DNA of 40,259 bases from a virus, in the IMG/VR virus record IMGVR_UViG_3300020194_000761, positions 1-40,259 of that record; one strand, given 5' to 3'. Under the pieces are notes generated by a model. It saw only the letters and a list, made by a program, of their open reading frames with translations, ran no database searches and was not told the DNA's origin. The first letter of the stretch is position 1. The number at the start of each line of letters is the position of its first letter. The translations under genes and the position numbers were made by a program. This document shows, one piece after another, positions 1 to 40,259 of the stretch.

Positions 1-1
1 T

Positions 2-271
2 TGGGAAAGACTCAACGAGAAAGAGTACAAGTTTCATATGACAGGTACTTCAATGAACTACTGTCGTTTTGGTGGTAGGGATACAGGCCCAATTGATCAC
101 AGTGATCTCGGTATGTTTGATCCAAGCGGTGGCCCGTATGTTGCGGTCGGTAGTAAAATCTACTGGGATGAGGTTCTGGGTGGAGTAGAAGTTAATGAAC
201 CTTTAATTGTAGAACGCATTCGTAGCACCGATGACGGATTGTTTGTTGAGGTATCAATTGGCACTTTGTAA
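2..271 (+). CDS. Conserved phage protein, C-terminal part (gene begins upstream)
   Basis: The frame is open from base 2 to the TAA at 269-271, so this is probably the end of a gene cut by the window edge. An internal ATG at 38 would give 77 residues. The visible part is rich in Gly, Asp and Pro in the middle (a SGGPYV stretch) and ends in a charged beta-rich tail (VNEPLIVERIR). There are no membrane segments. I recognise no function. The next gene starts 41 bp before this one ends, so the two appear translationally coupled. The full length cannot be judged here. Confidence 0.6.
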   Translation, partial: WERLNEKEYKFHMTGTSMNYCRFGGRDTGPIDHSDLGMFDPSGGPYVAVGSKIYWDEVLGGVEVNEPLIVERIRSTDDGLFVEVSIGTL

Positions 272-743
272 AGGAGCTATATACAAAGGTAAGTTCTACT
301 TGCAAATACCTAAGAATGGTTCTACGCTCTTAGTGCAAAGAGGAGAGCCAATTACATACGCAGGGAATAAACTTAAAAGGAATTATCCTGTAACCGTTAT
401 ACTAAGAGAACCTACAGAGAGATGGCAAGCGGGTATATTACAGTGGTGTTTAGTGTCTGGTAATGAAGTACCTTCATATGAAGAACTATACGAAAAGGTG
501 TGTTTTGACGAACATACAGTACCACAGTCTGATTATATAGGTAATATAAAAGTCTCAGAATACATCTCTATGGAGGACTTGGATTCTATATTTGAATTTC
601 GCACCGCGCATACAACTAATAAAGATCTGATTAGCCATGTGCTGGATGATGCTATGCTTGCCCGGTTGAGAGAGTTCTATGCGAGAGACTATGAGTTATG
701 GGAAAAGATAAGGGCGTCTCGACGTCGTGGCAGCACTGCGTGA
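231..743 (+). CDS. Sulfotransferase-like P-loop protein
   Basis: A protein of 170 residues. The segment LQIPKNGSTLL (about residues 24-34) matches the 5'-phosphosulfate loop of sulfotransferases, and VILREPTERW (about 56-65) matches the 3'-phosphate-binding region with its Arg and Ser/Thr-like positions. The family moves sulfate from PAPS to hydroxyl groups, often on sugars. It is short for a full sulfotransferase, so it may be a minimal or divergent member. The ATG at 231 overlaps the upstream gene by 41 bp; TTG codons at 243 and 246 are alternatives. The glycosyltransferase and FkbM methyltransferase downstream make glycan decoration a reasonable guess. The fold call is moderately sure; the substrate is unknown. 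Confidence 0.6.
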   Translation: MTDCLLRYQLALCKGAIYKGKFYLQIPKNGSTLLVQRGEPITYAGNKLKRNYPVTVILREPTERWQAGILQWCLVSGNEVPSYEELYEKVCFDEHTVPQSDYIGNIKVSEYISMEDLDSIFEFRTAHTTNKDLISHVLDDAMLARLREFYARDYELWEKIRASRRRGSTA

Positions 744-764
744 GCGTTTTGGTATAGAGAGAGC

Positions 765-793
765 TTGACATATTCGTATGAGAGTGTTAAACT
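765..793 (+). promoter_or_regulatory. Host-type (sigma70-like) promoter
   Basis: TTGACA at 765-770, a 17-bp spacer, then TAAACT at 788-793, predicting a start near 800. It carries the GC immediately before TTGACA that most other promoters in this window share. It drives the gene at 839, which has an AAAGGA ribosome binding site. The -10 box is the weakest of the set. Confidence 0.6.
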
Positions 794-838
794 GTACGGG
801 TAATTTTAAACAATAGTATAAACAAAAGGAATACTATA

Positions 839-1300
839 ATGAAAGATCGATTTGATTTGGAACAGGATATTACGAATGCTTGGTATGTTACTACCGATAT
901 TGATATGCTAATGGAAAGCATTGTTGATAGTGAAAGGTTTCGTGATATGCCTCCCCATATGGTAGACAAAGTTTCTAATGCCTTGTTGGGTATTAAAGAA
1001 CTTTACGATATGAGGTTTGAGCGCCTATGGAATACATTCGAAGAGTGTATTGGTAATAATCAATTCAACAGCTATAAGGAGGAATATGAAAGCAACGAAA
1101 ACATTGAAACAACTCGGACTAATTATGTCCAAGAAACAAATAAAGGAAGCATGGAAGATGCTTGGAGCAGCCATAATGATCTTGTTACTGGTACTTTTAG
1201 TACAGGCAGCGACTACGGCGACGATGTAGTCACAATCAAAATGCCAGAGCAGAGCGAACTCGACTTTAATTATGGTTACGTCGATAAGGACGATTACTAA
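839..1300 (+). CDS. Hypothetical acidic phage protein
   Basis: A protein of 153 residues with no membrane segment. The first 70 residues look like an ordinary helical phage protein. The second half is Ser/Asn/Glu-rich, low in hydrophobic residues, and ends in an acidic tail. It is the first gene after a promoter and has a Shine-Dalgarno-like AAAGGA. A short hydrophobic ORF with an excellent ribosome binding site (1086-1229) is nested inside its second half in another frame. The C-terminal half may therefore be a constrained overlap, or the result of an indel that joined two genes. Function unknown. Confidence 0.65.
   Translation: MKDRFDLEQDITNAWYVTTDIDMLMESIVDSERFRDMPPHMVDKVSNALLGIKELYDMRFERLWNTFEECIGNNQFNSYKEEYESNENIETTRTNYVQETNKGSMEDAWSSHNDLVTGTFSTGSDYGDDVVTIKMPEQSELDFNYGYVDKDDY
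1086..1229 (+). CDS. Nested small membrane protein (overlapping ORF)
   Basis: An ORF of 47 codons wholly inside the gene at 839-1300 in a different frame. Its ATG at 1086 follows AAGGAGG by three bases, one of the strongest ribosome binding sites in the window. The product has a basic N-terminus with several Lys, then a single hydrophobic helix (AAIMILLLVLLVQA), and ends just after it. This would suit a small inner-membrane protein, or a signal peptide whose mature part lies in the -1 frame. I see no canonical slippery heptamer near its end. Holin-like or regulatory roles are possible but not shown. Confidence 0.5.
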   Translation: MKATKTLKQLGLIMSKKQIKEAWKMLGAAIMILLLVLLVQAATTATM

Positions 1301-1312
1301 ATACACAATCTA

Positions 1313-2032
1313 ATGACAGAAACGGTAGAAGCACTAGGCGTTGAGTACGCATTAACAGAAGGCAGGAACATCATTGCCAACAGTCTCAGAAGGACAGGCA
1401 CATATCAGAAGTATTTGATTGATGCCGCAGAATATTACATAAGAGACGGTATTGTTATTGACATAGGTTGTAACATAGGAACATTCACTTTGCCATTGGC
1501 AAAAAAGTTTCCGAATACACAGTTCCATAGCTTTGAACCTCAGCGCCTAGTCTACCAACAGTTTGTTCACAACGTATTTAGAAATCGCCTAGAGAATGTT
1601 ACTACTTACAACGTAGCATTAGGCAGTAAGAATAAAACAGTCAAAGCCCCAGCAGTAGATCCCAATCACTTTAATGGATCAGCCCTCACACTATCTACTG
1701 AAGTCTTAGAAATGTTACAACAATCTAAGCGAGTAGGCTTTTTTCCAGACGGCCCGTTAACACAAGAATATCAAGTTGAAAGACTTGACATATATACAAT
1801 GCCTAAGGTCGATCTAATTAAGATTGACGTTGAGGGTATGGAGTTAGAAGTATTACACGGTTCTATTATGACATTACTCGAACACAAGCCAACTATTATA
1901 TTTGAATGTTGGCAGGAACCATGGTACGCAACTCGCGCCAAACAATTGATGGATATGCTAAAAGGCCTTGGCTATAATATATCACATTTGAAGAAAGATG
2001 ATTACATAGGAATACATAATGAAAACGTATAA
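1313..2032 (+). CDS. FkbM-family SAM-dependent methyltransferase
   Basis: A protein of 239 residues. Motif I, IDIGCNIGTFTLPLA (about 49-63), binds S-adenosylmethionine. HSFEPQ follows as the acidic motif II region, and DLIKIDVEGMELEVLHG in the C-terminal part is the diagnostic FkbM signature. Family members O-methylate sugars and polyketide hydroxyls. Its last 14 bp overlap the glycosyltransferase that follows, and the same short operon has a HAD phosphatase, so sugar methylation on a phage- or host-modifying glycan is likely. No Shine-Dalgarno is seen before the ATG. The family call is confident; the substrate is not. Confidence 0.9.
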   Translation: MTETVEALGVEYALTEGRNIIANSLRRTGTYQKYLIDAAEYYIRDGIVIDIGCNIGTFTLPLAKKFPNTQFHSFEPQRLVYQQFVHNVFRNRLENVTTYNVALGSKNKTVKAPAVDPNHFNGSALTLSTEVLEMLQQSKRVGFFPDGPLTQEYQVERLDIYTMPKVDLIKIDVEGMELEVLHGSIMTLLEHKPTIIFECWQEPWYATRAKQLMDMLKGLGYNISHLKKDDYIGIHNENV

Positions 2033-3383
2033 CAAGAAGGTAGCATTTGTTATAACATCACAGCATTGCATACCTCATGGCGGCATTGGACAATTTTGTA
2101 AATCATTTTGTGATATGGCAGAAGAACTCGATTGGGCAGTTAACATTATTATGGATAAGCCTGCAGCTAAGTCTTCTCTTACAGATTACTTAGACGATAA
2201 AGACAATGTCTGTTTTTATAATAAGAATAATATGTCTTATGCGGGACATAACAAGAGATTCGTATTTGAAGATACTATGAACTTAGAGCGTATGGTTAAC
2301 ATTCGTGATAACTTTATTGATGCTTTAGAAACTAATGTTTATGACTTCGTTATTATTAATAGTCCTGATGGCGTTACACCTGTTTATAACCTAGGACTAT
2401 CTAAGTATATCCCGGTTATATTTTACACCCATTCCGAAAACTTTATCTTCTTAGAAAAAGGAGCTAATAAAGTATTCTCAGAATCGTGCATTAAGTATAT
2501 GCAGAACTTGTTACGACTACCCAAACTTACAGTTGGTACACAGACAACAGTTAACGTAGAAGAGATACATAAAAACTTTGAAGTGCCTAGTGTAGCTTTA
2601 CCTATGCGAGTTCCAGAGTTGTCTTTGTTAGATACAAAAGAGTGTGAAAAGTCTGGCATATTGTTTACAGGTAGATGGGAGCCTAGGAAAAACCCACAAG
2701 CATTTTGTGATGCTATTATAGAATTAGGCCTTCCTGCAAAAGTATTGACAAACGCTAAAGGTAAAGATAAGTTTGAGAAGTATTTTAAAGACGCAGGGCA
2801 TACGGCTTATGATATACGAGCCTCTATTATAGGCAAAGAGAAAATAGAATTTATTCAAAGCGCCAAGTTGGCATATCACCCAGCAAAGTTAGAGTCATTT
2901 GGATTCAGTGCTTTTGAATCATTACACACTTGCCCTACGTTTTGTTTAGAAGAATACGAATGGTATCAGAACTTTAAAGGGTTGGTTATACCTGTTACTA
3001 AGTCAACCGCGGTACAAGCTCTGAAAGACGCATACAATCAAGAAGACACAGAATATAATAACCGTCTTAATAAACTAAGACAAAAAGATGCTAACACATT
3101 AAAAATATGGCAGGCCTTGTCAGAACTTCCGAAGAGAGGTATTAGTAAAAACGAAAATGCTCTATCAAAATATTTAAACAATGAGAGTGTTCTTGTTAAC
3201 GATTATTATTACGACGTCCTCAAAAGAAAAGAGTTAGCAATAGACGATGTTTGTACAGTATATAAGAAATCAGATACTATTACATTACATCACACTGTGG
3301 AGAATTCTTACATAAGTAAGATAGGGTTAGATTTTAACCCACAAATAAAAAAATCAGAATCATTAGAGGATTTATTTACATGA
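2019..3383 (+). CDS. GT4-type (GT-B fold) glycosyltransferase
   Basis: A protein of 454 residues. The N-terminal domain begins with a beta strand and a Gly-rich loop (HGGIGQF, about 20-26), as in GT-B enzymes. The C-terminal domain holds ILFTGRWEPRKNPQAF (about 214-229) and an EX7E motif (E292 to E300) in ESFGFSAFE, the nucleotide-sugar-binding signature of GT4. It transfers a sugar from an activated nucleotide donor. The last 85 or so residues lie beyond the usual fold and have no clear motif. It overlaps the FkbM gene by 14 bp and the next small gene by ATGA, so it is operonic. Acceptor unknown. Confidence 0.85.
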   Translation: MKTYNKKVAFVITSQHCIPHGGIGQFCKSFCDMAEELDWAVNIIMDKPAAKSSLTDYLDDKDNVCFYNKNNMSYAGHNKRFVFEDTMNLERMVNIRDNFIDALETNVYDFVIINSPDGVTPVYNLGLSKYIPVIFYTHSENFIFLEKGANKVFSESCIKYMQNLLRLPKLTVGTQTTVNVEEIHKNFEVPSVALPMRVPELSLLDTKECEKSGILFTGRWEPRKNPQAFCDAIIELGLPAKVLTNAKGKDKFEKYFKDAGHTAYDIRASIIGKEKIEFIQSAKLAYHPAKLESFGFSAFESLHTCPTFCLEEYEWYQNFKGLVIPVTKSTAVQALKDAYNQEDTEYNNRLNKLRQKDANTLKIWQALSELPKRGISKNENALSKYLNNESVLVNDYYYDVLKRKELAIDDVCTVYKKSDTITLHHTVENSYISKIGLDFNPQIKKSESLEDLFT

Positions 3384-3550
3384 TGAAAAAATTAGGACAC
3401 TTCGGAATATCAATGATAAAATCGGTTATAAGGATAGCAGCCTGCGTGTTTGTTATTCCCTTTGTATCGTTTCCACTTCAACTATTTGCTCTAGGAATCT
3501 TAATCGCAGAAGTATTAGGAATTTATGAGGAGATGGTTGAAGAAAAATGA
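3380..3550 (+). CDS. Small membrane protein
   Basis: 56 codons, starting in the ATGA overlap with the glycosyltransferase stop and ending in an ATGA overlap with the HAD gene. The product has a basic N-terminus, one or two hydrophobic stretches between about residues 17 and 47, and an acidic C-terminus. The tight overlaps on both sides support a real gene although it is short. It may anchor the neighbouring enzymes to the inner membrane. No family recognised. Confidence 0.7.
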   Translation: MMKKLGHFGISMIKSVIRIAACVFVIPFVSFPLQLFALGILIAEVLGIYEEMVEEK

Positions 3551-4263
3551 AAGCATTTATCTTTGATGTAGACGGTACCTTAACACCAAGCAGACAACGT
3601 ATAGTTCCAGAGTTTGAAATGTTTTTCAGATCCTTCTGCGAACGTAACGAAGTCTACTTGGTTACAGGTAGCGACCGTCATAAAACTGTAGAACAAATAT
3701 CTATAGAAACATATCTCATGGCTAAGAGAGTTTACAATTGCAGTGGCAACGATGTTTGGGAAGGTGGTAATCATATAAGAACAAGCAGTTTTAACTTACC
3801 CGAACAAGCTGTAGAATACTTAAACCAATGTTTACAAGATACTCTGTTTCCTTATAAGACAGGGCAACACTTTGACACCAGGCCGGGCTTGACAAACTTT
3901 AGTATACTAGGAAGATCGAATGGTCTATCTGGAAATCTATTAGAAAGACAAGAATACGTTTATTGGGACTCTGTAGAAAATGAAAGAAATAAAATCTGCG
4001 AAGGGTTCAATACAATGTTTCCAGAATTAGAAGCTAAGGTTGGTGGAGAAACTGGTATTGACATTTCAAACAAAGGGGAAGATAAAGGTCAAATCATTAA
4101 TGACTTTGAAGGATATGAAACACACTTCTTTGGAGACGCCATGAACGAAGGCGGCAACGATTTACCTCTCGCCAATTTAGTAGACTTCAAATACCATGTT
4201 ACAGGTTGGGAAGACACCCAAGAAAAACTCGAGCTTTTAATCAAGAAAGGAATAGCAAAATGA
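3547..4263 (+). CDS. HAD-superfamily phosphatase, eukaryotic-type phosphomannomutase-like
   Basis: A protein of 238 residues. The nucleophile motif FDVDGTLTPSRQ (D7 and D9) closely resembles eukaryotic phosphomannomutases. VTGSD, NCSGNDVW and FSILGRSN follow in PMM-like order, and HFFGDAMNEGGNDLPLA (near 200) is the Mg-binding motif IV. Eukaryotic PMMs interconvert mannose-6-phosphate and mannose-1-phosphate, the entry to GDP-mannose, so it may supply or hydrolyse a sugar phosphate for the glycosyltransferase just upstream. It could equally be a plain sugar phosphatase of the Cof type. It starts in an ATGA overlap. Confidence 0.8.
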   Translation: MKAFIFDVDGTLTPSRQRIVPEFEMFFRSFCERNEVYLVTGSDRHKTVEQISIETYLMAKRVYNCSGNDVWEGGNHIRTSSFNLPEQAVEYLNQCLQDTLFPYKTGQHFDTRPGLTNFSILGRSNGLSGNLLERQEYVYWDSVENERNKICEGFNTMFPELEAKVGGETGIDISNKGEDKGQIINDFEGYETHFFGDAMNEGGNDLPLANLVDFKYHVTGWEDTQEKLELLIKKGIAK

Positions 4264-4439
4264 GTATAACTATCAAAGTCAATGGAATAGATGTAGAAGC
4301 ACCTACGGGAGACTACGCTATTGATTACAACGACTACCGTTTAATCACTATCCCAGCGGATTGTTACAACATAACATACTCTAATGGGGTATATTGTACG
4401 AATAATGTACAATTTAGTCTAAATTTCGAAGATATTTAG
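4260..4439 (+). CDS. Small hypothetical protein
   Basis: 59 codons. The start is the ATG at 4260, overlapping the HAD stop as ATGA; a longer reading back to 4206 would run inside the HAD gene and is unlikely. The product is acidic and beta-rich, with many Tyr and Asn and no membrane segment or signal. It is the last gene of the 1313-4439 operon, just before the promoter at 4449. No function recognised. Confidence 0.65.
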   Translation: MSITIKVNGIDVEAPTGDYAIDYNDYRLITIPADCYNITYSNGVYCTNNVQFSLNFEDI

Positions 4440-4448
4440 CTGAAATGC

Positions 4449-4476
4449 TTGACTTTTCCAGAAAAGAGTGTATAAT
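4449..4476 (+). promoter_or_regulatory. Host-type promoter
   Basis: TTGACT at 4449-4454, a 16-bp spacer and a perfect TATAAT at 4471-4476, with TGC before the -35 box. Predicted start near 4483, 25 bases before the ATG at 4508, which has a GAGG ribosome binding site. Confidence 0.75.
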
Positions 4477-4507
4477 TAATATATTATTAACAAAATGAGG
4501 ATAAAGA

Positions 4508-4702
4508 ATGAGAGATACAACAATAGTCTGGAAGCCAAAATACTACCCTGCCGATAAATTCGACTACAATAAAGTAGCAGAGCGTGTAGAACGTATTAAG
4601 GAGTCGGGCGATAAAGATAAGTTAGCGATTATTACACACAACATTAAACAAGCAGTAGAAAATAATCCTCACTTGTCAGAATTTTTGAACCTAGTAAAAT
4701 AA
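4508..4702 (+). CDS. Small hypothetical protein
   Basis: 64 residues, the first gene after a strong promoter and with GAGG before the ATG. The N-terminal half is basic and Tyr-rich, the C-terminal half helical and charged. There is no membrane segment. Its position suggests early expression. I do not recognise it; a small host-takeover protein is possible but unsupported. Confidence 0.7.
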   Translation: MRDTTIVWKPKYYPADKFDYNKVAERVERIKESGDKDKLAIITHNIKQAVENNPHLSEFLNLVK

Positions 4703-4727
4703 TAATCTTTTTATGTGAGGACCTAAA

Positions 4728-5372
4728 ATGCCTATTAGACGTAAAACTAGTAATCAAAAAATCCCACAATACATTTTAGACAATGCGGCGAGTTATCGTC
4801 GCACAAAGTCTATTAGACGTATTAACAAGCACGGACTTCCCGTGTTCAATACTTCAAAGGAATGTAGCGAACACAAGGATCGTCCGCAGACTTGCCAAAC
4901 CCGAGGTTGTAATTCTAAAGCCTCAGTACAAGGCGGAGAAAAGCAAGGCTACTATTGGCAGATGTGGTGTGGTACTTGTTTTAAAAAGGATCGAGCTAGA
5001 CGAAGGGGTATCACTCTTAAGGAATATCAAAACAGTTTAGCAAAAGAGAATGGATATCTTTCACATGGCGACAGGGCTAGACAAAGTCACAAGTATCTAA
5101 AATATAGAAAAGATTATTGTGAGAATAATGATAGTCGATTAGGGTTTAAGTGTACAACTCAAATTATTAATCCGCAGACACACCCAGAAGTTTTTAAAAA
5201 CTCTAATGTAGATCCTAGTTGGAATCAACAGTTACAAGTGGATCACAAAAATGGAGACCCCTCAGACAATTCAGAATCAAACATACAGACTCTTTGTGTT
5301 TGTTGCCATATGATTAAGACTGCATTGAATGAGGACTATAGATCTCCTGGAAGAAAAGCTTTAGGTGTCTAG
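4728..5372 (+). CDS. HNH endonuclease, free-standing
   Basis: A protein of 214 residues. The C-terminal part carries a classic HNH core, LQVDHKNGDPSDNSESNIQTLC followed by CVCCHMIKT (about 170-200): DH, then N, then zinc-binding Cys pairs. A central Cys cluster (CQTRGCNS, then CGTCF) suggests an additional zinc ribbon, and the N-terminus is very basic. Free-standing HNH nucleases are common in T4-like phages as homing enzymes that cut cognate sites in rival phages. The stop codon shares CTAG with the stop of the gene on the opposite strand. No intron boundary is visible around it. Confidence 0.88.
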   Translation: MPIRRKTSNQKIPQYILDNAASYRRTKSIRRINKHGLPVFNTSKECSEHKDRPQTCQTRGCNSKASVQGGEKQGYYWQMWCGTCFKKDRARRRGITLKEYQNSLAKENGYLSHGDRARQSHKYLKYRKDYCENNDSRLGFKCTTQIINPQTHPEVFKNSNVDPSWNQQLQVDHKNGDPSDNSESNIQTLCVCCHMIKTALNEDYRSPGRKALGV

Positions 5373-5851
5373 TCTTCGTTGTTAAGAGGATTGTCAAGTA
5401 ACTTTTGAATCTTTTCTTCTAAAGATTTCTCTAAGTCTTTTAAATCCTGTCTAGTCGTTCTTATATCTTCATTGACACGAGTCTCTAAACCATACACATC
5501 GTTTCTAAGTTCTCTCTGTGTTTCAGCAGTGTTCTTATCTACTTCTCTAGCCAGTGTTTCAATGTTTGTTATGTTGTCACCTAGACGTCTCGATTCTCTA
5601 GATACATAGGTTTCAACCCGATTAACTTCAGATGTTAGTTCCTCAGCTCTCACTTCTAATACTGCAAGTTGTTCATGAATACTAGACATATCGGGAGATA
5701 CATACTCTTGGATTGCTTGCTCTGCATCTAGAAGTCTTTGATACACTTCAAATGCTCCCCAAGCTCCACCGATTAATGTTCCTAGTATTGGGATTAACAA
5801 AAGCATTTTACTGCCGCTCATTTTTACGTCGCCGATTTCGATTTCAGCCAT
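5369..5851 (-). CDS. Membrane-anchored coiled-coil protein
   Basis: 160 residues. A hydrophobic segment near the N-terminus (LLLIPILGTLIGGAWGAF, about 17-34) is followed by about 110 residues of charged heptad-like sequence, predicting one membrane anchor and a long coiled coil. There is no Cys and no enzymatic motif. It is the last gene of the three-gene minus-strand unit, 3 bp downstream of the 762-residue secreted protein. It could link inner membrane and periplasm, like a spanin or a scaffold for its neighbours, but this is inference. Confidence 0.75.
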   Translation of the reverse strand: MAEIEIGDVKMSGSKMLLLIPILGTLIGGAWGAFEVYQRLLDAEQAIQEYVSPDMSSIHEQLAVLEVRAEELTSEVNRVETYVSRESRRLGDNITNIETLAREVDKNTAETQRELRNDVYGLETRVNEDIRTTRQDLKDLEKSLEEKIQKLLDNPLNNED

Positions 5852-5854
5852 TTC

Positions 5855-8143
5855 TTACTCCGTTTCTTTATATTGAAGGTTAACTAGATTCTCGTGTCTA
5901 GTAGAACTTTCATTTGTTAAAAAGTATGATGCTCTAATTGAGTCATACGGTTTTTGGTTTTTATAGACATCCTTTACACGATACCAATTTAATTGATCGG
6001 CAAGAGATGCTTGGGTGTATAGTTTATATCCTTGAACATATGACATTAAAACTAGTGTCACCCTTTGATCGCCGGTAAAACCACCACCTTCTTCTAACAT
6101 CTCTTCTTGGTTTTCCAAGTTTTGTTGTAAAGAAGAAGTGGACAATGAAGCAACGGCGGTTTCTGCTCGCGCTACAGTGGTTTGTTCTTCGACTGATGGT
6201 GGTGCAATGTTAAAATTGCTATAGTCTGGTTGTACGCCACTTAAAAATTGTCCTAAACTTTGTCCTGTTGACAGTGCCTCAGTAAAATTATCCTCAAAAT
6301 TCATTTCTGTAGAACTTGTTGTTAGTGTTTCCACTTGTTCTTGTTGACTTTCACTCGAACTAGTGACTACATTGTTAGTAGAGGTCGACGATGTCTCAAA
6401 AACTGCTTCAGATTCACCAAAAAGTCCCATTTCTGTGCTCATTCCGTCGGTAAATAGTGCGTTTTCTTGCAAGTTTTGATCGCTTACTAATTTCTCAGTG
6501 TCTGACAGTACATTCAAAACAATATCTAACACTTTGGCGTCTAATTTATCAACTTTGCGCTCTTCTTTCTCTTCTTTTGTTGCTGGCTTTTCCTCAGGGC
6601 CCGCATCTTCGTCCTCGATGAGTAATTCTTCCTCTTTTTTACTCACCTCATCTTCTTTTGCGTCATTTTTCTCTATTTTTACACTTTTCTGCGGCAAAAT
6701 TACATCAGGTTCCACACTTTCTACAAGTTCGTCTACGTTAAGAGGCTCTGACATTGGTTTTTCTTCAGGCGATACCGATATTTGTACTTCCATGTCCTTT
6801 GTATCGTTCTCAGTAGTAGGGTTTGTTTGTTGTACTGGCGGTCCTTGTTGTTGGGAAGACTGTTCAGTGTAATCTTCCTCGGGCATTCCCATATCAACAC
6901 CGGTGTCCTGTCCGTCGTCAATTTGTGCTCCTGTATCCGGCTCGCTCATTTTACCATAGGAAGTATCTTCTGTTTGTCCGTCATATCCTTTATCCTGTCC
7001 GTCGTCTTTATAAGGATCAGAAAAGGAGTCATCTTTAACAGAATTTAAAGCTTCCTCTTGTGCCTCTTTTTCTAACTTAGCCAACTCCTCTTGTAAGTCC
7101 TTTAATGCCTTAGCAGAATCGTAACCTTCGCACCCTGTATCATATAAAGGATCAGCTGTGCAAGCCTCTTCGTATTGTTTCTGGGCATATGCCTCTTCGT
7201 AACCCGGACATTGCGGATCATAAAGAGTGTTCATCTCACATTGTTGTGAAAAATATGCTTCAGCATAACCCGGACATTGTGAATCGTATAATGGATTTGC
7301 AGAACACTGCTGATTAAAATACGCATCTTCATATCCTGGACATTGATAATCATACAACGGGTTGCTATTACATTGTTGCGTAAAGTAGGCATCGGCATAC
7401 CCTGAACATTGAGAATCATACAAGGGATCTGACTGACATTGTGCCTCAAAGGAAGGTTGAGTAGCAGCCGCCCAGTTTTGTAGATCTCCGTCGTAATATT
7501 CTCCTACCATTGACTCAAAGATAGATGTTACATCTTCTTGCTGATCCAACGGCACTTCTTGACTAATCTCTCCCCAATACCCAACGGTTATATTTGAGTA
7601 ATTGATATTGACGTCATCGTAGGTACTTGAGAATGTTCCGTCCTTGTTAATATCTAAAGAGAAGGTATTTAAATTTGGCCCGTTTTCTCTTTGGCTATCG
7701 CTTCCATATATTGTATAAAATTCAGCAATATCAATCCATTCGTACTTCATGGAGTCGTCTGTGCCTGTTGTAACATACCTAGTCCCTTCAATACCTACAA
7801 GGTCTGTCCATAAAGGAGCTATGTAGTAACTCATAATCTGAGGATTTGGAAAATAGTTGTAACTGTTTATGGCTTCTTGTGGATTCCACTGGGAACCTAT
7901 ACAATAGGTATTTGTAGGATCACAACCTATAGCAGCAAATGGATCGTAGAATCCTACGATGCCATTATCGTACATTACAGTGTGCGTGAATATCTTTCCG
8001 TAAAAAGGAAAGGCAAAATTCAAAGGCACTAGAGCATATTGATCATCGCTGATATTATGCTCTGTTACAGTCTGTGCGTTAGAGTAGAAGGAGCAGAGCA
8101 AGAGCCCCACCGCCAACAAACCACTTCTTAGTATCGTTTTCAT
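5855..8143 (-). CDS. Large secreted repeat protein with nidogen-like N-terminal region
   Basis: 762 residues with a clear signal peptide (cleavage likely after SNA, residue 23). Residues about 35-190 read like a nidogen-type extracellular domain (FPFYGKIF, YDNGIVGFY, YYIAPLWTDL). Residues 235-345 hold five copies of a 22-residue Cys repeat, CxxxPLYDxxCPGY. A long, acidic, low-complexity stretch rich in Glu, Lys, Ser and Gln follows to about 640, then a helical C-terminal part. The Cys pairs suggest disulfides in the periplasm or outside the cell. The start overlaps the end of the upstream secreted gene by 65 bp. It may be a surface adhesin, a virion decoration or a cell-surface modifier. Function not established. 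Confidence 0.8.
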   Translation of the reverse strand: MKTILRSGLLAVGLLLCSFYSNAQTVTEHNISDDQYALVPLNFAFPFYGKIFTHTVMYDNGIVGFYDPFAAIGCDPTNTYCIGSQWNPQEAINSYNYFPNPQIMSYYIAPLWTDLVGIEGTRYVTTGTDDSMKYEWIDIAEFYTIYGSDSQRENGPNLNTFSLDINKDGTFSSTYDDVNINYSNITVGYWGEISQEVPLDQQEDVTSIFESMVGEYYDGDLQNWAAATQPSFEAQCQSDPLYDSQCSGYADAYFTQQCNSNPLYDYQCPGYEDAYFNQQCSANPLYDSQCPGYAEAYFSQQCEMNTLYDPQCPGYEEAYAQKQYEEACTADPLYDTGCEGYDSAKALKDLQEELAKLEKEAQEEALNSVKDDSFSDPYKDDGQDKGYDGQTEDTSYGKMSEPDTGAQIDDGQDTGVDMGMPEEDYTEQSSQQQGPPVQQTNPTTENDTKDMEVQISVSPEEKPMSEPLNVDELVESVEPDVILPQKSVKIEKNDAKEDEVSKKEEELLIEDEDAGPEEKPATKEEKEERKVDKLDAKVLDIVLNVLSDTEKLVSDQNLQENALFTDGMSTEMGLFGESEAVFETSSTSTNNVVTSSSESQQEQVETLTTSSTEMNFEDNFTEALSTGQSLGQFLSGVQPDYSNFNIAPPSVEEQTTVARAETAVASLSTSSLQQNLENQEEMLEEGGGFTGDQRVTLVLMSYVQGYKLYTQASLADQLNWYRVKDVYKNQKPYDSIRASYFLTNESSTRHENLVNLQYKETE
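7109..7441 (-). repeat. 66-bp-period coding repeats (22-residue Cys repeats)
   Basis: Five in-frame copies of a 22-residue unit with the pattern CxxxPLYDxxCPGYxxAYFxQQ. The first three are the most alike; the fourth has an insertion after YEEAY and the fifth is degenerate (TGCEGY). Copies differ at many third positions, so the repeat is old or under protein-level selection rather than a fresh expansion. Confidence 0.9.
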
Positions 8144-9089
8144 TGTCGTCCTTCATTTTAACTTCATCCAAAGCATTGTCTGGAACAAGTTCAGGATTGG
8201 CTAGCCAAAGTTTTTGAGCTTCTGCACCGATCTTACCTTCGAAAGGACAAGGGGTACCTGCCATCAACATGGCTTTGAATACTCTTTCATCTTGACACAT
8301 AGCTGAAACTGCGGCAACTCTCATTCCCATATCATATAGAGTTTTAGAAAGTTTAATACGTTCACAGTTCATATCCCTAACGGACTTGCCGCCTGATAAA
8401 CCCAACACTTGAGTTTGTATCGCGGCACTGACACCTGTTGTACATAAGTCTTGAGAATAAGAACTACCAATACTCGGTGCGATTGCGCTAGGAGGGGGCG
8501 ACTTTATTTCCTGTACAATCTTTTGAGTTGAATTAGTCTCATTTACATTAATGTTCTCATTTTTGTTGTTATTGTTGTTGGTGTTATTTGTTGTAACATC
8601 AGAAGTAGAGTTACTCGTACTATTGGAAGTAGAGTTGCTAGTGGTGTTGTTGGTGTTAGTATTTGTATTATTGTTCGTGTTGTTATTAGTATTCGTATTG
8701 TTGCTGGTACTATTAACATTCTGATTTACATTGGTATTGTTGTTGTTAGTATTTGTATTGTTACTCGTGCTGTTTACCGTACTAGTATTAACATTGGTAT
8801 TGTTGTTAGTATTCGTGTTGGTATTGTTGCTCGTAGATGTACCAACATAATTGGTGTTATTATTATTGGTATTAGTATTCGTGTTAACATTATTACTAGT
8901 TGATGTGCTAGTATTATTGTTGGTATTGTTATTAGTGTTCGTTGCGGTACTGGTAGCGTTTGAGGTACTGTTTACCTCGGATGTGCTATTTGTGTTCACG
9001 TTTGTTGTCGTGTCTGTACTGTCCTGTGCATATACGTTTCCAACCATCATAAAAAGAACTGCTAATGAACTTGTGATTAGCTTATTCAT
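8079..9089 (-). CDS. Secreted Asn/Thr/Ser-rich protein with C-terminal membrane anchor
   Basis: 336 residues. The signal peptide ends at about VYA-QD (residue 22). Residues 25-190 are almost pure Asn, Thr and Ser, then Val. A folded domain follows (about 195-310) with four Cys (CTTG, MNCERI, MCQDE, CPFEG), likely disulfide-bonded. The protein ends in a charged KKW and a hydrophobic helix (FVGGGALALLLLL), so it should be tethered to a membrane. AGGAG lies 8 bases before the ATG, and a TATAAATA box sits about 85 bp upstream. It overlaps the next secreted gene by 65 bp. A stalk-like surface protein is the best guess. Confidence 0.8.
   Translation of the reverse strand: MNKLITSSLAVLFMMVGNVYAQDSTDTTTNVNTNSTSEVNSTSNATSTATNTNNNTNNNTSTSTSNNVNTNTNTNNNNTNYVGTSTSNNTNTNTNNNTNVNTSTVNSTSNNTNTNNNNTNVNQNVNSTSNNTNTNNNTNNNTNTNTNNTTSNSTSNSTSNSTSDVTTNNTNNNNNKNENINVNETNSTQKIVQEIKSPPPSAIAPSIGSSYSQDLCTTGVSAAIQTQVLGLSGGKSVRDMNCERIKLSKTLYDMGMRVAAVSAMCQDERVFKAMLMAGTPCPFEGKIGAEAQKLWLANPELVPDNALDEVKMKDDNENDTKKWFVGGGALALLLLL
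8520..9014 (-). repeat. Low-complexity AAY/ACN/AGY tract encoding poly-(Asn/Thr/Ser)
   Basis: About 165 codons almost entirely of Asn, Thr and Ser, read on the minus strand; on the plus strand this appears as runs of GTT, ATT and GTA. Copy-number slippage here would lengthen or shorten the stalk while keeping the frame. Confidence 0.9.
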
Positions 9090-9136
9090 TCTGGTCTCCT
9101 AGATTAATTTATTTTTATGTACACCTCCAAAAACTC

Positions 9137-9165
9137 TTGACATATCAAAAAAAACTCTGTATACT
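9137..9165 (+). promoter_or_regulatory. Host-type promoter
   Basis: TTGACA at 9137-9142, a 17-bp spacer and TATACT at 9160-9165. Predicted start near 9172, giving a leader of about 107 bases before the gene at 9279. It overlaps the control region of the divergent minus-strand secreted genes. Confidence 0.65.
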
Positions 9166-9173
9166 TGTATCTG

Positions 9174-9181
9174 TATTTATA
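9174..9181 (-). promoter_or_regulatory. Putative T4-type late promoter for the secreted-protein operon
   Basis: TATAAATA on the minus strand, the exact T4 late consensus, in intergenic DNA. The predicted start is near 9168, about 79 bases before the ATG at 9089. It is the only good promoter candidate for the three minus-strand genes. An 8-mer like this occurs by chance in AT-rich DNA, so the position is the main support. Confidence 0.5.
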
Positions 9182-9278
9182 CAATGTCTAATGTTTATAT
9201 TCGTTGGTTATGGTATTATTGGTATTATTTTTTAGACAAAAGTCTTATAAATCTCTATGAGAGAGAGGAAGGGTTATT

Positions 9279-9602
9279 ATGGCAATGTTAAATTACTCTG
9301 GATCACTACGTTATAGCAAAACGGGTAAAAAGCGTAAAACTAAATCAATGGCTACCCCTCGCCGTCCGCGCAAAGAGTTTGTCCCACTCAAATTTGAACC
9401 CAATATACAACATCAAAGATCAGAAGAATTTCGTAAGAAGTATCCTTCATTAGATACGGGTGCTTGTTCAACACAGAAAGTCGAATCTCAAAAATACACT
9501 GGAGACCTTATAACCGGCATTGCTACTATGCACAAATCCAATGCCGTTCCAGTTATGAAGGGTACGGATCAAGCCAAAGACATCGCTAGAATGCGACGTT
9601 AA
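9279..9602 (+). CDS. Small basic hypothetical protein
   Basis: 107 residues, very basic at the N-terminus (KTGKKRKTKS, then RRPRK), suggesting nucleic-acid or membrane-surface binding. No membrane segment and no known motif. GAGAGAGGAAGG lies before the ATG. It resembles small conserved proteins of marine T4-like phages, but I cannot name a function. A promoter for the next operon follows directly. Confidence 0.75.
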   Translation: MAMLNYSGSLRYSKTGKKRKTKSMATPRRPRKEFVPLKFEPNIQHQRSEEFRKKYPSLDTGACSTQKVESQKYTGDLITGIATMHKSNAVPVMKGTDQAKDIARMRR

Positions 9603-9626
9603 ATACCAAAAAACTTCAAAAAGTGC

Positions 9627-9655
9627 TTGACATCATCATATTTAGGTGTTATAAT
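9627..9655 (+). promoter_or_regulatory. Host-type promoter for the ligase and accessory operon
   Basis: TGCTTGACA with the -35 box at 9627-9632, a 17-bp spacer and a perfect TATAAT at 9650-9655. Predicted start near 9662, 19 bases before the ATG at 9681. From here genes run with overlaps or very short gaps to 20159, so this may drive about 10 kb. Confidence 0.8.
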
Positions 9656-9680
9656 TATACTATAACATTTAGGAGAGACT

Positions 9681-9887
9681 ATGAATATGAAATATGAGGG
9701 CCCGTTAACGGCTGCTTTTGAAAGTGACGTTGAAGGCGTTGTCAAACAAGAGTTTATCACATACCGGGTTAAAGACGGTTTGCTAAGAAAAGAAACAACC
9801 ACTAGAGTTTTTAATAAAGATTATACTGATTGGAACGATACATCATCAATCGAGCCAATTGTTAAAGTCGAAGGAGATTATGTATGA
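9681..9887 (+). CDS. Small hypothetical protein upstream of ligase
   Basis: 68 residues. AGGAG is six bases before the ATG at 9681; an ATG two codons later is less well spaced. The product is acidic, beta-rich and without membrane segments. The stop overlaps the ligase start as ATGA, so the two are co-translated. A small ligase partner is conceivable but there is no motif to support it. Confidence 0.75.
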   Translation: MNMKYEGPLTAAFESDVEGVVKQEFITYRVKDGLLRKETTTRVFNKDYTDWNDTSSIEPIVKVEGDYV

Positions 9888-11011
9888 TAGAGTCTTTACC
9901 AACTCTTTATAAGAGAGATACCAAGGGTAAGATCCGTGTTTGGACTATTGAGTATACCGACGAAACGCCAGGTATTAGAACAATCGCAGGACTTCAAGAT
10001 GGTAAGCAAGTTACTAGCGCTTGGAAAAAGACTGAAGGTAAAAACACCGGCAAGTCTAACGAAACTACAGATTACACTCAAGCAATTGCAGAAGCCAAGG
10101 CAGAGTGGAATAAGAAAGTCGAAAAAGAATATTTTGAAAACGTAGATGACATTGACTCATATACAAAGTTCCAACCTCAACTAGCACACGACTATTCAAA
10201 GAATCCTCAGTTTGACGGACTGTCTCAACCTAAGTTAGACGGCATTCGTTGTATTGCTAGGAAAGATGGATTGTATACTAGATCAGGAAAAGAGATCAAC
10301 ACTTGTCCTCACATTGAAGAATATCTAAAAGAGTTTTTTGAGGAGAACCCTCATGTAATTTTAGATGGTGAACTTTACAATCACGAACTGAAAGAAGACT
10401 TCAACAAAATCACTTCTCTTGTTAGAAAAGAATCTACTTCAATTGAAGAAGCCGCGGTAAGAGAAGCAATTGTACAATACCACGTTTATGATTGCGTGTT
10501 TACAACTAGCTTAGATGCTAAGTTCTCAGATAGAATTTCTTTTGTGTCCGAGGTATTTAATATTATATATTTAGAAGACGGGCAAATGGCTCCCGTTCAA
10601 TCGGTACCAACTGTTTATTGTGGCGACCAGGATGCTTTAGATGAAAGATACTCTTTTTATCAAGCCGAGGGTTACGAAGGACAAATGGTTAGAAACGATA
10701 CGCCATACGAAAACAAAAGAAGTAAGAACTTGCTAAAAAGAAAAGAGTTTATCACTGAAGAATATGATGTTGTTGCTGTTTTAGAAGGCTCAGGAAACTG
10801 GGAAGGTTATGCTAAACACTTTACACTAGACTTAGGTGACGGAAGAACTTTCAACAGTGGAGTTCGAGGCAATCAACAAGTATTGAAAGAACTATTAGAG
10901 CAAGAAGTAAAACCAACTTGGGTTACTTGCAGATATTTTGAAAAGACACCAGACGGAATCCCAAGGTTCCCGGTTGTTATTGATTGGGGAGTTAATACAC
11001 GAGATGACTGA
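9884..11011 (+). CDS. 30: ATP-dependent DNA ligase
   Basis: 375 residues. The adenylation motif I is KLDGIR with the nucleophile lysine K117. DGELY (161-165) is motif III, EGQMVR (about 262) motif IV, and LLKRK motif V; a C-terminal OB-fold-like region follows. About 100 residues precede motif I, as in T4-family ligases, though the protein is shorter than the 487 residues of T4 gp30. It seals nicks by an AMP-lysine intermediate during replication, repair and recombination. It overlaps the gene before it by 4 bp and the membrane protein after it by 8 bp. The family is certain; the gp30 label is by role and phage type. Confidence 0.93.
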   Translation: MIESLPTLYKRDTKGKIRVWTIEYTDETPGIRTIAGLQDGKQVTSAWKKTEGKNTGKSNETTDYTQAIAEAKAEWNKKVEKEYFENVDDIDSYTKFQPQLAHDYSKNPQFDGLSQPKLDGIRCIARKDGLYTRSGKEINTCPHIEEYLKEFFEENPHVILDGELYNHELKEDFNKITSLVRKESTSIEEAAVREAIVQYHVYDCVFTTSLDAKFSDRISFVSEVFNIIYLEDGQMAPVQSVPTVYCGDQDALDERYSFYQAEGYEGQMVRNDTPYENKRSKNLLKRKEFITEEYDVVAVLEGSGNWEGYAKHFTLDLGDGRTFNSGVRGNQQVLKELLEQEVKPTWVTCRYFEKTPDGIPRFPVVIDWGVNTRDD

Positions 11012-11309
11012 TAAAGAGTTTTCACCTGAGGAACTCGCAAATAGTAATAGAATTTTTAAAAGTGCTACACCCAAGTATGATTGGTCCTGGTGGATTAAAT
11101 GGTTTGGCAGTATAGCAGTTTTAATTGCAGTATCTATTAGATCAACAGGACTTGCTGAATTTATTTTATATGATTTAGTTCTTTCCCTTGTCGGTTCATC
11201 TTGTTGGCTTGTTGTTGGCTTGATGTGGAAAGATAGAGCGTTGATTATACTCAATGGTGTTATTACCTTTATGTTATTGAGCGGTCTAATAAAGGTATTG
11301 GTTTCATGA
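11004..11309 (+). CDS. Small integral membrane protein (DUF6552-like?)
   Basis: 101 residues from the ATG at 11004, which overlaps the ligase stop by 8 bp. The longer reading from 10938 lies inside the ligase gene and is rejected. A cytosolic N-terminus is followed by the aromatic YDWSWWIKWFGS and three or four hydrophobic helices. It resembles a family of short marine phage and bacterial membrane proteins that I tentatively link with DUF6552. Role unknown; the next gene overlaps by ATGA. Confidence 0.8.
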   Translation: MTDKEFSPEELANSNRIFKSATPKYDWSWWIKWFGSIAVLIAVSIRSTGLAEFILYDLVLSLVGSSCWLVVGLMWKDRALIILNGVITFMLLSGLIKVLVS

Positions 11310-11899
11310 TTATAACCAAAGAACGTTTAGCCATATGGATGGATTATGTTAGATATCAAAATCACCTGAGCTCTAGATTCAGTGATTGTTTCTTTACAAG
11401 TCAACTTGATAGTAAGGCTTGGTTGATTGAATCAATTGAAGACATGAGAATATCCGATGTTGTTATATTCGGAGGGTGGTACGGTGTTTTAGCAGGGCTA
11501 CTTTCTGATAACTTACTTTTCAAGTCTGTAAATATTACAACTGTAGATATAGATCCAGAGTGTGAAGACATTGTTAAAAGAATAACATTGCCTGACGATA
11601 ACATATATCCTGTAACCGGTTCTATGGAAGACTTTGAATACAAGTTAACTCCGGACATGGTTATTAATACTTCTTGCGAACACATTACACAAGAGCAATA
11701 CGAAAAATGGTGGAATAATATTCCTATAAATACTTGGTACGTTTTACAAAGCAATAACTTTGATATAGACGAACATATTAGAACAGCTAGTTCTTTGGAA
11801 GACTTTGAAAAACAATGTACCGACATAACAGGGATTATGTTTAAGGATGAATTTGAGACAGGTGGGTTCACCCGGTATATGATTATAGGAAGAAAATAA
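11306..11899 (+). CDS. Putative class I SAM-dependent methyltransferase
   Basis: 197 residues. VVIFGGWYGVLAGLL (about 52-66) resembles the SAM-binding glycine loop, though it reads GGWYG rather than GxGxG. VDIDPEC (about 80-86) is an acidic motif II, and GSMEDFE then DMVINTSCEHI suggest the later motifs. The substrate is not evident. It joins the desaturase by a one-base TAATG overlap and the membrane protein by ATGA, so it is co-translated with both. A broken or non-catalytic Rossmann protein is the alternative. Confidence 0.65.
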   Translation: MIITKERLAIWMDYVRYQNHLSSRFSDCFFTSQLDSKAWLIESIEDMRISDVVIFGGWYGVLAGLLSDNLLFKSVNITTVDIDPECEDIVKRITLPDDNIYPVTGSMEDFEYKLTPDMVINTSCEHITQEQYEKWWNNIPINTWYVLQSNNFDIDEHIRTASSLEDFEKQCTDITGIMFKDEFETGGFTRYMIIGRK

Positions 11900-12633
11900 T
11901 GAATCTCACAATGCCGTCCGCTTTTAAACAGGCGCAGTTTGTTATAAGAATGAATGCTATTATTGCATTCGTTCTGCTATTTAAATACGCATCAATCTTT
12001 TTAATACCTCTCATTTGGTTTGGCTTCTTGTTATATGGAACCTTATTTGAGATTTCACTTCATCGCTACTTTACGCATCGCTCATTTAGAACAAGCAAAT
12101 ACAAAGAGTACCTATTAAGGTTGGTTGCCTTTTTAATGGGACAAGGTTCTATATTAGGCTGGATCACTGTACATAGAACACACCACAGATATGCAGACAC
12201 AGAAAAAGATCCTCATAGTCCAAAGCATATGCCGTTATGGCGAGTCCTCACTGCAAGTTATGGTGACATGACTTCCCCTAGAATGATAATGAAAGAACTT
12301 AAAGGCCTTGACGCTGAGTATTTAAAATGGGAAGCAAGATATTATGCGTTCCTTTGGGCCGCCCTATGGATTTTAACTTTATCTATTAGTCCGGTATTGT
12401 TGTTTGTTGTTGCAGGTGGTGCTACAATACAAATCATATCAGTAGGATTACTAAATATTATATGCCACCAGTATGGCGACAAACCATATGAAGATGCTTC
12501 CGCTTATAATAACAAATGGTTGAATCTTCTTATAGGTTACGCCAACCACAATTCACATCATCACAAGCCATCGTCGTCCTACCACAAGTACGATCATGTT
12601 GGTTTTATTATTAATAAATTTTTGAGGACGTAA
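11899..12633 (+). CDS. Fatty-acid (acyl-CoA-type) desaturase
   Basis: 244 residues with hydrophobic stretches at about 16-55, 70-90 and 145-195. The diiron His boxes are H55-RYFT-H60, HRTHH (92-96) and HNSHHH (217-222), in the order and spacing of delta-9 acyl-CoA/acyl-lipid desaturases. The third box reads NHNSHHHKP rather than the more usual EGWHNNHH. It would introduce a double bond into acyl chains in the membrane, using O2 and reductant from the host. The protein is somewhat shorter than bacterial homologues. It lies in the accessory operon between a methyltransferase and a radical SAM protein. Lipid remodelling of the infected cell is likely, and the acyl chain could also feed a nearby biosynthesis. 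Confidence 0.9.
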   Translation: MNLTMPSAFKQAQFVIRMNAIIAFVLLFKYASIFLIPLIWFGFLLYGTLFEISLHRYFTHRSFRTSKYKEYLLRLVAFLMGQGSILGWITVHRTHHRYADTEKDPHSPKHMPLWRVLTASYGDMTSPRMIMKELKGLDAEYLKWEARYYAFLWAALWILTLSISPVLLFVVAGGATIQIISVGLLNIICHQYGDKPYEDASAYNNKWLNLLIGYANHNSHHHKPSSSYHKYDHVGFIINKFLRT

Positions 12634-12639
12634 AAGAGA

Positions 12640-14127
12640 ATGGCAAATAACGAATCAGATGTAAATGGTATTCGAGCTAGAACTAAAGAACTAGAAGCAC
12701 AAGTAAGTCCGACATTTTGTTTAGCGAAGTGGCATCACACTTCCATCTATATGTATAGCGGACAAACCCACTCTTGTTACCACCCCCGTCCACACGATAT
12801 TCCTTTACAAGGGTTAGCAGAAAATCCAGCGCAGTTACACAATACTCCTCAGAAAAAACAAGAGCGTGCTGAAATGCTTGTTGGTGAAAAGCCCGATGGC
12901 TGTAAGTATTGTTGGAATGTTGAAGGACTTGATGCAGAGAATCCTGATATGCCTAATACCCATATCAGTGATAGAATGATTCGCAATCAGTCAATTCATA
13001 CACCAGAACGTATGGAAGAAATTTTAGCTAAGCCATGGGACTTTGATGTTAACCCAGAATATATTGAAGTAGCATTTTCAAACGAATGTAATTTTAAATG
13101 TGGTTATTGTCACCCTGCTGTTAGTTCTAGTTTTTATAATGAGATGAAAAAACACGGACCATTTAATATGGTTGAGAATCACGCATTAGATATTGACTAC
13201 ATTGAGGCAAGTGGACATCTAACGTCTTTAAAAGATGAAGACACTAATCCTTATGTTGCTGCTTGGTGGAAATGGTGGCCCGAGATGTCTAAGACATTAA
13301 ACATTCTTAGAATTACAGGTGGCGAGCCGTTACTACACAAATCGACTTGGCGTTTGTTAGAAGAATTAAAACAAAACCCTAAACCTCATTTGGAGTTAAA
13401 TTGTAACTCTAATTTAGGAATGGTAAATCGTCATGTTGTTAAGTTAACCGAATACGTTAATGAACTTATGGAACTTGGAGCAATTAAGAAGTTTAAATTG
13501 TTTTCTAGTATGGACACCTGGGGCCCTAGAGCAGAGTATTTGCGAACAGGACTAGACTTAGAGAAATGGGAAAAGAATCACGACACTTATATTAGAGGTT
13601 GTAAGTCTCACATCACGCACATGGTAACATTTAATATTTTATCCGTGTCGTCATTTAAAAACTTCTTACAAAAAATATTAGAATGGCGTGCTGAATATAA
13701 TGATGTAATTCCAATCATTAATCCTATAAACCCAAACGACAGAAAGATTCGTTTTGACACTCCTTACTTAAAGGAGCCACTACAATATGATATGCACTTG
13801 TTGCCTAAAGAAGAATACCTTCCTTACTTCGACGAATGTTTAACTTTCATTCAAGATAATATGAACGAAGAGGATTGTAGGACATTTAGCAAATTAGAGT
13901 ATGAAAGATTTAGACGTGTTCGAGATTATTTTGCAGAAGTTAATTATGATGAGAATAAAGTTAAAGAAGGACGAATAGATTTTTACAATTGGTTTACAGA
14001 ACTTGATAGAAGAAGAAACACAAACTTTGTTGAAACTTTCCCAGATATGATTCCTTTTTGGGAACTTTGTAAGGGTTTGGCAGAGGAGAAAAATGCAAAT
14101 AGAATAGGAGTCACTCAGATTATATGA
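12640..14127 (+). CDS. Radical SAM protein with N-terminal twitch domain (copy 1)
   Basis: 495 residues. The 4Fe-4S SAM cluster motif is CNFKCGYC (C150, C154, C157), followed by RITGGEPLLH, the GGE motif. Four extra Cys (27, 46, 88, 91; FCLAKWHH, SCYHP, GCKYCW) lie before the core, as in the N-twitch radical SAM family, and probably hold an auxiliary Fe-S cluster. Such clusters usually bind or orient a peptide or small-molecule substrate. It is paralogous to the protein at 20397. The flanking genes are a desaturase and an SGNH-like protein. No precursor peptide gene is recognised nearby, so the substrate is open. Confidence 0.85.
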   Translation: MANNESDVNGIRARTKELEAQVSPTFCLAKWHHTSIYMYSGQTHSCYHPRPHDIPLQGLAENPAQLHNTPQKKQERAEMLVGEKPDGCKYCWNVEGLDAENPDMPNTHISDRMIRNQSIHTPERMEEILAKPWDFDVNPEYIEVAFSNECNFKCGYCHPAVSSSFYNEMKKHGPFNMVENHALDIDYIEASGHLTSLKDEDTNPYVAAWWKWWPEMSKTLNILRITGGEPLLHKSTWRLLEELKQNPKPHLELNCNSNLGMVNRHVVKLTEYVNELMELGAIKKFKLFSSMDTWGPRAEYLRTGLDLEKWEKNHDTYIRGCKSHITHMVTFNILSVSSFKNFLQKILEWRAEYNDVIPIINPINPNDRKIRFDTPYLKEPLQYDMHLLPKEEYLPYFDECLTFIQDNMNEEDCRTFSKLEYERFRRVRDYFAEVNYDENKVKEGRIDFYNWFTELDRRRNTNFVETFPDMIPFWELCKGLAEEKNANRIGVTQII

Positions 14128-14134
14128 GGCTCCA

Positions 14135-14878
14135 ATGGCAAATTTAATATTAGGTTTAGGTGATTCTTTTATGGGAGCCTGTGAGTGCGAGTCCCCTCCC
14201 AAACATTCTTTTGTTGCTACTGTAGCTAAGGAGTTTGGCTGGGATCACCATGTGATTTACGAAGCAGGCATATCAAATCTTGCAACTATAACAAATGCCT
14301 TTACTAGTGATTTTGATTGGAGTAAATACGACAAAAAAATTATTATTATTAATATTGCACATTGTCAAAAATTAAGTTTACTAGCAGATAGAAGAGAAGA
14401 CAGGAATTGGGAAACATTTCTACCCAAAGGAAAGCAGTGGCCTAGTTGGACAGAAAATAAAATACTAGTTAATAATGGTTTAAAAGAATTCATCACACCC
14501 GAACTCGGACAAAGACAATTTTATTCTGATTATAAATTATTAGAAGCATTTAAAACATTACACGGGTTCAGCGATATTTTTATGATACCTTCTCTAGAAA
14601 ATATTACAAAGGAATTTTTTTCGCCAGACATCGAGGGTTACAATGAGTTTCCTTGGGAAAATATTTTAGAGATTGATGGCATACGAACATCCTGGCATTG
14701 GTGTTATTGGAAAGCCCATGGTGTAATAGATTACAACGCAAGAATAGATCAGGATTGGTGGTTGTTTTCAAAGGGCGAAAAAAGAACAAGTTATTTTCAT
14801 GAAAGAGGACACCCTAAAGACTTTCTGCAAGAATTATATGGCAAAGCAGTTGCCAACCACCTAAGAGAAAAGATATGA
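14135..14878 (+). CDS. SGNH/GDSL hydrolase-like protein (1 of 3)
   Basis: 247 residues. LILGLGDSFMG (D10, S11) is block I with the candidate nucleophile Ser, followed by a C-terminal GHPKDFLQ where the catalytic His would sit; the Asp three residues before that His is replaced by Glu (ERGHP). SGNH enzymes remove or transfer acyl groups on sugars, lipids and peptides. No signal peptide is present, so it works in the cytosol. Its stop overlaps the sugar epimerase by ATGA. Sugar O-acyl chemistry is likely. The GDSF block is convincing, the rest divergent. Confidence 0.7.
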   Translation: MANLILGLGDSFMGACECESPPKHSFVATVAKEFGWDHHVIYEAGISNLATITNAFTSDFDWSKYDKKIIIINIAHCQKLSLLADRREDRNWETFLPKGKQWPSWTENKILVNNGLKEFITPELGQRQFYSDYKLLEAFKTLHGFSDIFMIPSLENITKEFFSPDIEGYNEFPWENILEIDGIRTSWHWCYWKAHGVIDYNARIDQDWWLFSKGEKRTSYFHERGHPKDFLQELYGKAVANHLREKI

Positions 14879-15876
14879 AAATTTTTATAACAGGCATTGC
14901 AGGATTTTTAGGCAGTCATTTAGCTGAAGAGCTTTCTGCGTTGGGACATGAGGTATCGGGCAACGACAATCTTGTAGGTGGTGAAGTTTATAACGTACCT
15001 AAAAATGTAGACTACTCTTTTGCTGATTGTACTGACTTTTGTGCAATGGAAAAACTGTTAGAAGGTGTAGACATTGTAATACACGCAGCAGCCACAGCAC
15101 ATGAGGGGTTGTCTGTATTTAGTCCATCCTTTATTACTAAGAATATTTTTGAAGCATCAGTTACAACTATCTCAGCAGCCATATCAAACAATGTTAAGAG
15201 GTTTGTATTCTGTTCTTCCATGGCAAGATACGGCAATCAAGTAGCACCCTTTACTGAAGACATGGATCCAAAGCCGGTTGATCCTTATGCGATTGCCAAG
15301 GTAGCCGCAGAACAAGTATTACAAAATCTTTCTGAAACACACGGCATGGAATGGAACATCGCTGTGCCTCATAATATTATTGGGCCGAGACAAAGGTATG
15401 ACGACCCGTTTAGAAATGTCTTGAGTATAATGTTAAATAGAAACTTACAAGACAAACCAGTTTACATATACGGAGACGGTGAGCAAGTTAGATGTTTTTC
15501 TTATGTGTCTGAATGTACGGACTCATTAATTAAAATGGCACTAGATCCTAACATTACAAGTGAAGTTATTAACATTGGCCCTGATGAAGGTGAGATTACT
15601 ATTAATCGTTTAGCAGAATTGGTTGCGAGCGAGACTGGTTGTAACTTAGAACCTATTCATGTTGCAGACAGGCCGAGAGAAGTTAAAATATCCCACTGCT
15701 CAAGCGATAAGGCAAGAAGATTGTTAGACTATAAACCTACTATTACACTTCAAGAGGCAATAAGAAATACAGCAGATGAAATTCGTATACGTGGGACAAA
15801 AGAGTTTGATTACACTTTCCCTTTAGAAATTAATTCAGACATTACACCGGACACCTGGAAAAAGAGACTCATCTAA
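14875..15876 (+). CDS. NAD-dependent sugar-nucleotide epimerase/dehydratase
   Basis: 333 residues. GIAGFLGSHLAEEL is the GxxGxxG dinucleotide-binding loop at the N-terminus; CSSMARYG supplies the Ser and YAIAK the catalytic Tyr-Lys pair, as in extended short-chain dehydrogenases. HNIIGPRQ and the C-terminal PREVKIS region match the UDP-glucose 4-epimerase/dehydratase group. It probably makes an unusual nucleotide sugar for the two glycosyltransferase-like proteins that follow. It overlaps the gene before it by 4 bp and the gene after it by 1 bp. Confidence 0.9.
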   Translation: MKIFITGIAGFLGSHLAEELSALGHEVSGNDNLVGGEVYNVPKNVDYSFADCTDFCAMEKLLEGVDIVIHAAATAHEGLSVFSPSFITKNIFEASVTTISAAISNNVKRFVFCSSMARYGNQVAPFTEDMDPKPVDPYAIAKVAAEQVLQNLSETHGMEWNIAVPHNIIGPRQRYDDPFRNVLSIMLNRNLQDKPVYIYGDGEQVRCFSYVSECTDSLIKMALDPNITSEVINIGPDEGEITINRLAELVASETGCNLEPIHVADRPREVKISHCSSDKARRLLDYKPTITLQEAIRNTADEIRIRGTKEFDYTFPLEINSDITPDTWKKRLI

Positions 15877-16865
15877 TGAATGATTGGGTAAATCCTTATC
15901 AAAAAAGGATCAGGAATAGCCCGTGGATTCCAGAACAAGATAATATTTACAGTATAGGTGTAGCTGGTTCATTGTATGAGTGGACACAGGCGAATGGCAA
16001 ATCTCTATTCCATTTTCTAGATCTAGAAAAACTAAAAAACAAAAAAGCAATCCTTGTTATTGATTATACTATTGAAGGTTATGATGAGCCTTGGATTTAT
16101 GATTGGCTTTACAAGGAATCAAAACGCTACAGGATATCACCCGAACAAATTGTTTATTGTCCAGGTGACTTGAGCGCTAAATCTGATATAATAAAAACTA
16201 TACCCTTTTGTTGGTTTGAGAAAAAAGCGTTTCTCAATACTTTAGAACAACCCGTCCCAACATTCGAAGATCATTTAAATTATAAAAAAGATAATCCGAC
16301 TTTGTTGTTTAATTGTCCTCAAAAAAGAATACGTGGGCACCGAAAACTTTTTGATACTAAAATAGAATCAATTAAAGACAAAGGGATATACAGTTTTATC
16401 GGCACTGATCAATTTATAGAAGGCGATAAACACGAAGAAGAACTAAGTTATTACATAGATAGATTCCATCAGCAATACTGCCTCGATACGTTTGTTACCA
16501 TTGTTAGCGAGCCACAATATTTTGGTGATAGCAAATTTTTAAGTGAGAAAATATTTAAACCAATCGCCTGCTCACACCCATTTATAGTTCTTGGAACACA
16601 AGGGTATCTCAAGGAGTTAAAAAAGAAAGGTTACAAAACTTTTGATAATTGGTTTGACGAATCGTATGATGAGATGCCAGATAATCTTAGAATGGGAAGC
16701 ATAATAAATACATTGAAAGAAATTGATTTGATACAGGACAAAACATCTTGGTTTGAATCTATGAGAGAAACATTGGAACATAATTATAAGGTAATGCAGA
16801 CCAATTATATTAATCACAATGTAGAAACTACTTTACGGAATTACGCTAATGAAATTTGCTTTTGA
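15876..16865 (+). CDS. Glycosyltransferase-like protein (paralogue A)
   Basis: 329 residues. It shares with the next gene an ordered set of motifs: EGYDEPWIYDWL, ISPEQIVYC, QKRIRGHRK, TFVTIVSE, and FLSEKIFKPIA-HPFIVLG with FDESYDEMP near the C-terminus. The SEKxFKPIAxxHPFIxxG block resembles the nucleotide-sugar-binding part of exostosin- and fucosyltransferase-like GTs. Sugar transfer is inferred from that block and from the epimerase 1 bp upstream; I do not know a characterised member. No signal peptide or membrane helix is present. Confidence 0.65.
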   Translation: MNDWVNPYQKRIRNSPWIPEQDNIYSIGVAGSLYEWTQANGKSLFHFLDLEKLKNKKAILVIDYTIEGYDEPWIYDWLYKESKRYRISPEQIVYCPGDLSAKSDIIKTIPFCWFEKKAFLNTLEQPVPTFEDHLNYKKDNPTLLFNCPQKRIRGHRKLFDTKIESIKDKGIYSFIGTDQFIEGDKHEEELSYYIDRFHQQYCLDTFVTIVSEPQYFGDSKFLSEKIFKPIACSHPFIVLGTQGYLKELKKKGYKTFDNWFDESYDEMPDNLRMGSIINTLKEIDLIQDKTSWFESMRETLEHNYKVMQTNYINHNVETTLRNYANEICF

Positions 16866-18186
16866 GGATAAGACACATTTAAATAATTTTAAATTGTGTG
16901 GTGATATGAATAACTCAGGCTTGTTACGATTCACACCCTGTCCTATGACCTCTACACTTGTTAGGTATTGGCAAACTAAAGATAGGTATAACAATTTAAG
17001 TTTTGCTAATTATTCTATTTACCACCACGGTATCGATTCAGACACTACAATAAAATATCTAATATCGACAGGTGTTAATCACAGTCCAGGAGAATGGTGT
17101 GGCCCTGATAGAATGGGACAAGGATACAATCCCAGCCACCCAGATAGAAAAAGTGTTTTTGCTCTTTTGAACGACAAATATTTAAAGGACTTACAAGACA
17201 ACAATGCCATGTTAATGTTGGACCAAAGTCATGAGGGGTATCAAGTACCTTGGCTTTGGAGTTGGTTTCATAACGAATGTGATGACAATAACATTTCACC
17301 TAGAAATATAATCTATGTAACCGGCAATTGTTTAGCAGAAGAACAATATACTGCATGGGCAAATACACATGGCATTGTAACAAGAATTAAAGTTGTTCCT
17401 TATACACACTTTGAAAATATGATTAATGTAACTGCTGAGAATAGAGTTAGAATTGACGGTGGAGATCCGTTGCCAACATTTGAAAGCCACATTGAACATA
17501 AAACTAATAACCCGGAGGAACTAAAAACTTTTAACGCATTACAAAAAAGAATTAGACCCCACAGAGTTTGGTTATACAAGATGTTGCACGACCATAACCT
17601 ATTGCAAGATGGACTCTGTTCTATGAACGAGTTTACACAATACAACACCTATTTAGAAGGCAAGTCTTTACCTGAAGATCTTATAGATAAATATAATGAG
17701 GGGTTGCCGTTAAAGGTTTATAACAAAGCAAACAATGAAAAAGATGACGGGTATTATATAACAAGATTTAATGATGAAACAATACTCAACACCTTTGTAA
17801 GCGTTGTAAGCGAGGCATCGTTTGCTGATATGGATCAGACTTGTTTTTTAAGTGAAAAAACTTTTAAGTCGATTGCTGAATATAGTCCTTTTATTGTTTA
17901 TGGCAATAGGCGTTCTTTAGAGTTTTTGAAAGCCTTTGGTTACAAGACATTTCATCCTCATATAGATGAGACTTATGATACGCTACCAACATTTGAAAGA
18001 TTGGAAGCAATTATTAAAGAAATAACTAGAATTAAAAATATTGAAGACAAGGTTGAATGGTTTAAAGGTATGGAAGATATATTACAACACAATAGAGAAG
18101 TATTGAGAAAAAACTCTAATGATTATGTTCCTAAAGCAATGATAGACGTCCACAGATATTATGAGGAAACTTTAAATGTACGCTAA
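16849..18186 (+). CDS. Glycosyltransferase-like protein (paralogue B)
   Basis: 445 residues and clearly related to the preceding protein through EGYQVPWLWSWF, ISPRNIIYV, QKRIRPHR, TFVSVVSEASF, FLSEKTFKSIA-SPFIVYG and IDETYDTLP. It is 116 residues longer, with an extra N-terminal region (about 1-90) and an insertion before the conserved QKRIR block. The 17-bp overlap with paralogue A suggests tandem duplication followed by divergence, perhaps to act in sequence or on different acceptors. Glycosyl transfer remains inference, as for its paralogue. It overlaps the next SGNH-like gene by 11 bp. Confidence 0.65.
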   Translation: MKFAFEDKTHLNNFKLCGDMNNSGLLRFTPCPMTSTLVRYWQTKDRYNNLSFANYSIYHHGIDSDTTIKYLISTGVNHSPGEWCGPDRMGQGYNPSHPDRKSVFALLNDKYLKDLQDNNAMLMLDQSHEGYQVPWLWSWFHNECDDNNISPRNIIYVTGNCLAEEQYTAWANTHGIVTRIKVVPYTHFENMINVTAENRVRIDGGDPLPTFESHIEHKTNNPEELKTFNALQKRIRPHRVWLYKMLHDHNLLQDGLCSMNEFTQYNTYLEGKSLPEDLIDKYNEGLPLKVYNKANNEKDDGYYITRFNDETILNTFVSVVSEASFADMDQTCFLSEKTFKSIAEYSPFIVYGNRRSLEFLKAFGYKTFHPHIDETYDTLPTFERLEAIIKEITRIKNIEDKVEWFKGMEDILQHNREVLRKNSNDYVPKAMIDVHRYYEETLNVR

Positions 18187-19213
18187 CGAATATGACGCAA
18201 TTAATAAAGACTTAGAGCGTACTAGAAAAGCGGTTATTGTATTCGGTGATTCTTTTGTGGAAGGTCAAGGCTCTATTGATGAAAGGATTTTAATCAAATA
18301 CCCACATCACATAGACGACGGTAATGTAATAAAATTCGATATAGGCGAAGAAGAAAAAAAACAAATTGTTAAGGATTTTCCAGATATACAATTAGAGTTA
18401 CTTGGCGCACAAGGTGATATGCGTTGGGAGTTAAATTTTGTATACCATGAAAGAAACAGAAACTTTGGTGCACATCTTTGCAATGAGCATTTAAATAAAG
18501 AATGGACTCATATCAATTTTGGCATGAGGGGTAATGGTAACAGAGCTAGTATAATGAATCTTTTTCTGCACCCGTTTTTGAATTTAGATGTAGCTAAAGA
18601 GTTTATTATAATATATGTACCAAGCGGCCCAGAAAGATTTGATTTCTCTCATAGAGAAAATCCAGTGGGAGGTTCTCCGGGTCATTACTATTTTGAAACT
18701 ATGTGGCCTACTGCTAAGACTGCGAGGGACAATTTACAAGAACAATTTGAAAAACAAACTAAAGGTAGACCGACTGATATAGAGGACAGGGCATACTACC
18801 GGGCTTCTTTGTGGGAGTCTTATGGGCATTACCTTTACTCAGAGAGAATGATAGCACAAGAACAAGTCTTACATTGGCAAGTATTAAACCAATGGATGCG
18901 TAGTAGAAAAATAAGAAAGTTTTTATGGACTCCTGCATTTGATAACCGTTGGTCAAGAAAACATTTTTTACGATCGGGGTTGGCTCCATCCTTAGTAGAT
19001 AGTTTTCCGTGGGATAAAAAATTCAGCCCAGGAGGATATAACTCATTTGTAAATCTTGTAGAAGCTCAAGAAGGGCTAAAGTACAATAGCTTTTATAACT
19101 ATATGGGCAAAGGATCTCCTGAGGGCTGGATTACAGCATGCGCACACCCATCATACAAAGGGCACAAAAGATTCGCAAAAACAATTTATGAGGAATTAAA
19201 AGATGTCCTATGA
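18176..19213 (+). CDS. SGNH/GDSL hydrolase-like protein (2 of 3)
   Basis: 345 residues. AVIVFGDSFVEGQG (D25, S26) is a strong block I, NFGMRGNGN fits the conserved Gly and Asn blocks, and the C-terminal ACAHPSYKGHKRFA supplies the catalytic His region, although the Asp that normally precedes it is not visible. The large middle part (about 60-300) is specific to this protein and rich in aromatic residues. It probably acts on acylated sugars or lipids in the cytosol. Together with paralogue B before it and another SGNH-like gene after it, it forms a cluster of overlapping genes. Confidence 0.75.
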   Translation: MYANEYDAINKDLERTRKAVIVFGDSFVEGQGSIDERILIKYPHHIDDGNVIKFDIGEEEKKQIVKDFPDIQLELLGAQGDMRWELNFVYHERNRNFGAHLCNEHLNKEWTHINFGMRGNGNRASIMNLFLHPFLNLDVAKEFIIIYVPSGPERFDFSHRENPVGGSPGHYYFETMWPTAKTARDNLQEQFEKQTKGRPTDIEDRAYYRASLWESYGHYLYSERMIAQEQVLHWQVLNQWMRSRKIRKFLWTPAFDNRWSRKHFLRSGLAPSLVDSFPWDKKFSPGGYNSFVNLVEAQEGLKYNSFYNYMGKGSPEGWITACAHPSYKGHKRFAKTIYEELKDVL

Positions 19214-20159
19214 TCCAATGGCGTTTGACGAACTTATAGAAAATACGTCAATTAAAAAATTTAAGAACCTAAGAGATGGTTTCAGAACCGAGCACGACGA
19301 AGATGGAGTTTTGTTTCCTGCTCCTATTGCTCTTTGGGACAAATATCCTTTTCTCCCTTTAATGTCTAGTTCCAGGCCTGGCAACGTCCAAGACTTTGTT
19401 ATAGGTGACACCGAGAATGCCTATGAACAAAACAAAATAGAAATGGGCCCTGATTGGAAATACTACAACACACCTATAAAATATATTATTAATGATAATG
19501 GTTACCGAGCGCCTGCATGGAACACCATTGACTGGGAGAATAGTTATGTCCTATTAGGCTGCTCTTGTTCATTTGGTGTTGGATTAGATGAGGAAGAAAC
19601 TTTGTCTAGGCATTTATCAATTGGACTTAAGGCTCCTGTTATCAATCTGGGCTACCCGGGTGGTTCCAATGAAAGCATCATTTTCAACTTGTTGAGACTT
19701 CTTAAACACTTCCCTAAACCTAAAGGGGTTATTATACAGTGGACAACTTTAGATAGGGCTATAATGTGGCACAGGCATCAGCATTATAACTTAGGTCCTT
19801 GGGATATTGCTAATTATCCACCGGCAAGAACAAAGTCATTTGATGGAACAGATTGTACCGAGCAATACCTATCTATGTTTTTAGATCAATACAATGAAGT
19901 AGGCAAGAACTATATGTGGGGGCAGACGGCTAAGGAATTATTAAAGTCTAAAAACATACCTTCTTCTTACTTTTCTTTTTTCGGTAACACAGCAACTGTT
20001 ATGAGATGTAAGTGGAGCGCTATGGATCCTGATCAAAAGGACGTACCCGTTGCAGAGTTGACTCGTCATGAATGGGCAAGAGACTTGGTACACCCAGGAA
20101 ATTTATGTATGAAAAGAACAGCAGAGAGAATTATTAAAGACGAATTGTTGGTAAGATAG
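19203..20159 (+). CDS. SGNH hydrolase-like protein (3 of 3)
   Basis: 318 residues. VLLGCSCSFGVGLDEEET (117-134) is a variant block I in which GCS replaces GDS; S121 would be the nucleophile. INLGYPGGSNESI carries the block II/III Gly and Asn, and DLVHPGN near the C-terminus holds the Asp-His pair. The GCS-type variant is common in marine phage proteins of this kind. It is the last gene of the long operon, and a new promoter follows 14 bp later. The reaction is unknown; ester hydrolysis or acyl transfer on a glycan is the best guess. Confidence 0.75.
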   Translation: MSYDPMAFDELIENTSIKKFKNLRDGFRTEHDEDGVLFPAPIALWDKYPFLPLMSSSRPGNVQDFVIGDTENAYEQNKIEMGPDWKYYNTPIKYIINDNGYRAPAWNTIDWENSYVLLGCSCSFGVGLDEEETLSRHLSIGLKAPVINLGYPGGSNESIIFNLLRLLKHFPKPKGVIIQWTTLDRAIMWHRHQHYNLGPWDIANYPPARTKSFDGTDCTEQYLSMFLDQYNEVGKNYMWGQTAKELLKSKNIPSSYFSFFGNTATVMRCKWSAMDPDQKDVPVAELTRHEWARDLVHPGNLCMKRTAERIIKDELLVR

Positions 20160-20172
20160 GTATAATAAATAC

Positions 20173-20201
20173 TTGACAGTAGACTTACTATATATTATAA
20201 T
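20173..20201 (+). promoter_or_regulatory. Host-type promoter
   Basis: TTGACA at 20173-20178, a 17-bp spacer and TATAAT at 20196-20201, both perfect. Predicted start near 20208, 16 bases before the ATG at 20224, which has AGGA as its ribosome binding site. It gives the second radical SAM gene and the carbamoyltransferase their own input. Confidence 0.85.
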
Positions 20202-20223
20202 ACACTTATAACTAGGATTATTT

Positions 20224-20382
20224 ATGAAAGATTATAAAGCAAAACTGAAAGAACTCACAGAACTTAATGCAGACGGCAATGAAGATCGTAACAGAGAAGG
20301 TGAGTCTTCATCTAAAGAACAAGAAGAGTTGAAGAAACGACTTGAAGAATTGAGGAAGAACGACCCCTTTATTTACGAATAA
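20224..20382 (+). CDS. Small charged helical protein
   Basis: 52 codons directly after a strong promoter. The product is highly charged, with two predicted amphipathic helices (KAKLKELTELN and EEQEELKKRLEELRK-like) separated by a Glu/Ser/Asn turn, which would suit a coiled coil. It is the only small ORF next to the second radical SAM gene, so a peptide substrate is conceivable, but the composition is not typical of a modified leader peptide. Function unknown. Confidence 0.6.
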   Translation: MKDYKAKLKELTELNADGNEDRNREGESSSKEQEELKKRLEELRKNDPFIYE

Positions 20383-20396
20383 AAAAAGGTTATATT

Positions 20397-21917
20397 ATGT
20401 CTGATTATGATACCGCTGCTGATGTAGCAGAGAAACAACTTAGAAATATTTCTAATACTATGTGCTACGCCAAGTGGAGCCAAGTGTCTTTACATTTGCC
20501 CAATGGTAGAACGCACTCTTGTTATCACCCTCCCACGCACGCAATAGATGTTGAAGAGATTAAAGAAAATCCTTCAGCACTACATAACACCAAACAGAAA
20601 AAAGAAGAAAGACAAATGATGCTTGACGGCAAGCGTCCTTCTGGTTGTGAGTATTGTTGGAAGATTGAAGACACCGGGAACAGAAGTGATCGTGTCTACA
20701 GGAGCGGAGAATATTGGGCACAAAATTCTAGAAAAGATATTATAGCGAGTACAGGAAATAATCTAGAAATTAATCCCAGATACGTTGAGGTTAATTTTAA
20801 TCAGGCTTGTAACTTTAAATGCTCTTACTGTTCGCCACATTTATCTAATACATGGGAAAGAGAAATATCTAGACACGGTGCCTATGAGATTATTGGTACT
20901 GACGGCAAACGTTCAAGACATAATGACGTAGGGCACTTAGATAAAATTGGCATGATGCCGAAAAAATTATCACAAAAAGAAAACCCGTATGTTGAGGCGT
21001 TTTGGAAATGGTGGCCCGACCTTTATCAGACACTAGAAGTTTTTAGAATGACTGGTGGCGAACCATTAATGGACTCTAATACATTTAAAGTTCTAGAATA
21101 CATTTACGAGAATCCTAATGCTTGGTTGGAAGTAAGTGTTACAAGCAATATGTGTCCTCCCAAGCCAGCGCTTATGGATAAGTTTATTTCTTTATTACAA
21201 AAATTAGAAGAGATACAAATTTGGCATAGCGAAAGATGGAATCCAGGCTCAGGAAATAATTGGTATGTTAATATGGCAGTTAAAAACTTTGCTGTCTTTG
21301 TTAGCTTGGACGGAATGGGAAAACAAGGAGAATATATACGGAACGGACTTAAAATGAAAACATTGAAAAAGAATGTTGACAGAGTCCTAAGCGAGACTTG
21401 TAATACAACTGTTAGCTTTATTAATACTTTTAACTCTTTAAGTTTACCTACTTTTAAGGAGTATTTGCAGTATATTTTAGAACTTAGAGGAGAGTATTCG
21501 AGGGAAAACCAGGGCGTAAAGAAGATTCCTATATATGACAAATATAACACACACCCAGACTTTGAAGTACACCCTAGACAGCGTATTTGGTTTGATGTTC
21601 CTTTGTTACGAAATCCTCAGTGGCAATGTATCAATACACTTCCACCACAGTTTGAAAAATACTTGATTGACTCTATTCAGTTTATGGAAGAGAATACAGA
21701 CACAGATAACTTTGTTGGTTTTTATGATTTTGAAATTGACAAAGTAAAAAGAAATTTAGAATGGATGCGAGCTAGAAACAATTCCAAGGAAGCTACAACA
21801 ATAGCAAGAAAGAATTTTGTTAAGTTCTTTAAGCAACATGATGAAAGACGTGGTACAGATTTAGTAGAGACGTTCCCAGAATTTAAAGACTTATGGAGAA
21901 AATATGGCGAAGAGTGA
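20397..21917 (+). CDS. Radical SAM protein with N-terminal twitch domain (copy 2)
   Basis: 506 residues, a paralogue of the protein at 12640. The SAM cluster motif is CNFKCSYC (C138, C142, C145), then FRMTGGEPLMD. The N-terminal auxiliary Cys are 23, 42, 84 and 87 (MCYAKWSQ, SCYHPP, GCEYCW). Shared context includes the HNTKQKKEER stretch and the FWKWWPDLYQTL block. It differs from copy 1 by an insertion near residues 280-300. It overlaps the carbamoyltransferase by 14 bp, which links radical chemistry to carbamoyl transfer. The substrate is unknown. Confidence 0.85.
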   Translation: MSDYDTAADVAEKQLRNISNTMCYAKWSQVSLHLPNGRTHSCYHPPTHAIDVEEIKENPSALHNTKQKKEERQMMLDGKRPSGCEYCWKIEDTGNRSDRVYRSGEYWAQNSRKDIIASTGNNLEINPRYVEVNFNQACNFKCSYCSPHLSNTWEREISRHGAYEIIGTDGKRSRHNDVGHLDKIGMMPKKLSQKENPYVEAFWKWWPDLYQTLEVFRMTGGEPLMDSNTFKVLEYIYENPNAWLEVSVTSNMCPPKPALMDKFISLLQKLEEIQIWHSERWNPGSGNNWYVNMAVKNFAVFVSLDGMGKQGEYIRNGLKMKTLKKNVDRVLSETCNTTVSFINTFNSLSLPTFKEYLQYILELRGEYSRENQGVKKIPIYDKYNTHPDFEVHPRQRIWFDVPLLRNPQWQCINTLPPQFEKYLIDSIQFMEENTDTDNFVGFYDFEIDKVKRNLEWMRARNNSKEATTIARKNFVKFFKQHDERRGTDLVETFPEFKDLWRKYGEE

Positions 21918-23355
21918 TAAGATAGTTTGGGGTGTTGCCGCGGGTACACACGATGCCTCTCTAACTGTTATGCAAGGTGATGAAATATTATTCGCATCTC
22001 ATTCAGAAAGATTTAGTAGAATTAAAAATGACAAGGACCTACATCCAAAACTTGTAGAGTATGCTTTAACATTTGGCGAACCCACAAAAGTATATTGGTA
22101 TGAGAATCCTCTAATCAAGGCATATAGAAAATGGTTTGCCGGTCAGAAGAACATCTGGTTGAGCCCTAAAAAATATATGAAATCGTACGGCATTACTGCA
22201 CCAATTAAATGGGGACTACACCACAAGTCTCACGCAGCCGCAGGACTATATACGTCTCCCTTTGACGATGCCGCGGTAGTAGTTATTGATGCTATTGGTG
22301 AAATGCAAACCACATCAATATGGGAAACAACAAAAGATAGAAAACTTAAAAAACTTATTTCTTGGAACTACCCATTTTCAATAGGTCTCTTTTATTCTGC
22401 GTTTACTGCTAGAGTAGGGCTGAAGCCAAATGAAGATGAATACATTCTAATGGGAATGTCTGCGTACGGAAACCCAGATAGATTCTATGATGAAATTTGT
22501 GGCTTGATTGATGCAGAATATAATTTTCACCAGGGTGTTAGGCACTGGAGACCAGAACTAAAGCCTGAAGATTATTTTGACGTTGCCGCCGCAGTGCAAA
22601 AACTATATGAAAAGAATTTAGAAATTATGTTAGTTAAAGCCAAAGTCAGATCACAAAAGAATAATCTTGTACTGATGGGCGGGTGTGCATTAAATTGTCT
22701 GGCAAATAGACTTATTCCTTGGCACTTCGAAAACAGTTGGATAATGCCCAACCCAGGTGACGCTGGTTCTTCATTGGGAGCAATATTAGCAGCAAGAGAA
22801 ACTCAGGCTAGATGGAGAAGCCCTTACACGGGTTATGACATTAAAGGCGAATACCCCACGCAAGCTATACTAGATGAATTGTTTAAAACTGGCATGGCAG
22901 GAGTCGCAAACGGCAAAGCAGAGTTTGGACCTAGGGCATTAGGCAATCGAAGTTTGTTAGCAGATCCTAGGGGTAGTCGAATGAAGGATAAAGTTAATGC
23001 GATTAAACAGCGACAAGAATATAGGCCGTTTGCTCCTGTTATTAGACTGGAAGATGTAAAGGAATGTTTTAATGTGCCTGAGGATTTCGCCTCTCCATAT
23101 ATGCAGTACGTTGTTACTTGTAAACAACCAAAGAAATATCCAGCAATTGTTCATGAGGATGGGACGTCAAGAGTACAAACTGTTACAAAAGAACAACATC
23201 CTGGATTGTATGAATTGTTAACAATCTGGAAGGAGCGCACAGGCTGCCCAATGTTACTAAATACAAGTTTAAACATCAAAGGACAGCCTATTGTGAACAC
23301 CGAAAAAGAAGGTAGAAAGTTTGAAAAAGTTTATAATGTAAAGGTGTTTTCTTAG
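21904..23355 (+). CDS. Carbamoyltransferase (NodU/TobZ type)
   Basis: 483 residues. The N-terminal Kae1-like part begins with GVAAGTHDASLTV and holds HHKSHAAAGLY and VVVIDAIGE; LMGGCALN follows. The C-terminal YrdC-like part includes KAEFGPRALGNRSLLADPR and LLNTSLNIKGQPIV, all family hallmarks. Such enzymes use carbamoyl phosphate and ATP to carbamoylate hydroxyls on sugars or antibiotics. It is shorter at the C-terminus than most NodU-like enzymes, ending soon after the INTS-like motif, as in other marine phage copies that I recall. It works with the radical SAM protein it overlaps by 14 bp, most likely on a glycan. Confidence 0.92.
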   Translation: MAKSDKIVWGVAAGTHDASLTVMQGDEILFASHSERFSRIKNDKDLHPKLVEYALTFGEPTKVYWYENPLIKAYRKWFAGQKNIWLSPKKYMKSYGITAPIKWGLHHKSHAAAGLYTSPFDDAAVVVIDAIGEMQTTSIWETTKDRKLKKLISWNYPFSIGLFYSAFTARVGLKPNEDEYILMGMSAYGNPDRFYDEICGLIDAEYNFHQGVRHWRPELKPEDYFDVAAAVQKLYEKNLEIMLVKAKVRSQKNNLVLMGGCALNCLANRLIPWHFENSWIMPNPGDAGSSLGAILAARETQARWRSPYTGYDIKGEYPTQAILDELFKTGMAGVANGKAEFGPRALGNRSLLADPRGSRMKDKVNAIKQRQEYRPFAPVIRLEDVKECFNVPEDFASPYMQYVVTCKQPKKYPAIVHEDGTSRVQTVTKEQHPGLYELLTIWKERTGCPMLLNTSLNIKGQPIVNTEKEGRKFEKVYNVKVFS

Positions 23356-23374
23356 GTTCAGAGCCAAAGAAAGA

Positions 23375-23382
23375 TATAAATA
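23375..23382 (+). promoter_or_regulatory. Putative late promoter giving a leaderless mRNA
   Basis: TATAAATA ends five bases before the ATG at 23388. In T4 the late box spans -13 to -6, so +1 would fall exactly on the A of that ATG. It lies in a 32-bp gap between two genes. Confidence 0.45.
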
Positions 23383-23387
23383 AAAAC

Positions 23388-23684
23388 ATGGGACAGGTAG
23401 TAAACTTTATAAGACGTAAAGAGCCCGAAGCGAAGGCTATCATCGGGTACAGGATGTCCTTCTATTCTGAAGAAGAGCTAGAGATAGCAATGGTTGCCCT
23501 CAATATGTTTGGGTGGGAACAAATCAGATACACAAAAAACAATCTAAAAGGAATTGATCCTTTGTTTATCAAAAGATGTTTGTTGCGATTAAAACATTTA
23601 GACTGGATATCTAGAGATGGAAGAAGGTTAATTGATAATATCATATCTAATGTAGAAGAAATATACCAAGAGAAAGTAGGATAA
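23388..23684 (+). CDS. Small hypothetical protein
   Basis: 98 residues, basic and helical, with the N-terminal FIRRKEPE and a C-terminal LKHLDWISRDGRRLIDN block that could be a winged-helix-like nucleic-acid-binding element. No membrane segment or Cys motif. It follows a TATAAATA box with no ribosome binding site, which would fit leaderless translation. The next gene starts 2 bp after the stop. Not recognised. Confidence 0.7.
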   Translation: MGQVVNFIRRKEPEAKAIIGYRMSFYSEEELEIAMVALNMFGWEQIRYTKNNLKGIDPLFIKRCLLRLKHLDWISRDGRRLIDNIISNVEEIYQEKVG

Positions 23685-23686
23685 CT

Positions 23687-24001
23687 ATGCCGATATATTC
23701 GTTTGAAAATCAGGAGACAGGTGAAGTCAACGATCACCTAATGAAATATTCCGAAGTCGAACAATTTCTAGAAGACAACAAAAATTTAAAACAAGTCATT
23801 ACTGGCTGTTTCTCTATTGTTGGAGGAACAGGGGATAGAACTAAAGCTCCAACAGGCTTTAAGGAAGTCTTATCCAAAATCAGCGACGCAAATCCAACAT
23901 CAAATCTCGCAAGTGATTATGGGAAGAAGGATGCCAAGTCTGTTAAAGTCAGAGAGGCAGTACAACAGGTGAAAAAGAGATTAGGAACGATCAACGATTA
24001 A
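23687..24001 (+). CDS. Conserved small phage protein, FmdB-like N-terminus
   Basis: 104 residues. The start PIYSFENQETGEV and the later QVITGCFSIVGGTGDR and GFKEVLSKISDANPTSNL match a small protein I recall as widely conserved in marine T4-like phages, related to FmdB-type zinc ribbons at the N-terminus but lacking the Cys pairs here. Function unknown. A rho-independent terminator follows it. AGGA precedes the ATG. Confidence 0.75.
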   Translation: MPIYSFENQETGEVNDHLMKYSEVEQFLEDNKNLKQVITGCFSIVGGTGDRTKAPTGFKEVLSKISDANPTSNLASDYGKKDAKSVKVREAVQQVKKRLGTIND

Positions 24002-24046
24002 TACTAAGAATTCAATAAACTATAATTATGTTTTATTGATTACCGA

Positions 24047-24078
24047 GGCGGCATAGGGTTTCTATGCCGTCTTTTTTT
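24047..24078 (+). terminator. Rho-independent terminator
   Basis: GGCGGCATAG (24047-24056) pairs with CTATGCCGTC (24062-24071) with one G-U pair, around a 5-base loop GGTTT, followed by seven T. It ends the unit finishing at 24001 and lies before PhoH. Confidence 0.88.
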
Positions 24079-24111
24079 CAACCTAAAAACCGTAAACACC
24101 GGAGAACTAAG

Positions 24112-24864
24112 ATGGCTAAACGACAAAAACTGCAAGTAATACATAACACTTGCGATCGTAATCCTCCCGATAACAATAGTCTGAAATTGCGTATAGATGA
24201 TATGGCAACTTTCTCGGCTATGACTGAAACACAAGGACAATTCTTTTCGTTATACAATTCCAACAAAGCGTTTCTATTACACGGATGCGCAGGAACAGGG
24301 AAAACTTTTATTGCTTTATATCGAGCATTAGAAGAAGTTTTAATGAAAGGCAATTCTTATGATAAAGTAGTTATTGTTAGATCTGCGGTACCGTCTAGAG
24401 ACATTGGGCACTTACCGGGCGACGAAAAAGAAAAGACTGAGGTATATAGTTTACCCTATCAGTCTATGTGTCAAGACTTTTTTCCAAAAAAACCTACACC
24501 ATACAAGCGCTTGCTTGAACAAAAGCATTTAGATTTTATGTGTACATCTTTTGTACGGGGTATAACCTTAGATCATGCTATTGTAATTGTAGACGAATGT
24601 CAAAATATGAATGACATGGAAATCAACAGCATTATGACCCGACTAGGCAATACGTCTAAGATTATATTTTGCGGCGACTTTAGACAGACTGATCTTTACA
24701 AAAGAGGCGATATGTCTGGACTCAAGAAGTTTATGGTAATCGCTGAGAATATGCAATCATTCAGAACAGTCGAATTTGTACCTGAGGACATTGTTAGATC
24801 TAGCATTGTTAGAGAGTACATCGAAGCTCGAATGGACTTCGAGGACAAGTTCGAAAATAGTTAA
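24112..24864 (+). CDS. phoH: PhoH-like P-loop ATPase
   Basis: 250 residues from the ATG at 24112, which has GGAG seven bases upstream; a longer reading from 24064 begins inside the terminator hairpin and is rejected. Walker A is GCAGTGKT (58-65) and Walker B is VIVDECQN (about 155-162). KVVIVRSAVPSRDIGHLPG and KIIFCGDFRQTD are typical PhoH motifs. PhoH proteins are widespread in marine phages; they are thought to act on RNA, but the phage role is unsettled. No promoter is seen in the 110 bp upstream, so transcription may depend on read-through of the terminator. Confidence 0.93.
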   Translation: MAKRQKLQVIHNTCDRNPPDNNSLKLRIDDMATFSAMTETQGQFFSLYNSNKAFLLHGCAGTGKTFIALYRALEEVLMKGNSYDKVVIVRSAVPSRDIGHLPGDEKEKTEVYSLPYQSMCQDFFPKKPTPYKRLLEQKHLDFMCTSFVRGITLDHAIVIVDECQNMNDMEINSIMTRLGNTSKIIFCGDFRQTDLYKRGDMSGLKKFMVIAENMQSFRTVEFVPEDIVRSSIVREYIEARMDFEDKFENS

Positions 24865-24872
24865 AATAATGC

Positions 24873-24901
24873 TTGACATTTAGAATATCCTGTAGTATAA
24901 T
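24873..24901 (+). promoter_or_regulatory. Host-type promoter
   Basis: TGCTTGACA with the -35 box at 24873-24878, a 17-bp spacer and a perfect TATAAT at 24896-24901. Predicted start near 24908, 23 bases before the ATG at 24931. Confidence 0.85.
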
Positions 24902-24930
24902 TGTTTATATAATTGAGAAAGAGGTGTGTT

Positions 24931-25131
24931 ATGCTACAGGATAGTGTTGTTGAGGTGTTACAAGAGGTCACCGATTGGGGAGATTCCCCTGTAACCAATG
25001 GTGAATATCACCTAAATGCGGCTGGACAACTAGTCGGATATCGTCCAAATACGGAGTCTCCCGTCAAATTCTTCTCTAAACCAATGAAGTTATTCTCTAA
25101 AACTCGAAGAAAATTCCAAAAGATTTCATAA
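24931..25131 (+). CDS. Conserved small phage protein
   Basis: 66 residues from the ATG at 24931, which has AAGAGG nearby; a TTG at 24913 lies too close to the transcription start and is not used. The product has an acidic N-terminal half and a basic C-terminal half (FSKPMKLFSKTRRKFQKI), the latter likely to bind nucleic acid or acidic proteins. It resembles a small protein common in marine T4-like phages. Function unknown. Confidence 0.75.
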   Translation: MLQDSVVEVLQEVTDWGDSPVTNGEYHLNAAGQLVGYRPNTESPVKFFSKPMKLFSKTRRKFQKIS

Positions 25132-25189
25132 ATGCTGTTGTTTCAGTATGTTACAAGGGAAAATAATTCAAAAAAAGTGCGTTTTTTGC

Positions 25190-25218
25190 TTGACTTTTGG
25201 CAAAAAAGGTTGTATAAT
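25190..25218 (+). promoter_or_regulatory. Host-type promoter
   Basis: TGCTTGACT with the -35 box at 25190-25195, a 17-bp spacer and TATAAT at 25213-25218. Predicted start near 25225, which fixes the next gene's start at the ATG at 25263 rather than the TTG at 25221. Confidence 0.85.
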
Positions 25219-25262
25219 ACTTGTATAAAATGAAAAAACAACTTAAAGAACGTGAGGTTTAT

Positions 25263-25634
25263 ATGGAAAAGTTACTACAGAAAACACAAGAAGTCGCAGA
25301 TTTGATGATCAAAGACTACGACAATTGGTCCAAAAGATGTGCCGAGGCTAACGGGTGGGACTATAAAAGTTCCGAAGAAAAGGGTATTACAATAACATTA
25401 GAAGAAGGCAGAAACTTTATTAAGTTCGTTAAGACTGATGGTCAGTCTTGTGTGAACGGGTTTGTTGTTAAGAATCCACCAAAAGGAATTGACAACAAAA
25501 CAGGCAAACCTTTCCAAGTTGGTGACTTGTTAATGGCAGCGTCCTGGTCGGCTCCTGCGAAAAACTTTGCAAGAGGAAATGTGTTTCAACCCGAGACACT
25601 TGGTAAATGTATTAGATGGACAGGAGTTCTTTAA
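25263..25634 (+). CDS. Conserved hypothetical phage protein
   Basis: 123 residues from the ATG at 25263 with GAGG upstream; an earlier ATG at 25230 would leave only a 5-base leader. An N-terminal helix (QEVADLMIKDYDNWSK) is followed by a beta-rich domain: GRNFIKFVK, SCVNGFVV and DLLMAASWSAPAKNFARGNVF, the last being a motif I recall from several T4-like cyanophage proteins. No catalytic motif. It overlaps the nuclease gene by 19 bp, so a related role is possible. Confidence 0.75.
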   Translation: MEKLLQKTQEVADLMIKDYDNWSKRCAEANGWDYKSSEEKGITITLEEGRNFIKFVKTDGQSCVNGFVVKNPPKGIDNKTGKPFQVGDLLMAASWSAPAKNFARGNVFQPETLGKCIRWTGVL

Positions 25635-26293
25635 AATTGTTTGAACATAATATTGTTGAGATACCTCAACTAAAACAAATTAACACAGACGCCGGAAGGA
25701 GATATGAAACACCTTCTGGTACGCTGTACCCGTCAATTACGACAATCTTATCTCATAAGTCTAAGCCCTTTATTGATGCTTGGCGTAAACGAGTAGGAGC
25801 AGATGTTGCTAACAAGATTAGCAATAAAGCCTCAACTCGAGGGACAAAGATTCACCAATTGTGCGAAGACATTCTTAATAATAAATTGACAGACGATTCA
25901 AGTCTCAATTATATTGATAAAGAAATGTTCCAAAAGTTTCGTCCTTTGTTAGACGACATAGGTGTGATTAATAGTATTGAATCCAAGCTATATTCAGATC
26001 ATCTACGTCTTGCAGGACAGGTTGACTGCATTGCCGAGTATAAAGGCAAAGTGTCAATTATTGATTTCAAAACTTCTATGAAACGTAAAACTAGAAGTAT
26101 GTGTGAAAACTATTTTATACAATGCTGTGCTTATGCTATTATGTTTGAGGAGCGTACAGGTATTCCTGTATCTCAGCTAGTAATACTTATGGCAGTCGAG
26201 GGTGAAGAGCCCATCGTATTTTGTGAGAAGAGAGACGACTATGTTGCCAAACTTCTAGAAGCAAGAGACGACTACGAAGCGGCGTATAAATAA
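25616..26293 (+). CDS. PD-(D/E)XK exonuclease (RecB/Cas4-like)
   Basis: 225 residues. The N-terminal SITTILSHKSKPFIDAW and RGTKIHQLCEDIL (about 75-87) are the motif I region with its His. IESKLYSDHLRLAGQVDCIAEYKGKVSIIDFKTS (about 115-150) gives the E, GQxD and D-x-K triad of PD-(D/E)XK nucleases, then a conserved helix with YFIQCCAYAIMF (QxxxY type). It probably degrades host or phage DNA ends. The ATG at 25616 overlaps the previous gene by 19 bp. Its last codons and stop, TAT AAA TAA, include the late-type box in front of the tmRNA. Confidence 0.9.
   Translation: MDRSSLKLFEHNIVEIPQLKQINTDAGRRYETPSGTLYPSITTILSHKSKPFIDAWRKRVGADVANKISNKASTRGTKIHQLCEDILNNKLTDDSSLNYIDKEMFQKFRPLLDDIGVINSIESKLYSDHLRLAGQVDCIAEYKGKVSIIDFKTSMKRKTRSMCENYFIQCCAYAIMFEERTGIPVSQLVILMAVEGEEPIVFCEKRDDYVAKLLEARDDYEAAYK
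26285..26292 (+). promoter_or_regulatory. Putative late promoter in front of the tmRNA
   Basis: TATAAATA spans the last two codons and stop of the nuclease gene. With T4 spacing +1 would be near 26298, at the expected 5' end of the tmRNA acceptor piece. The box could be fortuitous, because it also encodes Tyr-Lys-stop. Confidence 0.45.
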
Positions 26294-26297
26294 AATG

Positions 26298-26510
26298 CCT
26301 GTTGAGGGTTGTAGTAAAACGAGGCTGGACGAGGGTTCGATTCCCTCCAGCTCCACCATAAGCACATTGCGGCAATGTGTTTATGATGGGGCTGTTAAGG
26401 TATCGACAGTCAAGAAAATAAGCAACAAGAGGGTCGTCAGAGTAGACGTAAAAACTATTTTAATCTAAATGCAAACGCAAACGATTACGCATTAGCGGCA
26501 TAAGCTAATT
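26298..26510 (+). ncRNA. ssrA: Circularly permuted (two-piece) tmRNA
   Basis: The 3' acceptor domain comes first: the T-arm GAGGG-TTCGATT-CCCTC and the acceptor strand CAGCTCC plus ACCA, ending at 26358. A spacer of about 29 bases follows, with the hairpin CACATTG/CAATGTG. The 5' domain then begins at GGGGCTG (26388), which pairs with CAGCTCC over 7 bp including one G-U. The tag reads GCA AAC GCA AAC GAT TAC GCA TTA GCG GCA TAA (26471-26503), peptide ANANDYALAA. The stop lies in the loop of an ATTAGC/GCTAAT hairpin, as in other tmRNAs. It frees stalled ribosomes and tags their products. Outer ends are approximate: the 5' end assumes the late promoter, and the 3' end may extend to about 26546. 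Confidence 0.92.
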
Positions 26511-26546
26511 GGGGTATGGGCTCCACCTTATAATCCAAAGGGCCCA
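26511..26546 (+). promoter_or_regulatory. Candidate RNA pseudoknot, copy 1
   Basis: GGGGT (26511-26515) pairs with ACCTT (26525-26529) using two G-U pairs, while TGGGC (26517-26521) in its loop pairs with GCCCA (26542-26546), an H-type pseudoknot. It shares GGTATGGGC(T/A)CCACCTTA and GGGCCCA with copy 2 at 26820. It lies after the tmRNA tag hairpin and about 20 bases before the AAGGAG of the gene at 26580. It could be a pseudoknot at the end of the tmRNA coding piece or a leader control element. Confidence 0.55.
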
Positions 26547-26579
26547 CTTTTGACACACAACACACACAAGGAGATAAAT

Positions 26580-26810
26580 ATGTCAAATCCATATGAACTA
26601 AGATTCAACATGCTAATGGAAGCAAAGTTAATGCTCGTAGAAGAGTATCACGCAAAGAAAGAACAACTCATAGACAAATACATGGCATTGAAAGATGCCG
26701 GTGAGTCGGTTGAGTATCCTACCTTACCCGAATATCCTACTTTTGAGGATACTCAGCGGTTATGTAACCAAATGAATTCTTTTGTAAGTAATTCTGGTGG
26801 TAAACACTAA
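26580..26810 (+). CDS. Conserved small phage protein
   Basis: 76 residues from the ATG at 26580 with AAGGAG upstream. An N-terminal NPYELRFNMLMEAKLMLVEEY helix resembles a small protein seen in many marine T4-like phages; the C-terminal half has a Pro-rich YPTLPEYPTF stretch and a final helix. No Cys or membrane segment. Function unknown. It lies between the two similar pseudoknot leaders. Confidence 0.75.
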   Translation: MSNPYELRFNMLMEAKLMLVEEYHAKKEQLIDKYMALKDAGESVEYPTLPEYPTFEDTQRLCNQMNSFVSNSGGKH

Positions 26811-26819
26811 GTAGTTTTA

Positions 26820-26848
26820 AAGGTATGGGCACCACCTTAACGGGCCCA
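26820..26848 (+). promoter_or_regulatory. Candidate RNA pseudoknot, copy 2
   Basis: AAGGT (26820-26824) pairs perfectly with ACCTT (26834-26838), and TGGGC (26826-26830) in its loop pairs with GCCCA (26844-26848): H-type, with crossing loops of 1, 3 and 5 bases. The strong AAAGGAGG at 26854-26861 serves the hydrolase ATG at 26868. CCTTAA in the element could alternatively pair with TTAAAGG at the ribosome binding site, so a two-state control is possible. Confidence 0.6.
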
Positions 26849-26867
26849 ACATTAAAGGAGGACTTCC

Positions 26868-27362
26868 ATGAGAACAATTCTAGGAATAATCTTTGGACTT
26901 TTAACTTTTCCAAGTACAGGTACAGGATTAGATGAAGCCACAGATATTGATTTTAGACAAGTACATTGTTTAGCACACAATATTTATTTCGAAGCATCCA
27001 ACCAAGGAACTGCTGGAATGGTTGGAGTAGGACAAGTAACACTCAATAGAGTAAAGTCTAAAAAATATCCTAATACAATTTGCGAGGTTGTATACCAAGC
27101 AGAGTATAGGATAAACTGGAAAGGTAATAGAGTTCCTGTCCTAAATCGGTGCCAGTTCAGTTGGTATTGTGATGGGAAAACAGAAACAATACGTTACCCA
27201 AAGGATTATGATGAAGCTTATATTATGGCAGAACTTCTAATAGAAGACCGCCTAGTTGATATAACAGAGGGTGCCTTATTTTATCATGCAGATTATGTTA
27301 GCCCAAAGTGGGCAAAGAACATGACACAAAAAATAAAAATAGGCGACCATATCTTTTATTAA
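26868..27362 (+). CDS. SleB/CwlJ-type cell-wall hydrolase (endolysin candidate)
   Basis: 164 residues. A short hydrophobic N-terminus (about 1-20) suggests a signal or signal-anchor sequence. CLAHNIYFEASNQGTAGMVGVGQVTLNRV (about 35-62) is the Hydrolase_2 signature with the conserved Glu; RCQFSWYCDG and ALFYHADYVSPKW follow as in SleB-like enzymes. These cleave peptidoglycan glycan strands, so it is the best candidate for the lysis enzyme. No holin is next to it. Its leader carries a pseudoknot and a strong Shine-Dalgarno. Confidence 0.9.
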   Translation: MRTILGIIFGLLTFPSTGTGLDEATDIDFRQVHCLAHNIYFEASNQGTAGMVGVGQVTLNRVKSKKYPNTICEVVYQAEYRINWKGNRVPVLNRCQFSWYCDGKTETIRYPKDYDEAYIMAELLIEDRLVDITEGALFYHADYVSPKWAKNMTQKIKIGDHIFY

Positions 27363-27366
27363 AAGT

Positions 27367-27395
27367 TTGACAAATTACAAAAAAGATTATATAAT
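27367..27395 (+). promoter_or_regulatory. Host-type promoter giving a leaderless mRNA
   Basis: TTGACA at 27367-27372, a 17-bp spacer and TATAAT at 27390-27395. The usual +1, seven bases after the -10 box, is 27402, exactly the A of the epimerase ATG. The gap has no Shine-Dalgarno. Confidence 0.8.
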
Positions 27396-27401
27396 ACACG
27401 C

Positions 27402-28277
27402 ATGAATAAACAAATTCCAAATATTATAGTAACCGGCGGGTGTGGATTTATTGGATCGCATCTTGTTGAAAAACTTCTAGCAGAGGGGTTCTTTGTTACT
27501 GTAGTAGATGACAGACGGGCGGGCAACAATGTAGTTACGCATCCTAATGTGTTATACATTTTCCAAGACGTGGGAGCATTCAATCCTTTTGTTTCAGAGA
27601 TAGACCCGCCCGTCGCAATATTTCACTTAGCAAACAGTCCGAGAGTTAGACGCTCTCTAGATTACCCTACAGAGACCATTGTCAATAATGTTGTTACTAC
27701 TGCCACTGTCTGTGACTGGGCACGAGTAATGAACTGTAGGCTGTTCTTCGCTACATCTTCAAGTACCAAGTATATTAAGGAATCGAGAAACCCTTACACT
27801 TGGAGCAAGTATACCTGCGAAGATATGTTAACCCTTTATAAGGATCTATACGGACTAGAGTACACAAAGATGTTCTTTTATAATGTGTACGGTCCTCGAG
27901 AAGCAGACTATGGCGAGTATAGCACAGTTATTAGAAAATTTAAACAGGATTACTTACAAGGAAAAAGTTTGACGGTATTTGGCACAGGTGCTAAAGAAAG
28001 AGACTTCACCCATGTTTATGATGTTGTCCAAGGATTGTTAGATTTATTGATAGACGAACAATGGTATGAGAATGTACACCTAGGCAAAGGTTCACCTCAG
28101 ACTATTCAGTCTATTGCAGAAGAATTTAATACTTCAATTGTCTACTCTTTTGATAAAGAAGGGGAGGCACAAAGAACCATGTGTGAACGACCGTATACAG
28201 AGTGCCCAACGAATGTTCATACTTATATTAGAAACTGGGTACGGGAGAACAGCGGTGACCGCCAAATTAGTCGTTGA
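27402..28277 (+). CDS. NAD-dependent sugar-nucleotide epimerase
   Basis: 291 residues. VTGGCGFIGSHLVEKLL is the GxxGxxG loop (about 11-27); VVDDRRAGN follows, then SSSTKYI and YTWSK with the catalytic Tyr-Lys pair (about 133-137), FYNVYGPRE and FGTGAKERDFTHV, all typical of UDP-glucose 4-epimerase/dehydratase-like enzymes. It is the second such enzyme in the window and shorter than the first (291 against 333), lacking part of the C-terminal substrate domain. It is preceded by a promoter predicted to give a leaderless transcript. It sits directly before gp33, so it is expressed with the late-transcription and replication genes. Confidence 0.9.
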   Translation: MNKQIPNIIVTGGCGFIGSHLVEKLLAEGFFVTVVDDRRAGNNVVTHPNVLYIFQDVGAFNPFVSEIDPPVAIFHLANSPRVRRSLDYPTETIVNNVVTTATVCDWARVMNCRLFFATSSSTKYIKESRNPYTWSKYTCEDMLTLYKDLYGLEYTKMFFYNVYGPREADYGEYSTVIRKFKQDYLQGKSLTVFGTGAKERDFTHVYDVVQGLLDLLIDEQWYENVHLGKGSPQTIQSIAEEFNTSIVYSFDKEGEAQRTMCERPYTECPTNVHTYIRNWVRENSGDRQISR

Positions 28278-28284
28278 CAATACT

Positions 28285-28545
28285 ATGACAGAAGAAAAAA
28301 TAAGTGATGTGCTTTTAATCACTAAAAAATTTAAAACATCTATAGAATTTTCACAATTTATTGAGAGACGTTCCTTTGATGAGAGATCGACAATCATGGA
28401 CGTTATAATTGATTATTGTGAGAAGGAACAAATAGAACTTGAGTCCGTTAACAAATTACTTAGCCCCAGTCTTAAAGAAAAAATTAAGGTAGAGGCGATG
28501 TCGTTAAATATGCTCAAGGAGAAAGAAAATCAATTACCAATATAG
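28285..28545 (+). CDS. 33: gp33-like late-transcription coactivator
   Basis: 86 residues from the ATG at 28285; a longer reading from 28114 is an artefact inside the epimerase gene. The pattern MDVIIDYCEKEQIELESVNKLL followed by LKEKIKVEAMSLNML (about 37-80) resembles gp33 of marine T4-like phages. In T4, gp33 bridges the sliding clamp gp45 and RNA polymerase carrying gp55, activating late promoters of the TATAAATA type, which agrees with the late boxes here. The T4 order 33-59-32 is preserved. The match is by pattern recall, not alignment. Confidence 0.7.
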   Translation: MTEEKISDVLLITKKFKTSIEFSQFIERRSFDERSTIMDVIIDYCEKEQIELESVNKLLSPSLKEKIKVEAMSLNMLKEKENQLPI

Positions 28546-28552
28546 GTACAAT

Positions 28553-29161
28553 GTGGATCCCTTTGATGTTTACAAATTATATCTAGCTTTAAAGTTACAC
28601 TTTACAACAGAAAGCTATGATATAACTAAAACTAAGGGTGCCGTGAGAGGTAAGAAAGAAACTTTTTTAAAGAGAAAAGATCTTACTTCAATTCGTAAAC
28701 TAGCTAGAGATTATAGCAAGAAGGAAGTAATAGAATTGCTTGTTGCTAACTTTGTTAGTGGAGATAAATGGGGAGGAGTGTTTGACACTGATTCCGCAGA
28801 ACGGTACAAGAAGTGGTTGACAACTAGGGATCGTTTGTTGTATACTTTTGGAGTAGATTTAGATAAAGTTATTTTCCGTATGGAGATAGAAGAGTCTAAG
28901 TCTGCAATTGAAGAAGAAGGGCATCCACTTATTTTTAAGATGTTGATGAGTGGTGAAATAAATTTAGAAACAGTTGTTATAATGGAAAAATTGATTCCAT
29001 TTGTTGACAAGTATAAAGACGATTTTGTATTAGATGAATTGTGTTTATTGGTTTCTAAATATAAACCTTTTGTGAGGATTGATAAACAATCCGTTATGGA
29101 AAAACATCTGAAAGCAATACAGAAGGTGTACGGCAATGTCCAAGTCGAGACGAAATCTTGA
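28553..29161 (+). CDS. 59: gp59-like helicase loader
   Basis: 202 residues from a GTG at 28553. MDPFDVYKLYLALKLHF and SYDITKTKG at the N-terminus, then FLKRKDLTSIRKLARDYSKKE and VANFVSGDKWGG, match gp59, which binds forked DNA and gp32 and loads gp41 helicase. It lies between gp33 and gp32, as in T4. The protein is all-helical with no membrane segments. An in-frame GTG is the only plausible start; an ATG two bases earlier is in another frame. The next small gene overlaps by 26 bp. Confidence 0.85.
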   Translation: MDPFDVYKLYLALKLHFTTESYDITKTKGAVRGKKETFLKRKDLTSIRKLARDYSKKEVIELLVANFVSGDKWGGVFDTDSAERYKKWLTTRDRLLYTFGVDLDKVIFRMEIEESKSAIEEEGHPLIFKMLMSGEINLETVVIMEKLIPFVDKYKDDFVLDELCLLVSKYKPFVRIDKQSVMEKHLKAIQKVYGNVQVETKS

Positions 29162-29342
29162 TGAAGATAAAAAAATAAAAAGAGTCGGCAAAACGGTAAA
29201 GCAGAAGCTTGACAAATACCCAGCTCTTATATATAATATGTACTCATCTGATAACACGGATGAGCTACAAGGTGTTATGGACGAACTTTACAATGAAGAA
29301 CGAAATAACAAATACACAACGCAATACAACGCATACAAATAA
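29136..29342 (+). CDS. Small basic hypothetical protein overlapping the gp32 promoter
   Basis: 68 residues, strongly basic at the N-terminus (KSRRNLDEDKKIKR) and Asn/Tyr-rich at the end. It overlaps gp59 by 26 bp and stops 14 bp before gp32. Its second half contains a complete host-type promoter and the gp32 leader pseudoknot, so much of its sequence is constrained by other functions. It may be a real small gene or a chance open frame. No known family. Confidence 0.5.
   Translation: MSKSRRNLDEDKKIKRVGKTVKQKLDKYPALIYNMYSSDNTDELQGVMDELYNEERNNKYTTQYNAYK
29209..29237 (+). promoter_or_regulatory. Host-type promoter for gp32
   Basis: AGCTTGACA with the -35 box at 29209-29214, a 17-bp spacer and TATAAT at 29232-29237, both perfect. 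The predicted start, about 29244, lies at the beginning of the pseudoknot. Leader length to the gp32 ATG is about 113 bases. Confidence 0.85.
29243..29278 (+). promoter_or_regulatory. gp32 mRNA leader pseudoknot (candidate autoregulatory element)
   Basis: Stem 1 CTCATC (29243-29248) pairs with GATGAG (29259-29264). Stem 2 ATAACAC (29251-29257), inside the loop of stem 1, pairs perfectly with GTGTTAT (29272-29278). Loops are 2, 1 and 7 bases, an ideal H-type fold. It sits at the predicted 5' end of the transcript and is followed by about 60 bases of A-rich, poorly structured RNA up to AGGAG. T4 gene 32 mRNA has a pseudoknot plus an unstructured AU-rich tract at which gp32 represses its own translation; this looks equivalent. 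Confidence 0.75.
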
Positions 29343-29356
29343 TACAGGAGAAATAT

Positions 29357-30268
29357 ATGTCGTTTAATTCACTATCGGATCTACGCAAAGCGCGTGGTGG
29401 CTTCGACAACTTAATGAAAGAAGTCGAAAAAATTGGTAACCCTAGTCAAGGAAATAATTCCGCTGACGAACGAGAATGGAAACCCACAGTAGATAAAGCA
29501 GGCAACGGTTATGCCGTTATTCGCTTTCTTGCACCAACAAAAGGAGAGGAATTTCCTTGGGTGCGTTTATGGAATCATGGATTCCAAGGACCTACTGGCA
29601 AATGGTATATCGAAAACTCTCTCACTACCCTAAATCAGAATGACCCTGTTTCAGAATTGAACAGTGAACTCTGGAATAGTGGCGTAGAGGCAAATAAGGA
29701 AATCGCTCGTAAACAAAAGCGAAGACTTGCATACTATGCTAATATTCTTGTAGTACAAGATTCTGGCAACCCTTCGAATGAAGGTAAAGTGATGCTTTAC
29801 AAATTTGGTAAAAAGATCTTTGACAAAATTAAAGATGTTATGCAGCCACAATTTGAAGATGAGGCTCCACTTAACCCATTCGACTTCTGGGACGGTGCTA
29901 ACTTTAAACTAAAAATTCGTCAAGTGGAAGGATACAGAAACTATGACAAATCTGAGTTTGATTCAGCATCACCAGTAGCAGCAACCGATGAAGAAATCGA
30001 AGCAATCTGGAGTAAACAGCATTCTCTACAAGAGATCGTTGCTCCAAGCAACTTTAAAGATTACGCAACTCTGAAAACGAAACTGACACAAGTTTTAGGA
30101 TCAGGTGCTTCAGTCGGAACTGCAGAACAGGTTTCAATGCAAACTAACGATGCCGAAGATGATAACTTTGCACAAAAAGTTGTTGCTCAGCAAGCTACAG
30201 TAAGTAGCGCATCCGAAGATGAAGATGAAACTTTATCCTACTTCGCAAGTCTAGCACAAGACGACTAA
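29357..30268 (+). CDS. 32: gp32 single-stranded DNA-binding protein
   Basis: 303 residues. A basic N-terminal region (LRKARGGFDNLMKEVEK) for cooperative binding is followed by a core with WVRLWNHGFQGPTGKWYIENS, RRLAYYANILVV, LYKFGKKIFDKI and FKLKIRQVEGYRNYDKSEF, and an acidic C-terminal tail ending in DEDETLSYFASLAQDD for partner binding. The T4 zinc ligands are lost: C77 corresponds to S88 and the CPVC pair reads DPVS (D96, S99). It coats ssDNA in replication, recombination and repair. Its own promoter, leader pseudoknot and terminator make it a separate transcription unit. Confidence 0.95.
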   Translation: MSFNSLSDLRKARGGFDNLMKEVEKIGNPSQGNNSADEREWKPTVDKAGNGYAVIRFLAPTKGEEFPWVRLWNHGFQGPTGKWYIENSLTTLNQNDPVSELNSELWNSGVEANKEIARKQKRRLAYYANILVVQDSGNPSNEGKVMLYKFGKKIFDKIKDVMQPQFEDEAPLNPFDFWDGANFKLKIRQVEGYRNYDKSEFDSASPVAATDEEIEAIWSKQHSLQEIVAPSNFKDYATLKTKLTQVLGSGASVGTAEQVSMQTNDAEDDNFAQKVVAQQATVSSASEDEDETLSYFASLAQDD

Positions 30269-30277
30269 GGAGTTTGT

Positions 30278-30307
30278 AAGGGGTCGGCAACGGCCCCTTC
30301 TTTTTTT
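30278..30307 (+). terminator. Rho-independent terminator after gp32
   Basis: AAGGGGTC (30278-30285) pairs with GGCCCCTT (30292-30299) with one G-U pair, around a 6-base loop, followed by C and seven T. It lies 10 bp after the gp32 stop. The next gene starts 3 bp after the T run. Confidence 0.93.
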
Positions 30308-30310
30308 ATT

Positions 30311-30889
30311 ATGATAATAATCTCAATGCCACGATGTGGTGGAACTAAATACTGCCAAGACTTGTCCAATACAACAGGACTTCCTTATAAGGGAGACATG
30401 GACATTTACAACCTTCCCGAATTAGGATCGGTTTGGCACCATATTAAAACTACACACCACGAAACTAATACTGGCGGATTTATTACAATCGACGATACTG
30501 TAGACACGGTATCTAACTATAAGGACAACATCGTTCTAATTAACAAAAACTTTACACCCATGTTACCATTCGGCGATGTGTATTTAATTAGAAAGAACCT
30601 TAGAAACATCTTTACAAGTTTAACCGAGTATTGGCTACGAATAGGTGGGGGAGAGTTTCCTACCATATTTAATGAAAAGAACTTGAAAGAGATGGCAGTT
30701 CAGTGTAAAATATACATTGAATATTTAAACAACAATAATATTGAACCGGTTTATTACGAAGATTATTTTAACGATCATCCTCACAATACACCAATACTAG
30801 ATAACCACAAAGCTAAGGAAGCATATTTACATTTTATAGATGAGACTATGTCTCAATTAGGATTAAGCGCTCTTAGCTCAACTGGATAG
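30311..30889 (+). CDS. P-loop sulfotransferase-like protein
   Basis: 192 residues. MIIISMPRCGGTKYCQDL resembles the PAPS-binding P-loop (often PRSGTT) of sulfotransferases, with CGGT in place of SGTT. DVYLIRKNLRNIFTSLTEYW (about 89-108) matches the 3'-phosphate motif with an Arg and a Ser. EPVYYEDYF is a typical late strand. Sulfation or another nucleotide-dependent transfer is possible. It starts 3 bp after the gp32 terminator with no ribosome binding site, and its last seven codons and stop lie in the tRNA-Arg gene. No promoter is evident. Confidence 0.65.
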   Translation: MIIISMPRCGGTKYCQDLSNTTGLPYKGDMDIYNLPELGSVWHHIKTTHHETNTGGFITIDDTVDTVSNYKDNIVLINKNFTPMLPFGDVYLIRKNLRNIFTSLTEYWLRIGGGEFPTIFNEKNLKEMAVQCKIYIEYLNNNNIEPVYYEDYFNDHPHNTPILDNHKAKEAYLHFIDETMSQLGLSALSSTG

Positions 30890-30943
30890 AGCAACGGCCT
30901 TCTAAGCCGTAGGTTGCAGGTTCGAGTCCTGCAGGGCGCGCCA
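30867..30943 (+). tRNA. tRNA-Arg (anticodon UCU)
   Basis: 77 bases folding as a complete cloverleaf. Acceptor GCGCTCT/AGGGCGC, D-arm GCTC/GAGC, anticodon arm ACGGC/GCCGT with loop CTTCTAA (anticodon TCT), T-arm GCAGG/CCTGC with loop TTCGAGT, discriminator G, and CCA encoded in the DNA. It reads AGA, a very common Arg codon in this AT-rich genome. The preceding gene ends inside its D-arm. Confidence 0.97.
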
Positions 30944-30959
30944 ATTAACAGAGGTCATT

Positions 30960-31001
30960 ATGACAAGTAAAAGAGTATATCGCAATGACAATGCCGAATG
31001 A
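30960..31001 (+). CDS. Possible 13-residue leader peptide
   Basis: An ATG with GAGG upstream opens a 13-codon frame that ends inside the following gene, overlapping its start at 30985. It could couple translation, but a frame this short is weak evidence. Confidence 0.2.
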   Translation: MTSKRVYRNDNAE

Positions 31002-31194
31002 AAGACGTTGGGCAGTTAACAACACTCGACAGTTCCTTCTAGACTTAATGGATCCTAAGAAAACTCCTAGGGTACCAAGTGCTGTACGCAAAGAAGCATA
31101 TCGTTGCTTAAAGCATTACCCAGGCGACTACTATATGGAAAAAGCGGCTGAACAGGCACCTAACATATTTGGAGAGTGGGACAGTGGATTATAA
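30985..31194 (+). CDS. BPSL0761-family small protein
   Basis: 69 residues. The sequence MTMPNERRWAV-TRQFLLDLMDPKKTPRVPSAVRKEAYRCLKHYP is characteristic of BPSL0761-family proteins found in bacteria and phages. They are small, helical and uncharacterised. A second ATG two codons in is an alternative start. It overlaps the next gene by 11 bp. The tRNA-Arg gene lies 41 bp upstream and may share its transcript. Confidence 0.8.
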   Translation: MTMPNERRWAVNNTRQFLLDLMDPKKTPRVPSAVRKEAYRCLKHYPGDYYMEKAAEQAPNIFGEWDSGL

Positions 31195-31522
31195 TCCAGA
31201 CAGTTGGGTAGTATTAAAGATTAAAGAAGGCAAAGGTACATTCCCTTTTTACAAAGTTCTAGCAGGTTGGAGTGGTGGTTACTTGGATGGTGACTCTTGG
31301 CGTATGAACAGCGGTATCACGGGTGTAGAGAAACAGGCATATCTGTATGGATTCTACGGTAGTTCTGGTTCTGTGTATTGGTGTCATAAAGGAGGTTATC
31401 GCTTGTCAATGTCGCTCGCTGGAGTGTATAATCAACTCAAAGAGAACGAGAAATTCAAAGGTCAGATTCAACTGATGCCCGAAGATACTGATTGGCTTGG
31501 TATTGATTGGGTGATAGAATGA
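31184..31522 (+). CDS. Conserved hypothetical phage protein
   Basis: 112 residues from a GTG at 31184 with GGAG 10 bases upstream; a TTG at 31169 is less likely. The WSGGYLDGDSWRMNSGIT and GSSGSVYWCHKGGY blocks form a compact, Gly/Tyr/Trp-rich beta fold resembling proteins seen in many T4-like cyanophages. No catalytic residues can be assigned. It overlaps the gene before it by 11 bp. Confidence 0.75.
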   Translation: MDYNPDSWVVLKIKEGKGTFPFYKVLAGWSGGYLDGDSWRMNSGITGVEKQAYLYGFYGSSGSVYWCHKGGYRLSMSLAGVYNQLKENEKFKGQIQLMPEDTDWLGIDWVIE

Positions 31523-31544
31523 CATTACCAATATATATAAGAAC

Positions 31545-31838
31545 ATGAAAAAAGTACAACCAAAACAAATGGACTCTGTAAGGGAAACAATCGACAAACT
31601 CGACAGACTTCTTGTAGAATTAATTGGCCAACGTATAGCTCAAATAGAACAAGCAGCCTTTATTAAAGGGGATAGGAATCTTATTGTTGATGAATGGCGT
31701 ATCGAAGACGTTATTACAAAGGTAAGAGCCGCTGCTGAAACCCACTATGTTAATCCAAATTTAGTAGAAAAAGTTTGGAGAGTATTAATTGACGAATCTA
31801 TCAAACATGAATTTGATGTTTACGATTCTAGCAATTAA
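31545..31838 (+). CDS. Chorismate mutase-like (AroQ-fold) protein
   Basis: 97 residues, all helical, matching the AroQ family across its length. Aligned by eye with E. coli chorismate mutase, R11 is R13 here, R28 is R30, K39 is K41, R51 is R52, and Q88 is E89. E52 has no equivalent, as in PchB-type isochorismate-pyruvate lyases. The helix 1 pattern VRETIDKLDRLLVELIGQR is typical. It could convert chorismate to prephenate or isochorismate to salicylate, or have lost catalysis. It is convergent with the tail operon, sharing TTAA at the stops. Start without a strong ribosome binding site. Confidence 0.75.
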   Translation: MKKVQPKQMDSVRETIDKLDRLLVELIGQRIAQIEQAAFIKGDRNLIVDEWRIEDVITKVRAAAETHYVNPNLVEKVWRVLIDESIKHEFDVYDSSN

Positions 31839-34663
31839 CCTCGATATCTACGATCCTGATAACGTTCAATTGTATTAGTATTTGGCCTAGGAGTAGGTGC
31901 ATTGGCTACGACAACTTTAGGTTCTTTACTAGCGCCACCACCACTATTATTTGTAACATTGTTAATCACAGGAGCCGGTGCGTTTTGTGACGCTGGCATA
32001 TTCTCTAGAGCAGTGCCTGTAGGTACAGGTTGTCCCGGAGCAGCAGTAGCTATCATTGTTCCTTGTTCTAATTGATCGGCTGACTCAAACTTGTCTTCGG
32101 GCTTGCCGAATATCCGATCGTTTTCTGATCGGAGAGTCTTCTCTAGTCCTGTTTCAGCGCTATCATCTGACAGGAAAGGGTGATCGGTGTGAGCACCTGA
32201 GTTCGGATACAGCATCTGCATAGATTTTTCCTGTAACTCTTCAGGTACATCCTGTCCGTTGATTTTAGTTACCTTGCCCATCTTTACAGTAGCTTCCACT
32301 TTACCATCACTTGTATCAATACCCATCTCTTGAGCGATCTGTTCAACTACAGCGGTCTTATGATCACCTTCTTTTTTTCTTCGCTCAATTTGGTTTTGTC
32401 TTCTGTTAGAGGCACCACCGGCAAGTCCTTCTGCTTGTTCAGGATTAGAAGTATCAGTGGTTTCTAGTTTGGATAAGTCTACATTAGCACCTTCTGCTTG
32501 TAGTTTTTGTATTGCCGCATCTTTGTTTTGTATGGCCTTTACAAGTCCCGCATTCTTCATTGCTGCCTTATCATTATCAGAGTATTCATCTTCTGATTTG
32601 TCACCTAACAGTGCTTGATAATTATCTTCAGCTTGTTTCTCAATCTCTGCTCTTAACTCTGGGTTTACTTCTTCAATTTTATCTAAAGCTACTTGGGCTG
32701 CCTCATTTGATTCTGCAATCTCGCCCGGATCGACGGGTATTGCATCTGCTAAAGCCTCGCCTGCTTTACCACCTAACCAACTACCACCAAAGTATCCTAA
32801 AGCACCACCTATAATACCACCAATAGCTGTACCAACAACAGGAACAACAGAGCCAATAGCTGCACCTGCGGTTGCCCCTGCTATAGCTCCACCAGCACCA
32901 CCGACACCTGAACCAATAGCCTCACCTTTTTGTGATTGTGCCTCTTCCGCGGAGATTTCTAAATTCTCCATTTTATTTTCGGCGGACATGACACCTGTTA
33001 CTGCTTCATAAGCACCCATGCCCACACCCAATGCGGCGCCGCCTAAGCGCCCAACACTGCTCAAGCCGCCCCTCATTACACCACCGCCGAGTAATCCTTT
33101 ACCTGCTCCTTTTACGGCATTGCCGATCCTACCCATTCTGCTAGGTTTCCGGCCGCCTTTATCGCCGCCAAAGAATCCGCCGCCGCCACCACCACCATCA
33201 CCGCCACCCATACCACCGTTGGCAGCAACATCTTCTAAAATGTCTTTGATGTCTTCTAGAAGTTCTACTTGTTTTTGACCTGTAGTCTCTTTATCTATTC
33301 CACTTTTAAATGTTCCATCGCCTGGCTTAGTGCTGATTGCTCTAGCTTGGGCTACCTTACTAGTGTTGTTATTAGTAGTATTCTCGGTAGTCTTTTTTGT
33401 AATCTTATTATTGTCTTCTTCTGTAGCAGAACCTAGTGCTTGACTAGTGTTATTAGATGTTTTTATAGAGTCTGTTTTTATTTTTACAGTCTCAGCTTTA
33501 ATTTCTTTTGTTCCACCTTCTATAGTCTTGGTTTGAATCTCTTTACTAGACTCTTTTTCTATAGTAGGCTCTTTTTCTATAGTAGGCTCTTTTTCCTTAG
33601 AAGCGTCTTTAGTTTTCTTAGACTCAGCGGGAGATTTAACAGCAACTTCATCTTCGCCAATTAACTGTAGACCCTCTGCACCAACGGCAGCTGCCAAACC
33701 TTTGGCTTGGTCTTCTTTGGCAATTTCCATACGAACATTTTTAGCTTGCTGTGCGTCGGCGGCATTATCGCCTGTTCCCAATACCTTAGATGCTAGGTTG
33801 CTCATTATACCACCACCGCCAGATAAGCCGCCGGTATTGGCATCACCGAATAAACGTGTTGGACTGAATGCTTGTTTTACTGCTGTTAATCCTGTAGCAC
33901 CTTGATCTATATTAAGAGCTTCTTTTATTCTACTACCGGATCTTAAATCTTTTTTAACATTGTCTAAACCCAATGCCTGGTTTATCTTGTCTTTATTGTC
34001 GCCTGCTTTTGCTTCTAGTCTAGCAACTTGTTTAGATATTTCATTTTTGGCTTTCTCTGCATCCTTACCTTTGAGGTCTTGCGCATTAGCCATAAGTTCG
34101 ACAAGTTTCTTTAGCTCTACTTGTGTTTCATCGCCTTCTTTTTCAAATATTTCTTGTAGGGTACCTGCATTTTCGCCAATATTTTTAGATAAACCTGCAG
34201 ATGCTTTAGCTGCTCCAAACCCTAAGGTACTTGTATTCTCTTCCATTGCGCCAATAGTTTTACCTTTTCTAATACTATTAGCTAGGGACGCTACTCTAGA
34301 TTCACTATCATCGAACCTTTCTTCAGTAGCATATTGTCCAGATGTTTCGTCTCTGAATTTTTCTCTGCCTTGCTTGTCGGTTTCCTTTCTTACTAATGAT
34401 TCACCGCCAATTTTAAGTCTACGCATTTGGTTGTTGGCATTGCCGCGAACGGATCTAGCTCGGACATCTTTTAAGTCTTCGTTCGTCGTATCTGATAACA
34501 CTTCAGTAGAGAGATTTCTTGTTTTGTCATAAGACTGCATACCCTCTGATCTAGAATCTTCTAGCGCAGATGCCGAGCCACTTTGTTTGAGCTCGTTATC
34601 CTTCATGGACTCTTCTCGCAAGTCCTTTTTACGGGTGTCTTTTAAATCGTCTCTTTCAGCCAT
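31835..34663 (-). CDS. Tape-measure / tail hub protein candidate
   Basis: 942 residues. The N-terminal half is long, charged and helical (many Lys, Glu, Ala, with tandem EPTIEK units). A Gly/Ala-rich hydrophobic stretch around 500-680 (GAIAGATAGAAIGSVVPVVGTAIGGIIGGALGYFGG) would span membranes or pack in the tail tube. The C-terminus is polar with a Pro/Asn-rich end. Size, composition and position directly downstream of gp26/gp51 point to the tail-length ruler, whose T4 counterpart is the 590-residue gp29, but no sequence match to gp29 is seen. It starts 5 bp after the gp51 frame ends. Confidence 0.65.
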   Translation of the reverse strand: MAERDDLKDTRKKDLREESMKDNELKQSGSASALEDSRSEGMQSYDKTRNLSTEVLSDTTNEDLKDVRARSVRGNANNQMRRLKIGGESLVRKETDKQGREKFRDETSGQYATEERFDDSESRVASLANSIRKGKTIGAMEENTSTLGFGAAKASAGLSKNIGENAGTLQEIFEKEGDETQVELKKLVELMANAQDLKGKDAEKAKNEISKQVARLEAKAGDNKDKINQALGLDNVKKDLRSGSRIKEALNIDQGATGLTAVKQAFSPTRLFGDANTGGLSGGGGIMSNLASKVLGTGDNAADAQQAKNVRMEIAKEDQAKGLAAAVGAEGLQLIGEDEVAVKSPAESKKTKDASKEKEPTIEKEPTIEKESSKEIQTKTIEGGTKEIKAETVKIKTDSIKTSNNTSQALGSATEEDNNKITKKTTENTTNNNTSKVAQARAISTKPGDGTFKSGIDKETTGQKQVELLEDIKDILEDVAANGGMGGGDGGGGGGGFFGGDKGGRKPSRMGRIGNAVKGAGKGLLGGGVMRGGLSSVGRLGGAALGVGMGAYEAVTGVMSAENKMENLEISAEEAQSQKGEAIGSGVGGAGGAIAGATAGAAIGSVVPVVGTAIGGIIGGALGYFGGSWLGGKAGEALADAIPVDPGEIAESNEAAQVALDKIEEVNPELRAEIEKQAEDNYQALLGDKSEDEYSDNDKAAMKNAGLVKAIQNKDAAIQKLQAEGANVDLSKLETTDTSNPEQAEGLAGGASNRRQNQIERRKKEGDHKTAVVEQIAQEMGIDTSDGKVEATVKMGKVTKINGQDVPEELQEKSMQMLYPNSGAHTDHPFLSDDSAETGLEKTLRSENDRIFGKPEDKFESADQLEQGTMIATAAPGQPVPTGTALENMPASQNAPAPVINNVTNNSGGGASKEPKVVVANAPTPRPNTNTIERYQDRRYRG
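33553..33595 (-). repeat. Short tandem repeat in the tape-measure gene
   Basis: About 2.3 copies of an 18-bp unit encoding EPTIEK in the charged part of the 942-residue protein. It shows slippage-type expansion in a flexible linker. Confidence 0.7.
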
Positions 34664-34668
34664 CGCTT

Positions 34669-34857
34669 TTAACCTTGTTGTTTAGCCTTCTCAGCTTTTT
34701 TCTTTAAATGTGTTATTAACATAGCAACGTAAACTTCTCTTTCCCATGGCATCATATTTTCTAGTTCCGTCAAACTGTAATGATGTTCTTGCATTAACAA
34801 AAAATTAGTCTTGTAATAATTCTCAAGACTATCCTGAGAAAGAGTTAGGCGAAAAAA
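34669..34857 (-). CDS. 51: gp51-like extension read by -1 frameshift from gp26
   Basis: A frame of 60 residues that lies -1 to gp26, starting at the T TTT TTC heptamer and ending at 34669. The stretch HHYSLTELENMMPWEREVYVAMLITHL resembles gp51-type hub proteins of marine T4-like phages. There is no ATG, GTG or ribosome binding site at the head of the frame; the first ATG is at 34794 and would remove the first 19 residues. Fused to gp26 it gives a 289-residue protein. Without the shift only a 41-residue piece could be made. A gp26 to gp26-51 ratio would parallel the G/GT tail-assembly chaperones placed just upstream of the tape measure in other phages. Confidence 0.7.
   Translation of the reverse strand, partial: FFRLTLSQDSLENYYKTNFLLMQEHHYSLTELENMMPWEREVYVAMLITHLKKKAEKAKQQG
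34820..34857 (-). promoter_or_regulatory. Programmed -1 frameshift signal (slippery site plus stem-loop)
   Basis: On the minus strand T TTT TTC (34857-34851) is in the gp26 frame as CAT TTT TTC, three codons before the stop. About 10 bases downstream TTCTCA (34840-34835) pairs with TGAGAA (34825-34820), a 6-bp stem with a 9-base loop. Slippery heptamer, frame and stem together fit a classical -1 signal, although the stem is modest. Confidence 0.7.
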
Positions 34858-35537
34858 TGTTCGTATCCATTGATATTAACACTGTTCTGCCCTTCACATT
34901 TAGGACACTTGAAATCAATCGTGTGCCCGAGCAAAGGAACATTCTCAAAAAATTCTTTAACTTTTGAGAGTGTATTTACTGGCATATTATCTATATATTC
35001 AATTAACTCTTTATAATCTATATCCTTTGCTTCCCAAACTTCATCTTCACTATAGATGCATTCAACGCATTCTAAGATGAGTTCGTCGTCTTTTAGACTT
35101 TCCGCTTTGCCCATTGTTTTGGCGGACGGGTATTTTAAAACAATACCGTTCTTATCGTCAATTTCAATCTTTCTATTAGCTTTTTCTTCTAGTCCAACAA
35201 GTTTGAAATCGTTCAAGTTTACCTGCCATGGCAAATTAGCAGAACAATGTCCACAAATAAGAGTGAACTCTTGTAACTCACTTACTGACTTAGATCTAAG
35301 TTGTAAGAAGATCCACTGTAAATCAAACATAGGAATCTCTTCCACATCCAATTCGCCAAAGGAACAGTTACTTACAACCTGTTGACAAGCTGCCACCATT
35401 TCAGAGGCATCTTCAGCCTCGCTAGCAAGTGTTAATATTTTTTCTTCTTTTACAAGAAAAGGCCTAAATTTCATCTCTTTTTTAGATGAAGGTATTTCCA
35501 ACTTAAATGTTGGCGTTTCAATTGTGGGTAATCCCAT
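34845..35537 (-). CDS. 26: gp26-like baseplate hub / tail-assembly protein
   Basis: 230 residues. It resembles the T4_baseplate (gp26) family of marine T4-like phages: MKFRPFLVKEEKIL near the N-terminus, the CxxC pair CGHC (95-98), a central KYPSAKTMGKAESLKDDELILECV block and the second CPKC pair (211-214). The two Cys pairs could bind one zinc. In T4 the hub protein gp26 acts with gp51 in hub assembly. The gene ends in a slippery site and overlaps the gp51 frame. A TAATAAATAAA leader with AGGAG precedes the ATG. Confidence 0.85.
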   Translation of the reverse strand: MGLPTIETPTFKLEIPSSKKEMKFRPFLVKEEKILTLASEAEDASEMVAACQQVVSNCSFGELDVEEIPMFDLQWIFLQLRSKSVSELQEFTLICGHCSANLPWQVNLNDFKLVGLEEKANRKIEIDDKNGIVLKYPSAKTMGKAESLKDDELILECVECIYSEDEVWEAKDIDYKELIEYIDNMPVNTLSKVKEFFENVPLLGHTIDFKCPKCEGQNSVNINGYEHFFA

Positions 35538-35559
35538 TATATTCTCCTAATAAATAAAA

Positions 35560-36090
35560 TCAAAGTCGCTCCCAATACGTGGAAGCCATTGTTATTGAAC
35601 ACCTAATTGCTGATGTGTTTGCCGATGATACGGGAATCAAACTCAAAAGTTTAGGCATTGTTTCATAAAATTTCCATCCAGCTAATACTGAATCGTCTAC
35701 AGCCAAAGAGTATATAGATATTGATCCGTATGTATCTTCTGGATATGCAGTTTCTTTAGACACAGGATCAGAGCAAAGAAAGGCCCAGTCTTCAAACGCT
35801 GTTCTAATGCCCCAGTTTTGGTCTGCTAAGAAAGTGAACACCGCTTCTGCACCTAAGAACTCTAAGTTTTGTGTTCTATACTCTGTCCAAGCACCAATTC
35901 TAAAAGGCAGGTTTGTTGCAACCAATCCAGGTATTTGTGCTTCTTCACATAGTATTGAAGTTGTTCTAGCGACGTCAGGTGGTAAGGAAAGACTGCCAGG
36001 AAAGTTGACAACCACCTCAAACCTATCGGAACGAGGAGTATGTGAACTTCTAACTGTAGCTAGAAAATTACCAAAATTATTTTGTGCCAT
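35560..36090 (-). CDS. T4 gp19-like tail-tube-fold protein
   Basis: 176 residues. The beta-rich pattern RSDRFEVVVNFPGSLSLP, CEEAQIPGLVATNLPFRIGAWTEYRTQNLEF and FTFLADQNWGIRTAFEDWA, then YGSISIYSL and YWERL at the end, fits the T4 gp19 tail-tube fold (ring-forming monomer). It is either the tail tube or a tube-related initiator such as gp54. It starts in a 1-bp overlap with the previous gene and lies 22 bp before gp26, consistent with a tail cluster. Confidence 0.75.
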   Translation of the reverse strand: MAQNNFGNFLATVRSSHTPRSDRFEVVVNFPGSLSLPPDVARTTSILCEEAQIPGLVATNLPFRIGAWTEYRTQNLEFLGAEAVFTFLADQNWGIRTAFEDWAFLCSDPVSKETAYPEDTYGSISIYSLAVDDSVLAGWKFYETMPKLLSLIPVSSANTSAIRCSITMASTYWERL

Positions 36091-36641
36091 TATAGTAGCT
36101 CCCTACTGTCTCTCCAAACCGCGGCATTGTCTGCACCTTGGAAGTCTGCCAGCGGAAGGAAGATTGCCGGTTTCCAATGATCTGGATTGATTTTTAAAAA
36201 TTGTGACTTGACCCCATCTATACGATATCGCTTAATACACGCTTTAATTCCTGGAAATTTTTGTATTACGCCCCAACTAGTTGATGTGAACTTCCCGTCT
36301 TTAGAAATGTTTAATAGCTTTGCGAATAAATCGGCTCTAAGCATAGGGGGTAGGTAATGTAAGTTGATGCCGTAGAAACCACCTTTAGTATTTTCTACGG
36401 GTATACACAAAGGGAATCTATCCCAATACGGGAGTCGGTCTTTGTGTTTAGCATCATATAAGAACATATAGAGTCCACCACTAACTTCAAGAGAGTTTTT
36501 TAGTTCCCCCAAGTCAGAGCGTCTAGCATCTACAGGTGAATTAATACCGCTAGCTAGCTTACGAACAGCTGTCATATACCATTGATATGATCTGTCTTTG
36601 TTTCCTGCTTGTCCAGATAACTGGTGAAATACGTCTTTCAT
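36090..36641 (-). CDS. Conserved T4-like protein, gp2-type DNA end protector candidate
   Basis: 183 residues. The pattern SYQWYMTAVRKL near the N-terminus, GLYMFLYDAKHKDRLPYWDRFPLCIPV, GGFYGINLHYLPPMLRADLF and WKPAIFLPLADFQGAD-VWRDSR at the end is shared, as I recall it, with a protein of T4-like cyanophages located beside gp4 and often annotated gp2. In T4 gp2 protects the ends of packaged DNA. The assignment rests mainly on position. A TATAAATA box stands five bases before the ATG. Confidence 0.5.
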   Translation of the reverse strand: MKDVFHQLSGQAGNKDRSYQWYMTAVRKLASGINSPVDARRSDLGELKNSLEVSGGLYMFLYDAKHKDRLPYWDRFPLCIPVENTKGGFYGINLHYLPPMLRADLFAKLLNISKDGKFTSTSWGVIQKFPGIKACIKRYRIDGVKSQFLKINPDHWKPAIFLPLADFQGADNAAVWRDSRELL

Positions 36642-36646
36642 AAACG

Positions 36647-36654
36647 TATTTATA
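36647..36654 (-). promoter_or_regulatory. Putative late promoter giving a leaderless mRNA
   Basis: On the minus strand TATAAATA ends five bases before the ATG at 36641; T4 spacing places +1 on the A of the ATG. It overlaps the stop of gp4 (36650-36652). Confidence 0.45.
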
Positions 36655-37093
36655 AGGGTAAGCCTAGTTCCTTTTCAGTTATTATCATAAATTCCCACCC
36701 TCTGTCTAAACAAAACTCTGTAGCAGTTTCCCATTTAGCTAGATTAACACCGTATGTCATAACCTCATTAATAAATCTTTTGGTTTTACGTTTAGGTATT
36801 ACGGGTTCCTTTGTGAATCTATAAGGCTTAACTTCGATTAAATATTTTTTAGATTCAGTCTTTACAAAGAAGTCTGGAAAATATCTGTGTATCTTTTTAT
36901 CCAGAGGCGATCTATAAGGTATTACAATTTCTTCAGATCCCCAAGCAAGCACATCTGTATTAGTATCACACCAATTCATAAATTTTAACTCATAACTAGA
37001 TCTGTATATAATCTCCTGAGAGTTGCCAACGTATTTCTCAGGATTGTTACAAACAAACCTGCCCTTATAAACATTCTTAGAATACATTACCAT
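36650..37093 (-). CDS. 4: gp4-like head completion protein
   Basis: 147 residues. YKGRFVCNNPEKYVGNSQEIIYRSSYELKFMNWCD (about 9-43) is followed by LAWGSEEIVIPYRSP, HRYFPDFFVKTESKKYLIEVKPY (about 68-90) and TKRFINEVMTYGVNLAKWETATEFC, the T4 gp4 pattern. The PDFF-(I)EVKP part is a PD-(D/E)XK, TnsA-like nuclease core. In T4 gp4 is needed to finish heads before tails attach. The ATG overlaps the stop of the preceding gene by 7 bp; a second ATG two codons later is possible. Confidence 0.9.
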   Translation of the reverse strand: MVMYSKNVYKGRFVCNNPEKYVGNSQEIIYRSSYELKFMNWCDTNTDVLAWGSEEIVIPYRSPLDKKIHRYFPDFFVKTESKKYLIEVKPYRFTKEPVIPKRKTKRFINEVMTYGVNLAKWETATEFCLDRGWEFMIITEKELGLPL

Positions 37094-37350
37094 TCCTCTA
37101 TTATAGGTTTTAGTTTTTTGGTGTGTAAATCTTCTAACATTTTAATAATGGGTTGCCCGTCGGTTAGTAGAAATAAATCCATATCTTCTTTTGTCTGTGC
37201 TACAAATGTCATTCTGATTCTCACAGGATCTGTTTGATCCGGGAAAAATTCTATATCATCAGTAAACTGTGCCGTCTTTAAGACATCTTCTATAGCATTA
37301 ACATCAAGAGCAAAGTTATCTCTGGTAAAGCTTAATCGCCAAGTGTACAC
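37087..37350 (-). CDS. Small hypothetical protein
   Basis: 87 residues, acidic, with alternating beta strands and helices (MYTWRLSFTRDNFALDV, RIRMTFVAQTKEDMDLF). It overlaps the AMP-ligase gene by 19 bp and gp4 by 7 bp, so it is translated within the same minus-strand operon. No motif recognised. A virion or chaperone role is possible from position only. Confidence 0.7.
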   Translation of the reverse strand: MYTWRLSFTRDNFALDVNAIEDVLKTAQFTDDIEFFPDQTDPVRIRMTFVAQTKEDMDLFLLTDGQPIIKMLEDLHTKKLKPIIEEW

Positions 37351-38645
37351 AAATATCCTCTCAATTGATCCATATTAACTTTGGTTTCTGTAGTAAAATC
37401 TTTCTTGTTTAATGTCGTAATAGTTTTAAATATATTTGTATTTATTCTATCTGTATTGTAGCTAACAGTAGGCTCCCATAGAACTAAGTGTAAGTCTTCT
37501 CCTACAATGTCAAACTCTCCAGCATAATGTTTACTTACAAAATTATCTAAAACGTGTTTTTTATCTCTACCCATATGTATCCAGGTGTTTCCTTTTTTAT
37601 TTAATTGATCGCCTAACAATCTTTTATTGGGCCATAGTTCGCAGTTAACAACTACTCTGTCATCTACAAGTTCCATGGTATAAAAGTCATCTGGTTGACA
37701 ACCTAAACTGCTCTTTGTCCAATCACTATCTTTTGTAACATGATTGACTAGAAGTGGAATGCCGGTGTCGATAGAACCGAAGTGAGAAATGAATTCAATA
37801 TTATTTTCCTCACACAATCCTACAAAATAATCTGGCACTGTAAATCCACTCATGTTAATTAATAAGGTTGTATCTAATTTGGGTATTGCTTTTAAGAATA
37901 TATCCATACACCGCATATTGATCATCATCATTTTAGTTGGTTGCCATTTAACTATTTCATCTGCAAACCAACCTGAAATATGTTCAACTGTCATTGGATT
38001 CATTACAATGTTTCTGTGATTGTCAGATGCCATTAGGCTAGGAAACAAATGAGTTAATATGCTACTAGCGTGGTGCATATTTTTACTGTGAACAACTTTA
38101 TCATCTTTTACAAACTTGAACACATCTATATTTCTTTTGGATATTGTATAAACCTCATTCTGCGTAAACATCACTGGCTTAGAATCACTTGTTGTGCCTG
38201 AGGTCGAGCCTAATAGATAAGGAGTATGTAATTCGTTAAATTTATCTTCACATTCTTCATAATAATTTAAAATATCGTCTTCGTGTAAAACATTCTCACT
38301 ATAACGCTCTACCATAATGTGGTGAACAGGATGAGATTTTAACCAATCACATTCTACTGTAAACTTAACGGGTCCAAACAAACCTAACTTTGTTTTGTGT
38401 ATTGTTTGTGGGTTTACAGGGAAATCTAATATGAAAAGGATCAATCCTAATTCAGCGGCTGCAAAAGACAACGCAACTTGATTAACGTTAACTTCCATAA
38501 TTGATATAGCAAGTTTATCGCCTTTCTCAGCGTTATACTTATGTTTTAAGAGGTGTTTCCAGCGATTTGTTAGACTAATAATATCAGATTTGGTGTATCC
38601 ATCATAATCAAGCGAATCATTAATAATATTTGTTGTGAGCATCAA
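37332..38645 (-). CDS. AMP-binding (ANL superfamily) acyl/aryl ligase
   Basis: 437 residues. LLGSTSGTTSDSKPVMFTQ (about 144-162) is the A3 P-loop motif; FISHFGSIDTGIPLL matches the A5 Y/F-G-x-T/S-E-like region, HMGRDKKHV the A8 hinge, and TTETKVNMDQLRGYL near the C-terminus the A10 motif with the catalytic Lys. ANL enzymes make acyl- or aryl-adenylates and often CoA thioesters. It is shorter than typical (about 500-550) and has weak A5 residues, so substrate range or activity may differ. It is the first gene of the tail operon behind a late promoter, an odd place for such an enzyme. Confidence 0.78.
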   Translation of the reverse strand: MMLTTNIINDSLDYDGYTKSDIISLTNRWKHLLKHKYNAEKGDKLAISIMEVNVNQVALSFAAAELGLILFILDFPVNPQTIHKTKLGLFGPVKFTVECDWLKSHPVHHIMVERYSENVLHEDDILNYYEECEDKFNELHTPYLLGSTSGTTSDSKPVMFTQNEVYTISKRNIDVFKFVKDDKVVHSKNMHHASSILTHLFPSLMASDNHRNIVMNPMTVEHISGWFADEIVKWQPTKMMMINMRCMDIFLKAIPKLDTTLLINMSGFTVPDYFVGLCEENNIEFISHFGSIDTGIPLLVNHVTKDSDWTKSSLGCQPDDFYTMELVDDRVVVNCELWPNKRLLGDQLNKKGNTWIHMGRDKKHVLDNFVSKHYAGEFDIVGEDLHLVLWEPTVSYNTDRINTNIFKTITTLNKKDFTTETKVNMDQLRGYLCTLGD

Positions 38646-38652
38646 TAGGCCT

Positions 38653-38660
38653 TATAAATA
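38653..38660 (+). promoter_or_regulatory. Putative late promoter for gp48-gp53
   Basis: TATAAATA in the 46-bp gap between divergent genes. Predicted +1 near 38666, 26 bases before the gp48 ATG at 38692, with AAGG as a possible ribosome binding site. Confidence 0.6.
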
Positions 38661-38684
38661 AAGTAAAGTTTAATATACAAAGGA

Positions 38685-38692
38685 TATTTATA
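38685..38692 (-). promoter_or_regulatory. Putative late promoter for the minus-strand tail operon
   Basis: On the minus strand TATAAATA with predicted +1 near 38679, 34 bases before the ATG at 38645. It lies downstream of the plus-strand late box, so the two transcripts start face to face and overlap by about 14 bp. Confidence 0.6.
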
Positions 38693-39840
38693 TGAGTTTT
38701 TTCTCATTCTTTGAAAGCGACGACGATGGGGTCGTTAGCGAAGATAGCCGTCAGGATGCTAGGACCGCAGCTCGTAACGAACAAAGAGCTAGAACCTCTG
38801 CGGTTGTTAGATCGCCGACAACAGCGTCATATCCTTCTGATGCTAGTGCAGATAGACAACCACATAGTGTTGTATTCCATATTAATGCTAGATCTAATTC
38901 AGCGGCAGGAGCAGCAGCCCAATCTGCTAATGCAGGCACGGCGTCTTGGAATAATGCACAAGGGGCTTTACAAAGTCAACAGGCAAGTGAAAACAGAGCA
39001 TCCGCAGATGCTAGCGATACAGTAATGGCAGGAGCCTCGGCTGTAGCTGCCGGTGCTTTGACGGCAGCCATAGGGCCAAAGTTGACAGGGGACAACGCAT
39101 CTAAACTAGCAGTGCCACTTCTTGCTGTAGGATCAGCAGCTGTTGCCGCCGCTGTTGGTGGATCTTTAACAGGTTCGAATAATACAGTTAGACTATTGGG
39201 ATCAATTCAACTACATATCTCACAAGCACCGGTTACAGCATATAGTGCTAACTGGGACGAAGAAACATTAGGCACAGCAGCAGGCTTGTTAGCAAGTGGC
39301 AGAGCTGGGTTGTCAGATATTCTTGGCGGGGCTGAGTATCTTTCCCGTGGTGTTATTGGCGCGGCAGCTAATATTCCAAAAGAGCTAGGTATCGGCGATC
39401 AAAACATTGCAGGAGCAATTGAGGCAACATCTAAGAAAGTAGCAAACCCATACAAAGAACAATTGTTTAAATCAATGGGATTCAGAAAGTTCTCTTTTGA
39501 ATATAAGTTTATGCCAAAGAATGCAGGTGAATACAATACAGTTCAAGGCATACTTAAACAGTTTAGATTACATATGCACCCAGACAAAGGACAAGACGGC
39601 TTTTTCCTAATTTATCCTTCAGAGTTTAATATTGAATATCGCTATAAGGGCGGAGTAAACGGACACATTGCTAAAATTGCATCTTGTGTTTTAACCGATA
39701 TGAAAATTACATACGGTTCTTCTGATGGAACATTTAATACTATTAGAGGCACGGGTGGTGCGCCAAACGAAATTAATATGTTGTTGTCCTTCACAGAACT
39801 AGAAACATTAACAACAGATAGAATCGAGGACGGGCTATAA
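38692..39840 (+). CDS. 48: gp48-like baseplate tail-tube cap
   Basis: 382 residues. The N-terminal third is Ala/Ser/Gln-rich and polar, followed by two Ala/Gly-rich hydrophobic stretches (about 105-165). The C-terminal domain has FRKFSFEYKFMPKNAGEYNTVQGILKQFRLHMHP, FLIYPSEFNIEYRYKG and SCVLTDMKITYG, the tail-cap signature of T4 gp48. It caps the baseplate-proximal end of the tail tube, where tube polymerisation begins. The stop overlaps the gp53 start as TAATG. Confidence 0.9.
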   Translation: MSFFSFFESDDDGVVSEDSRQDARTAARNEQRARTSAVVRSPTTASYPSDASADRQPHSVVFHINARSNSAAGAAAQSANAGTASWNNAQGALQSQQASENRASADASDTVMAGASAVAAGALTAAIGPKLTGDNASKLAVPLLAVGSAAVAAAVGGSLTGSNNTVRLLGSIQLHISQAPVTAYSANWDEETLGTAAGLLASGRAGLSDILGGAEYLSRGVIGAAANIPKELGIGDQNIAGAIEATSKKVANPYKEQLFKSMGFRKFSFEYKFMPKNAGEYNTVQGILKQFRLHMHPDKGQDGFFLIYPSEFNIEYRYKGGVNGHIAKIASCVLTDMKITYGSSDGTFNTIRGTGGAPNEINMLLSFTELETLTTDRIEDGL

Positions 39841-40259
39841 TGTATTTTAAAAATATGCCAAATATTGTTTATAAGTTTAATGATAAACAAATCCTTGTCA
39901 AAGATATATTCAGAAGAATTCAACTATCTACAGAAGCAAAAGATAGACGCCAACTAATCAATTACATTATTGAAGACGGCGAAACTCCAGATGCAGTTGC
40001 TTATAATTTTTATGGGTCTTCTGAAATGCACTGGCTTATACTTTTAGTTAATGAAATATTCAGTGTAAAAGAAGAATGGCCTATTCACCAACAAGACCTT
40101 TTTAGATATACAGAAAGCAAGTACGGTGTGGGCAACGCTTCAGATGTCCATCACTATGCACTCTCGGAAGATACAAATATTATCGTAGACTACAATGCCT
40201 CTGACTTGGCTAATGGTGTAATTGAGGAAGTTACTAACTATGCCTACGAAGAATCTTTG
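39840..40259 (+). CDS. 53: gp53-like baseplate wedge protein (N-terminal part)
   Basis: 140 codons are visible; the gene runs off the window. DIFRRIQLSTEAKDRRQL, GETPDAVAYNFYGSSEMHWLILLVNEI (about 50-76) and the following WP-HQQDLFRYTESKYG match gp53, a baseplate wedge subunit; the FYGSSEMHW segment is a LysM-like core. It joins gp48 by a 1-bp overlap in TAATG, so the two are co-translated from the late promoter at 38653. Confidence 0.9.
   Translation, partial: MYFKNMPNIVYKFNDKQILVKDIFRRIQLSTEAKDRRQLINYIIEDGETPDAVAYNFYGSSEMHWLILLVNEIFSVKEEWPIHQQDLFRYTESKYGVGNASDVHHYALSEDTNIIVDYNASDLANGVIEEVTNYAYEESL

Follow-up and report, generated by a model that had tools for sequence, protein, structure and literature searches.

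Probable programmed -1 frameshifting between gp26 and a gp51-type domain beside a tape-measure-like gene

The window analysed here, a stretch of viral DNA of 40,259 nt taken at its full length, carries on its minus strand a run of tail genes in which two reading frames overlap. The first frame, gp26 (34845..35537; 230 codons plus stop), matches PF12322 (E 7.8e-53) and phrog_150 (E 1.2e-55) and would encode the short form of a tail assembly chaperone (TAC-N). Its 3' end reads CAT TTT TTC GCC TAA, which places a slippery heptamer, T_TTT_TTC (34851..34857), in phase for a tandem -1 slip. Past the slip, the -1 frame (34669..34851; 60 codons plus stop) reads RLTLSQDSLENYYKTNFLLMQEHHYSLTELENMMPWEREVYV... 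to a stop at 34669 and encodes a putative gp51-type C-terminal domain (TAC-C), which matches phrog_634, the gp51 family (E 7.7e-27); it also aligns with the C-terminal part of phrog_150 (E 3.4e-06), and with no Pfam family at E 0.001. The predicted fusion is 289 residues long (229 + 60). A hairpin that is a candidate stimulator (34820..34840) begins 10 nt 3' of the heptamer. The preliminary description had placed an in-frame T TTT TTC heptamer at the end of gp26, had derived from a -1 slip the same 60 gp51-like codons and the same fusion length, and was correct in all of these, as in its coordinates and sequence; the stem-loop that it put about 10 bases downstream does exist at 34840-34820, but its stem has 9 bp, not 6, and closes on a 3-nt loop.

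Directly upstream of gp26 lies a gene for a tail-tube-like protein (35560..36090; phrog_45 'tail tube', E 9.4e-20), and directly downstream of the -1 frame a gene for a tape-measure-like protein of 942 residues (31835..34663), both also on the minus strand. The latter matches nine PHROG families, among which phrog_794 'tail length tape measure protein' (E 4.8e-12) ranks third, behind a family of unknown function (7.9e-16) and 'tail associated lysin' (3.5e-14); because of this rank and of the low complexity of the sequence, the identification is tentative. The order phrog_45, PF12322, phrog_634 and the tentative tape-measure gene, with two overlapping frames, is that of G/GT-type loci. The position just upstream of a tape-measure gene that had been claimed for the junction thus agrees as to order and is provisional as to the identity of the neighbour.

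Further genes were noted elsewhere in the window. On the minus strand, a gene for an AMP-binding enzyme (37332-38645; PF00501, E 3.3e-08) adjoins tail and head-closure genes, and an open reading frame of 336 residues (8079-9089) has, by eye, a long low-complexity stretch rich in Asn, Thr and Ser. The plus strand carries a tRNA-Arg with anticodon TCT (30867-30943), an apparently permuted tmRNA (26249-26594; RF01850, 113 bits; RF04321 tmRNA_permuted, 106 bits) with the tag peptide ANANDYALAA according to ARAGORN, and, between 11899 and 23355, among others, a fatty acid desaturase, a carbamoyltransferase and two radical SAM matches, one of them below the curated cut-off.

The AlphaFold2 model of gp26 has a mean pLDDT of 93.9, and Foldseek found no match to it in the PDB at E <= 0.001. 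When the model was compared with 716 chains by VIA-align, the best match, over residues 1-87 of the model, was YqbN (3klu; Z 6.3, rmsd 4.7 over 85 residues; runner-up, Z 2.9), which we take to be an XkdN-type prophage tail assembly chaperone; this likeness of a model to a structure is suggestive only, being below Z 8, where a match can mean a common arrangement. Foldseek against viral models gave 61 matches at E <= 0.001; of the top eight, five carry a name, in each case that of a gp26-type baseplate protein. The best hit of a PDB sequence search with a gp26 profile was a designed repeat protein (E 0.005), which was rejected. In the portions available of a review of T4, gp26 and gp51 are listed as hub assembly chaperones, and genetic work locating gp26 in the hub itself is cited as well (PMC3004832). 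That genetic work and the record of phage LIMEstone1, in which gp26 is a confirmed structural protein, call a purely chaperone role of gp26 into question.

In two T4-type phages, JS98 and 60AhydR15PP, gp51 consists of PF12322 and the C domain in one unbroken frame: its first ~200 residues are PF12322, like gp26, it ends in the C domain for which marine phages use the -1 frame, and it covers positions 13-282 of 282 in phrog_150. The product predicted from a frameshift in the window would therefore be collinear with the gp51 of these T4-type phages. The window record, which may be a fragment, has one PF12322 match only.

The junction was compared among 175 loci, comprising the window, 12 named phages and 162 IMG/VR loci, which were gathered because they resemble gp51 domains (in the case of KVP40, gp26), the heptamer never being a search criterion. 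The family scans drew on the best 80 of at least 600 candidate stretches and the best 80 of 140, and the phage records on the 60 listed of 853. The group thus sampled is wide and mostly marine, including S-PM2, P-HM1, KVP40 and HTVC008M. There are copies among the 175 (KVP40 and HTVC008M twice each, and two near-copies of the window, L014 and L015), and the distinct junctions number 133. Removal of loci more than 85% identical left a thinned set of 84, differing by at least 15% over 187 nt, and stricter thinning by junction identity left 33 loci at <=65% and 19 at <=60%. Kept outside the 175 were five more near-copies of the window (L002-L006), three short gp26 matches (L007-L009), three T4-type loci with separate genes (L013, L100, L101), eight loci of Ackermannviridae or similar phages (L102, L106, L108, L192-L196), Slicko01 (L107) and S-H68 (L197); two further entries (L001 and L191) are the window itself.

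T_TTT_TTN, in phase with gp26 and lying where gp26 and the -1 frame overlap, occurs in 175/175 loci, where the seventh base is C in 81, T in 84, A in 6 and G in 4; a slippery sequence conserved in the phase of the first frame and within the overlap is what a G/GT-type pair would have. The TTTTTTC whose conservation in marine relatives had been suggested as a check proves, in these loci, invariant in its six Ts and variable in its last base. All 84 thinned loci have the six Ts (seventh base 52 C, 25 T, 4 A, 3 G), the same motif being present at 15 of 19,777 other junctions within the thinned gp26 genes, and the heptamer persists in 33/33 and 19/19 of the more strictly thinned loci. It is also present in the five near-copies of the window kept outside the sample (5/5) and, as TTTTTTC, in S-H68. 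The loci are not independent trials, since they share ancestry; yet synonymous sites that were free to vary have not varied. The codon before the Ts ends in T in 84/84 thinned loci, 81 of these codons being for Ser, His, Asp or Asn, amino acids whose codons have T in third position in 52-73% of cases at other sites of gp26, and the first Phe codon is TTT in 84/84, as against 72% elsewhere in gp26. In seven loci the second codon is now Leu and the six Ts are retained, and in the HTVC008M group the run has been extended to eight.

The second frame of a G/GT-type pair has no start of its own, and the window conforms: from the upstream stop of its -1 frame as far as the 14th codon after the slip, there is no ATG, GTG or TTG, and the first candidate, a TTG at 34800, lies inside the conserved domain. 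The start-less head of the gp51-like frame that had been reported for the window is thereby borne out, and the expectation that relatives would share it holds for many of them: among the 84 thinned loci the same stretch lacks ATG in 58 and contains one somewhere in 26, and it lacks ATG, GTG and TTG alike in 37, the window included. The -1 frame opens no more than 12 nt upstream of the heptamer in 34/84. These counts bear on the alternative that the gp51 domain is made as a small protein of its own, translated by ribosomes that terminate at the gp26 stop and reinitiate nearby, which we consider improbable. Such reinitiation may occur in KVP40 and two Rhizobium phages, where a -1 ATG overlaps the gp26 stop, and in these lineages it may add to slipping or replace it; the alternative also accords with the annotation of gp51 as its own CDS in many phage records, others of which omit gp51. 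It does not account for the loci without a start codon, and it needs neither six invariant Ts nor a T-ending codon before them, and the two domains are fused in the two T4-type phages.

Upstream of the slip, a Shine-Dalgarno-like core is found in 47/84 thinned loci within a 13-base stretch whose end is 4 nt from the heptamer, compared with 391 of 4,143 control windows of gp26; the window has no such core upstream of its heptamer. Part of this excess is due to a near-invariant glycine. Gly at codon -4 is hardly shifted toward purine-ending codons (37/81, versus 259/630 elsewhere). Where codon -5 is Glu, it is GAG in 21 of 31 cases, versus 27% elsewhere in gp26 (Fisher 3e-6; 3e-5 for the loci left at <=65% identity), so that a GAGG core stands 10 nt upstream of the heptamer, and Glu-Gly is encoded as GAGGG in 21/31 at the site, versus 13/58 elsewhere. 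The core is a candidate stimulator in the lineages that have it. E. coli dnaX has a similar layout of recoding elements.

Downstream of the slip, the hairpin of the window folds, in a 58-nt stretch, at -12.0 kcal/mol (z -2.0 against shuffles, 7 of 200 of which are as good; z -3.9 against 80 synonymous resamplings). In 21 close relatives no pair of the 6-bp or the 9-bp form differs at both of its bases, 15 of the 21 have lost one C-G pair, and 78% of cells are paired, which is more than in any slid version and no more than in shuffles; with neither compensatory change nor pairing better than that of shuffles, a conserved hairpin was not supported. RNAalifold gave a different, weak structure (-2.2 kcal/mol; of its 14 pairs, one has both bases changed in some sequence), and Rfam gave nothing at the gathering threshold at the junction. 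Downstream structure as a class is enriched, though the stem-loop of the window is not a conserved element. Against synonymous resampling that keeps the -1 protein, the stretch 3' of the slip has a mean z of -1.15, with 25/84 loci below -2, versus +0.23 and 1/84 for a control stretch further downstream, and dinucleotide shuffles give means of -1.02 and -1.29, versus -0.23 and -0.24 in two control stretches. Lineages with and without the Shine-Dalgarno-like core do not differ in downstream structure (p 0.58). A strong hairpin is present in S-PM2 (L010:3011-3045; 14 bp, 7-nt loop, 9 nt 3' of the slip; z -7.3 for a 50-nt stretch). Since the hairpin of the window is not conserved in its relatives, such structure may be renewed rather than inherited.

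The enrichment of downstream structure also tells against slippage of RNA polymerase on the T run, in which an inserted base would yield the fusion from altered mRNA. The run of Ts itself, and its extension in the HTVC008M group, would suit this process, which is nevertheless very improbable: six Ts, all that the window has, are short for efficient transcriptional slippage, and the loci preserve six Ts in a single codon phase while the seventh base is free to vary, as fits tandem tRNA slippage. That a sequencing or assembly error, or decay of an in-frame fusion such as does exist in T4-type phages, has split one gene can be dismissed, the identical split being found in every one of the 175 loci and their 133 distinct junctions, those of S-PM2, P-HM1, KVP40 and HTVC008M among them.

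The invariant heptamer, the C domain without a start in the window and many relatives, the fused T4-type gene and the gene order make a programmed -1 frameshift, producing a tail assembly chaperone in short and long forms beside the tape-measure-like gene, by far the best reading of these sequences (probability about 0.9). Confidence in it is reduced by the tape-measure match, which is not the best of the nine, and by the two sources that treat gp26 as structural. We infer that most ribosomes at T_TTT_TTC would read one further codon and then TAA, releasing gp26 as TAC-N, and that a minority would slip back one base, both tRNAs re-pairing on TTT TTT, and read 60 more codons to make the 289-residue TAC-NC with its gp51-type C domain. 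The Shine-Dalgarno-like core and the downstream structure, where present, might raise the rate of slipping. If they act as lambda gpG/gpGT are described to do, TAC-N and TAC-NC alike would bind the tape-measure protein, and TAC-NC would recruit the tail tube subunit through its C domain.

A broader proposal is tentative, and we would put it somewhat short of even odds: that the marine T4-like gp26/gp51 junction is a tuned, dnaX-like cassette, composed of an invariant T_TTT_TTN, a Shine-Dalgarno-like stimulator ~8-11 nt upstream in roughly half of lineages and a changeable downstream hairpin; that the frameshifted state is the older one, from which a duplication and an in-frame fusion produced the separate T4 genes 26 and 51; and that Ackermannviridae reach the same domain by another route. 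In the eight loci of Ackermannviridae or similar phages, a C domain recognised by eye (L102 and L108 also being weak tblastn matches, E 4) apparently lies in the -1 frame after gp26; these loci have no T6 heptamer, their junctions being ATT TTC ATT TAA or similar, with TAATG in four, TAATT in two and TAATA in two. No C domain was seen by eye in Slicko01. The frameshift signal is conserved across a wide, mostly marine group of phages, and separate or missing gp51 annotations probably should become one joined CDS. The many natural variants of one slip site could serve to measure the effect of upstream and downstream elements on the proportions of short and long chaperone.

The abstract of the 2022 study by Vladimirov and colleagues is said to name genes 26 and 51, and reportedly describes frameshifting as conserved in several T4-like groups, T4's own not among them. 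According to the passages in which later papers cite it, it was in that study (Vladimirov, Gautam and Davidson, Virology 2022, 566:9-15) that T4-like phages had their tail assembly chaperones identified, and the TAC-N genes of these phages carry poly-T -1 signals (PMC12846349); some T4-like phages have instead one short gene and one fused long gene, as stated in an excerpt of another paper (PMC10885494). A 2016 review, in the part available, held the G-T frameshift to be conserved 'except T4' (PMC5009743), and predates this work. The statement in the preliminary description that nothing of the kind was known for gp26/gp51 is therefore very probably wrong, as far as these partial sources go, and the locus in the window is very probably a well-supported case of a described kind and not a new phenomenon. 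A partial literature search found no description of a gp26/gp51 frameshift in marine phages specifically, and one may exist.

The interpretation of the locus in the preliminary description as a frameshifted chaperone of G/GT type is, by contrast, supported by the invariant heptamer, the start-less C domain, the fused relatives and the gene order. Lambda gpG and gpGT, in the account available from the review (PMC5009743), are likewise a short chaperone and a long one made by a -1 frameshift, and act on the tape-measure protein, and the T4-like chaperones of Vladimirov et al., as cited, are likewise short and long forms. T4-type genes 26 and 51 have the same domains, JS98 gp26 being PF12322 alone and its gp51 PF12322 plus the C domain, but as two separate, divergently placed genes that need no frameshift. 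The Vandenendeviridae phage Adele, as described in part of its report, has the same arrangement as the window, with a poly-T -1 site ending TAC-N, followed by the C domain and then the tape measure, but belongs to another phage family and uses the site GTTTTT (PMC12846349).
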